This document shows positions 1 through 43,729 of a stretch of DNA of 43,729 nt, piece by piece. The stretch comes from an uncultured bacterium (GTDB lineage Bacteria; Cyanobacteriota; Vampirovibrionia; Gastranaerophilales; Gastranaerophilaceae): NCBI GenBank assembly GCA_902780525.1, contig CACZFL010000014.1, positions 1 to 43,729 of the forward strand, written 5' to 3'. The position numbers were made by a program, and so were the translations under genes. The notes below the pieces were generated by a model. It was given only the letters and a program-made list of their open reading frames with translations. It did no database searches and had not been told where the DNA came from. The number at the start of each line of letters is the position of its first letter. The first letter of the stretch is position 1.

Positions 1-19
1 CTGGAGTAAATTCTGCCAT
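1..19 (-). CDS. Start of a gene running off the left edge
   Basis: On the minus strand an ATG at 19-17 opens a frame reading MAEFTP before the window ends. AAAGGAG at 27-33 sits 7 nt upstream, a good ribosome binding site. Only six codons are visible, so no function can be given. The phased TTGCAC/GTGCAA array at 132-257 lies upstream and may regulate it. Confidence 0.4.
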
Positions 20-131
20 GCGTATGCTCCTTTGCATACACATTAATGTCTCTGTTTCGCAGAAACATCAAGTCCTGAATCTCAATCTCAGAGACATTTT
101 GACACATATCAAACTAAAAGATAATTTATTT

Positions 132-257
132 TTGCACTATGTTGCACTTTATTGCACAGGGTAAATATTCAAATATATTAGTACTTTAAGGCATGAAAAA
201 TTCTGAAAATTCAAAATATCAGTGCAAAATGGTGCAAAAATTGGGACAAAAGTGCAA
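132..257. promoter_or_regulatory. Phased TTGCAC / GTGCAA array (operator- or iteron-like)
   Basis: TTGCAC occurs at 132, 142 and 152, exactly 10 bp apart. Its inverse GTGCAA occurs at 222, 232 and 252, again in 10-bp register, with a degenerate site at 242. The two sets face each other across an AT-rich stretch. One-turn spacing suggests protein subunits bound to one face of the helix. The array lies 110-240 bp upstream of the minus-strand gene starting at 19. The rest of 1-440 shows no gene I can support; a GGCAGAGTAC at about 373 resembles part of the 137-bp repeat downstream. Confidence 0.45.
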
Positions 258-442
258 AAATAGTCCGGCAAATCTCTACACTATAAATCTGCCTTAAACT
301 CGTAACAACTCGGCGTCATAGCCAATAATACTGCATCCAAACTGTCCGGAAAGGTTATAATTTTCTTCGGCAGAGTACTTCAGCCTTGCCAAAATCCGCT
401 GAACCCCAAAAGCTGTTCTCAACCATTCTCATTCAGGCAAAT

Positions 443-468
443 AAAAAAGAGGGTTCCCCCTCTTTTTT
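443..468 (-). terminator. Terminator of tRNA-Leu
   Basis: GAGGG (449-453) and CCCTC (458-462) form a stem flanked by A and T runs, so the minus-strand transcript ends in a hairpin plus U-tract just after the tRNA. Confidence 0.75.
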
Positions 469-471
469 ATT

Positions 472-552
472 TGCCGAAGAGGGGACTTGAACCCCTACGG
501 ATTGCTCCATACGCACCTGAAACGCACGTGTCTACCATTCCACCACTTCGGC
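472..552 (-). tRNA. tRNA-Leu (anticodon CAG)
   Basis: Read on the minus strand, the 5' acceptor GCCGAAG pairs with CTTCGGC, the D-arm is GTGGAATGGTAGACAC, and the 7-nt anticodon loop TTCAGGT gives anticodon CAG. A long variable arm and a T-arm containing GGTTCAAGTCC follow, as expected for tRNA-Leu. CCA is not encoded. A promoter lies directly upstream, and its promoter plus first ten or so bases are copied in the adjacent tandem repeat. Confidence 0.9.
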
Positions 553-970
553 ATAACCTAATATTATCAAATTATATTCAGTTTTCAAAATTTTCTTATG
601 CACTCAGTGGCGGATGTTGGTTCAAGACCAACCCTCTCGGAAAACCTGACGTTTAGTCAGCTTTTCCTGTGGCAGAGTACCACTTCGGCATAACCTAATA
701 TTATCAAATTATATTTAGTTTTCAAATTTTTCTTATGCACTCAGTGGCGGATGTTGGTTCAAGACCAACCCTCTCGGAAAACCTGACGTTTAGTCAGCTT
801 TTCCTGCGGCAGAGTACCACTTCGGCATAACCTATTATTATCAAATTATATTCAGTTTTCAAAATTTTCTTATGCACTCAGTGGCGGATGTTGGTTCAAG
901 ACCAACCCTCTCGGAAAACCTGACATTTAGTCAGCTTTTCCTGTGGCAGAGTACCACTTCGGCATAACCT
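543..970. repeat. 137-bp tandem repeat carrying tRNA-Leu promoter and 5' end
   Basis: The landmark CCACTTCGGCAT occurs at 543, 680, 817 and 954, an exact period of 137 bp, giving three full units and a partial fourth with few substitutions. On the minus strand each unit has a promoter-like TTGAAA-16-TAATAT, then the first bases of tRNA-Leu (GCCGAAGTGG), then three potential hairpins: GTGG/CCAC, an 11-bp GGAAAA-CTGAC stem, and GTTGGT/ACCAAC. None of the extra copies contains a full tRNA. A short ORF frame crosses it but is not a credible gene. Confidence 0.85.
561..588 (-). promoter_or_regulatory. tRNA-Leu promoter
   Basis: TTGAAA (-35, 583-588) and TAATAT (-10, 561-566) are 16 bp apart on the minus strand, and the -10 ends 8 nt before the tRNA. 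The same boxes recur in each 137-bp repeat unit. Confidence 0.55.
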
Positions 971-1028
971 ATTATCAACATTAGTTTATTCAATTTTCAA
1001 ACTTTATTCTACTACAAAAATATAAATT

Positions 1029-1064
1029 TTAAAATAGAAAGGCGCAGATAAAATTATCTGCGCC
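1029..1064 (-). terminator. Terminator after the ferritin-like gene
   Basis: GGCGCAGATAA pairs with TTATCTGCGCC across a short AT loop (1041-1064), followed on the minus strand by a T-rich tract. Confidence 0.75.
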
Positions 1065-1072
1065 CTCTTATC

Positions 1073-2395
1073 TTATATAAGTTTTTCCTTTTCTTTTGCT
1101 CTCAACTCGTGTTTTTCTATCATTTCACCAAGTTCATCAGGTAGAACCGTATTATCAGCTACCGACTTTTTCTGCATACCTTTTGCCAAAATCCCCGTCT
1201 GCTTTTCGAGCAGGCTTTCTTTAGCTTCCGCAATATCACGGTCATGGTATATTCCGCCTATTCTTATTGTGTTTTCGCTTGGTGCGGAAATCTCTGCAAC
1301 TCTTTCTTGAATAGGATAACTTGCCCAGTTTTCAGGTATTTCATCAATAGTTTTGTAAAACTCACCTTGTGGTGCAAGTCGTTTATTGACTTCTTTTTCA
1401 AGAATTTTTTGTACATAGTCTTTTTGACTCATAAACCGGCATGGGATAATAATCTCAGAACCTATAACTTCTTCTGGGTCACGTTTTTCGTATTTTTTAA
1501 ACAGTTCAGATGCAATTTGAAGGTGTCCAAGCTCCATATCCAAAAAGATTTCCCAAGTTTTTTTGATTCTTTCATCAACCTCATCTTCTAAACAGGTATA
1601 GTAATTGCAAACTTCCGTAAACTCATGTATAAGAAGTTTTTCCCACATTGATTCATTCGGGTCTATCAAAGATTCATACATGGTTACGTGTTCTTCTTCA
1701 ACATCTTTAATCTCTGCATAAGTTTCTCTCAATACGTGGTCACCGTAAATAAAACCGTGTTCGGCATAAAAATTATGTGTTTGCTGTTCGCCTGAAAGTA
1801 CGGTCAAAATATTAACCTTTGTCTGCGGTAAAGCCAATGTTTTATCATAGTGTTTGCGTTTTCTCAACCCGTTGCAGTTATGGTGAAATTGAGTCGGTCT
1901 GCCTGTTATAACATCTGTCTGGCCCTGAACAATATCGCTAGGTTCTGTTCCTTCTCTTGCATAAGCAAATTGAGCGTAGCGATACAAATGGTCAAAATCT
2001 TCCAAAAGCCCGAAATCAAAAACTTCTTTTACGTACTTGTCAGGTTCGTTCTGAGCAAGCCATGCTGTCAGGTCAACCGCAACCTGTTCATAAGCTAATG
2101 TTGTATCTAAAACAGATTGGTCAGCCGGTCCCATCCAATTACATGTCATTTGCTGAGTATTTTCTATTCTGCCAATTTGGGATAATTTTATTTTATCCTC
2201 ATTATCAGTTAAAAACCTTGCAAGCTGGTGCTTGAAACCCCATGCTTCAACTTCAATACCGTTCATCAGGATTTGTCTTGTTCTTGTGTAACAATCTACA
2301 TCTGTTTTATTATAAGGTTTTCCTACAATCTGATGCCAATTTCTCATTTGCTTTTCTAAAGTCATTCCCTTTTCTTTCAGCGGATTAAATGTCAT
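1073..2395 (-). CDS. Ferritin-like di-iron domain protein
   Basis: This 440-residue soluble protein has paired acidic/His motifs typical of ferritin-like four-helix folds: E103, E132-x3-H136, E203-x3-H207, E233-x2-H236 and E288-x2-H291. That is enough ligands for a di-iron site. There is no signal peptide or membrane segment. It is longer than ferritins or rubrerythrins (about 150-200 residues), with a Lys/Glu-rich C-terminus. AAAGGA about 12 nt upstream supports the start; an internal Met at residue 11 is an alternative. It is transcribed alone. A redox, peroxide-detoxifying or oxygenase-like role is plausible, but the substrate is unknown. Confidence 0.6.
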   Translation of the reverse strand: MTFNPLKEKGMTLEKQMRNWHQIVGKPYNKTDVDCYTRTRQILMNGIEVEAWGFKHQLARFLTDNEDKIKLSQIGRIENTQQMTCNWMGPADQSVLDTTLAYEQVAVDLTAWLAQNEPDKYVKEVFDFGLLEDFDHLYRYAQFAYAREGTEPSDIVQGQTDVITGRPTQFHHNCNGLRKRKHYDKTLALPQTKVNILTVLSGEQQTHNFYAEHGFIYGDHVLRETYAEIKDVEEEHVTMYESLIDPNESMWEKLLIHEFTEVCNYYTCLEDEVDERIKKTWEIFLDMELGHLQIASELFKKYEKRDPEEVIGSEIIIPCRFMSQKDYVQKILEKEVNKRLAPQGEFYKTIDEIPENWASYPIQERVAEISAPSENTIRIGGIYHDRDIAEAKESLLEKQTGILAKGMQKKSVADNTVLPDELGEMIEKHELRAKEKEKLI

Positions 2396-2508
2396 AATAA
2401 ATCATCCTTTCTTTTCTGGGCAAAATCTGCCATACAGGAAGAATGATATATCAATACAAAGAAAAATTTATCGGCCTGGGGTGTATTAAACAAAACGGCT
2501 GTTATTTA

Positions 2509-3054
2509 TCAGAGTTCATAATACATCGACTTGTCAAAAGTTCTCTCGTCACGGTAATAACTGTTCATAAGCCTTGCATCTCTAATAACCTGAAGCCAGA
2601 GCGTATAGTTATTATCAAAATCATCTTTATTACGATTCATGTATTGTATCGTTACAATCCCTCCATGGGCACGGGTTATACGCAAAAACTCACAATGTGC
2701 CGGGAGGTCATTATAGTTTTCCGTACACCTTTTATAAATTGCATCATTTTCACGGCTTTTTATAATACTATACTGCCCTTTTGGATTAATTTTTCTCATT
2801 TTTCTAATTTCATACTGAGCAAAAAACGGTGCAGGGGATTCATTTTCATTATACGAGTGAACAACTATTGTTCTTGTCCAATTATTTGAAGTTTCTCCTC
2901 CCGGAACGTATTGCAAAATCGCCTCTTTTCCGCGTTTTTTGTAATATGCCGCTTCCCAGAGTTCTCCATCAGGAAAATGGAAAATTATTGTTTCATAAGC
3001 ACAAACTCCAAGCGTTGTAAGGAGTATTAAACTAAATAAAAGGACTTTTTTCAT
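2509..3054 (-). CDS. Exported protein of unknown function
   Basis: I place the start at 3054 and not at the longer frame's 3081, because AAGGAG lies 9 nt upstream and the protein then opens with a classical signal peptide (MKKVLLFSLILLTTLGVCA). The mature part of about 160 residues is rich in Tyr, Asn and Arg and lacks membrane segments, so it is probably periplasmic. It is the last gene of the coaBC-nif3 operon, overlapping the preceding stop by 23 nt. I do not recognise the family. Confidence 0.65.
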   Translation of the reverse strand: MKKVLLFSLILLTTLGVCAYETIIFHFPDGELWEAAYYKKRGKEAILQYVPGGETSNNWTRTIVVHSYNENESPAPFFAQYEIRKMRKINPKGQYSIIKSRENDAIYKRCTENYNDLPAHCEFLRITRAHGGIVTIQYMNRNKDDFDNNYTLWLQVIRDARLMNSYYRDERTFDKSMYYEL

Positions 3055-3724
3055 CTGCGATAACTCCTTTTTCTTCAACACCCGTAATCTCTTTCAAAAT
3101 TAGCGGTGCAAAAATCTCACTTTCAAAATGACCTATGTCAAACACAACCTGCCTGCAATCTAGTGCAGTATGGAACTTTAAATCACCTGTAACAAAAGCA
3201 TCCGTATCTGTTTCAAAGATAAACTCACTTCCGGAACCCGCACAAAATCCTATTGATTTGATTTCTTTTATATCGTAATTATTGATATATCTGAGTTTTG
3301 GTGATATCTTCAGTAATTTTTTCCTGAGTTCTTCAACCGTAATCGGATTTTCTAACCTTACAATTCTTACAAACTCATAACTTTCAGTTTTTTCAAACCC
3401 GAGTTCTTTAATAAGTCTGTCTGTTGTACCGCCTTCTGCTTTATCTAAGTTTGTATGAGCGCAATATATATTTATATCCTTCCAGTCAAGAGGAACGTAA
3501 AAAAGCGGATGATGAGAAATTATCATATCGCAATTCTTTTCTCTTGCCTGCTCAATGATCTTATCCGTAACGGTAAGCGCAAAAAGAATTTTGTTCACGT
3601 TAATATTATTATTTACCCCTACCCCTGCACCTAAATTTACCCCCCAGCCGGAACAATCCCAGTTTTCTTGGCTTTCAAGAGGTGCATACTCTTCTATTTT
3701 GCGGACAATTTCATACTTATTCAA
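3032..3724 (-). CDS. Nif3/YbgI-like dinuclear metal-centre protein
   Basis: The Nif3 metal-binding motifs are present: HH at 71-72 (SHHPLF), HTNLD at 90-94, TGDLKFH at 179-185 and GHFESE at 198-203. The start is taken as TTG at 3724, which overlaps the coaBC stop and has GGAG 7 nt upstream; the longer ATG frame would run 57 nt into coaBC. This gives 230 residues, near the short bacterial form. Members are annotated as GTP cyclohydrolase I type 2 homologues, but the cellular role is unsettled. Residues 32-43 (GAGVGVNNNINV) look like an in-frame insert encoded by repeated GGGGTAAAT. Confidence 0.85.
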   Translation of the reverse strand: MNKYEIVRKIEEYAPLESQENWDCSGWGVNLGAGVGVNNNINVNKILFALTVTDKIIEQAREKNCDMIISHHPLFYVPLDWKDINIYCAHTNLDKAEGGTTDRLIKELGFEKTESYEFVRIVRLENPITVEELRKKLLKISPKLRYINNYDIKEIKSIGFCAGSGSEFIFETDTDAFVTGDLKFHTALDCRQVVFDIGHFESEIFAPLILKEITGVEEKGVIADEKSPFI

Positions 3725-5033
3725 AAATATTCTCCAATATTTTTTTAGCAATATTTTCTTTGGTATCTTTTTCAATATGATTGATATTTAAGTTTTTGTC
3801 AATGATGTAAACTTCGTTCTCATCGGAGTTAAAGCCGATATCTTTGCGTGAAATATCATTTGCTACAATATAATCACACCCTTTTGTTTTAACTTTGATT
3901 TTTGCATTTTCTATCAAGTGCTCACTTTCAGCGCAAAATCCGACAATAAGGGGAGTTAAATTACTTTTGGATAAATCCTTTTTGGACTCTTCACTGCTAG
4001 TAACCCATTGCGTATTCTCCTGTTCTCCGGTATGACAAACTGTTGCATATTCGCCCGAACGGATTTTTATTTTTTTCAGATTACTAATCTCTCTTAAAAT
4101 ATCAGGATTTTTCACAAGCTCAAGATTCAGATAATCTTCTGCACCTTTTTTTATTTTCTGTTCAGAATAGTTTCTCACCCTGTAATCCGAAACAGCAGCT
4201 GCCATAATCACACAATCATAGTCAAACAAATTTTCTTTTACCGCCTGCTCCATTTCCTGTGCTGTTTCCGTAACTATATTTTTAAAACTACCCTTTGTGC
4301 CGAAGGTTGATATAAGAGTAACCTCTGCACCCATGCCGGCTGCTGTGTTTGCAAGTGCAATACCCATTTTGCCTGATGAACTGTTTGTTATATATCTGAC
4401 AGGGTCAATTTTTTCTCTTGTTCCGCCTGCAGTAATCAGAATCTTTTTCCCTGATAACTTTCCGCTTTTCTGAATATTTGTATTATGAAAATCCTGATTA
4501 TTTAATATTTTAACTGTTGCGTCAAAAATCTCTTCCGGCTCTCTCATTCTGCCAACGGCATTTGTTCCGCAGGCAAGAAAACCTTCTGAAGGGTAAAGGA
4601 TATTATATCCGTTTTCTTCTAATTTTTTAATATTTTCCTGTACAAACTTATTCTCCCACATATTATTGTTCATGGCAGGTGCGATCAAGAACGGCTTATT
4701 AAAAGCACAAGCCGTTGTTGAAAGAAGGTTATCACAAATTCCGTTTGCTATTTTGCCTATTGTATTTGCGGTTGCGGGAGCAATAACGAAAATATCCGCG
4801 TCGGTAAGTGCAATATGCTCGGGCTTATATTCATCAATATCAAACTGCTCAACATAAACTTCGTTATTTGATAAAGTTTGTAGCGTGAGTTTTGTTACAA
4901 ACTTAAGTGCATTAGGAGTTACAACGACTCTTACGTTTGCACCTTCTTTCTTGTACAAGCGTATAAGCGAACAAATTTTGTACGCCGCAATCCCACCGGT
5001 AATCCCTACTAATATATTTTTACCTTCTAACAT
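3717..5033 (-). CDS. coaBC: Bifunctional phosphopantothenoylcysteine decarboxylase/phosphopantothenate-cysteine ligase
   Basis: This enzyme performs two consecutive steps of coenzyme A synthesis. The CoaC half (about 1-180) has the catalytic His at 73, the PAMNNNMW motif at 119-126 and the Cys of FLACG at 155. The CoaB half follows from 196 with TAGGTREKIDPVRYITN. It is 438 residues, longer than the usual 400 or so, because of an extra low-conservation segment at about 325-358 between the LVKNPDIL and LIVGFCAE motifs. TATAAT ends 6 nt before the ATG, so the mRNA may be leaderless. It heads the operon with the nif3-like gene and an exported protein. Confidence 0.93.
   Translation of the reverse strand: MLEGKNILVGITGGIAAYKICSLIRLYKKEGANVRVVVTPNALKFVTKLTLQTLSNNEVYVEQFDIDEYKPEHIALTDADIFVIAPATANTIGKIANGICDNLLSTTACAFNKPFLIAPAMNNNMWENKFVQENIKKLEENGYNILYPSEGFLACGTNAVGRMREPEEIFDATVKILNNQDFHNTNIQKSGKLSGKKILITAGGTREKIDPVRYITNSSSGKMGIALANTAAGMGAEVTLISTFGTKGSFKNIVTETAQEMEQAVKENLFDYDCVIMAAAVSDYRVRNYSEQKIKKGAEDYLNLELVKNPDILREISNLKKIKIRSGEYATVCHTGEQENTQWVTSSEESKKDLSKSNLTPLIVGFCAESEHLIENAKIKVKTKGCDYIVANDISRKDIGFNSDENEVYIIDKNLNINHIEKDTKENIAKKILENIFE
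3960..4061 (-). repeat. In-frame insertion inside coaBC
   Basis: This stretch encodes residues about 325-358 of CoaBC, rich in Ser, Glu, Thr and Gln and not expected in CoaB. On the minus strand it begins like dispersed repeats of the form TGTCATxCCGGAG...GCAATGGG. That suggests a repeat inserted in frame, comparable in principle to Rickettsia palindromic elements. No second copy lies in this window. Confidence 0.35.
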
Positions 5034-5039
5034 ACCTAT

Positions 5040-5045
5040 ATTATA
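5040..5045 (-). promoter_or_regulatory. -10 box of coaBC, leaderless type
   Basis: TATAAT is followed after 6 nt (ATAGGT) by the coaBC ATG, so the predicted transcript starts at or next to the start codon. The -35 is weak. Confidence 0.45.
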
Positions 5046-5085
5046 AAATAAAAATACAATAACTATAACAAATACAACTGCTTCT

Positions 5086-6021
5086 TTATGATAATAATTT
5101 CATCATTTCTGCATAAACCGTTTCTGCCGGACTTTTCAAAGGTATGTTGGCAGAATTTTCATATAGTTCGTCAGGAATCCACTGATGACGTGATGCAACC
5201 CATAAAGTCTTTTTACCCAGATATGTTGCAACGTGAGCACTGCCGGTATCGACGCTTATTATTCCTTTAAGGTTATTTATTATATAAACCAGTTCCTGAA
5301 CGTTAGTTTTATTGATTAAGTCAAGAAATAAAACATTTGTCTTATGCAATGCATCCGAATATTCCTGAGCTTTTTCACCACTTCCCAATACTAATACTTT
5401 TTTATCATTATGATTAAAAACACTAATAATTTCTTTAAGCTGCTCTACAGTCATACACTTATAGTCGCCATTTCCGATAGGATTTATCGCTATATATTCT
5501 GCAGGATTAAAATCAATATGTGTTTCAATAATTTTTTCAGCATTAAGTTTTATCGGAACATGAATAAATTTTTCCTGTAAAATTCCGCTTAAAAGATTTG
5601 TTACTTCACAGCCTATGAATACATTTTTATCGGAAATAATCTTATAACGGCTGCGTCTTAAAAATGTATCAAAAAAGAAATTAATATCATTAAACAATAT
5701 ATACTTACTGTTTAACAAATTAGAAATAAAAATAGGACGTTGCCTGCGAAAAGTTACAAATGATGCATAAACATCTTTATAACCGATATCTTTTTTTAAA
5801 TTTATAGTCCCTTTTAATCCTTTATGGACACTTTTTTTATTTAATACAACAACCTTATCAATACCTTCCATTAAATTTGCTAAATATTCCCATTGCGGAT
5901 ATACAACCAAACAAATATTAACAGATTCATAAAAATGTCTTATGTTATAAATAAGCTCGCTTAAGACTATTGTATCTCCCAAATGATTAGATGCAAAGAT
6001 AACAAAATTCTTAGTTGTCAT
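5086..6021 (-). CDS. Glycosyltransferase family 9 (heptosyltransferase-like)
   Basis: The 311-residue protein has the GT-B layout of ADP-heptose:LPS heptosyltransferases: an N-terminal half with NHLGDTIVLSELI near residue 12, and a C-terminal donor-binding half with SVDTGSAHVATYLGK, the family's D-T-G-x-x-H motif. It probably transfers a sugar during lipopolysaccharide core or other surface glycan assembly on the cytoplasmic face. It is transcribed alone from its own promoter. The donor and acceptor cannot be read from the sequence. Confidence 0.8.
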   Translation of the reverse strand: MTTKNFVIFASNHLGDTIVLSELIYNIRHFYESVNICLVVYPQWEYLANLMEGIDKVVVLNKKSVHKGLKGTINLKKDIGYKDVYASFVTFRRQRPIFISNLLNSKYILFNDINFFFDTFLRRSRYKIISDKNVFIGCEVTNLLSGILQEKFIHVPIKLNAEKIIETHIDFNPAEYIAINPIGNGDYKCMTVEQLKEIISVFNHNDKKVLVLGSGEKAQEYSDALHKTNVLFLDLINKTNVQELVYIINNLKGIISVDTGSAHVATYLGKKTLWVASRHQWIPDELYENSANIPLKSPAETVYAEMMKLLS

Positions 6022-6057
6022 AGAAAAACCCTTACCAAAATATCCAATAATATTATT

Positions 6058-6087
6058 ATTTTAGTATGCAAAAAAGTCTTGTGTCAA
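6058..6087 (-). promoter_or_regulatory. Promoter of the GT9 gene
   Basis: TTGACA (6082-6087) and TAAAAT (6058-6063) are separated by 18 bp on the minus strand, upstream of the gene at 6021. Confidence 0.6.
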
Positions 6088-6157
6088 GAATAAAGGTGGT
6101 TTCATACGGTTTTTGTGTATAAAACTATTTGGCAAAGAAATAAGTTTATTTATCCAA

Positions 6158-7543
6158 CTACGCAAGATATTTTTGCAGGGTTGCCTTGTCAAAAACTTCT
6201 ATGCTGTCTTTTGAATGAATAAATATCAGACAGGAAATCAGCGTTTTAAATGTCTGAAAATCATCAAACGCAAGTTTCTGACGCAGGTCTGTCATATTGT
6301 TTGCCATAAACTCTGTCAGGATGACTTTGTCATTGTAATAGAGTTCTGAAAGGAACTCAAAAGCATCACGGGTTTTTATACCTTCTAAGTAAACAAAATC
6401 TGGCGACTGGAACTCAATAAATCTGAGAGCTTTATCCATGTTGAACCCGATATTTTCATTCAGTTCGCACTGGTTAACCCCTTTTAGTTCATATTTGGCA
6501 ATAGATTCTATTGTTATGATGTTCTTCTTGTTTTTTGCAGCTTCCATTAGAAGCGAATATATAATATGTGTTTTTCCGCTCAGCGGTGAACCGCAAACAA
6601 GCACAATTCCAGGGTTTTGAAGTGAATGTGTAATTATGCTCCTTGCTTTTTCATCCGGAATAATTTTATCCAGCTTTTGAGGCGGTTTATATATTTTAAG
6701 AGATATTCTCTCACCCATAATTGTCGGAAATGATGATACAGAAGCTATAAGCATCGTATTATCAACTTTAAAAATAAGTTTTCCGAGCTGCGGAATCTCG
6801 CAAACTGAAGCATCAAGGTTTGACAATGTCTTTAATTTTGATACAAAAGCAGAGTTAAGTATTGCAGGAATCGTACCTTTATCCACAATTTCCCCCACCT
6901 GCTTAAATACAACCTTCAGACCTTCTTCCACCTGTTCAAAGTTAAGTTCGTGAACATCTTCAATAATTGCCTGTTTCAAAATAGCTCTAATTACGTGCTG
7001 AATGTGTTCTTCACCTGCTTCTTCTTTGTGAAGTTCTTCAGTCCAGTCAAAGCTTTCTGCCTCATCGTCGTTCAGCGTAATATTGTCAACCGTGTCTGCA
7101 ACTTTATAATACTCATCAATTTTTTTGATTATTGAGCTTTCTGATGATATTACAGGTTCAATAGAACATTCAGCAGTTTCAACAACCTTATCTATCGCAA
7201 ATAAATCCAGCGGATCTGACATCGCAACTGTTAAAACATCTTCTATTTTAAAAAGCGGAATAATTTTGTATCTTCTCGCATCAGGAAATGATACATATTT
7301 AAAACATTTTGGGTCAGGAGTGTAGTCTTCAAGATTAACATAAGGAATATGAAGCTTGGATTCAAGAAATTTTAATAGCGTATCTTCAGCCAAAATTCCT
7401 GAGTTTATAAGTGCCTGACCTATATTAATACGCTGAACGTTAGCAAGTTCTTCCGCTTTTTCGAGCGTTTCATATGCAACTATTCCATCGCGTACAAGTT
7501 CATACTTGAGTTTTTCCAAAGTTTTATTTGTTATCGTTTCCAT
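6158..7543 (-). CDS. Degenerate PilB/GspE-type secretion ATPase
   Basis: Residues 1-150 match the N-terminal domain of GspE/PilB/MshE ATPases. Residues 180-460 follow the RecA-like core. Walker A is intact (GSPLSGKT, 318-325). The Asp box is TIES (344-347), lacking the usual Asp. The Walker B region reads PDFVYLEGIKT (381-391) without the normal GEIRD. The His box reads LTEFMANN without the usual His. The tetracysteine zinc motif of PilB is absent. At 461 residues it is shorter than PilB (about 560). It may bind nucleotide without hydrolysing it and act as a regulatory paralogue of a type IV pilus or type II secretion motor. No other pilus gene is nearby. A weak AGGA lies about 8 nt upstream of the ATG. 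Confidence 0.7.
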   Translation of the reverse strand: METITNKTLEKLKYELVRDGIVAYETLEKAEELANVQRINIGQALINSGILAEDTLLKFLESKLHIPYVNLEDYTPDPKCFKYVSFPDARRYKIIPLFKIEDVLTVAMSDPLDLFAIDKVVETAECSIEPVISSESSIIKKIDEYYKVADTVDNITLNDDEAESFDWTEELHKEEAGEEHIQHVIRAILKQAIIEDVHELNFEQVEEGLKVVFKQVGEIVDKGTIPAILNSAFVSKLKTLSNLDASVCEIPQLGKLIFKVDNTMLIASVSSFPTIMGERISLKIYKPPQKLDKIIPDEKARSIITHSLQNPGIVLVCGSPLSGKTHIIYSLLMEAAKNKKNIITIESIAKYELKGVNQCELNENIGFNMDKALRFIEFQSPDFVYLEGIKTRDAFEFLSELYYNDKVILTEFMANNMTDLRQKLAFDDFQTFKTLISCLIFIHSKDSIEVFDKATLQKYLA

Positions 7544-7603
7544 ACAAAATCCTAAAATATAATCCGCAAGAAGATTATACCAAATAACGAAAACTAATTC
7601 AAA

Positions 7604-7834
7604 TTACAAAACAGTATCATCTAAATCAATAATATTGTTTTTAATTAAATAAACAATAAGCTCAACTCTGTTATGAACATCAAATTTTCTATAAATATTT
7701 TCTACATTTGTTTTTATCGTTGATACAGACAGCGAGAGTATTTTAGCGATATTACGCTTGTTTTTTCCGGATAGAATAAGCTTAACTATTTCTCTCTCTC
7801 GCTCCGTTAAATACCTATTTTTTATCATATTCAT
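7604..7834 (-). CDS. Single-domain LuxR/GerE-type HTH regulator
   Basis: The 76-residue protein is almost entirely a LuxR-type helix-turn-helix: LTEREREIVKLILSGKNKR followed by IAKILSLSVSTIKTNVENIY. It has no receiver or ligand-binding domain, so it may be constitutive or controlled by partner proteins. A second Met at residue 3 (MIKNR), 7 nt after TAATAT, is an alternative start. The 184 bp between it and the response regulator hold nothing I recognise. Confidence 0.75.
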   Translation of the reverse strand: MNMIKNRYLTEREREIVKLILSGKNKRNIAKILSLSVSTIKTNVENIYRKFDVHNRVELIVYLIKNNIIDLDDTVL

Positions 7835-8018
7835 AATATTATGATAACGCTTTTTAAATAATATTCATTCATATATTTTCCAATATGCAGAATTTTTGTA
7901 AAAATTTATTAAGAAAGAGGATGTTCTAAAATACTAGATTTTTTTGAGAAATGTTTCATCAATTTGCCAAAACCGTTTTTCATATCCGAAAATTTTTCCC
8001 ATATATACCCCTTTACTT

Positions 8019-8396
8019 CTAACCCTCTTCGTTTTTTCCGAGGTATTCTTCAACTTTTTTAACTATTGTATCAAGTTCAAAGGGTTTTGTTATGTATTCA
8101 TTAACACCGGTTTCTTCACCAATCATTTTGTCCTCAAGCTGAGAACGAGCAGTAACCATAATTATTGGAATATCTTTGTATTTTGCATCGTATTTCAAAA
8201 GACGGCTGATTTTATATCCGTTAATTTTCGGCATCATAACATCGAGAATAATTAAATCAGGCAAAATCTCTTTTGCAAGCTTAAGTCCGTCTTCGCCGTT
8301 AAAAGCTGTATAGCACACGAAACCTGAAACCTCCAGGACAAACTTCAGGCTTTCTACAATATCCTGCTCATCATCCACTATAAGAATCTTTTTCAT
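8019..8396 (-). CDS. Response regulator, receiver domain only (CheY-like)
   Basis: The start at 8396 is chosen because AAGGAG lies 6 nt upstream; an ATG 15 nt earlier is embedded in that site. The 125-residue protein is a lone receiver: acidic pair D8-D9, phosphoacceptor D52 (LIILDVMMPK), T82 and K104 (TKPF). It lacks an output domain and therefore signals through protein contact. It overlaps the 3' end of the kinase gene by 26 nt, so the two are translationally linked and almost certainly a cognate pair. Confidence 0.88.
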   Translation of the reverse strand: MKKILIVDDEQDIVESLKFVLEVSGFVCYTAFNGEDGLKLAKEILPDLIILDVMMPKINGYKISRLLKYDAKYKDIPIIMVTARSQLEDKMIGEETGVNEYITKPFELDTIVKKVEEYLGKNEEG

Positions 8397-10383
8397 GTGT
8401 ATCTCCTTCAATCTCGTATGAATACATTATATCACATTTTCCGTACAAATCTTTATTTTGTTCTATTACAGAATCTATTTTTTTATGCAAAAACTCTGCC
8501 GAAGGTTTGTCACCGTCCATCAAAATCAACGACAGCGTTGTCATAAGCCCTTCTTTTTCAATCATAGAATTTGCCATATATGTTTTATTTAACAAATTGT
8601 TATCTTTTAACAATTTATCAATCGTTTCATTGGTAGATTTAATTTTTATTACGGCTATTGTTGAACCGTTTGAGCGTGCCTGCTGCGCAAGCTGCTTGCG
8701 TATCATAAGGAAATTTGATTTGTCATTGGCAACAGGGATTACAAAATAGAATTTTGAACCCTCTCCGACTTCACTGTCGCACCAGATTGCACCATTATGC
8801 GCTTCCATTAACTGCCTTGCAATAGGAAGCCCAAGCCCTGTTCCGCCCACTTTTCTGGAAAGAGAATTTTCAATTTGTGCAAACTTATCAAAAACGTGGT
8901 TCAAATCTTTGCGTTCAATACCGATTCCGTGGTCTTCTACGCAAACCTGAAGATAATTTCCATGAAGTTTTTTGATATCTTCTTCGAAGCACTGGTCATA
9001 CCTAAGCTCTCGCGCATTTACCACTTTTGTTGATATTTCAATATTTCCCTCTGTCGTAAACTTAATTGCGTTTGAAACAAGATTTGTAAGAACCTGAATA
9101 AGACGGTCAGAATCTGCATAAATTTGTACCTGTTCATCATTTGTCGGCGTAAATATAATATCCAAATTCTTTTCTCTTGCAACTTCAAGCAAATTGTTTT
9201 TTACATCTTCAATTATCGGTTCAACATTTATAAGTTCAAATTTGAAATCCATTTTGCCGGCTTCGATTTTAGAAATATCCAGAAGGTCATTTATGATACC
9301 TGAAAGTCTTATAGCATTACGTTTTCCCATTGATACAAACTTTTCAATATTTTCTGTCATATCACCGGCTTTTCCGCTCAAAATGATATCCATAGCATTT
9401 TTTATTGCGGTAAGCGGTGTTCTGAGTTCGTGAGAAACGATTGAGATAAACTCTGATTTTAATCTTTCCAGTTTTTGCAGTTTTCTGTTTGTTGCTTTAA
9501 GCTCCTGTGTAAATGATGCACTCTGAAGCGGAATTGTTACCTGACGAACAAGAGTCTGGAAAACAGTGGCGTCTTCCGTTGAAAACGGTTGCTCTCTGTA
9601 TATCTCTTCAAAACCGAAAAACTCATCATTCAGTACAATAGGTGCAAAAAGGTTATCAAACCTCAAAACTGAAAAATCATATTCTTTGATGTTATGTTTA
9701 ATATTTTTTTCAATTTTTAAATTCCCGATTTTAATATCGTAAGGCGGGTCACTCAGCAAAGACTTATAACTTAGTATTGCCCTGAGTTTAAGTGCTTCCA
9801 GAAGCCTGTCAGAGATTTTGTAGAGTGAGTTAATAATCAAAACAGGTTCTCGCTCAGAGCGGAAAATAAGCGTGCAGGACATCTCAAAGTTCAGCGATTT
9901 TTCAATCCCTTCTATCATAATCTGAACGAGTTTATCTTTATCCAAAGTTCCTGCAAGCTGCGAGCTTGTATTATAAAGAACATTAAGCTGATAGAGACTT
10001 GCTGCAAGTTCCTGGTTTGATTTTGTCATCTTTAAAAGCGACTGGCGTGTACGAAGGCTTGAATCAATGGTAGCAGACAACAATTTTTCGTCAATCGGGG
10101 TTTTGATAAACAGATTTATGTTGTGCGTAACATCTTTATTATGTTCCTTTTCACCGACAATCAAAAGTGTGACAACAGGAAATTGCTTGATTTTTCTGCA
10201 TAACGGCTTAAGGTCGAATTTTTCTATATCGCCGTCAATTATAACAATATCAGGTTCTTCTACCTTAAGAATGTCAAAAATAAGTGTTTCATCGACATTG
10301 ACAATAATCTCGTCAGACGGAAATACTTTTTTTATGATCTCTTCTTTCCCGCTATCCTCACTAATTAACAAAAACTTTGTCAT
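8371..10383 (-). CDS. Sensor histidine kinase with receiver-like and GAF domains
   Basis: This is a 670-residue cytoplasmic kinase without transmembrane helices. Domains in order: a receiver-like domain (1-110, D50 in VIIDGD, K-T-P at 94-96); a coiled linker; a GAF-like sensor (about 145-290); HisKA with H318 in SHELRTPL; HATPase_c with N438, DHGIGI at 484-489 and GGTGLGL at 513-519; and about 110 C-terminal residues I do not recognise. The promoter TTGCCT-18-TAATAT ends 6 nt before the ATG with no ribosome binding site. The stimulus is presumably intracellular. Confidence 0.88.
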   Translation of the reverse strand: MTKFLLISEDSGKEEIIKKVFPSDEIIVNVDETLIFDILKVEEPDIVIIDGDIEKFDLKPLCRKIKQFPVVTLLIVGEKEHNKDVTHNINLFIKTPIDEKLLSATIDSSLRTRQSLLKMTKSNQELAASLYQLNVLYNTSSQLAGTLDKDKLVQIMIEGIEKSLNFEMSCTLIFRSEREPVLIINSLYKISDRLLEALKLRAILSYKSLLSDPPYDIKIGNLKIEKNIKHNIKEYDFSVLRFDNLFAPIVLNDEFFGFEEIYREQPFSTEDATVFQTLVRQVTIPLQSASFTQELKATNRKLQKLERLKSEFISIVSHELRTPLTAIKNAMDIILSGKAGDMTENIEKFVSMGKRNAIRLSGIINDLLDISKIEAGKMDFKFELINVEPIIEDVKNNLLEVAREKNLDIIFTPTNDEQVQIYADSDRLIQVLTNLVSNAIKFTTEGNIEISTKVVNARELRYDQCFEEDIKKLHGNYLQVCVEDHGIGIERKDLNHVFDKFAQIENSLSRKVGGTGLGLPIARQLMEAHNGAIWCDSEVGEGSKFYFVIPVANDKSNFLMIRKQLAQQARSNGSTIAVIKIKSTNETIDKLLKDNNLLNKTYMANSMIEKEGLMTTLSLILMDGDKPSAEFLHKKIDSVIEQNKDLYGKCDIMYSYEIEGDTHEKDSYSG

Positions 10384-10389
10384 ATTAAT

Positions 10390-10419
10390 ATATTAGCAAA
10401 AACGCAACAAACAAGGCAA
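10390..10419 (-). promoter_or_regulatory. Histidine kinase promoter, leaderless type
   Basis: TTGCCT (10414-10419), 18-bp spacer, TAATAT (10390-10395), then 6 nt to the ATG at 10383, with no Shine-Dalgarno. Confidence 0.5.
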
Positions 10420-10449
10420 GAAGTTTACATCTGTAATTTATTTATATAA

Positions 10450-11148
10450 TCATTTTACTATTACTGCTTCAACTTCTTTTCTATGGGGTAAAATCATCTC
10501 TTCCATTGAGCGAAAGAGTTCTGCTTTTGTATCCGCTTCCGAAAAATTACCTCCTGTTACATCCGCTGTGCATTTAAGCTGTGCTAAATCATCGCTGTTC
10601 TCAACATCAAACGCAATAACATCAATTTTTATATCACGTCTTTGTTTCATTAAAGCAATAGCATATTCACATGGACTTTCGTCACAGTTTTCACCGCCGT
10701 CAGTCAGCAAGATAATATGCTTTATTCCTTCGGTTCCGTTAAAATCTTTTTTTACAGCCTGTTTTAGGGAATATGTTATGGGTGTCATACCTCTCGGGCG
10801 CAGGTTATATAACGCAGACGCAATTTTTACGGGGTCATTATATCCTATCGGAATAACAAGTTCGGAACTTCTGCACGCATTGTAAGCCAGAAAGCTACAT
10901 GTATGCCCGTAAACCCTTAGACCTACCTTTGTATCTGGAGAAATTTGCGGAAGAACCGTTGACATAAGCTCTTTTACCTGATTAGCCTTCGTCTGGTTAT
11001 TGATGTATTCGGACATACTGTTTGAAAAATCAATAACAAAAAGAAGCTTGTCTCCATCAGGTTTATAGCTGTAATCTTTCGGGGTATAAACATCATACGC
11101 AAAAACCGGAATTATCGCTAAAAAAACAAATAACAAAAATTTTTTCAT
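10450..11148 (-). CDS. Exported von Willebrand factor A domain protein
   Basis: A signal peptide (MKKFLLFVFLAIIPVFA) precedes a VWA domain with an intact metal-ion-dependent adhesion site: D40-F-S42-N-S44, T122 (RGMTPIT) and D150 (LLTDGGEN). Cysteines in the HTCSFLAYNACRS and CDESPC segments could form disulfides in the periplasm. At 232 residues it is essentially one VWA domain, similar to short Ca-activated chloride channel/YfbK-type exported proteins. A role as a divalent-metal-dependent protein-binding module is likely; the partner is unknown. Confidence 0.8.
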   Translation of the reverse strand: MKKFLLFVFLAIIPVFAYDVYTPKDYSYKPDGDKLLFVIDFSNSMSEYINNQTKANQVKELMSTVLPQISPDTKVGLRVYGHTCSFLAYNACRSSELVIPIGYNDPVKIASALYNLRPRGMTPITYSLKQAVKKDFNGTEGIKHIILLTDGGENCDESPCEYAIALMKQRRDIKIDVIAFDVENSDDLAQLKCTADVTGGNFSEADTKAELFRSMEEMILPHRKEVEAVIVK

Positions 11149-11203
11149 AACAAAATTTAACCTTAAAGCAAGGTTTTTAACATTACCCGCCTGAATATAA
11201 ATA

Positions 11204-11233
11204 TTGACAAAAAACAGTTAAAAAATGTACAAT
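11204..11233 (+). promoter_or_regulatory. folK promoter, leaderless type
   Basis: Consensus TTGACA (11204-11209), 18-bp spacer, TACAAT (11228-11233), then 6 nt to the folK ATG at 11240. No Shine-Dalgarno is present. Confidence 0.65.
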
Positions 11234-11239
11234 TAGCAT

Positions 11240-11740
11240 ATGGCAATAGTGTTTTTATCATTAGGTTCAAATATAGGTGACAGACTGGGATACGTTCAGC
11301 AGGCTGCAAGTATTTTGGGTACAACAAAAGATATTAATATTATTACGACTTCATCTTTTTATGAAACAGAACCTTGGCAAATGGATTCACCAAACTGGTT
11401 TGTAAACGCTATCGTCCAAATATCAACCTCACTATCGCCCGAAGAACTTTTAATCGTTATTCAGCGAATAGAATCACAGCTTGGCAGGGAACGAAGTGAA
11501 AGAAGAGAATATACTGACAGAACTATCGATATAGATATCTTATTCTACGATAACAAAATAATGAATACCGATAAGCTCATTATTCCGCACAGATTTTTCC
11601 ACAGAAGAGCGTGTATGCTCGTTCCTATGCTTGAAATCGCTCAGGATTATATTCATCCTTTGTTTAACAAATCTATCTCCGACTTGTATGATGAATTGGA
11701 AGAGCCGGAACAGGTTGTTTTATACGGGACAAGAGTATGA
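11240..11740 (+). CDS. folK: HPPK: 2-amino-4-hydroxy-6-hydroxymethyldihydropteridine diphosphokinase
   Basis: FolK transfers pyrophosphate from ATP to 6-hydroxymethyl-7,8-dihydropterin in folate synthesis. The 166-residue length is typical. Family signatures are the N-terminal LSLGSNIGDR, FYETEPW near residue 40, and RTIDIDILFYD at 94-104 with the two magnesium-binding aspartates D97 and D99. The stop overlaps the next gene's ATG, so the two are co-transcribed. Its mRNA is probably leaderless. Confidence 0.93.
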   Translation: MAIVFLSLGSNIGDRLGYVQQAASILGTTKDINIITTSSFYETEPWQMDSPNWFVNAIVQISTSLSPEELLIVIQRIESQLGRERSERREYTDRTIDIDILFYDNKIMNTDKLIIPHRFFHRRACMLVPMLEIAQDYIHPLFNKSISDLYDELEEPEQVVLYGTRV

Positions 11741-12867
11741 TGGATAAATATAAAACCATTTGTATTGCAGGTGCCGGAGCTTCCGGTTGCATTTGTGCGT
11801 ACTTTCTGCTTAAAGCAGGGTTTGAAGTTACACTTTTTGATTACGGTTCTCCGCTTAGAACCCTGCTCCCCACAGGCGGGGGAAGATGTAATCTTGCACA
11901 CGCAGAGTATGACTTTAAAGAGCTTGCAAAAAATTACCCGAGAGGCGAAAAATTTTTGTATTCTGTTTTTTCAAAGTTTTCCACTTATGATACACTTGCG
12001 CTTTTTAAAGAACTGGGGGTTGAAACATATACACAGGAAAACGGACGCATTTTCCCGACTTCAAACAGCTCAAAAGATGTAAGAGAAAAAATATTAAACG
12101 CTATAAACAAAGCTGATTTTATTAAAGAAGGGGTAAATGAAATTTCACCTTTGGGTAATGGTTATAAAATAAAAACCGAAAAAGCGGAATATTTCTTTCC
12201 GTGTGTTGTTATATCCACAGGCGGGGGAAAATACTTTAAAGGATTAAACCATAAAGTCATTCCGTTTACCCCTGCTCTTGTCGGACTCAATGCAGACATC
12301 AAGACACTTAGCGGAGTTGTTCTTAAAGATGTTTATTCTAATGACTGTAAATTCTCTGACGATTTGCTTTTTACCCATTTCGGAATATCAGGCCCGCTTG
12401 CTTATAAAATATCTTCCGTAAAAACAAAAGATTCATTTCCGTACAAACTGAGTTTTGATTTGTACAATAAAGAGTTTGACCTGCAAAAATTGTTAAACAA
12501 AAATCCGCACAAAGATTTAAAAAACATTTTATCATCAGCTTTTCCTCACAGATTTGCCGAATATATCTCAGGAGAATACGCTGAAGTTAAAGCTCACAAA
12601 ATTGACGGAAAAACAAGAGATTTAATACTGAATAAAATCCACAATTTTGGGGTAAATATTACGGGTACAAATAAAGGCGAAGAAACTGTAACAGCAGGAG
12701 GTTATGACTTAAATGAAATTAACCCCAAAACAATGGAATCAAAGCTTTATCCGAACCTGTATATAATAGGAGAAGCACTCAACATAGACGGATTTTGCGG
12801 AGGATTTAATCTTCAAAATGCATGGTCAACTGCATTTGTTGCAGCAGAAAGTATAATTAACAATTAA
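11737..12867 (+). CDS. FAD-dependent oxidoreductase of the HI0933/YhiN/BaiN family
   Basis: The Rossmann FAD motif GAGASG (12-17), the TGGGRCN signature (47-53), a second STGGGKYF motif and the C-terminal GEALNIDGFCGGFNLQNAW stretch identify the HI0933-like flavoprotein family. It is 376 residues, slightly shorter than the usual 400. Some relatives (BaiN) reduce bile-acid intermediates, but most members lack a known substrate, so BaiN activity should not be assumed. It overlaps folK by 4 nt (start at the first ATG of ATGATGG). Confidence 0.82.
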   Translation: MMDKYKTICIAGAGASGCICAYFLLKAGFEVTLFDYGSPLRTLLPTGGGRCNLAHAEYDFKELAKNYPRGEKFLYSVFSKFSTYDTLALFKELGVETYTQENGRIFPTSNSSKDVREKILNAINKADFIKEGVNEISPLGNGYKIKTEKAEYFFPCVVISTGGGKYFKGLNHKVIPFTPALVGLNADIKTLSGVVLKDVYSNDCKFSDDLLFTHFGISGPLAYKISSVKTKDSFPYKLSFDLYNKEFDLQKLLNKNPHKDLKNILSSAFPHRFAEYISGEYAEVKAHKIDGKTRDLILNKIHNFGVNITGTNKGEETVTAGGYDLNEINPKTMESKLYPNLYIIGEALNIDGFCGGFNLQNAWSTAFVAAESIINN

Positions 12868-12898
12868 AAAAGAGATATGAAAAAACATATCTCTTTTT
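12866..12898. terminator. Bidirectional terminator
   Basis: AAAAAGAGATATG and CATATCTCTTTTT form a stem between the convergent genes ending at 12867 (+) and 12907 (-), with T runs on both strands. Confidence 0.8.
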
Positions 12899-12906
12899 AA
12901 TGTTCA

Positions 12907-13137
12907 TTAATAGTGTTTTGTATCATCTGAGCAGCTGCAATAACATTCTTCAAATCCGCTTGTTGCAAGCAGAGTAATACCACTGATACCAACAAGAGAA
13001 TAGACTATTCTTGAAAGTAAAGTCGCATCACCAAAAAGTGCAGCAACAATATTGTAGTTAAAAAACCCTACAATACCCCAGACAATTGCACCGGTAATAA
13101 CAAGTGCATAAGACACTATCCTTACTATGTGCATCAT
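12907..13137 (-). CDS. DUF378 small membrane protein
   Basis: The 76-residue protein matches DUF378 in length and pattern: a first helix YALVITGAIVWGIVGFFNYN, the VAALFG turn, and a second helix with RIVYSLVGISGITLL. It is a two-helix inner-membrane protein with a Cys-rich tail (CYCSCSD). A very strong AGGAGG lies upstream, suggesting high expression. Function unknown. Confidence 0.8.
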   Translation of the reverse strand: MMHIVRIVSYALVITGAIVWGIVGFFNYNIVAALFGDATLLSRIVYSLVGISGITLLATSGFEECYCSCSDDTKHY

Positions 13138-13166
13138 ATCACACCTCCTTTCTTAAAAATGACAGG

Positions 13167-13195
13167 GGTAAATATTTTTGTAATTATTTACCCAA
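13167..13195. promoter_or_regulatory. GGGTAAATA / TATTTACCC inverted repeat
   Basis: GGGGTAAATA and TATTTACCC face each other about 30 bp upstream of the DUF378 start on its 5' side. It could be an operator or a 5'-leader hairpin, and it also contains the recurrent GGGGTAAAT word. The remaining bases to 13293 show nothing recognisable. Confidence 0.35.
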
Positions 13196-13293
13196 ACTTA
13201 CTGTTTCATGTTTATTATTAAATTTTTCTCAGATTTTTCATTAACCAGCCGGAGAATAAACATTGTCTTTTCGGGTAATTAAAAAAGATTACT

Positions 13294-14136
13294 TTATATA
13301 ATCTTCGCAGCATAATTTTTTATAAACCCAAACTCTCTCAGCCCCCAAATATTATGTTTCAGCTCAACAAAGTATTCCTTTAATGTTTTTTCTATAGCTT
13401 TGCTTGACCTGTCGTAATCTCCGGTTATCAGCAAACTTGCCCCATTCATTTTCATTGCAAGTTTTATTATAAGAATTGATGACATGGTTTCTCCAAAACT
13501 CTGCTTCAGGCAATTTCTTATTGCAATAATAGAATTTCCATTGTCTTTCAAATCATATATTCTGGCTTGCAAATCCTTTGTCTGAAAATCAAAATATTTT
13601 CTATACTCATCACTTAATTTATATAATTTATCCGGGATACGTATTTGCGGAATTATTTTATCTTTATAATCATCTATATTAACTTCTTCAAGAACATTTA
13701 TTCCCAGTCTGTCGAATTCAATTATTTCATCATTGAATAAATGTAACAAGCCATTTTTTGCATAGTTATCAATTACATTCTTCATAACATCAGACGCAAG
13801 AATCGGAGAATACTTTTTTTCAAAAGCTTTTAAACCCTCATTACGTATAATTGCATTAGCCATAAGATATGCTTCGGTTCCGTCAGAAACATTCATTGGC
13901 ATAACATTTACTTTATCAAAATTTCGAAATCGCCATTTCACAATATTAGCAAAATCTTCTAATGACAAATCTTCTCTTTTTCCTGTTGTATTCTGGGTTT
14001 CTCTTGTTATGCCAAAGCAATCTTTGTATGTTCCAAAGGTAAACCCCATGCTGCCAAAAGAAGGCTGATTATTATTTTTGCTAATATTATACCCATACCT
14101 GTATTGATTATTTGCAACTAAATTGACAATTTTCAT
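13294..14136 (-). CDS. CheR-like methyltransferase-fold protein with lineage-specific N-terminus
   Basis: Residues 1-35 are Asn/Tyr-rich and end in PSFGSMGFTFG. The rest resembles the CheR methyltransferase fold: MPMNVSDGTEAYLMANAI (about 78-95) in the place of the SAM-binding s-G-E-E-a-Y motif, EVNIDDYKDKI as a later strand, and IIAIRNCLKQSF (about 204-215) in the position of CheR's cRN-lv-YF motif. No chemotaxis genes are nearby, so the target is unknown and activity is unproven. TATTAT ends 6 nt before the ATG, and no ribosome binding site is visible. Confidence 0.5.
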   Translation of the reverse strand: MKIVNLVANNQYRYGYNISKNNNQPSFGSMGFTFGTYKDCFGITRETQNTTGKREDLSLEDFANIVKWRFRNFDKVNVMPMNVSDGTEAYLMANAIIRNEGLKAFEKKYSPILASDVMKNVIDNYAKNGLLHLFNDEIIEFDRLGINVLEEVNIDDYKDKIIPQIRIPDKLYKLSDEYRKYFDFQTKDLQARIYDLKDNGNSIIAIRNCLKQSFGETMSSILIIKLAMKMNGASLLITGDYDRSSKAIEKTLKEYFVELKHNIWGLREFGFIKNYAAKII

Positions 14137-14187
14137 ACTGAAATAATAAACCTGTAAATAAAAAAATGCGGAATGATAGTAATAACA

Positions 14188-14226
14188 TAAAAAACAGGAA
14201 GTGAAAATATCACTCCCCGTTTTTTA
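14188..14226 (-). terminator. Terminator after the GGGtGRT gene
   Basis: On the minus strand GGGGAGTGA pairs with TCACTTCC across an AT loop, followed by a T run. Confidence 0.75.
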
Positions 14227-14240
14227 ATTTTATTTATACC

Positions 14241-15242
14241 CTATGCCATTGCTTTTTCAACAGCAACAGCAACTGCAACAGTTGCACCAACCATCGGGTT
14301 GTTACCCATACCGATAACGCCCATCATTTCTACGTGAGCAGGAACTGAAGAAGAACCTGCAAACTGAGCATCACCGTGCATACGACCCATAGTATCTGTC
14401 ATACCGTAAGAAGCAGGACCTGCTGCAACGTTGTCAGGGTGAAGTGTACGACCTGTACCACCGCCAGAAGCAACTGAGAAGTATTTTCTTCCGTTTTCCC
14501 AGCACCATTTTTTGTAAGTACCTGCAACCGGGTGTTGGAATCTTGTCGGGTTAGTTGAGTTACCTGTAATAGAAACGTCAACACCTTCTTTAATCATAAT
14601 TGCAACGCCTTCGTTAACATCATCAGCACCGTAGCATCTTACTTTAGCTCTTTCACCCTCTGAGAAAGCTGTTTCATTAACGATTTTGAGTTCGCCTGTT
14701 TTGTAATCATATTCTGTTTCAACAGAAGTAAAACCGTTAATACGAGCAATTACGTGAGCGGCATCTTTACCAAGACCGTTCAAGATAACTCTTAAAGGTT
14801 CTTTTCTAACTTTATTAGCGTTACGAGCGATACCTATTGCACCTTCAGCAGCTGCGAATGATTCATGACCTGCCAAGAAGCAGAAACATTTTGTTTCTTC
14901 TCTTAAAAGCATTGCACCTAAGTTACCGTGACCAATACCAACCTGTCTTCTGTCACCAACTGAACCCGGAACTGCAAATGCCTGCAAGCCTAAGCCGATA
15001 GCTTCAGCAGCTTCAGCAGCAGTTTTAAGACCTTTTTTGATAGCGATAGCGCAGCCTAATGTATAAGCCCAAGATGCGTTATCGAAAGCGATAGGCTGAA
15101 TGCCTTTTACAATAGCATCAACGTCGATGCCCTTAGATAAACACAAATCGCGAGCTTCTTCTAAAGATTTGAAACCGTATTCAGGTAAAACTTTAGCAAG
15201 AGTTGCTTCACGTCTGTCTTGTCCTTCAAATTTTACTGTCAT
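14241..15242 (-). CDS. GGGtGRT family protein
   Basis: The 333-residue protein carries the defining SGGGTGRTLHPDNVA motif near residue 260, and highly conserved segments GIGHGNLGAMLLREET and FCFLAGHESFAAAEGAIG. The family is widespread in strict anaerobes and lacks an established biochemical function. It lies 34 nt downstream of the NifU-like gene in the same orientation, an arrangement recurrent in anaerobes. That suggests a shared Fe-S-related role. It has no signal peptide and is presumably cytoplasmic. The coding sequence is less AT-rich than neighbours, consistent with high expression. Confidence 0.85.
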   Translation of the reverse strand: MTVKFEGQDRREATLAKVLPEYGFKSLEEARDLCLSKGIDVDAIVKGIQPIAFDNASWAYTLGCAIAIKKGLKTAAEAAEAIGLGLQAFAVPGSVGDRRQVGIGHGNLGAMLLREETKCFCFLAGHESFAAAEGAIGIARNANKVRKEPLRVILNGLGKDAAHVIARINGFTSVETEYDYKTGELKIVNETAFSEGERAKVRCYGADDVNEGVAIMIKEGVDVSITGNSTNPTRFQHPVAGTYKKWCWENGRKYFSVASGGGTGRTLHPDNVAAGPASYGMTDTMGRMHGDAQFAGSSSVPAHVEMMGVIGMGNNPMVGATVAVAVAVEKAMA

Positions 15243-15276
15243 AATTTATTTCCCTTATTATTTTGTATCTACTTAA

Positions 15277-15978
15277 CTATTCTTCTCTAGGATCGATATA
15301 TTTTACAGCATCTGCAAATCTGCCGTAAGTACCTACATTCTTATCAAATGCTTCTTTAGGATCAACACCTTTTTTGATAGCATCCATAAATTTACCCATG
15401 TTGATAAATTGATATCCGATAACTTCATCATTCTTATCTAAACCGAGTTTAAGGATGTAACCTTCTGTTAACTGAAGGTAACGAACACCTTTTTGTTTAG
15501 TAGAGTGGATTGTACCACACATAGAGCAAAGTCCTTTACCTAAGTCTTCAAGACCTGCACCAACAGGCAAACCGTTTTCAGAGAAAGCAGACTGAGTTCT
15601 GCCGTAAACGATTTGTAAGAAAAGTTCTCTCATTGCTACGTTAATAGCATCACAAACTAAGTCTGTGTTAAGAGCTTCCAATATAGTTTTACCCGGAAGG
15701 ATTTCACCTGCCATAGCTGCAGAGTGAGTCATGCCTGAGCATCCGATTGTTTCAACAAGAGCCTCTTGTATAACACCTTCTTTTACGTTAAGAGTCAATT
15801 TACAAGTACCTTGTTGCGGTGCGCAGCAGCCACATCCGTGAGTTAAACCTGAAATGTCTTTAATTTCTTTACATTTTGTCCATTCGCCTTCTTGCGGAAT
15901 TGGAGCAGGAGAACCTTTAACACCGCGATGAACACAGCATTTTTCTTCGATTTCCTTGGTAATTTCTATTTTGCCCAT
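15277..15978 (-). CDS. NifU/IscU-like iron-sulfur scaffold protein paired with GGGtGRT
   Basis: This 233-residue protein has a Cys-rich segment (HGCGCCAPQQGTC, about 47-59), then a NifU_N/IscU-like domain with ETIGCSGMTHSAAMAGEIL and a late GLCSMCGTIHS. Those cysteines match the cluster ligands expected of a scaffold. It starts at MGKIEI with AGGAGG just upstream. It is co-transcribed with the GGGtGRT gene. It may build or carry a cluster for that partner. Confidence 0.78.
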   Translation of the reverse strand: MGKIEITKEIEEKCCVHRGVKGSPAPIPQEGEWTKCKEIKDISGLTHGCGCCAPQQGTCKLTLNVKEGVIQEALVETIGCSGMTHSAAMAGEILPGKTILEALNTDLVCDAINVAMRELFLQIVYGRTQSAFSENGLPVGAGLEDLGKGLCSMCGTIHSTKQKGVRYLQLTEGYILKLGLDKNDEVIGYQFINMGKFMDAIKKGVDPKEAFDKNVGTYGRFADAVKYIDPREE

Positions 15979-16069
15979 TTGACCTCCTTATAATCAAAAA
16001 TAAAGCTTATATCCTCTAATAGTTCTATTATATAACAAACATATTTATTACAAAATGAAAACAAGAGTA

Positions 16070-16109
16070 AAAAAGCGGGACGGAGATAAATATCTCCGCC
16101 CCGCTTTTT
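16070..16109 (-). terminator. Strong terminator after the DUF4013 gene
   Basis: AAAAGCGGG-A-CGGAGATA and TATCTCCG-C-CCCGCTTTT form a long stem with flanking A/T runs downstream of the minus-strand gene ending at 16116. Confidence 0.85.
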
Positions 16110-16115
16110 AAATCA

Positions 16116-16886
16116 TTATAACCACTCAAAATACTTATGAATATTAATCTCTTTTCCGTATTGAACCAATAGGTTTATATACACTATACATGCCGCAAAA
16201 TACAGGAACGGCAGCAGAGCACTTGTAACAACAAACGCTGCCAGAACAAGAGAGATAAAACTGAACAATATTGCATACAGAATCATTTTACCTATTAGTG
16301 TCCAGGAAGCATGACTGTTTTCACGGATAATTTTATGATGCTTTTTGAGTGCGAGCATATCGCCCACTTTAAGTTTTACCATATAAGATGTAAATGCAGC
16401 ATTTATAAACAGTGCAACAGTCAGTCCTACAAATATACCGACAAGATTTGATAAAACTGCCAGAATAATATCCGTTGAAATAAAGCTGATTGATTTAAGC
16501 AAAAGTGCTGAAATAACCGCCAATAACCCGACAACAAATCCGATAATAAAACTGAATATCACAATGATTACTGAATACACAAAATAAACCACTGCTGTTT
16601 TCAAACCTGTTTTTAACAAACTTGTATTTTTCCATTCTGCCATATCAGGAGAATCTGTATTTAACTGTTTATTCCCTGTTTCAAACACAAAACCTGTAAT
16701 ATACAAACCTGCTAATATCATAGCAACAATTGATGCAATAATAAGCAAAATCAATTTATCTTGTACAAAAGCAAAAATACAAAGAATAAATGGAATTACT
16801 GTTAACAGACCGCCTACTGTTATTTTCAAAATATAATTGTCATCTTCTTTTACAGATGTGATTGCTTTTGCAAGACTTATCCCCAA
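16116..16886 (-). CDS. DUF4013-like integral membrane protein
   Basis: The 256-residue protein has about six to seven hydrophobic helices (around residues 25-42, 47-66, 96-120, 122-135, 142-165, 198-215, 220-240). It has the DUF4013 pattern of an N-terminal KAITSVKEDDNYILKITVGGLL segment, a central helix pair, and a cytoplasmic loop MLALKKHHKII. The start is TTG at 16886 with AAGGA 7 nt upstream. It follows the preceding gene by 22 bp. Function unknown. Confidence 0.65.
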   Translation of the reverse strand: MGISLAKAITSVKEDDNYILKITVGGLLTVIPFILCIFAFVQDKLILLIIASIVAMILAGLYITGFVFETGNKQLNTDSPDMAEWKNTSLLKTGLKTAVVYFVYSVIIVIFSFIIGFVVGLLAVISALLLKSISFISTDIILAVLSNLVGIFVGLTVALFINAAFTSYMVKLKVGDMLALKKHHKIIRENSHASWTLIGKMILYAILFSFISLVLAAFVVTSALLPFLYFAACIVYINLLVQYGKEINIHKYFEWL

Positions 16887-16908
16887 TGACTTGTCCTTTC
16901 TTTTTTAT

Positions 16909-17430
16909 TTAATCCACTGTTTTCATTCTAATTGTATCTGTGACAAACTCACTTAAATCCGTTATAACATTTTTTGCATATTTGCCATACTTTCCGGCAG
17001 CAATCTTCTTTTCAAACTCATAAAGCTCTGACAGTGATGTATCTGTAATTTTCGGCTTTGAATCAAATAGTGAATTAAAGAAAGTAACAACCTCCGATGT
17101 AGACATGTTCTTCACGTCTTTAAAAACGGAACTTTCCGACTCGTTTATCGGTTTTACTGACTCTAACATATCGTTTTGTACCTCCTTATTTCCCCTGGAA
17201 TTTACTCCCTGAAGAAATCCTCCGTCTCTATCTACAATGTTATTTACACCTGACGGAAATCCTATACTTTGTATTGTATTAGGATTATTGTTTTGCGCAT
17301 TATTCAGCTGCTTTTCCAACAAATCTGAAAAAGTTGTATCGCCCAAATCGATTCCCTGAATCAATCCCTGAGCATTGGTGTTAAACATTTCCGGTGATAT
17401 AGAGCCGATAAAATTTGATACTAAATTCAT
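16909..17430 (-). CDS. Unknown Asn/Ser-rich protein
   Basis: The 173-residue protein has no signal peptide or membrane segment. An Asn-rich low-complexity region (about 43-100) separates an N-terminal part with FSDLLEKQLNN from a helical C-terminal part (about 105-173, EVVTFFNSLFDSKP to DTIRMKTVD). I do not recognise a family. TAAAAT ends 6 nt before the ATG, predicting a leaderless transcript that continues into the DUF4013 gene. Confidence 0.6.
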   Translation of the reverse strand: MNLVSNFIGSISPEMFNTNAQGLIQGIDLGDTTFSDLLEKQLNNAQNNNPNTIQSIGFPSGVNNIVDRDGGFLQGVNSRGNKEVQNDMLESVKPINESESSVFKDVKNMSTSEVVTFFNSLFDSKPKITDTSLSELYEFEKKIAAGKYGKYAKNVITDLSEFVTDTIRMKTVD

Positions 17431-17436
17431 ACCTAC

Positions 17437-17465
17437 ATTTTACAATATTGCCGACCTTGTCTCTA
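17437..17465 (-). promoter_or_regulatory. Promoter of the 17430 gene, leaderless type
   Basis: TAGAGA (17460-17465), 17-bp spacer, TAAAAT (17437-17442), 6 nt to the ATG. Confidence 0.4.
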
Positions 17466-17488
17466 TCCTTCAAAAAGTGTAAATAGTG

Positions 17489-17517
17489 TTGATGAACGGC
17501 AAAAATATTTATATAAT
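17489..17517 (+). promoter_or_regulatory. Promoter of the exported protein at 17536
   Basis: TTGATG (17489-17494) and TATAAT (17512-17517) are exactly 17 bp apart. A conventional leader with AGGAGA precedes the ATG at 17536. Confidence 0.65.
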
Positions 17518-17535
17518 ACAAAATAGGAGAAAATT

Positions 17536-18180
17536 ATGAAAAAAATATTAACAAGTTTTTTGATAATGTTTTGTACGGTTATTTTTGCAAAAGCTTCCGA
17601 TATGCCTGATTTAAAATACAAAAATATCGACATTAAAGATAAAATAACGTATGACATTGAAACAAATACCTGGGCAAAAAATACTGACAAAAAAAACTTA
17701 AACTATTTTATGAAAGTAAAAGGTTTTGGCGATTTTTATGATTACCTGGACTCTGAACAGAATTTTGCATTTACCACAAATTGTGAATACGAGTTAATAC
17801 ATAATAATACTCTTATTGGCTATTCAAACAGAGATATGAAGTTCTATGAAATCCTTTATGACAATAAAACAGTAGGAAAAAGAGCTTTAACAAAAGAAGA
17901 AGTCGGAGCAATCCTTCCTGAATATAAAATCATTTCGCTGTCTGATTTTAGCCCTAAAACAAATTCTCTGAAAATTAAAAAGAATTTTAGTGCAATGAAA
18001 GTCTTCTTATTCAATGATACTGAAGATACGTTTGACGGGTACACTTTTACTTCCGGCAACTCAAAATTTGAACAATACGATTTAAGAGGCTTCTTAACCG
18101 TTTATAAGCCAGGAATGGTACAATTTTCAAGTCCGGATGGGCAAAATGATAAACGCTGGTATGTACTGTTAATAAGATAA
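17536..18180 (+). CDS. Exported protein of unknown function
   Basis: The 214-residue product opens with a signal peptide (MKKILTSFLIMFCTVIFAKA) and has no further membrane segment, so it is probably periplasmic. The mature part is Lys/Asp/Phe-rich with predicted beta character. No family is recognised. It has its own promoter, an AGGAGA ribosome binding site and a terminator, so it is a single-gene unit. Confidence 0.65.
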   Translation: MKKILTSFLIMFCTVIFAKASDMPDLKYKNIDIKDKITYDIETNTWAKNTDKKNLNYFMKVKGFGDFYDYLDSEQNFAFTTNCEYELIHNNTLIGYSNRDMKFYEILYDNKTVGKRALTKEEVGAILPEYKIISLSDFSPKTNSLKIKKNFSAMKVFLFNDTEDTFDGYTFTSGNSKFEQYDLRGFLTVYKPGMVQFSSPDGQNDKRWYVLLIR

Positions 18181-18212
18181 AAAAAGAGTGGTTAAAACCA
18201 CTCTTTTTTTAT
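18180..18212. terminator. Bidirectional terminator
   Basis: AAAAAGAGTGGTT and AACCACTCTTTTT form a stem between the exported-protein gene and the converging min operon. Confidence 0.8.
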
Positions 18213-18215
18213 TTT

Positions 18216-18881
18216 CTAAATTATGCTTTCTACATCTGACGAATCTGACTTAAAAGGATTATTTCCCGAATTGGTTATTTCCTCGGGAGCAGATATTTCT
18301 TTCTTTTCTTTTTTCTTGATGATTTTAGGAACTGCATTAAGTTCTTTTGCTATTGCATCATTTTTCTCTGCCTCAGCTTTTTCATCCTCTAAGTCTTCAT
18401 CTGCTTTGATATCATTATTTTCTGCGGTTTCCGGTTGTTCACCGCTTTCTTCATTTTCTGCTGCATCAATGATTTCAGGGTCAGACGTATTTTCATCGTC
18501 TGAATCTTCTTCTTGATTTTCTGCAGCTTCTTCTTTCTTAAGAGCAGCTTTAAGCATTTCTTCGTGTTGTTTTATTGCCGCATCAATTTCTTCTTCATCT
18601 TTCGCTCTTATAACAGGAATAGAAAGCATTAAAGCAACCTGATCACCTTCCTGTTCAAAGTTCAGATCAAGAAGCTCCTTATCAAGTTCAACATAACGCG
18701 AGAGCAAGTCTATAAGCTCGCTTCTCATTTGTTCTAATATTCTCGGCGTAAGGTTTGTTCTGTCCTGCATTAAAACGAGTTTTAATCTGTTTGTTGCAAC
18801 AGACTTAGAAGCATCACCCTGCGGTTCCTGTGTACGAAAGAACTTTGAGATTGTATTATATAAATCAGAAAACAAGCTCAT
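18216..18881 (-). CDS. minE: Cell division topological specificity factor MinE with long acidic tail
   Basis: Residues 1-92 are MinE: an N-terminal amphipathic segment (LFSDLYNTISKFF), the MinD-binding region RLKLVLMQDRTNLTPRILEQMRSE split over about 33-55, and the dimerisation strands ending IPVIRAK. Family members are usually about 85-100 residues, but this one has 221. About 130 extra residues are very rich in Glu/Asp/Ala/Asn with a Lys-rich patch (PKIIKKKEKK), so probably disordered. It drives MinCD oscillation or clearing at mid-cell. It is the last gene of minCDE, 1 bp after minD. Confidence 0.9.
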   Translation of the reverse strand: MSLFSDLYNTISKFFRTQEPQGDASKSVATNRLKLVLMQDRTNLTPRILEQMRSELIDLLSRYVELDKELLDLNFEQEGDQVALMLSIPVIRAKDEEEIDAAIKQHEEMLKAALKKEEAAENQEEDSDDENTSDPEIIDAAENEESGEQPETAENNDIKADEDLEDEKAEAEKNDAIAKELNAVPKIIKKKEKKEISAPEEITNSGNNPFKSDSSDVESII

Positions 18882-18882
18882 C

Positions 18883-19704
18883 CTACACCTTCACTTTCAG
18901 CTTTGATATTACGGATATAGCTTTTTTAATTTGTGCCATAAATCCTTTTGGCTCATCTAAGTCTAAGAACGGAACTTCTTCTCCTAATATTCTTTCTGCT
19001 ACGTTTCTGTACGCTTTTCCCGCAAGAGCGTCTTCGTCATTAACAATAGGTTCACCTTTGTTAGTAGATGTTATAATACCTGTGTCTTCCGGAATAATCC
19101 CCACAAGAGGAATTTCCAAAATTCCGACTACATCATCAACGCTCATCATTTCGTTTGACTTGATTAAGTTTGGACGTACTCTGTTCAGAAGAAGTTTTAC
19201 ACTTGTAATTTCTTCTTTTGTTGCAAGAAGTCCAATAATTCTGTCTGCATCACGAATAGCCGACATTTCCGGAGTTGTAACAACAATTGCTTCACTTGCG
19301 CCGGCAACTGCATTCTGGAATCCCTGTTCAATACCTGCGGGACAGTCAACAAGAACAAAATCATTTTCTTCTTTTAATATGTCACAGATTTCTTTCAGCT
19401 GTTCTGCGTTTACTGCGGTTTTATCTCTCGTCTGTGCAGCTGCAAGAAGCTGAAGGTTAGGATTCTTTTTATCTTTAACAAGCGCCTGTTTAAGCTTGCA
19501 TCTTTCTTCAATTACATCAACAATTGTATAAACTATTCTGTTTTCCAGTCCCAAGAGCAAGTCTAAATTTCTTAAACCTAAGTCTGTATCAATCAAAACA
19601 ACCTTGTACCCGTTCTTTGCAAGAGCTGTACCGATGTTTGCACTGGTTGTAGTTTTACCTACTCCGCCTTTTCCTGATGTTATTACTATTACTCGACCAG
19701 TCAT
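18883..19704 (-). CDS. minD: Septum site-determining ATPase MinD
   Basis: The 273-residue ATPase has the deviant Walker A motif GKGGVGKT (11-18), Switch I region LGLRNLDLLLGLENR, and a C-terminal amphipathic helix (about 258-273, QIKKAISVISKLKVKV) for membrane attachment. It recruits MinC to the membrane and is regulated by MinE. Its ATG shares a base with the minC stop. Confidence 0.95.
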   Translation of the reverse strand: MTGRVIVITSGKGGVGKTTTSANIGTALAKNGYKVVLIDTDLGLRNLDLLLGLENRIVYTIVDVIEERCKLKQALVKDKKNPNLQLLAAAQTRDKTAVNAEQLKEICDILKEENDFVLVDCPAGIEQGFQNAVAGASEAIVVTTPEMSAIRDADRIIGLLATKEEITSVKLLLNRVRPNLIKSNEMMSVDDVVGILEIPLVGIIPEDTGIITSTNKGEPIVNDEDALAGKAYRNVAERILGEEVPFLDLDEPKGFMAQIKKAISVISKLKVKV

Positions 19705-20717
19705 TAATCTCTCCTTAACTTTTTATAAATTACAATCTTTCCGTCTTCAATAAGAGCTTCCTCAGGGGTAAACTCATTTGATTTTTGTACGTAAGGTACG
19801 TTCAAAGTATCATTTCTTCTCGCGTACAAACCTGCTATTCTTAACTGAATAGCGTTTAACTTCAAGGCTCTAACCTTTGATGTTACATTTCCGTTACTTC
19901 CGGCATGAGCTATACCACCCAAAATACCCCATACCGTGATATCACCGCCTGCGATAATTTCACTTCCCGGGTGGGCATCACCTATAATCAAGATATTTCC
20001 TTCATAATTAACAGTTTGTCCTGAACGTAAAGTTTGATTCAAATAGAGTGTCGGAATAGACTCAGTATTTTCAGAGTTTTCTTCTACTCCTTCAGGAAGA
20101 ACATTTCCGGTGTCAAGAAGAATGTACTTGCTTTCTTCAGGCAAAAGTCCTTCGCTTGCGGCAAGCATTCCGAAACTGTCTTTTTCATAATTTTCGGTTG
20201 GAATTACTTCTGAAAGCTCCTGAGTAGAAACTTCGTCATAAATATCTTCAATACCTTCTTTTGTTTCTACGGGGCTTTCTATACTCATATCAGCATGTAC
20301 TTCAACAATTTTGTTTTCTTCAGCTGAAATTTGTTCTTCTCCTTCAATTTTTTCTGCGACAGCTTCTGCATTATACCCGTTATTCTCAGCACTTTCACTT
20401 TTTGCTGAAATATCTGCAATCAAATCTGAAGACAACTCTTTTATCATAATACCCAGGCTTACGGCAGAAGCCTCTGTTTGTTCAGATTTTGTATCAATGA
20501 GTGCTATTCTTGCATCCATTGATTCTATTAAAGCTTTTATACTTAAAAGCTGTGACTGTTTCAAATCCAGTCTGCCTAATTTTAAACAAATATCTTTACC
20601 CTGAACCTCAGGATGCTCCATAATGGAGCTCAATTCAAAGACAAGTTGTGATGTGTTTTGAATATTACTCAGGTCAATAATAAACCCGTTCTCTATTACA
20701 CTCTTTTCCATTAACAT
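19704..20717 (-). CDS. minC: Septum site-determining protein MinC with extended linker
   Basis: The C-terminal MinC domain (about 230-320) is clear: GSEIIAGGDITVWGILGGIA, HAGSNGNVTSKVRALKL and IAGLYAR, the beta-helix that binds MinD and FtsZ. The N-terminal FtsZ-inhibitory domain (about 1-105) is divergent. A Glu-rich linker of about 100 residues (about 115-220) makes the protein 337 residues against the usual 230 or so. The start could also be the Met two codons later. It heads minCDE. Confidence 0.9.
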   Translation of the reverse strand: MLMEKSVIENGFIIDLSNIQNTSQLVFELSSIMEHPEVQGKDICLKLGRLDLKQSQLLSIKALIESMDARIALIDTKSEQTEASAVSLGIMIKELSSDLIADISAKSESAENNGYNAEAVAEKIEGEEQISAEENKIVEVHADMSIESPVETKEGIEDIYDEVSTQELSEVIPTENYEKDSFGMLAASEGLLPEESKYILLDTGNVLPEGVEENSENTESIPTLYLNQTLRSGQTVNYEGNILIIGDAHPGSEIIAGGDITVWGILGGIAHAGSNGNVTSKVRALKLNAIQLRIAGLYARRNDTLNVPYVQKSNEFTPEEALIEDGKIVIYKKLRRD

Positions 20718-20752
20718 AATAACTAATTCCCCAATTGATTTGTGACACTACA

Positions 20753-20781
20753 AGAATACTCTAAAAAATCCCGAAATACAA
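20753..20781 (-). promoter_or_regulatory. minC promoter
   Basis: TTGTAT (20776-20781), 17-bp spacer, TATTCT (20753-20758) on the minus strand, with GGGGAA before the start. Confidence 0.45.
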
Positions 20782-20838
20782 TAAAATATGACGCTTTGTA
20801 AAGTAAAAAAATAATCGTAACAATTGCTTAAAATATTA

Positions 20839-20867
20839 TAGACATGGTTTTTCATTTTAAATAAAAT
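20839..20867 (+). promoter_or_regulatory. Promoter of the TonB-like gene, leaderless type
   Basis: TAGACA (20839-20844), 17-bp spacer, TAAAAT (20862-20867), then 6 nt to the ATG at 20874. This supports 20874 as the start. Confidence 0.55.
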
Positions 20868-20873
20868 AAAAAT

Positions 20874-21695
20874 ATGTTGGGGAGATTGGGATTAAAATAC
20901 TTTTTAATAGCATCTGTTTGTCTTATGTGCAATAACTTTGTATATTCTGACGAATTCGACTATGCACAGGCTCAGAGAAGAGTTCCTGTTCAGGAAGAGT
21001 TCGGTGACTATATGGCAGGTGTAAGGGAACAAATCTCAAAAAACTGGACCCCGCCGGAGGTTACGGAAGAGGGACATGCTACCGTTATTTTTAAATTAGA
21101 CAGGAACGGAAATGTTATCTCCGCTTATATTAAAGAAAGCTCCGGAGATAAATTCTATGATGCATCTGCTTTAAACTCCGTTGAAAAAGCGGCTCCATAC
21201 CAAAAGTTTCCGGAAAGTTCAACAAGAGAGAATCTGACAATTGTTTACTCTTTTGATTCGTCGGTCGTCAGTGCAAACCAGCTCAAAGAACTTGTTGCAG
21301 AGTCTGAAAAATATGTTAACAGAGATAATCTGAGGGCACGTAATATTATTGACCAGGCTATTAAATCAATAGAAGGCGACCCCGCATCGTATTTTTTGTA
21401 TGCCAGAAGAAGTAAACTTGATAAACTTATAGGTGATACTGAAGCTGCCAAAACAGATTTGGGAAAAAGCAAGATGTACAAAATAGCCTACGACAAACGC
21501 CGCATAGCAAAATGCAAAGATGCTCTTGCGCAAGATGAAACACCGTTTGCATATTTTACGCTTGCTAATGCATACGAGCTTGCAGGCGATTACCAGAATG
21601 CTATTTCAAATATAGATAAAGCAATAAGCATGACTCAACTGAACCAGGCGTATAAACGTTATCGTGCCGAGCTAATTATGAAAAGTGATAAATAA
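20874..21695 (+). CDS. Exported TonB C-terminal-domain protein with TPR-like repeats
   Basis: A signal peptide or anchor (about 7-25) is followed by a TonB C-terminal-like domain: GVREQISKNWTPPEVTEEG, ATVIFKLDRNGNVISAYIKESSG and DASALNSVEKAAPYQKFPES (about 50-115). Two or three TPR-like helical pairs come next (about 155-265, including FAYFTLANAYELAGDYQNAI). In this type the domain often works as an isolated periplasmic module, not as an ExbB-energised TonB. No ExbBD or TonB-dependent receptor is nearby. Confidence 0.7.
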   Translation: MLGRLGLKYFLIASVCLMCNNFVYSDEFDYAQAQRRVPVQEEFGDYMAGVREQISKNWTPPEVTEEGHATVIFKLDRNGNVISAYIKESSGDKFYDASALNSVEKAAPYQKFPESSTRENLTIVYSFDSSVVSANQLKELVAESEKYVNRDNLRARNIIDQAIKSIEGDPASYFLYARRSKLDKLIGDTEAAKTDLGKSKMYKIAYDKRRIAKCKDALAQDETPFAYFTLANAYELAGDYQNAISNIDKAISMTQLNQAYKRYRAELIMKSDK

Positions 21696-21725
21696 AAAAG
21701 ATGCTTTAAAAAGCATCTTTTTTAT
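21694..21725. terminator. Bidirectional terminator
   Basis: AAAAAAGATGCTTT and AAAGCATCTTTTTT form a stem between the TonB-like gene and the converging GGDEF gene. Confidence 0.8.
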
Positions 21726-21743
21726 TACTTAGCTTGTTTATCA

Positions 21744-22616
21744 CTACATTTCCAAATTCATCTGTGAGAATTGGATAATTTTATTTTTACCTCTGTGTTT
21801 AGCGTTATAGAGGGCATGCTCAGCGTATCTAATAACGGTATTTGCATCTTCATCAACATCTTTCATGCAAGGGTATGTTGATATGCCGCCTGAAATTGTA
21901 ACTCTGTGAGCTTCTTCTTCGCCTGCAGGAATGAACTCCATTTTTTCAATTTCTCTTCTGAATCTTTCACCAAACAGAAAAGCATTTTCTTCAGAAGTAT
22001 TCGGAAGAACAAGTAAAAATTCTTCGTCGCCGTAACGGGTTAAAATATCTTCTTTACGAACCATAGCTGTTAATTTGTTTGCAATATTTCTTAAAAGGAT
22101 ATCACCCCATTCATAACCGTACATATCGTTTACAACTTTAAAGAAGTCAATATCAAAAAGTATGCAGGATAATTTTGTACCATATCTTCTTGAACGTGAA
22201 ATTTCTTCTTCAAGACGTTCCTGAAGGTATTTTCTGTTATGAAGTCCTGTCAAATCATCTGTTGTAGAAACTCTTTCAACTTTATCTTTGTATTCTTTTA
22301 TTTTTAAAAGAGCTTTTGCACGAACAACAAGTTCGTCTTTTTCATTAAAATCTTTTATAAAATCGTAACCTTCAGCTCTGACAGTAACATCCATCCTTGT
22401 CGGACCAAAGAAAAGAATCGGACAAGAAAACTTGTTAGTCATAAGAGCGTCTTTTGCGGCATCAATGTTTTCAATAATAATCAATGACGGATTCATGACC
22501 GCATATTCTTTTAGTTTGTCAATTGATACGGTTTTTATTTCGTATTCGTCAATATCACTAAGCATTGCCTGAACCTCAGGTAACGGTTTTGTGGCGTAAA
22601 TTACAATGTTATTCAT
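21744..22616 (-). CDS. Diguanylate cyclase-like response regulator
   Basis: An N-terminal receiver-like domain (1-110) without a clear phosphoacceptor pattern (IIIENID at the expected site) joins a GGDEF domain (about 115-285): DDLTGLHNRKYL, FDIDFFKVVND (154-164), an inhibitory RxxD site RKED at 187-190, and the signature as GDEEF (196-200), not GGDEF/GGEEF. The second Gly to Asp change could lower or abolish c-di-GMP synthesis. The I-site is intact, so c-di-GMP binding is plausible. It has its own promoter and a GAGGAAG ribosome binding site. Confidence 0.82.
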   Translation of the reverse strand: MNNIVIYATKPLPEVQAMLSDIDEYEIKTVSIDKLKEYAVMNPSLIIIENIDAAKDALMTNKFSCPILFFGPTRMDVTVRAEGYDFIKDFNEKDELVVRAKALLKIKEYKDKVERVSTTDDLTGLHNRKYLQERLEEEISRSRRYGTKLSCILFDIDFFKVVNDMYGYEWGDILLRNIANKLTAMVRKEDILTRYGDEEFLLVLPNTSEENAFLFGERFRREIEKMEFIPAGEEEAHRVTISGGISTYPCMKDVDEDANTVIRYAEHALYNAKHRGKNKIIQFSQMNLEM

Positions 22617-22654
22617 AAATCTTCCTCTTATTAAATTCTCACGGATATAGTCTG

Positions 22655-22683
22655 ATTATATCAAACTTGGCAACAAAACTCAA
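22655..22683 (-). promoter_or_regulatory. Promoter of the GGDEF gene
   Basis: TTGAGT (22678-22683), 17-bp spacer, TATAAT (22655-22660) on the minus strand. Confidence 0.6.
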
Positions 22684-22689
22684 TAATAT

Positions 22690-22726
22690 AAACAATCTGC
22701 TCGGATAAATTATCCGGGCAGATTTG
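22690..22726 (-). terminator. Terminator after the aminotransferase gene
   Basis: CTGCCCGGATAA pairs with TTATCCGAGCAG on the minus strand, followed by an AT-rich tract. Confidence 0.6.
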
Positions 22727-22745
22727 TTTTTAAAAAATATTTCTA

Positions 22746-23864
22746 TTAAACTAATGCTTTTGATTTTTCAATACATTCTATAAGAGTAGAAGCAACTGTT
22801 TTTTGTTCTTCTAATGTAAGTTCAGGGAACATCGGAAGTGATATTACACATTCGGTATTCTTTTCGGTAATAGGCAAATCGCCCATTTTGTAACCCAAGT
22901 GAGCATGAACTTTTTGCATGTGAAGAGGAATCGGGTAATAAAGCATTGCACCTATTCCTGCTTCCTGAAGCATTTTGTGAATGTTATCTCTGTTAGGAAT
23001 TTTAACTGTGTATTGGTGATAAACACAATATGTATCAGCTAATTCTTTTGGTGTCTGTATATCAGAACAGCCTGAGAATAATTCGTTGTATGTTGCGGCA
23101 TGCTCTCTTCTTGCTTTGTTCCATTCATCGATATAATTAAGTTTAATTCTTAAAATTGCTGCCTGAATTTCATCTAAACGAGAATTAACACCAATTTCGT
23201 CATGGTGATAACGGATTGCACCACCGTGGTTACGGAGCGCAACGATTCTGTTTTTGAGATTTTCACTATTTACGGTAATAAGTCCGCCGTCACCCATACC
23301 GCCTAAGTTTTTAGTCGGATAGAAGCTGTAGCAGCCGATATCACCGAATGTACCAACTTTTTGTCCTTTGTATTTTGCACCGATTGCCTGGCAGCAGTCT
23401 TCAATTACGTATAAGTTATGGCGTTTTGCAATGTCCATAATCTTATCCATATCAGCAGGCTGACCGTATAGATGAACCGGCATAATAGCTTTTGTGTGAG
23501 GTGTAATTAAATCTTCAATTTTGCTTGCGTCAATATTGAATGTATCAGGGTCGATATCGCAAAATACAGGTGTTGCACCTACTATTTCAATTGATTCTGT
23601 TGTTGCAACAAATGTAAATGCTGTTGTAATAACTTCATCACCTTTTCCTATATCTAATGCTCTGAGTGCGATATGAAGAGCGTCTGTTCCTGAGTTAAGA
23701 GCTACTGTATATTTGCAGCCGATGTATTCAGCCAATTCGGTTTCCAATGCTTTTACATTCGGACCTAAAATATAAGAACCTGATCGTAGAACTTCACATA
23801 CTGCTTTTTCAACTTCTGCGCCGATTTTTGCATATTGTCTTTTTGAATCTAAAATTGGAATCAT
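22746..23864 (-). CDS. DegT/DnrJ/EryC1/StrS family sugar aminotransferase
   Basis: This is a PLP-dependent enzyme that aminates nucleotide-linked keto-sugars for surface glycans. The PLP-binding lysine is K185 (SFYPTKNLGG), D156 (VIEDCCQ) contacts the pyridine nitrogen, and NSGTDALHIALRAL (57-70) is the phosphate-binding region. The 372-residue length is typical. AGGAGGG precedes the ATG, and an extended -10 (TGGTACACT) lies farther upstream. No other nucleotide-sugar gene is adjacent, so the sugar cannot be named. Confidence 0.88.
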   Translation of the reverse strand: MIPILDSKRQYAKIGAEVEKAVCEVLRSGSYILGPNVKALETELAEYIGCKYTVALNSGTDALHIALRALDIGKGDEVITTAFTFVATTESIEIVGATPVFCDIDPDTFNIDASKIEDLITPHTKAIMPVHLYGQPADMDKIMDIAKRHNLYVIEDCCQAIGAKYKGQKVGTFGDIGCYSFYPTKNLGGMGDGGLITVNSENLKNRIVALRNHGGAIRYHHDEIGVNSRLDEIQAAILRIKLNYIDEWNKARREHAATYNELFSGCSDIQTPKELADTYCVYHQYTVKIPNRDNIHKMLQEAGIGAMLYYPIPLHMQKVHAHLGYKMGDLPITEKNTECVISLPMFPELTLEEQKTVASTLIECIEKSKALV

Positions 23865-23946
23865 ATTTCCCTCCTGTTATTTAATACCCTCACTATTTAA
23901 GTGTACCATACTTTTTAACTCCCTTTATATAATCTTAACGTAAAAG

Positions 23947-24879
23947 TTAATGAACTTTTTTAATAAGCTGTGCAAAGCTTTTAACAGCTTCTTCCAATTT
24001 TTTTGAAACACTTTTATCCATAATTTCCTGTTTTTTTAATTTTCTTAATTCACGCAGTCTTTCTGCAACTGAACACTTAAAATCAAGAAATTTATTGATG
24101 TATTCTGTCATATCTCCCTGTTTATGGCTATTGTTATCACTATTTCGCTTTAAAGCCAAATCAATAAAATCGAATAATTCAACATCCATGCATGGAATTT
24201 TATTTGGTTTGAACTCTTCTAATCCTGCATCAACAATCTTGTCAAAAATTTTCTTTCCTGTTTTTTCTTCCGAACCATATGATGTCAGCACATTATACAT
24301 CTCTGAAAGGGGTCTTATTGGTCTTGGATTGTCTGTTATACCGCAAAAATCTATTGCGGTTAATTTTTGTTTTTCCGTATTCACAATCAAATTCCCCCCT
24401 GAAAAATCGAAAATCATTTCGTTATCAACGGCATCGGCTATTTGATGTAAAAGCTCGGAATAGGATTTTACAGGCATATCTGCAATTTTTTCCTGAAGAT
24501 TATATCTGTTATGACTGTTATTAATATACCATTTTGGAACAATCCCGTCAAAATATTTCATAATAGAAGCACCAAAACCAAGTTTTGCTACTACATGGTT
24601 TATTTTATCAATAGGTGTAAGCTCTTTTGAATAATTAAATCTGTTTATATCCTGTGCCAGATAAGGAATTCTTACACAGTATTTTGTGCCTTTTATTCTG
24701 TAAACTTCTGCCTCTGTTCCCTGCCCAAGAAAGTTATCAGGGGTTACTGAAGCTTTTATTTTTTCAATAACATCTTTTTCCGGCAAATCAAGTAAATCAC
24801 GACCTTTAAAGGCTGTTGTATTATACTTTACCGGATTTTTATATATGTTCGTGTATGTATTTATTGCTGAAACATTCAT
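23947..24879 (-). CDS. Protein kinase-fold protein with lineage-specific N-terminus
   Basis: I place the start at ATG 24879 (MNVSAINTYTN), not the TTG 21 nt upstream, because related N-termini here begin similarly. After the Asn-rich leader ending TTAFKG (21-26), the kinase-like elements are a Gly-rich loop FLGQGTEAEVYRIKG (50-64), an Arg (R70, YCVRIP) where kinases carry the ATP-binding Lys, FDFSGGNLIV with D158 and N163 matching D-x4-N, and IDFCG (176-180) matching DFG. The C-terminal 70 residues are helical and Lys-rich. With the Lys replaced it could be a pseudokinase or an atypical kinase. The target is unknown. Confidence 0.55.
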   Translation of the reverse strand: MNVSAINTYTNIYKNPVKYNTTAFKGRDLLDLPEKDVIEKIKASVTPDNFLGQGTEAEVYRIKGTKYCVRIPYLAQDINRFNYSKELTPIDKINHVVAKLGFGASIMKYFDGIVPKWYINNSHNRYNLQEKIADMPVKSYSELLHQIADAVDNEMIFDFSGGNLIVNTEKQKLTAIDFCGITDNPRPIRPLSEMYNVLTSYGSEEKTGKKIFDKIVDAGLEEFKPNKIPCMDVELFDFIDLALKRNSDNNSHKQGDMTEYINKFLDFKCSVAERLRELRKLKKQEIMDKSVSKKLEEAVKSFAQLIKKVH

Positions 24880-24924
24880 GTCCAAAATAAAACACGTCAA
24901 TAAAAATTTTTGCCTGCCGCAGAA

Positions 24925-25908
24925 TTATAAATTTGCCAAAATAAGCCCGAGTGCCAGAAACAGAGAAAAATACATCATAAGATTTCTTGACTGGTACATT
25001 CTCATCATAAAACTTTCTGCATTTAATTTTTCAATATGCTCCATGTTTTCCATCGGAAAATGAAACCATTTATGCACAGGGATTGAATCATTATCAAGAG
25101 AATATTCAGTCATTGATTTGTATAAATCAACTGCAAGCGGAATTGTCAAAAGCGCAAGTAATACCTGCCAGTTAGAAATATCAAAAATACATATTCCAAA
25201 CAAAGAAATATATGCCGCGATTAATAATATCTTAAGAATAATCAAAGAATCCAGCTGTGAGTTAAAAATATTTGCAACTGTGTAATGTCCTTCCTTAAGG
25301 TCATAGTCAAAATCCATAACCGAATGTATATAAAGCAAAATAACCGTCATCAACATTGTTGGAATTGCAAGAACAAAAATTTCCCAGGAAATTGTTTTTG
25401 TCATAACATAATTAACCCCGCAGAAAAGAAGCGGTCCGTACATAGATGCTATAGCAATTTCCGACAATCTGATTTTTGACAAAAACGAGTATAAAACAGC
25501 TATTATTCCTGCGATAATACCAATTTTTAAAACAGGTGCTCCGCATTGAATATAGAAAAATAAACCGATTATTCCTGCGCAGCCGAAATAAAAACCGGCA
25601 AGCCCCAAAACCTGTGTTTCGGTTAATACACCTGAGATTAAATACCTGCATTTTGTATTTTGCGTATTTTTAAGATACTCCGATTTATTAAAATCAACCT
25701 GCTTTATAAGAGTTTTGTAATCAAAAAAATCATCAAGAACATTTGTTCCTAAGTGTACAAGACAAGCACCAATCAGACACAAAATTCCGTACCATACATT
25801 TCCAGAATAGATAACAGAATATGTAAAAACAACAAGCCAAGAAAAAATGGTTGTCGGTAATGAAAATATTCTTGAGCACTCTAACAAAAATGAAATTCTT
25901 CTTATCAT
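24925..25908 (-). CDS. UbiA-family prenyltransferase (MenA-like)
   Basis: This 327-residue integral membrane protein has about eight to nine helices. The first aspartate-rich motif is NVLDDFFDYKT (56-66), and the second is in DFDYDLKEGHYTVA (about 198-211). Together they bind the magnesium-prenyl diphosphate. It would prenylate an aromatic acceptor such as 1,4-dihydroxy-2-naphthoate or a quinone precursor. No other menaquinone gene is in the window, so the acceptor is uncertain. The promoter TTAACA-17-TAATAT ends 7 nt before the ATG with no ribosome binding site. Confidence 0.8.
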   Translation of the reverse strand: MIRRISFLLECSRIFSLPTTIFSWLVVFTYSVIYSGNVWYGILCLIGACLVHLGTNVLDDFFDYKTLIKQVDFNKSEYLKNTQNTKCRYLISGVLTETQVLGLAGFYFGCAGIIGLFFYIQCGAPVLKIGIIAGIIAVLYSFLSKIRLSEIAIASMYGPLLFCGVNYVMTKTISWEIFVLAIPTMLMTVILLYIHSVMDFDYDLKEGHYTVANIFNSQLDSLIILKILLIAAYISLFGICIFDISNWQVLLALLTIPLAVDLYKSMTEYSLDNDSIPVHKWFHFPMENMEHIEKLNAESFMMRMYQSRNLMMYFSLFLALGLILANL

Positions 25909-25915
25909 AGAATAA

Positions 25916-25944
25916 ATATTAGCATAAAAAACTTATGCTGTTAA
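25916..25944 (-). promoter_or_regulatory. Promoter of the UbiA-family gene, near-leaderless
   Basis: TTAACA (25939-25944), 17-bp spacer, TAATAT (25916-25921), then 7 nt to the ATG. Confidence 0.5.
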
Positions 25945-27414
25945 TTAGACTTCCAGTTTACTTAAATCCAGTATAATCGGTTTTTCTGCAGGAGAATTGA
26001 CGCGCACTCTGTCAGCGAAAGTTGTAATATAAGACTTGTTCAGTCCGACTTGCGCAAACTTGCCTGTTTTATACAGTTCGATTAATCTGTCAACATATTT
26101 TTGGCATGAATCGTACGCCTGAGGATTTTTTCTTATCCATTCCTCAAAAGGCGTATTGGAACGCATAGAATTTATATACGCACTGCTCAAACCATAGTTG
26201 TTTATGTGATTTCTCTGAGAAACATTACCGTCATTTTTGGCCTTTTTCTTTTTCTTTTTTCCGATTTTTATTATAGGCTCTTCTTTAACCTGAGATACTC
26301 TTGGTTCAATATGTTCAATAGAAGCAATGGAACCTTTAAATAAATAATATCCTATTCTTTCGGGAGTGTCATTTGCATGTTTTACTATAAATGCAGATAC
26401 TTCATCAGATGAAGTCGGAAGCTCTCTGGCAATCTGAATAATGTCCGCTTCAAGCTCTTTGTTTTTCAAAAATTTTACAATGTTTTTTAAATCATATATA
26501 AACTCTTGCCTTTTAAAAGGTTCAAAGGTTGGAAATCCGTATATCTTTGCATTTGTAACATCAAAAAGATTTCTGACTTCTTTATTGTTTTTAATATAAG
26601 ATTTTTCAAATAATTCTCTTAAATATTGAAGGTTCTGGGTATTTTGTTTTAAAACGGCAGGCTGCATCTGGTATTCCATTTTTAATTTTTTTGCAGCTAT
26701 TCCACGTCCGAATTTTTTCTTTTCTTCAATCTGCTCGCGGAACAAAATTTTTGCTTCTCGTATTAAACGATTTATGGAAGAAACTTCCGTATGTCGTCTT
26801 GTCATTTTAATTTGTTTTGCTACCTGCTCTAACCTGTATATAAACTCTTTTTCAGAAAAGTGAGAAATTGTAGGGTCTTTTGCAATTTTCTTGTTTGTAT
26901 AACGCATTAAATCTATAAAATCGTCGTAGAAAGTTCTCGGCATATCACAAGCTTTTTTGGTTATTTCCTGGAAAACAGGACGCTGAATGTTAAGTAATAT
27001 TTTTTGCTGTTCAGGAAACAGTTTTTGAAACGCTTCGTTAATTTTTATGTTGGGATGCTTTTTCTCAACGCTTTTCAGTAATTTTACAACTTCCTGTTCA
27101 GTATCATGTAATGTGTTATTGTATTTTCCCAAAATCGGCAAAAGTTTGTTCAAAGGCAAGCCAAATACACCATTTTTAAACAGGCGTGACAGGGCACCGT
27201 TTGACATCATTTCTTTACCTGTGTACATATCCGGAATCCCGAATTCCGCGAGTTTTTTAAGCGGAGTTCCGCTTGCTTTTGACGCGGTAAAACTAACGGT
27301 ATCAAACGGTATAGGATTCGTCAAAAAGATATTTGAATGTGTTTTTTGCGGATGCGAAGCTTGTACCTGATTTGTATTATAAAATCTGTTTGCGACAATT
27401 TGGAATATTTTCAT
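25945..27414 (-). CDS. Large unknown protein with lineage-specific N-terminus
   Basis: The 489-residue protein begins MKIFQIVANRFYNTN, followed by a Ser/Asn/Pro-rich stretch ending PIPFDTVSFTASK (about 50). The remainder is mainly helical and strongly basic, with a Lys-rich cluster (IGKKKKKKAK, about 390-400). There is no signal peptide or membrane helix. The opening resembles the CheR-like protein at 14136 (MKIVNLVANN). I do not recognise a domain. It lies downstream of the cyclo-ligase and may share its transcript. Confidence 0.6.
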   Translation of the reverse strand: MKIFQIVANRFYNTNQVQASHPQKTHSNIFLTNPIPFDTVSFTASKASGTPLKKLAEFGIPDMYTGKEMMSNGALSRLFKNGVFGLPLNKLLPILGKYNNTLHDTEQEVVKLLKSVEKKHPNIKINEAFQKLFPEQQKILLNIQRPVFQEITKKACDMPRTFYDDFIDLMRYTNKKIAKDPTISHFSEKEFIYRLEQVAKQIKMTRRHTEVSSINRLIREAKILFREQIEEKKKFGRGIAAKKLKMEYQMQPAVLKQNTQNLQYLRELFEKSYIKNNKEVRNLFDVTNAKIYGFPTFEPFKRQEFIYDLKNIVKFLKNKELEADIIQIARELPTSSDEVSAFIVKHANDTPERIGYYLFKGSIASIEHIEPRVSQVKEEPIIKIGKKKKKKAKNDGNVSQRNHINNYGLSSAYINSMRSNTPFEEWIRKNPQAYDSCQKYVDRLIELYKTGKFAQVGLNKSYITTFADRVRVNSPAEKPIILDLSKLEV

Positions 27415-27441
27415 TTATAATAATTAAACCTTATAAAAAAT

Positions 27442-27954
27442 TTATTTGCTACAAATTATTATATCAATTTTTACATCATGTGATTCGGGAAATACGGTTT
27501 CAACACAGAGTTCATAAGGAATACAGCAGATTTTTTTATTTTTAAAATTTCTTAAAAATCTGTCATAAAACCCTCCTCCGTATCCGAGCCTGTATCCTTC
27601 TTTATCACAGGCAAGTGCCGGAACGATTACCAAATCGATATTTTGTTTGCTGCAAGCTTGACATATCGGTTCTTGTGTATAAAATTTAGATTCACAAAGT
27701 TCATCACCCATACAATACGGACAACATTCAAGTTCTTTCTCTTTGATACGCGGTAGAAAAAATTGCTTTGATTTATCTTTCAAAAGCGGCAAAAGATTAA
27801 CTTCCTCCTTCATAGGATGAAATATCATTATATTATTTGAACTTTTGTATTCATCTGTTTGGACAAGCTTATCTATCAGCACGGAGCTGATTTTTTCCAT
27901 ATCAAGTTGTTTACGTTTTTCTTTTGCCCACTTTCGTAATGATTGCTTATCCAA
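27442..27954 (-). CDS. 5-formyltetrahydrofolate cyclo-ligase
   Basis: This enzyme converts 5-formyl-THF to 5,10-methenyl-THF using ATP. The N-terminus LRKWAKEKRKQL and the signature GYRLGYGGGFYDRFL (about 119-133) are diagnostic. At 170 residues it is slightly shorter than most (about 190). An unusual Cys cluster (CCPYCMGDELC and CQAC) lies in the middle. It starts 12 bp after ilvD and is probably co-transcribed. Confidence 0.88.
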   Translation of the reverse strand: MDKQSLRKWAKEKRKQLDMEKISSVLIDKLVQTDEYKSSNNIMIFHPMKEEVNLLPLLKDKSKQFFLPRIKEKELECCPYCMGDELCESKFYTQEPICQACSKQNIDLVIVPALACDKEGYRLGYGGGFYDRFLRNFKNKKICCIPYELCVETVFPESHDVKIDIIICSK

Positions 27955-27966
27955 AACCCATCACCT

Positions 27967-29637
27967 CTATACAATAGCTCCGTGCGAAGCATCGCTTACC
28001 GTTCTGGCATATTTACCCAAAAGCCCGTTTTGCTGTATTTTATATGGTTTTAGATTTTTGCGTCTTTCTTCAAGTTTTTTTTCGTCAACTATCAAATCCA
28101 AAGTTCGTTTATTTATATCGATTTTGATTTTATCACCGTCTTCAATAAGTGCAATGGTTCCGCCGTTTGCAGCCTCAGGACAAATATGTCCGACGCAGAT
28201 TCCTCTTGTTCCGCCTGAAAAACGCCCGTCTGTAATTAAGGCAGCTTTTGTACCTAAACCCTTACCTACAAGCAGAGAAGTCGGAGCAAGCATTTCTCTC
28301 ATTCCGGGACCGCCTTTTGGTCCTTCGTACCTGATAACAATAACATCGCCTGCTTTAATTTTATCCTCTTCAAGAGCTTTCATTGCTTCTTCTTCTGAGT
28401 TAAAAGTTTTTGCAGTTCCTTCAAACTCATAGCAGTTTTCATCTACTGCGGAAATTTTTATAACAGAGCCTTCAGGCGCAATATTTCCGTACAAAATACC
28501 AAGTCCCGGTTTTGTAGTAAACGGCTCTTTATAGTCATGTATAACCGATTTGTCTGCATATTCATTTTTAACGATTTTGCTTGTTTTTTCTAAAGCAACA
28601 CCTTCTAAATCCTTAAACTCAGGAACGCTTTTCAGAAGTTCTTGTATAACTGCATTTACCCCGCCTGCCTGATGAAATTCTGTCATTGTAATATCATTTG
28701 AAGGTTCAAGCTTTACAAACTGATGAATCATGTGTGAAAGTTCTTCAAAGTCTTTTAATGAGATTCCGTCTTTCTTGTCATCGCCGATTCCTGCTGCATT
28801 AGCTATTGCTAAGATATGCAGAAATGAGTTAGTTGAACCGCCCATTGCCAAATCCGCTATAATAGCGTTACGCAAAGAGTCCCTTGTAATTATATCTAAA
28901 GGACATTTATTCTTCTTGACGAGTTCAACTATCTGCATACCACTTTCAAAAGCTATTCTGCGTTTTTCGGAAGATACAGCAGCTGCCGTTGCACAATGAG
29001 GAAGGCTCATTCCAATTACTTCTGTTAAGCAAGCCATAGTGTTTGCAGTATATAAGCCCTGACAAGCCCCTGCGGAAGGACAAGAAGCCTCTTCAAGCTC
29101 TAATAATCTTTCTTCCGTTATCTCTTTACTTCTGTATTTTCCGACAGCCTCAAAAGCACCTTTAATCATGGTGAGCTTTTCACATCTGCTCTCGCCGTTA
29201 AGCATAGGGCCTGCCGTAACAATAATGCAGGGAATATTTATTCTTGCAGCGGCAATTAACATACCGGGGGTAATTTTATCGCAATTAGAAAGAAGAACAA
29301 GGCCGTCAAGCTGATGAGCATTAGCGACTGTTTCTACACAGTCTGCTATCAAATCTCGGGAAGGAAGCGAATATCTCATTCCGTCATGTCCCATTGCAAT
29401 TCCGTCACATACGGCAGGAACTCCAAATATGAAAGCCTGACCACCTCCTGTGTGTATGCCTTTTTCAATCTGGCGTTCTAAATCTCTCAGTCCGATATGG
29501 CCGGGAACAAGGTCAGAAAAAGAACTTGCAATCCCGATAAACGGAGAGTTCATATTCTTTTTAGAAACACCTGTTGCCATCAAAAGACTTCTGTGCGGAG
29601 TTTTTGCAACTCCTTTTTTAATATTGTCACTTCTCAT
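27967..29637 (-). CDS. ilvD: Dihydroxy-acid dehydratase
   Basis: IlvD dehydrates 2,3-dihydroxy-isovalerate and its methylvalerate homologue in branched-chain amino acid synthesis, using a labile Fe-S cluster. The 556-residue length is canonical. Cluster-binding cysteines appear in [10 protein letters not shown] and [16 protein letters not shown], and C-terminal [11 protein letters not shown] completes the signature. No other ilv or leu gene is in the window. Confidence 0.95.
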
Positions 29638-29696
29638 AAATACCCCTTTGCAAGATTATTTTAACACGAAATAAACTTGCTCTCTTATATGCTTAC

Positions 29697-29737
29697 CAAA
29701 AAAGAACCCCTTTCGCTCCTCAAAATACGAAAGGGTT
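29697..29737 (-). terminator. Terminator after the glycine-zipper protein gene
   Basis: On the minus strand AACCCTTTCG pairs with CGAAAGGGGTT, followed by a run of Ts. The remaining spacer to ilvD holds nothing else recognised. Confidence 0.75.
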
Positions 29738-29767
29738 AGGTTAATTAATAAGGTATTTTATAAACTT

Positions 29768-31072
29768 TTATGCATAAGCGTTTAACGCTTTATAAACTAT
29801 TTGATTTGTTTTCAAATCAGCTTTGCCTTCCTGTGCTTTCTGCATTGCAAACTGGAGTAGTTCTGCCTGGCCTTCCTGTGTCTTAGTCATATTCTGAGCC
29901 TCTATTTTGTCGGCTACGTCATGACCTAACAAGGCATTTCCTAACTTGTGACCTGCCCACATACCGATTGAACCTACCGTAAATCCAATTAATGCACCGA
30001 CGACTGCACCTGCTGGGCCTCCTGCGATACCGAGAGATGCTCCGACTTTTGCACCGAGCAATGCTCCTCCCGCACGGCCAAGACACCAACCCGCCGTAGC
30101 TATTGCAGATTTCCCGAGTGACTGAGCGGTTTGTTCAACACCGGTTTTTGTATCTTTTTGGAATGCAGTCATTATTTTACCTATATTAAAGACTGTTTCA
30201 AATATCATAAATCCTACAAAATCTTTTTTGAAGAAACTCTTTGCAAGACTTCCAAAATTCTTAGTTATGACGCCTTCGTTCATTTTGAGCAGGTTTTCTT
30301 TTCCTTCGGTTATTTTTCCTGCCTTATCTTTGAGTCGCTGAGCAACGGTTTTTCCTTTAGAAAACATTCCGGGAATTCTTCCGTCCATGCCTCTTGCAGC
30401 CTGCAAACGCTCGGTTGCTTCTGCGATTTTGTTGACATTTTTGCTTGCTACTGCACTCTTCATCTCTTTAAGAAGAGGGTCAATAGCAGTTCTGTCGATA
30501 GGTTTTCTTAACCATTTTGACCACCAGCCCTTTTTGCCTGTATCTCTTACTGCCTGTTGTACTGCAATTTGTGCTTCCTGAAGCAGTGCTGCATTTTTGC
30601 CTGCCCACTCTTTCGGAAGAACTTTAAATATTTCTTTTGCTTCTTTAGCACCTTTCCAAGCATTTTTTGGGTGTAACAGGGATTGCAAGTGTTCAAATGC
30701 CATCCAGCTTAAGCCACCGGTTGCAGCTCCAATAAAGCCTTCTTCCAATGCGTTATTCTTTGCATAATAATCTGCAAGTTTATCCATGTCCTCCTGGGTT
30801 ATTCCTTGTTGGAAAGAGGGATTCCCTGCTTGTGTTTGCGAACCAGTATTTTGTGCATAATTTGAAGGAATGTTTTGCCCAAAACCGGTATTATTATAAC
30901 CGTTAAAGGTTGGATTATTAAATTGAGCGTACATCCCGTAAGGATTGCCAAAAACAGAGTTAGATAACCTGTAACCGTTGTAAATACTCGGACAGTTCAT
31001 ATTCATGCCCGACCTTCCGCCATAGAGCATGAATTCCATATTTGCAAGATTATTAACTGCAAAATTGTTCAT
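29768..31072 (-). CDS. Unknown protein with C-terminal glycine-zipper membrane segment
   Basis: The 434-residue protein has an Asn/Gly/Tyr/Gln-rich, probably disordered N-terminus (1-85), a central basic helical region (about 105-310), then Gly/Ala-rich hydrophobic stretches (about 330-390) with GGALLGAKVGASLGIAGGPA and GAVVGALIGFTVGSIGMWAG. Such glycine zippers insert into membranes and oligomerise. There is no N-terminal signal peptide. It could be a structural membrane protein or a secreted pore-forming factor; the sequence cannot decide. No clear ribosome binding site precedes the ATG. Confidence 0.55.
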   Translation of the reverse strand: MNNFAVNNLANMEFMLYGGRSGMNMNCPSIYNGYRLSNSVFGNPYGMYAQFNNPTFNGYNNTGFGQNIPSNYAQNTGSQTQAGNPSFQQGITQEDMDKLADYYAKNNALEEGFIGAATGGLSWMAFEHLQSLLHPKNAWKGAKEAKEIFKVLPKEWAGKNAALLQEAQIAVQQAVRDTGKKGWWSKWLRKPIDRTAIDPLLKEMKSAVASKNVNKIAEATERLQAARGMDGRIPGMFSKGKTVAQRLKDKAGKITEGKENLLKMNEGVITKNFGSLAKSFFKKDFVGFMIFETVFNIGKIMTAFQKDTKTGVEQTAQSLGKSAIATAGWCLGRAGGALLGAKVGASLGIAGGPAGAVVGALIGFTVGSIGMWAGHKLGNALLGHDVADKIEAQNMTKTQEGQAELLQFAMQKAQEGKADLKTNQIVYKALNAYA

Positions 31073-31178
31073 GGACTTTACCTAACCTTTTAAATATAAC
31101 TAACCTTATATATATAAAGTCATGTGTGGAGCGGAAATTGACCGATTGTTAAGATTTGTTACATATGTTTTGCCAATA

Positions 31179-31187
31179 TGATACAAT
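31179..31187 (+). promoter_or_regulatory. Promoter of the TrmB-type regulator, leaderless type
   Basis: An extended -10 (TG-A-TACAAT, hexamer 31182-31187) is followed by exactly 6 nt and the ATG at 31194. TTGTTA at 31156 is a possible -35 with a long spacer. Confidence 0.5.
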
Positions 31188-31193
31188 GTTTGT

Positions 31194-32018
31194 ATGGCAG
31201 AATTAGTGGAAAAATTGAAAGAAATCGGACTTAATACCTATGAGGCAAAAGTCTATATTTCGCTTCTGAAAAAGTATCCTGCAACCGGATACGAGGTATC
31301 AAAACTTGCAAATATTCCGCAATCAAGAACTTATGACACTCTGAAAGCACTTGAAGAAAAAAATATTGTAATATCAACAAATACGAAACCTGTAACTTAC
31401 ACTCCGATAAAACCAAAGCTTCTTACTCAAAGAATTCAGAAAAAAATGGCATCAACTATTAATTACCTCGATAAACATCTTCCTGATGTAAAAGAAGATT
31501 ACCATGAACCTATTATAACCGTGACAGGGAAGCAAAACATACAGGATAAAATTATTGAAGTTATACAAAACGCCAAACGGGAAATCTATATGGAGGTATG
31601 GTCGCAGGACTTTAAGGTTTTTGAGCAGGAGCTTTTGAATGCATATAACAGAAATGTCGAGATAAGAATTGTCGGATATGATAATTTTAATTCCCGGTTT
31701 GGCCTTGTCTTTGAACACGCTTTTGCAAGAGATATTGAACTTTCACTTGGCGGAAGAATGATTATTATAGCCGCTGACGACAATGAAGGAGTTATAGGAA
31801 AAATTTCATCACTTAAAAATGATGTCTCTGATACAAGTATTATCTGGACAAAAAATCAGGGAATTGTTTTTATCATAAAAGAGTTTATCGTTCACGATAT
31901 GTACCTGATAGATGTTGAAGAGAACCTGGTTGAACAGATGAAATACATCTACGGTAAAGGACTTAAACGACTTAAAGACAAAGTTTTAGGTTCTAATGCA
32001 ACATACATGATTCATTAA
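31194..32018 (+). CDS. TrmB-family transcriptional regulator
   Basis: Residues 1-75 are a TrmB-type winged helix (IGLNTYEAKVYISLLKKYP, then IPQSRTYDTLKALEEKNIV). Residues about 105-245 match the phospholipase D-like regulatory domain (IIEVIQNAKREIYMEVWSQD). TrmB proteins commonly bind sugars in the C-terminal part, but this one is shorter than the archaeal sugar-binding forms, so the ligand is open. It is a single-gene unit with a leaderless promoter and its own terminator. Confidence 0.8.
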   Translation: MAELVEKLKEIGLNTYEAKVYISLLKKYPATGYEVSKLANIPQSRTYDTLKALEEKNIVISTNTKPVTYTPIKPKLLTQRIQKKMASTINYLDKHLPDVKEDYHEPIITVTGKQNIQDKIIEVIQNAKREIYMEVWSQDFKVFEQELLNAYNRNVEIRIVGYDNFNSRFGLVFEHAFARDIELSLGGRMIIIAADDNEGVIGKISSLKNDVSDTSIIWTKNQGIVFIIKEFIVHDMYLIDVEENLVEQMKYIYGKGLKRLKDKVLGSNATYMIH

Positions 32019-32050
32019 AAAAGGTCTTGATAAAATCAAGACCTTTTTTA
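32017..32050. terminator. Bidirectional terminator
   Basis: AAAAAAGGTCTTGAT and ATCAAGACCTTTTTT form a stem between the TrmB-type gene and the converging gene at 32056. Confidence 0.8.
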
Positions 32051-32055
32051 ATTTA

Positions 32056-32691
32056 TTATTCTTCTGTTGTTTCTTTTGACATATCGTTAACGTTTCCGCT
32101 TGAAGGTTTAAATACCAGATAGAATTGCTTTCCTTCTTCTAAATTAAGCTCTCCGCCTTTTTCCACATAAGAAAGAGGGGATTCTTTATATACCTTTTTA
32201 ACCCCGGATTCAATACGGTTACCTTCTTCATTTTCAATCATGCCTTCCGCAAGAGTAACCCCTGCCGTTAATCCTTTAACAAAATGGTTGCCTACGGTTA
32301 AAACAGCTTTTTTGCCGACTTTTACCTTATCTACATTTTTAAGCTCTTCTTTTGATAAAACTTTCTCAGCATATTTGCCATAATAATTTTCATCAATCTT
32401 TGTTGTTTCACCGTCTGAAGTATAAGATGTCGGGCAGACAGCGAATGTTGCAGAACGTTTTCCTCTCTTAGGGTCTGTTACTTTTACAATATTACAGTGA
32501 AGAATATCACCTGTTTTAAGATTATGAGCGCCAAGAGTACCATTTTCCACTACGCGGACATCTATTTTTTGCGCAGGATGAGCGGTATTAAATTCACCCA
32601 CGATTGAAACATGAATGGTATCTGATGTAGCATTTGCAACAGTCATCGTCAAAATCAATGACAAAGCAGTTAATAATATTTTATTTTTCAT
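32056..32691 (-). CDS. Exported protein of unknown function
   Basis: The start at 32691 is preferred over the longer frame at 32733, because AAGGAG lies 5 nt upstream and a signal peptide then leads (MKNKILLTALSLILTMTVANA). The mature 190 residues include a Lys-rich middle (KVTDPKRGKRSATFAVCP) and a C-terminal segment with GGELNLEEGKQFYLVFKPS, which looks like the end of a beta domain. It lies just downstream of the Maf-like gene. Family not recognised. Confidence 0.65.
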   Translation of the reverse strand: MKNKILLTALSLILTMTVANATSDTIHVSIVGEFNTAHPAQKIDVRVVENGTLGAHNLKTGDILHCNIVKVTDPKRGKRSATFAVCPTSYTSDGETTKIDENYYGKYAEKVLSKEELKNVDKVKVGKKAVLTVGNHFVKGLTAGVTLAEGMIENEEGNRIESGVKKVYKESPLSYVEKGGELNLEEGKQFYLVFKPSSGNVNDMSKETTEE

Positions 32692-32704
32692 ATATACTCC
32701 TTTT

Positions 32705-34384
32705 TTATATAAGATTACTCTTTTGCAGAGCATCTACCACAAATTTAATACCTTCTTTTGCTTTAGCTATAAAATCTTCGGCAAGCTCTTCAGCCATCTT
32801 TGACTGTATAACCTGCAAAATATCAGCCTGCATATACTGATACATTAATGGAGATTTTGAGATAGAAGAAACAAGAGCTGTTGAAAACTCATTTCTGGAA
32901 AGTAATGAAATAATCTCATTAATAAGCAAAAGTTCATCTTGTGCCCAGACAGATGCTTCCAGTTTAAACGGTTTTGCTTCACCAAGCGTAATTGCCGTTG
33001 CATTTGACACGACAGGAAGCGGTATTTCCGTAATTTGTCTGTTTTTTGCACCCGGAATGTTTGCACCAAAAGATGATGTGTTATATAAAGAAGCATAATT
33101 CAACTCTTTTATAAGAACTTCAAAGTGGTGAATAAACGCTGCATAATCCTCACTCGTAACAACATTAACTCCGGTAACCGACGGAACGGTTGTAAGACTT
33201 TTCTGAACAGAGTTTATTTGCATTTTTTCAGCTGATATTTTCTCATAAACCTGTCCGTCTGCATAAACCTGCTCACCCTTGAAAGCAAGGTCAACACCTG
33301 CAAGAATAACTTTTGAAAAGCCCATTTTCACAGCAGATACAAATGCCATTGTAGTAGCTGAACCGCCGGTTTCCTGCTGATGGATAAAAGTATTATACTG
33401 AGAAAGTTTATTTATAACCATGTCGTTTGTCGGAAACGATATGAAAACTTTTCTGAAATTGTTTGAAAGCACAGAGCTGTCAGTATTTATGCTCATAATA
33501 CAGTTTATATTTGAAAGTTTTTCTCCTACATCTGTAAGTGTTTTACCTACAAACCTTGCATCGGCACAAACAACAAAATCTGGTGTAATACCGTTATCCA
33601 AAAGGGTTTTTAACGCTTTATTTACACAAAAAATAACAAATTTTTCTCTGTTTGCCTTAATAAACGGAAGATTTTCCGTTAGAGACGGGCCGGATGCGGT
33701 AACAAGAGCTGTCTGACCTATAAATTTGTCGTCTAAATCAGATAACTTATACATATTACCGTCTTCGTTAATTTTGCCAATATTTACAAGCGCATTGCTG
33801 AGCCAGATTTTCGAATAACGTGTAAGTGTATTAACATCAATAGTTTTACTTCTGCAGGTTTCATACACTTTTTGTGTTAAAGCCAAAAGTTCTTGACTTT
33901 TTACAACAGCATAGTTTTTAAGGTATATAACTTCAACTTTGTCTTTTGTAATGTATATTTCGGATAATTTTTTTGATAAAGCGTCCAAATTGTCATAAAT
34001 AAATACTCTGCCGCTTTTTAAATGGTCAGAAATATCAACGTTACTGAGAACAAAATGTAATAATTTTGTATCAGGTTCATATACAAAAATTCTTGATGGG
34101 AAGGTGTTAAACACCTCGTCAAGCTGATAACATAAACCAATACCGAAAGTAACAATAATGTCATTCTTTTCCATTGGTCTTTTGATTGTATTACTAATCA
34201 TTTTTTGAACAGCTTGTCTGGGGTTATCCAAATCATCAAGCGGAATATCGTTTTTCATAAGAAGATAGTCATTTGAGCTTGTCATACAGTATGACATATT
34301 AGCCTTCGTTTCATCTATTGTATAGCCGCTCAGTCTTAATTTTAAATCTTCATTGTCCAAAAACTCTAAATTCTTATTAAACAT
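32705..34384 (-). CDS. Maf/DUF115-family putative glycosyltransferase
   Basis: The start at 34384 is chosen from AGAGG 5 nt upstream. The 559-residue protein has the 6-hydroxymethylpterin pyrophosphokinase MptE-like/DUF115 core of motility-associated factors: ALVTASGPSLTENLPFIK, VIFCVNKALKTLLDNGITPDF and ETGGSATTMAFVSAVKMGF. Maf proteins add nonulosonic acids such as pseudaminic acid to flagellins. No flagellar gene is visible here, so another surface protein may be the acceptor. Confidence 0.8.
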   Translation of the reverse strand: MFNKNLEFLDNEDLKLRLSGYTIDETKANMSYCMTSSNDYLLMKNDIPLDDLDNPRQAVQKMISNTIKRPMEKNDIIVTFGIGLCYQLDEVFNTFPSRIFVYEPDTKLLHFVLSNVDISDHLKSGRVFIYDNLDALSKKLSEIYITKDKVEVIYLKNYAVVKSQELLALTQKVYETCRSKTIDVNTLTRYSKIWLSNALVNIGKINEDGNMYKLSDLDDKFIGQTALVTASGPSLTENLPFIKANREKFVIFCVNKALKTLLDNGITPDFVVCADARFVGKTLTDVGEKLSNINCIMSINTDSSVLSNNFRKVFISFPTNDMVINKLSQYNTFIHQQETGGSATTMAFVSAVKMGFSKVILAGVDLAFKGEQVYADGQVYEKISAEKMQINSVQKSLTTVPSVTGVNVVTSEDYAAFIHHFEVLIKELNYASLYNTSSFGANIPGAKNRQITEIPLPVVSNATAITLGEAKPFKLEASVWAQDELLLINEIISLLSRNEFSTALVSSISKSPLMYQYMQADILQVIQSKMAEELAEDFIAKAKEGIKFVVDALQKSNLI

Positions 34385-34460
34385 ATATACCTCTGTATTC
34401 TTATACATAATAAAATTAGCATATTTGGGAGCAAATGTAAATATTCAGTATGCAGAATAA

Positions 34461-35354
34461 TTATCTTTTTCTGTTATCAACAACTTCTTCGAATTGCCTG
34501 AATATATCATTACCGACTAATTGTTCAAGCTGAGAGCGTTTTTCAAAGAAATTGCCTCTGGCCTTAACCTGTTCGTCTATTGCATCACGGTAAAATGTAT
34601 CTGTAATCAGGACGATTTCACGTTTTTGAGAAAGAGAATTTTTATAATTGTATTCCTTTTCCTGAACCATTTTGGAAGTCATATCAAACAAATCTCTTGC
34701 TGTCATATAATCATAATAAGCATCGACGATTTTTTGCTGAAGTTCATCAACTTTTCTTACAAGAATAATCATATCCGCATCTGTTACCTGTGAATATTTG
34801 TAATTCAAAGCTTTGTTATCCTGCGACATAATGCCCAGGGTATTTCCGCCGATAAGCGCTGCACTTGCAAGAACAGGGTTTCCTGTACCTGCACCCAAAA
34901 ACGTTGACATGCCGGCAATTGTTGAAAGAACCTTCTTTACCGCACCGTCATCAGGCTTGTCTTTGTCGGGGTTAGACAATTTGTATATAGCAAATTTTAT
35001 TGTATCGCTTTTCATAGCCGCTCCCTGCCACAGTAACGATAAATCAGCAAGCATGTCATTATAATCAAGCTCTATCGATTTAGAAATTTCATGTGCCATA
35101 CTTTTTATACTTAAATCAGCATAAGTAAGCGATTCAGGCTTTGTTTCTTTGATTGTTGCAGGTTTTATGTCAACAACAGGCGCAGACAAATCTATTTTTT
35201 CGCTCGGATCATACTTTGTCTCAGGAATTTCGGAAGTCCCAAAGCGGTAAAAATGATCTTTTGGTGTTGTAATGTCTTTCAATTCTAGTGCCGATACAGT
35301 TAAAGTACTAAGTAAAAATAACATCAATACGGAGATAACTTTATTTTTTATCAT
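34461..35354 (-). CDS. Exported TolC-like coiled-coil protein, paralogue A
   Basis: The start is moved to 35354, where GGGGG lies a few bases upstream and a signal peptide begins (MIKNKVISVLMLFLLSTLTVSA); the longer frame runs into the upstream gene. A long helical region (about 85-290) with YDYMTARDLFDMTSKMVQEKE resembles a TolC hairpin helix. It overlaps the upstream paralogue by 14 nt and shares the pattern D-L-x-L-W-x-A...I-x-F-A-I/L-x-K-L-x-P with it. It probably acts in the envelope, perhaps with its twin. Confidence 0.6.
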   Translation of the reverse strand: MIKNKVISVLMLFLLSTLTVSALELKDITTPKDHFYRFGTSEIPETKYDPSEKIDLSAPVVDIKPATIKETKPESLTYADLSIKSMAHEISKSIELDYNDMLADLSLLWQGAAMKSDTIKFAIYKLSNPDKDKPDDGAVKKVLSTIAGMSTFLGAGTGNPVLASAALIGGNTLGIMSQDNKALNYKYSQVTDADMIILVRKVDELQQKIVDAYYDYMTARDLFDMTSKMVQEKEYNYKNSLSQKREIVLITDTFYRDAIDEQVKARGNFFEKRSQLEQLVGNDIFRQFEEVVDNRKR

Positions 35355-36237
35355 TGCTACCCCCTTTTTGTTTTTTGCCTTCTTTTGTATCTTCTTTCTT
35401 ACTTTTAGAATCAATATCCTTGTATAACATATTGTCAAAGTCATACTGATAGAGTTCCAGAGAATCCACCGCTTTTTTCCCTGCCAGTCTTTGCAGCTGA
35501 ATGTGATATTTCTTTGCCGACTGCTCGAGCGTAAACTCTCTTAATCTCATCGAGTCATATAAAGAAGATGAGATTGAAATCTCAAGAATATCTTTTCCCG
35601 CAAGAGCATTGGAATAATTTTTGCTGTACAAAAGCATTTTTGAACGTGTATCTTTCAAAAGGCTTAGTGTATTTTTATAATTGTAATAAGAGCTTATCAG
35701 AGCGTCCTGCAAATTTTCGACCATACCGGCAAGCTCAATAAGTTCCGTATCCGTGAGCGGAGTTTCTTTTGGGACATTGTTTTTATTAAGAAGTCCCTGA
35801 GCCAGCCTGCCTGCCGAAAAAGCTGCAGTCTGAATACCATAATTTGAACCCATTAAACTCGGAATAAAAGACGCACCCGATACAACAGCAGAAAGTGTTT
35901 TTGCCATAAGCGATGAGTGAATTCTCCGTTGAGATTCCGGGGAAGCAAGTTTTTTAAGTGCGAACTCTACAACCTGGTTATTCTCAATAGTTGCTTTCCA
36001 TAAAATTTCCAAATCCTTCAGGTCATGTGCCTTCTGGTCGTCAATAATTTTGGATAAATCTTCGGAGGAGTTTATCAAAAGAGAATCATTAAGCTGTTTT
36101 GTGTTGTCCTGTATTTCAATTTCAGGTTTTTCTATCTCGTTTTTATCCAGTTTAACAATAGAACCGCCGACAGCCCCAAAACAGGATGGCATCATAATAA
36201 CAGATAAAACCAAACATACTCCGAAAAACTTTTTCAT
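35341..36237 (-). CDS. Exported TolC-like coiled-coil protein, paralogue B
   Basis: The 298-residue protein starts with a signal peptide (MKKFFGVCLVLSVIMMPSCFG) whose Cys may be a lipobox (MMPSC). The body is mostly helical, with LKDLEILWKATIENNQVVEF matching the same region of the downstream paralogue and a TolC-like helix YNYKNTLSLLKDTRSKM. The tail is charged and low-complexity (about 270-298). Its promoter TTGAAA-17-TATAAA ends 6 nt before the ATG. Confidence 0.62.
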   Translation of the reverse strand: MKKFFGVCLVLSVIMMPSCFGAVGGSIVKLDKNEIEKPEIEIQDNTKQLNDSLLINSSEDLSKIIDDQKAHDLKDLEILWKATIENNQVVEFALKKLASPESQRRIHSSLMAKTLSAVVSGASFIPSLMGSNYGIQTAAFSAGRLAQGLLNKNNVPKETPLTDTELIELAGMVENLQDALISSYYNYKNTLSLLKDTRSKMLLYSKNYSNALAGKDILEISISSSLYDSMRLREFTLEQSAKKYHIQLQRLAGKKAVDSLELYQYDFDNMLYKDIDSKSKKEDTKEGKKQKGGSNDKK

Positions 36238-36243
36238 AATACA

Positions 36244-36272
36244 TTTATACCCTAAAGAGGGTATTGTTTCAA
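36244..36272 (-). promoter_or_regulatory. Promoter of the paralogue pair, leaderless type, with inverted repeat
   Basis: TTGAAA (36267-36272), 17-bp spacer, TATAAA (36244-36249), then 6 nt to the ATG. ATACCC-TCTTTA-GGGTAT lies in the spacer and overlaps the -10, where a repressor could act. Confidence 0.55.
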
Positions 36273-36274
36273 AT

Positions 36275-37210
36275 TTATTTTAAATACTTTGTCTGAATAA
36301 GTTTTTTCAACGCTTTTGCGTTTACTGCCATGGGTTCAAATTCTAAGATTTTATCAAGATTTTTAATTGCATCTTCATAATGTCCAAGGCTCTTTTGTAC
36401 AGCTGCAATCGCATAATAAGCGTCAATAAATTTCGAATCAAGAACTACTGCTTTTACAAAATCATCCAATGCCTGTTTAGGGTTGTCCTTCATTATTAGC
36501 TGACCGCGGTTATAATACGCATCTACCATGTTCTTGTTTAGCTCTATTGCCTTTGTGTAATTTTCGTATGCCAGAGTAACGTTATTCAGATTGTGATATG
36601 CGGCAGCTTTATAAAAATAAACTATTTCCGATTTATCGTTATGTTTAAGTGATTCGTCAAGATTTTTTATGCCTTCAAGCAAATTCCCTTTATTAATCTC
36701 CTGTATTCCGACGCTTAAATAAAATTTGGCACTGAATTCTTCATCATCTTTAAGACAAACTTCGCTAAGCAGCTTTGCCTTGTTATCAAGCGCAATATTA
36801 AGCTTAGGATTAAGCAGAATCGCTTTATTATAATCAGCAAGTGCACCTTCGTAATCACCTTTTTTGTATTTTGTATATCCTCTGTTGTTATACGCAAGCG
36901 AACACTTAGGGTCAAGTTTTAAGGCTTGGTCATAATCTTCAATAGAGCCTTCATAATCCTGAAGTTCATTTTTCACAAGCCCTCTGTTTATATAAGCATC
37001 AGGAAACTCAGGGTTAGCCTTAACCGATTTGTCATAATACTTAAGCTTTTCCTTATAGTCACCCGAAATCAAACCCAAATAGAAATAATACTCGTATTTA
37101 GATAAATAACGTTTTACATCATTTTCTATAATCTTTTTTGCAGATTCCATATCATTTGCATTAAGAGCATTTGAAAGTCTGCGCATAGCTTTTGATTTGT
37201 CGTTGTTCAT
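36275..37210 (-). CDS. Tetratricopeptide repeat protein
   Basis: The 311-residue protein is almost wholly TPRs, about seven to eight units with the W/Y-x-N-R-G, Y-x-x-A-x-x-D-Y and P-x pattern (for example AYINRGLVKNELQDYEGSIE, AYNNRGYTKYKKGDYEGALA). There is no signal peptide, so it is a cytoplasmic protein-protein scaffold. An extended -10 (TGTTATAAT) ends 6 nt before the ATG. Confidence 0.88.
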   Translation of the reverse strand: MNNDKSKAMRRLSNALNANDMESAKKIIENDVKRYLSKYEYYFYLGLISGDYKEKLKYYDKSVKANPEFPDAYINRGLVKNELQDYEGSIEDYDQALKLDPKCSLAYNNRGYTKYKKGDYEGALADYNKAILLNPKLNIALDNKAKLLSEVCLKDDEEFSAKFYLSVGIQEINKGNLLEGIKNLDESLKHNDKSEIVYFYKAAAYHNLNNVTLAYENYTKAIELNKNMVDAYYNRGQLIMKDNPKQALDDFVKAVVLDSKFIDAYYAIAAVQKSLGHYEDAIKNLDKILEFEPMAVNAKALKKLIQTKYLK

Positions 37211-37216
37211 AAGGTC

Positions 37217-37222
37217 ATTATA
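37217..37222 (-). promoter_or_regulatory. -10 box of the TPR gene, leaderless type
   Basis: TATAAT, with an upstream TGT extension, is followed by GACCTT and the ATG at 37210. Confidence 0.5.
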
Positions 37223-37270
37223 ACATGGTATTTTTGAACTTTACACCCCAAAAGTATAATTTATATAACA

Positions 37271-37310
37271 AAAAGAGGGCGCAAACGGATAAATCTGTTT
37301 GCGCCCTCTT
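37271..37310 (-). terminator. Strong terminator after pepA
   Basis: AAGAGGGCGCAAACGGAT and ATCTGTTTGCGCCCTCTT form a stem with one mismatch just past the pepA stop, with a T run on the minus strand. Confidence 0.85.
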
Positions 37311-37320
37311 CCTAAAATTG

Positions 37321-38721
37321 TTATTGTTCCAATATATAATTTAATATTGTTCTCACTCCCGCGCCGGTTGCACCTGAGATAAACTCTTTTTGCGGTTTAT
37401 CGAGGAATGCGGTTCCTGCAATATCAATGTGAGCCCATTTGACGTCTTTAACGAATTTTTTCAGGAATACACCTGCTGCAGAAGCACCGCCCCAGCGAGA
37501 ACCTGAGTTTTTCATATCTGCAATATCTGATTTTAAACCGTCAAAGTACTCATCCCACAAAGGAAGTTCCCAGAAGTTTTCACCATTTCTTTTTGCTGTT
37601 TCGATAAGCGTATTGATTAACCCTTCATCATTACCCATAATACCTGAAGCATGAGTACCCAAAGCAACCATACAAGCGCCAGTAAGAGTTGCAAGGTCAA
37701 TAACTTCATCTACACCGAGTTCACAAGCGTAGCAAAGAGCGTCTGCAAGAGTTAAACGACCTTCTGCGTCAGTATTATCAATCTCGATTGTCTTACCGTT
37801 CTTTGCAGTTACAATATCGCCCGGCTTGTATGCTTTACCGCTCGGCATGTTTTCACAAGCTGCAATTATACCGTGAACTTCAACCTGAGGGTTGAATTCT
37901 TTTATTATGCTCATAACACCCAGAACACAAGCTGCACCTGACATATCGTCTTTCATCGTAATCATTGATGATGCAGGCTTGATATCAAGTCCGCCTGAGT
38001 CAAAGCAAATACCTTTACCGATTATTGCTATACGTTTTTTTGGATTATCGCAAGTGTATTTCATGTGAATAAATTTTGGCTCATTTATGCTTCCCTGTCC
38101 TACAGCAAGAAAAGCACCCATGCCCATTTTTTCACATTCTTCCTTGTCATAAATTGTTGTATCAAGACCAAAATCCTGAGCAATATTTGCAAGCTCTGAG
38201 GGAGTTGCAAATTGAGCAGGTTCGTTAGCTAAATTTCTTGCAAAACTCATTGCAGCTGATATTTTTTCAGCTTTTTTAACAATCTCCGGATTAGCTTTTA
38301 CATAAACTTCCTGAATATGTTTGTCTTTTTTTTCTGATTTATATTTATCAAATTTGTAATCAGCAATAAATGCTCCCATTACTAATTGTTCCGAGTAGTC
38401 AAAATCAACTCCGTCATAAACAAAAGCAACTTTTTTAGCTTCCATTTGGGAGCATTTTTTTATAGCTTTTGCAGTTGCTTCTCTTAGTTTGTTAGAGCAG
38501 AACTCATCTTTTTTACCGAAACCGATAACTAAGACCTTTCTATACGGTGCTTCGCCGTATGTTGGAAGCAAATATGTTTCACCAAATTTACCTTTAAAAT
38601 TATCTTCGTCAACAGCGTATTTATTAGCTAAATCATTTGATGTTTTTTCGCCTTCAAACTGGTTAACAACAAGGATGTCAGCTTCAATTGATGCTGCATT
38701 TTCAACAACTTTAATCTCCAT
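37321..38721 (-). CDS. pepA: Leucyl aminopeptidase (M17)
   Basis: A cytosolic di-metal exopeptidase removing N-terminal residues. The M17 signature NTDAEGRLTLADAL is present, with metal and substrate residues in GKGICFDSGGLDIKP (catalytic Lys in GKG) and KDDMSGAA. The 466-residue length is somewhat short for the family because of a compact N-terminal domain. AAAGGAG precedes the ATG. Confidence 0.93.
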   Translation of the reverse strand: MEIKVVENAASIEADILVVNQFEGEKTSNDLANKYAVDEDNFKGKFGETYLLPTYGEAPYRKVLVIGFGKKDEFCSNKLREATAKAIKKCSQMEAKKVAFVYDGVDFDYSEQLVMGAFIADYKFDKYKSEKKDKHIQEVYVKANPEIVKKAEKISAAMSFARNLANEPAQFATPSELANIAQDFGLDTTIYDKEECEKMGMGAFLAVGQGSINEPKFIHMKYTCDNPKKRIAIIGKGICFDSGGLDIKPASSMITMKDDMSGAACVLGVMSIIKEFNPQVEVHGIIAACENMPSGKAYKPGDIVTAKNGKTIEIDNTDAEGRLTLADALCYACELGVDEVIDLATLTGACMVALGTHASGIMGNDEGLINTLIETAKRNGENFWELPLWDEYFDGLKSDIADMKNSGSRWGGASAAGVFLKKFVKDVKWAHIDIAGTAFLDKPQKEFISGATGAGVRTILNYILEQ

Positions 38722-38806
38722 AGTTATAAAACTCCTTTCTCATTAAAAGTATTTTAGCGTACATTTATATTTTTTTAAATACTCTCTTGGTAGGAAACAA
38801 AAAAAT

Positions 38807-38835
38807 TTGACATAAAATTTTGTTTGTTTTAACAT
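38807..38835 (+). promoter_or_regulatory. Promoter of the interrupted tRNA-Val
   Basis: TTGACA (38807-38812) and TAACAT (38830-38835) are 17 bp apart, ending 21 nt before the tRNA. The interrupted gene therefore keeps a good promoter. Confidence 0.65.
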
Positions 38836-38856
38836 TAATCATGCCGAAAGGGAAAT

Positions 38857-39066
38857 GGGCGTTTAGCTCAGTTGGTAGAGCGTCTCCCTTACAAGGAGAG
38901 GGTCAGAAGTTCGAGTATGGAGAGCAACGAACTTCTGACCTAATAATGTTCGAGCGGTTTGCGAGCGGAGGCTGGAGAGCTTTTGCCTAGGGATGAAATC
39001 ACGAAGGCAAAACTCGGAATTGCCGTTCAACGCGAGCAAACCAAGATAGTCTTCTAACGCCCACCA
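38857..39066 (+). tRNA. tRNA-Val (anticodon TAC) interrupted in the T-loop
   Basis: The 5' part (38857-38916) has acceptor GGGCGTT, D-arm GCTC...GAGC, anticodon arm TCTCC-CTTACAA-GGAGA (anticodon TAC), variable GGGTC, T-stem AGAAG and the complete T-loop TTCGAGT. The 3' part (39051-39066) has CTTCT, AACGCCC, A and encoded CCA. Between them lie 134 foreign nucleotides. Joining the parts gives a perfect 76-nt tRNA with full acceptor and T-stem pairing. A promoter lies upstream and a terminator downstream. Either it is a broken gene or the insert is removed from RNA. Confidence 0.85.
38917..39050 (+). mobile_element. 134-nt insert in tRNA-Val, with hairpin element copy E1
   Basis: The insert begins with CGAACTTCTGACC (38928-38940), the exact inverse of the tRNA's own GGTCAGAAGTTCG (38901-38913). 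From 38948 it carries a repeat with conserved ends (GTTCGAGCG...GCGGAGG and CCGTTCAACGCGAGCAA...AGATAGT) and a central imperfect stem (GAGCTTTTGCCT / AGGCAAAACTC). AGT occurs at both junctions, so a 3-bp target duplication is possible. It encodes no protein. Confidence 0.6.
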
Positions 39067-39108
39067 TAAAAGAGATGATGACATTGGTTATCATCTCTTT
39101 TATTTTGA
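39067..39108 (+). terminator. Terminator of the tRNA-Val unit
   Basis: AAAAGAGATGAT and ATCATCTCTTTT form a stem followed by ATTTT, directly after the CCA end. Confidence 0.8.
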
Positions 39109-39138
39109 GAGTTTTGATAGCAAGAACCCTCGGCTGTA

Positions 39139-39257
39139 GTTCGAGCGCGAGTGAGCTGAGGGCGGAGGTGTTTTCTTTGAAAGAAACGTAAGTTTCTGAA
39201 AAGAAAAACCGTAGTTCCCGTTAAACGCGAACGAGCAAGACAGTCTTCTAACACCCA
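39139..39257 (+). mobile_element. Hairpin element copy E2 plus degenerate tRNA-Val tail
   Basis: It opens GTTCGAGCGCGAGTGAGC...GCGGAGG, has a central imperfect stem (TTTTCTTT.../...AAAGAAAAACC), and closes CCGTTAAACGCGAACGAGCA. It is followed by AGTCTTCTAACACCCA, a one-base variant of the tRNA-Val 3' end. No 5' tRNA half precedes it. Confidence 0.6.
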
Positions 39258-39460
39258 GGGGTAAATATAAAAAGAGTCTTAAACTTTTTGTATCAGGGAT
39301 TTTGACATAAAACATCGCAAGTTTGACATAAAAGTCGGAAGTTGAATCAAAAACTAATAATATTTACCCCTCGCAAGTTTGAGATTTTAGTCGGAAGTTA
39401 TTGATAAGATCAAAGCATTTACCCCTAAAGACATTTACCCCTAAATATATTTACCCCTAT
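39254..39460. repeat. GGGGTAAAT repeats and two SAAGTTTGA...AGTCGGAAGTT units
   Basis: ATTTACCCCT occurs at about 39361, 39418, 39430 and 39448, and its inverse AGGGGTAAAT at 39256. Between them two related units (39314-39347 and 39370-39402) share TCGCAAGTTTGA and AGTCGGAAGTT, the first preceded by ATCAGGGATTTTGACATAAA. The last ATTTACCCCT overlaps the stop of the transporter gene at 39457. Confidence 0.65.
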
Positions 39461-40680
39461 CCAATATAAAACAATCCTGCGACAGTTCCTGTTATTAGTG
39501 TTGCAATTGTTGCAGCCAGTAAGCTCTTGTAACAAACAGAAGTTATCAATTCTGTTTTTTCCGGAGCAAGAGCAACTGCACCACCAACTGCGATACTTAA
39601 AGATTCAATACTGGTAAATCCGCATAAAGCATAAGAAGCAATAATTGCACTATGAGCAGATATAGCACCGGACTTAATAGCTTCGCTTAATCCGACGTAA
39701 GACGGTACTTCTGTCATAATAAGCCTTGTTCCCAAGAATTCTCCGACTATTGATGTATCTTGCGGGGCAACACCCATTAAGAAAGCAACCGGTTTAAATA
39801 TAAACCCTAAGCATTTGGCTATAGTTATATCAGTAAAATAGCTTAAGCCTAAATTAAATATACCTAATATGCCTATTACTGCAACAAGTAATACAGTAAT
39901 TCCCATAACCATTTTGCCGCCATCCATTGCGCCGTTGACAATACTTCCTGTAAAAGTTCTAGCAGATTCTGGAACTTCAATTTTCATTTCATTTTCTTCA
40001 GGAGCTTCTCTCTCAGGTTCCATAATCTTTGCTATCATAATTGCATTGGGAATCGATAATACGGTAGCGCCCACAAGATGTCCTGCTATTGTCGGAATTT
40101 TATCGCTAAGCAGCGACACATACAAAGCTAACATTGATGAAGCTATTGTTGACATAAAAACCGTAAAAATCAGGAACAATTGAGAGCGGGTTAGTGTTTT
40201 AAAATACGGTCTGATACTTGTAAAAGATTCTATTCCTACAAACATATTGCTTGCCGAACAGATTGCTTCAATTGCACTTATGCCAAAAAATTTCTTTACA
40301 AATTTCGCTATGGTTACAATAATAAACGGTAAAACTCTTAAATAATAGAGCAGGCTGCAAAGAGATGCAAAAATTATTATAAATGTTAAACTTTGAAATA
40401 TTAAAATAAATCCCTGCTCGGAGTTTGCTGCACCTAAAGAGCCAAAAACAAATACGACACCTTCTCTGGATGCTTCTATAATTTTTGAGAAGAAATGACT
40501 AAAAGCTAATAAAACATCTCGGCTTTTGGGTAATAAGAAAATTGTTGTTCCAACGATTATTTCTATAAAAAAAGCTATTAGAATTGTTCTGAAATTAATT
40601 GACTTTTTGTGACTGCTGCAAAGCCATGCAATAAAAAGAAAAACAAATATGCCGATTAGTCCTATAATTTTTTGTGTCAT
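39457..40680 (-). CDS. Concentrative nucleoside transporter (NupC/CNT family)
   Basis: This 407-residue integral membrane protein has about ten helices. CNT-type features are an N-terminal three-helix part, SEQGFILIFQSLTFIIIFASL, EAICSASNMFVGIESFTSIRPY, TVFMSTIASSMLALYV and C-terminal GEFLGTRLIMTEVPSYVGL and YALCGFTSIESLSIAVGG. It would import nucleosides by ion symport. A 25-bp palindrome lies in its leader, and AGGAGAG precedes the ATG. It lies between repeat clusters. Confidence 0.85.
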   Translation of the reverse strand: MTQKIIGLIGIFVFLFIAWLCSSHKKSINFRTILIAFFIEIIVGTTIFLLPKSRDVLLAFSHFFSKIIEASREGVVFVFGSLGAANSEQGFILIFQSLTFIIIFASLCSLLYYLRVLPFIIVTIAKFVKKFFGISAIEAICSASNMFVGIESFTSIRPYFKTLTRSQLFLIFTVFMSTIASSMLALYVSLLSDKIPTIAGHLVGATVLSIPNAIMIAKIMEPEREAPEENEMKIEVPESARTFTGSIVNGAMDGGKMVMGITVLLVAVIGILGIFNLGLSYFTDITIAKCLGFIFKPVAFLMGVAPQDTSIVGEFLGTRLIMTEVPSYVGLSEAIKSGAISAHSAIIASYALCGFTSIESLSIAVGGAVALAPEKTELITSVCYKSLLAATIATLITGTVAGLFYIG

Positions 40681-40708
40681 AAACTCTCCTGTTTTTTTAT
40701 TATTTGTT

Positions 40709-40733
40709 AATTTGTGTCAAAATGATACAAATT
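40709..40733. promoter_or_regulatory. Operator-like palindrome before the nucleoside transporter
   Basis: AATTTGTGTCA and TGATACAAATT are inverse copies with one mismatch around a 3-bp centre, about 30 bp upstream of the transporter start and downstream of its extended -10 (TGGTATAAT, about 40754-40762). The place and size fit a repressor site. Confidence 0.5.
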
Positions 40734-40760
40734 AAGTCGAATAACTTGAAAGAATTATAC

Positions 40761-40811
40761 CACAGAGTTAAATTGTGAATGACAATTAAATAATCAGGTC
40801 AGGAGTTCGAA
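40761..40811. repeat. Direct repeat D, left copy
   Basis: CACAGAGTTAAATTGTGAAT...CAGGTCAGGAGTTCGAA matches 42897-42944 with few differences. Its right end resembles a tRNA T-arm and 3' stem (AGGAG-TTCGAAT-CTCTT-AAC). Confidence 0.6.
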
Positions 40812-40834
40812 TCTCTTAACAAAGGTCGCGAGTC

Positions 40835-40854
40835 CGACTCATGTACATGAGTCG
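40835..40854. repeat. 20-bp perfect palindrome
   Basis: CGACTCATGTACATGAGTCG reads identically on both strands. It lies between direct repeat D and the TTTTGACATAAA...AGTCGGAAGTT unit at 40906-40960, which repeats the unit at 39290-39347. Confidence 0.6.
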
Positions 40855-40905
40855 AAAGTCAGTTCAAATATTATATTGCCTTCATTGTTACTGCTGTTGT
40901 TTTTT

Positions 40906-40960
40906 ATCAGGGATTTTGACATAAAGTATCGCGAGTTTGATATTTTTAGTCGGAAGTTTT
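40906..40960. repeat. Third copy of the CAGGGATTTTGACATAAA...AGTCGGAAGTT unit
   Basis: It matches 39290-39340 in order and spacing and ends about 10 bp from the lipase stop. Confidence 0.6.
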
Positions 40961-40969
40961 TACTAAAAT

Positions 40970-41905
40970 TTATTTTTTCGGGTAAGCTCTATAATATCCA
41001 GAAACTTTTGTTCCATCAGAACGGGTGTATTCTTCTACATAAATCAGTTCGCCTATTCTTGTACGTTTATCAACCTCTTTTTTCGTTGGCATAGGATTTT
41101 TATCAATCATATTATCTACATATAAATCAAATAAAGGAGTTCCTTCTTTCAAATCTTCAAGGTTGAGTTCACCTTGATATAAAACTCTGTTTTTTGTATC
41201 AAAAACTTCATCCGGATTGTAATCATTATATTCAATTCCCATTTTAAATAATGGCGCTTTTTCATCTTCAAATATTTCTTTTTTATACTCTACACCTTGT
41301 GATAAATCGCCCAAATTTTCTATAAAATGTGGATTCATTCCGTGGTAGTCATATGCTTTATCAAAACTATCGCCATTTTTCGCATTGGCATTTAGAATCA
41401 TTGTTTTTCCAATTTGATTATCAACATTTTTAACAAAAATTCCATCCTGTGCATTACCATAGTTTGTTATATTGTCAGTATAATTTACTTCAACACCATT
41501 AAGATTTTTGGTGCCGTATGCTTCAAATGTAATAGTTTCCGCACCATATTTTGCTCCAAGAATTTGAGCCTCACTACCCCCCAAAGAATGTCCTGTTAAA
41601 ATAACATTTTCCTTGCCATATTTATTAACAGTGTCTTTGTATGCTTGTTCAGCAGTTTTCATTTGATTAGGCAAATATCCTAATCCCATTAAACTTGCAC
41701 TTATATCATCTCTCGTTGTAAACTCAGTTCCTCTAATTACCAAAATAGCTTTATTATTTTTTGTATAAATTTCTGAATAAAAACCATTATTTTTATTTTC
41801 AAGAGTTCTTTGATATTTCCAACCATCTGTATCAAGATGTTTATTATTAGCATAGACTCTTCTGGATAAATTTTTACAATCATTATGTAATTTATAATTT
41901 GTCAT
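40970..41905 (-). CDS. Class 3 lipase-like serine hydrolase
   Basis: The 311-residue protein has the Lipase_3 order: oxyanion strand AILVIRGTEF (53-62), nucleophile elbow GHSLGG with S107, catalytic Asp candidate D154 (GNAQDGIF), and His candidate H188 or H193 (YDYHGMNPHF). The C-terminal 100 residues (about 205-311) are Asp/Glu/Lys-rich and unrelated to the fold. There is no signal peptide, so it is cytosolic or exported by a specialised route. AAAGGAAA precedes the ATG. A multi-helix membrane protein is divergently encoded 36 bp away, and both lie inside direct repeats D. A toxin-immunity or phospholipid-remodelling pair is possible but unproven. Confidence 0.75.
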   Translation of the reverse strand: MTNYKLHNDCKNLSRRVYANNKHLDTDGWKYQRTLENKNNGFYSEIYTKNNKAILVIRGTEFTTRDDISASLMGLGYLPNQMKTAEQAYKDTVNKYGKENVILTGHSLGGSEAQILGAKYGAETITFEAYGTKNLNGVEVNYTDNITNYGNAQDGIFVKNVDNQIGKTMILNANAKNGDSFDKAYDYHGMNPHFIENLGDLSQGVEYKKEIFEDEKAPLFKMGIEYNDYNPDEVFDTKNRVLYQGELNLEDLKEGTPLFDLYVDNMIDKNPMPTKKEVDKRTRIGELIYVEEYTRSDGTKVSGYYRAYPKK

Positions 41906-41907
41906 AA

Positions 41908-41935
41908 TTGAAATTTCCTTTCTTTGTTTTAATAT
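41908..41935 (+). promoter_or_regulatory. Promoter of the 41942 membrane protein, leaderless type
   Basis: TTGAAA (41908-41913), 16-bp spacer, TAATAT (41930-41935), 6 nt to the ATG at 41942. It overlaps the lipase gene's own upstream region. Confidence 0.5.
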
Positions 41936-41941
41936 AAGTTT

Positions 41942-42364
41942 ATGAACTTTTTTGAAAAAATAGACAGATTAAGTCACCTATATAGTTACAATGTTTTTGC
42001 TTTTAACGGTATTCTAATCTTATTAACCGGAGTTTATTTGTTTTATTACTATCATTCATGTATGCAAAAATATGGTCAAGGAAGTTGGTTAGCAGCTTTT
42101 AGCTGGTTAATGTTTGTTTTTGGTTGTATTATATTTTCGATTTTTATTATTGCTTTTATAATATGGTTATTTGAATCTGCATTTAAATTTAAAATAAAAA
42201 ATGATTATATTGTAAATAATAAGATCATAAAAACTATACGATATATTAGTGCAACTATTTCATTAATTTATTTAATATACAATATTGCGATTCTACTGCA
42301 TATATTCGTAATTCAACCTTTTCTTCCAAGCGATTTAATTTATTATGATATTCATGCTAAATAG
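41942..42364 (+). CDS. Small multi-helix membrane protein
   Basis: The 140-residue protein has four hydrophobic segments (about 19-38, 50-75, 92-112, 114-128), many aromatic residues and no recognised family. It has no Shine-Dalgarno but a -10 ending 6 nt before the ATG. It is divergent from the lipase gene, with which it shares the 36-bp gap. Very AT-rich codon use, more so than the core genes, may indicate transfer. Confidence 0.55.
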   Translation: MNFFEKIDRLSHLYSYNVFAFNGILILLTGVYLFYYYHSCMQKYGQGSWLAAFSWLMFVFGCIIFSIFIIAFIIWLFESAFKFKIKNDYIVNNKIIKTIRYISATISLIYLIYNIAILLHIFVIQPFLPSDLIYYDIHAK

Positions 42365-42507
42365 TTTTTTTGAACATTTTTACCTCCAATCCGTACGTTA
42401 ATTAGTACCTTTAACAAAATTATTAAAAGTATTTTGAATATTTTGGCTTATCCTACGCAGCTATATAATGAGATATGTGATAGTTATTAATCTCGCAGCT
42501 TTGTCTT

Positions 42508-42587
42508 GAATTATTCGGGGTGTCGGCGGAGTAACGTCCGACCTCCACCTTACGGGCTAGGCAGAGCCGTCGCCCTACCGAAAATTC
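42508..42587. repeat. GC-rich structured element
   Basis: An 80-bp GC-rich island in very AT-rich DNA is bounded by GAATTATTCGG and its near inverse CCGAAAATTC. Internal stems include GTCGG/CCGAC and ACGGGCT/AGCCGT. It looks like a folded repeat and not a gene; the frame across it is not a credible protein. Confidence 0.5.
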
Positions 42588-42662
42588 GCTGTTTCAAAGC
42601 GAGTATATTTTTATTATACATATTTTCAAATTTTACCTATGAATTGTTAAGAAAAATTTACA

Positions 42663-42757
42663 TCTTACTCGTTCGCGTTAAACGTGTCTTCGGATTTTTG
42701 CCAAAGTGATAATTACACTTTGGCAAAAATCCTCCGCACTCTGCTCACTCGCGCATC
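42663..42757 (-). mobile_element. Hairpin element copy E4
   Basis: On the minus strand it reads GCGCGAGTGAGC...GCGGAGG, then a perfect 17-bp inverted repeat (42692-42708 / 42716-42732, loop 7 nt), then CGTTTAACGCGAACGAGTA. It shares the ends of E1 and E2 with a different central stem. Confidence 0.65.
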
Positions 42758-42896
42758 TAAACCTAAAGTTCAATAGATATAATATATTGATACAGGTTGT
42801 AAGGGCTATAACACCTACCTTTACAGAACTTGAAGCGAATTTATTTTACAGACACAAAACAACATAATTTACATTAAACACTTGATATTACTTCAA

Positions 42897-42944
42897 CACA
42901 GAGTTAAATCGTAAATAACAATTAAATATCAGGTCAGGAGTTCA
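42897..42944. repeat. Direct repeat D, right copy
   Basis: CACAGAGTTAAATCGTAAAT...CAGGTCAGGAGTTCAA matches 40761-40811. Confidence 0.6.
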
Positions 42945-43118
42945 AGCTGATTTACGGACGGACGATGTGGGGGCAAATATAAATAACATCTGTAAACTAT
43001 AAAAACCAATACAAGCACGTCCGGATAACAAGGAAATTGAGCTAACTTGAACTAAAGATTCAAAGGCGAAACTTCCCGAGCGTGGAGCAAATCCAAGACA
43101 ATCTCCTAACTTCCACCA
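42931..43118 (+). pseudogene. tRNA remnant split in the T-loop by a related insert (E3)
   Basis: AGGTC-AGGAG-TTCAAG (42931-42946) and ATCTCCT-AACTTCC-A-CCA (43101-43118) make a T-arm and 3' acceptor end when joined. They are separated by about 155 bp, split where tRNA-Val is split. The insert ends GAGCGTGGAGCAAATCCAAG, resembling E1. I find no convincing 5' half with GGAAGTT upstream, so this is a remnant. From 43119 to 43245 only a hairpin (CCCTCAGTATTGAGG) is visible. Confidence 0.5.
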
Positions 43119-43245
43119 TTAAAAAGGCTGTGACTTTTATTACTTCCTTTTTTTGGTAATGAGAACCTCCTAACAGATTTATTACTCCATATATTAATGG
43201 AACTCTTGGAGGAAAACCCTCAGTATTGAGGTTTCCGTTAAGATA

Positions 43246-43353
43246 TTATCCAAGTTTATGATATTCCAGATACGTATCAATTTTATCTGAATTTTTCCCG
43301 ACTTTATCTAAAGAAGCAAAATTTTTTATTATAGAAGAGATATCTATTTTCAT
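43246..43353 (-). CDS. Possible 35-residue small protein
   Basis: ATG at 43353 with AGAGG about 9 nt upstream opens MKIDISSIIKNFASLDKVGK..., ending at TAA 43246-43248, with a hairpin downstream at about 43215-43235. Function unknown; it could be a remnant. The following 43354-43570 is AT-rich and shows no gene I can support. Confidence 0.3.
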   Translation of the reverse strand: MKIDISSIIKNFASLDKVGKNSDKIDTYLEYHKLG

Positions 43354-43570
43354 ATTACTTAACCTCTTATGATATATTATCGGCATTTTTTTCAAAAACT
43401 TTAATGTTTTAGGCAAATTGTTACATAAAGAGGAAAAATTTTACAATTCAGAATAGTCAAAAAAGAAACAATTATCCTAAATTTATAATTTCATAGTTAT
43501 ATGTTAAAAGGAAAGTGGAAAGTGAAGGTTCAACTATCCAATAGTGTGCATTTTAATCATACAATTTGTG

Positions 43571-43729
43571 CTACCACTTTAAAGTTATCTTAGCAGGTTT
43601 TAGTTCAGGAGTTTGACCTTTGATTTCACCTGTACCTTTTTTACCAATAGCCCAACGCAGACCTGCCTGCAAGCCTATACCGTTTCTTCCGCCGTTAGTG
43701 AAGTAAGTCTGGAAGTGACCTGTGAGTCT
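43571..43729 (-). CDS. C-terminus of a probable outer-membrane beta-barrel protein (partial)
   Basis: The last 52 residues of a protein entering from the right edge are visible, ending at TAG 43571-43573. Alternating hydrophobic and polar residues with aromatics (HFQTYFTNGGRNGIGLQAG, LRWAIGK) and a terminal ITLKW with a C-terminal aromatic residue fit a beta-barrel or porin-type outer-membrane protein. The family cannot be named from this piece. Confidence 0.6.
   Translation of the reverse strand, partial: RLTGHFQTYFTNGGRNGIGLQAGLRWAIGKKGTGEIKGQTPELKPAKITLKW

Follow-up and report, generated by a model that had tools for sequence, protein, structure and literature searches.

The window, by which we mean the whole analyzed stretch of 43,729 nucleotides from an uncultured member of the Gastranaerophilaceae (contig CACZFL010000014.1), contains a gene for tRNA-Val(TAC) that is split in its T-loop. 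According to the first-pass annotation, exact removal of the insert restores a perfect tRNA, and this was borne out: when 38857–38916 is joined to 39051–39066, a perfect 76-nt tRNA-Val(TAC) with CCA is formed and is called by ARAGORN. On the split locus itself, ARAGORN reported no tRNA, either by default or with introns of up to 3000 nt allowed, and the Rfam match to the split gene scored 29.1 bits with the T-arm excluded. A chance joint can be excluded because the pairing 3' strand is matched exactly over 16 nt and 32 relatives have the same tRNA unsplit. Because AGT stands before both sides, the exact position of the joint can be placed only to within three bases. Comparison with relatives gave 39049 as the best start of the tail (a split between 38914 and 39049 onward), with neighbouring choices being equal. 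The annotation's further claim of a consensus-like promoter and an intact terminator was also confirmed: the promoter boxes are TTGACA (38807–38812) and TAACAT (38830–38835) with a spacing of 17 nt, and a terminator hairpin is present 3' of the CCA. The features of the locus are as follows.

37321–38721, minus strand: putative aminopeptidase-like gene (named by reading its sequence), used as the marker for the locus in relatives
38807–38835, plus strand: promoter-like TTGACA-17-TAACAT of the tRNA-Val gene, read from the sequence
38857–38916, plus strand: 5' part of tRNA-Val(TAC), from the acceptor stem to the T-loop (sequence, Rfam, and ARAGORN)
38901–38913, plus strand: variable region, 5' strand of the T-stem, and start of the T-loop, serving as left arm of an inverted repeat of 13 bp with no mismatch (repeat pair I2)
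38917–38953, plus strand: remnant of the proximal-unit spacer, ending in TTCGA (aligns to the unit spacer in locus L105)
38954–39048, plus strand: hairpin core A (GCG...AAGATA), a member of alignment A1 and a match to model R1
39049–39066, plus strand: tRNA-Val 3' tail with CCA, with which the second unit begins (sequence, relatives, and ARAGORN)
39067–39106, plus strand: terminator of the second unit (hairpin pair I1)
39107–39144, plus strand: second-unit spacer with TTCGA at its end, recognized by eye in the sequence
39145–39242, plus strand: hairpin core B (GCG...AAGACA), a member of A1 and a match to R1
39243–39257, plus strand: displaced older tRNA-Val tail, GTCTTCTAACACCCA, with one difference (repeat family D4 and sequence)

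The last of these features, a near-identical tRNA-Val 3' end located 194 nt farther on, was absent from the first-pass annotation. With it, the region can be read as two units in tandem, the first of which is damaged, followed by an older tail. Both cores were matched by model R1, core A at 38951–39048 (70.2 bits) and core B at 39144–39242 (92.5 bits). The spacer remnant of the proximal unit includes a 13-nt inverted copy of the left half of the T-arm (38928–38940), and a nearly identical terminator hairpin follows the tail in loci L106, L114, L125, and L131. The nearest relative of core A was found in L105 (RUG12284), with 175 of 198 aligned positions identical. Compared with L105, the window misses 62 nt, and these hold the tail and the terminator of the proximal unit. 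The tRNA-Val gene is thus probably broken, by the lack of tail and terminator in the first of the two tandem units. A T-loop not followed by its own tail, searched as an exact pattern, was observed in only 1 of 65 genus genomes, namely that of the window, in a count in which genomes with another T-arm or with no such tRNA are scored as misses. The annotation had also offered, as one of two alternatives, that a recent insertion killed the gene. The insert does come from a repeat family residing at tRNA T-loops, but the harm stems from the missing tail and terminator. A plain one-off insertion was rejected, as the same unit elsewhere brings a tail and a terminator with it. Farther downstream (39260–39460), other short repeats occur, GGGGTAAATAT/ATATTTACCCC and TTTGACATA...AGTCGGAAGTT, which are also present after several tRNAs.

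To place this arrangement in context, the same locus was compared among relatives, many of whose nearest records come from the rumen. tRNA-Val(TAC) was found beside the same aminopeptidase-like gene in 32 of 70 named loci (two of the 32 from one isolate). In all 32 the T-loop runs into the tail without interruption, two of them ending with the contig there. A looser search for tRNA-Val(TAC) at the same place, which spanned 24 of the other 38 loci (the remaining 14 are from distant organisms), detected none in these 24. A unit with a core or the start of a core is present in 8 of the 32 loci. L143 represents an empty site and L106 a filled one; the terminator after the distal tail of L106 resembles that of L143, whereas its proximal terminator differs, indicating that the proximal tail and terminator arrived with the unit. 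Among 58 genus genomes, 39 have the exact tail pattern, at 61 places in total, and in 8 of these 39 there are tail pairs 192–226 nt apart.

Five genomes (G216, G012, G007, G206, and G010) also have tRNA-Val tails separated by larger distances of 2.7 to 46.5 kb. Five far ends were read: those in L283, L285, and L287 start in the anticodon loop, unlike the T-loop units, while L284 has another partial tRNA-like flank and L289 follows a core-type end. On the basis of these far ends, large islands were rejected as a source of the units. The listing of open frames covered L283 and L284; a 206-aa frame in L283 looks, by its motif, like a putative tyrosine integrase.

The insert and the bases after the terminator belong to a repeat that matched the genome at 23 places (E <= 0.001), a number that includes the matches of the tRNA part itself. 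The core of this repeat is an imperfect hairpin of approximately 95 nt. Alignment A1 contains 17 of 18 distinct cores chosen by sequence pattern, including the two cores of the window (L101 was omitted as a near-duplicate of L075). In this alignment 96.1% of the cells pair, compared with only 27 to 45% in slid versions of the fold, and changes on both sides were observed in 10 of 18 pairs. Among 500 shuffled alignments, 28 reached one of the five measures of the fold, and none reached any of the other four. The core model gave 34 matches in the window's genome at E <= 0.1. At the level of the class, matches were present in 48 of 146 genomes, all 48 belonging to the window's family; at least four genomes of this family (G040, G089, G097, and G122) have no core match, whereas G166, G118, and G046 have many, and family assignment was not given for 78 unmatched genomes of this search.

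Further hairpins were also observed. Another core of this family in the window (42661–42755, minus strand) stands away from any tRNA, and its context recurs at G000:C9:64386. A similar context that lacks a core follows tRNA-Ile(GAT), and the two may represent a filled and an empty site of the core by itself. A head-to-tail array in L235 (about 4800–5548, G000:C19) contains five cores plus two hairpins of greater length; it begins directly after a terminator-like T-run and reaches the contig end. A different and longer type of hairpin, starting GCGGATTTTGGCAAGG, is located after tRNA-Leu(CAG) in the window (about 250–470, minus strand), following a TTCA 3' of the terminator; types similar to it stand at tRNA-Val in L285 and L293.

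We then asked how cores are placed relative to tRNA genes. The usual order is the tRNA, a terminator, a spacer with a TTCGA-like piece of the T-arm at its end, a core ending in AAGACA, and a second copy of the tRNA tail, which begins just past the TTCGA of the T-loop. A unit can accordingly be defined as tRNA 3' tail, terminator, spacer, and hairpin, roughly 190–230 nt in all, followed by the second tail copy, with the split at the T-loop. A tRNA's own tail was repeated within 330 nt (at most 3 of 15 mismatches) for 13 of 38 tRNAs, compared with 5 of 1382 trials with foreign tails. We further examined 59 core loci, which are the best matches and no random sample; 47 could be parsed and 12 could not. 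A tRNA is located upstream in 26 of the 47, and in 22 of these 26 the core is followed by that tRNA's own tail with at most two mismatches, one of the 22 (L220) being scored on three letters only. The other four (L184, L189, L190, and L209) have a poor or different tail. In the remaining 21 parsed loci, among which are the two cores of the window, ARAGORN reported no tRNA upstream. As some cores stand after terminators or in head-to-tail arrays, the T-loop is not the only site of cores. Inverted copies of the T-arm in the spacer were detected as exact 8-mers for 3 of 38 tRNAs with their own T-arm versus 4 of 1370 foreign trials; with one mismatch allowed, the numbers were 6 of 38 versus 83 of 1370, a weak link between a spacer and its own T-arm.

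Three further arrangements were observed. At tRNA-Ala(TGC) in L054 (900–2900, G000:C3), an array of units has three kinds of tails (Leu-like, Ala, and Val-like), and a stretch of about 1 kb with a 184-aa frame lies between units. In L211 (about 1450–1620, G105:C4), a core is set cleanly into the T-loop of a tRNA-Ile remnant that lacks its 5' part, with no second tail between, possibly an insertion of the core alone. In L005 (G000:C3:173089 on), a reverse-oriented core is placed between two copies of the tRNA-Pro(TGG) tail.

Could the insert instead be excised at the RNA level, with ligation of the two halves, which would make it an intervening sequence of a kind new to bacterial tRNAs? This was the other of the two possibilities raised by the first-pass annotation. 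The perfect tRNA left by exact removal would fit it, as would a promoter and terminator intact as in a maintained gene, the lack of another copy in the assembly, and the acceptor stem and the D and anticodon arms, which still form when the unspliced RNA is folded. On the other hand, the insert belongs to a repeat whose units elsewhere stand past an intact tRNA with its terminator, and the gene is split in just the one genome of 65. The machinery is not apparent either. The splicing endonuclease EndA (PF01974) had no match in the genome, while its control matches were obtained in 4 of 14 genomes, all archaea; the RtcB ligase (PF01139) likewise had none, with control matches in 9 of 14. Intron families of Rfam gave no match at the gathering score, nor any at E <= 5 over 38800–39300. 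A bulge-helix-bulge at the two joints was not evident in the single minimum-energy fold viewed. A group I self-splicing tRNA intron was rejected, since covariance models found no catalytic intron fold, and an archaeal-type protein-spliced intron was rejected on the lack of PF01974 and PF01139. Excision from RNA was thus not supported, and we regard it as highly improbable; in all likelihood the insert is no intron.

A more serious alternative is that the assembly is faulty or mixes strains. The real locus might have an intact proximal unit, or an intact tRNA-Val(TAC) might exist unassembled, so that the split form would be a minor allele or confined to the contig. The assembly comprises 2.09 Mb in 35 contigs and is 98.6% complete. 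The tRNA model detected 40 places in it, and ARAGORN read 38 tRNAs from the loci fetched there, among which the sole tRNA-Val is GAC. With a relative's intact tRNA-Val(TAC) as the query, the only full-identity match in the assembly was the split gene. GTA and GTG make up 56 of 161 valine codons in seven ORFs of the window, implying that the cell needs a Val(UAC) tRNA. However, tRNA-His was not found in the assembly either, nor was a whole tRNA-Ser(GCT), for which two partial copies only were detected. The refuting result named by the annotation, an intact tRNA-Val(TAC) elsewhere, was thus not obtained in this assembly, but with these other tRNAs also missing the absence is weak evidence, and the gaps themselves speak for an assembly fault. 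So do the occurrence of the split pattern in a single genome of the 65 and the tail places of relatives, at least 7 of 61 of which are within 150 nt of a contig start, as though assemblies tended to break off at such sites (no expectation was computed for this number). Against a fault, the contig continues without a gap, and the joint shares only about three bases, which would be too few for an ordinary short-overlap misjoin. Taken together, an assembly fault or a mixture of alleles is quite possible, and we give it only slightly less than an even chance. It is compatible with the reading of the insert as part of an element. The two partial tRNA-Ser(GCT) copies (L244 and L246, G000:C6) are about 18 kb apart, one adjoining an integrase gene, and neither has a matching 5' acceptor strand.

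Based on the anatomy of the insert and its relatives, we consider it probable that the insert is a remnant of a hairpin-bearing unit of about 200 nt, of a kind that resides in the T-loop of many tRNA genes in this bacterial family and supplies them with a new 3' end and terminator, and that this tRNA-Val(TAC) copy is likely non-functional and probably unspliced. The repeats are likely a new kind of very small mobile element, their mobility being inferred. In the mechanism that we propose, a unit would integrate whole, through site-specific recombination of the T-loop with the tail copy that it carries, a putative recombinase acting in trans on the units. Each new unit would restore the tRNA and displace the older tail outward, and a later deletion in the proximal unit may have broken the tRNA-Val gene. 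Six tyrosine-recombinase matches were found in the window's genome, none of them tied to cores. Y1 transposases had no match in the core-rich genomes G000, G166, G046, and G160 and one in G089, which has no core match. A Y1 transposase as helper was rejected because its presence does not track with the number of cores, and a hairpin mobilized by IS200/IS605 or REP/RAYT because this transposase is absent from the four core-rich genomes.

The same arrays might have formed without any integrating element, if the host tRNA 3' region was duplicated in tandem, with template switching, around hairpins. Some distal copies do match far beyond the tail (Thr(CGT) and Gly(CCC)), and the head-to-tail arrays of cores away from tRNAs also agree with such an origin. 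However, duplication does not readily account for the terminators of L106, the distal one being like that of the empty site and the proximal one different. Nor does it fit the finding that the core type at the tRNA-Val T-loop varies among genomes, or that one core type occurs behind tRNAs of many kinds. We therefore think duplication unlikely. More tentatively than the reading of the insert as a unit remnant, and with somewhat more doubt than confidence, we suggest that tRNA T-loops in this gut lineage are docking sites for stacked non-coding cassettes of about 200 bp, each composed of a replacement tRNA 3' half, a terminator, and a recombination hairpin, which would form a separate class of integrating elements of much smaller size than the tRNA-targeted islands known so far. 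Their hosts would be kept alive by the rebuilt tRNA, and decay of a cassette could break an essential tRNA.

Should the units prove mobile, they would rank with the smallest elements that rebuild a tRNA, and they would be missed by island finders that require an integrase and 2 kb. They may account for patchy tRNA genes in assemblies of this lineage, and they raise a testable question about the enzyme that recognizes the hairpin and the T-loop. A cautionary point also follows: a clean split in a bacterial tRNA can reflect a decayed array of elements and not an intron.

No description of tRNA-rebuilding units of about 200 nt was found among the titles and abstracts listed from CC-licensed PMC text. 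In integron cassettes, the attC site, at the 3' edge of each unit, folds into a hairpin with conserved unpaired places, and units are stacked from one docking site. The units described here may be likened to them in their hairpin and stacking, although docking would take place in the T-loop of a tRNA. REP/RAYT, RU, and MITEs are also short non-coding palindromic repeats at many intergenic places; they differ from the present units, which reside in the T-loop with a tail and terminator, and no Y1 transposase was found in the window's genome.

Some casposons are located at tRNA 3' ends, where their target includes the final four to seven bases of the tRNA (PMC4046053). They are large and code for Cas1 and PolB, in contrast to the gene-less units. 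A casposon was rejected, as units of 192–226 nt are too short for Cas1 and PolB genes. In Caldiarchaeum, a tRNA gene split in pieces has been attributed to a mobile element (PMC3293823); that case differs in being archaeal and in having spliceable introns and a 1.8-kb recombinase-bearing element.

The closest parallel may be with the genomic islands targeted to tRNA and tmRNA genes by tyrosine integrases, which are collected in the Islander database (PMC4383910). In these islands, the target gene is restored by an island-borne tail, the displaced 3' fragment is found at the far end, tandem arrays occur, and the T loop is one of the crossover subsites named (PMC4383910). The database drops candidates of less than 2 kb or without an integrase, whereas the present units measure 192–226 nt between tails and contain no gene. 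The window's own proximal unit also fails to restore its tRNA-Val. The family as a whole nevertheless resembles such islands in a restored tRNA and a displaced fragment downstream in the same orientation, as seen in L106 compared with L143 and in the 22 of 26 tRNA-linked cores.
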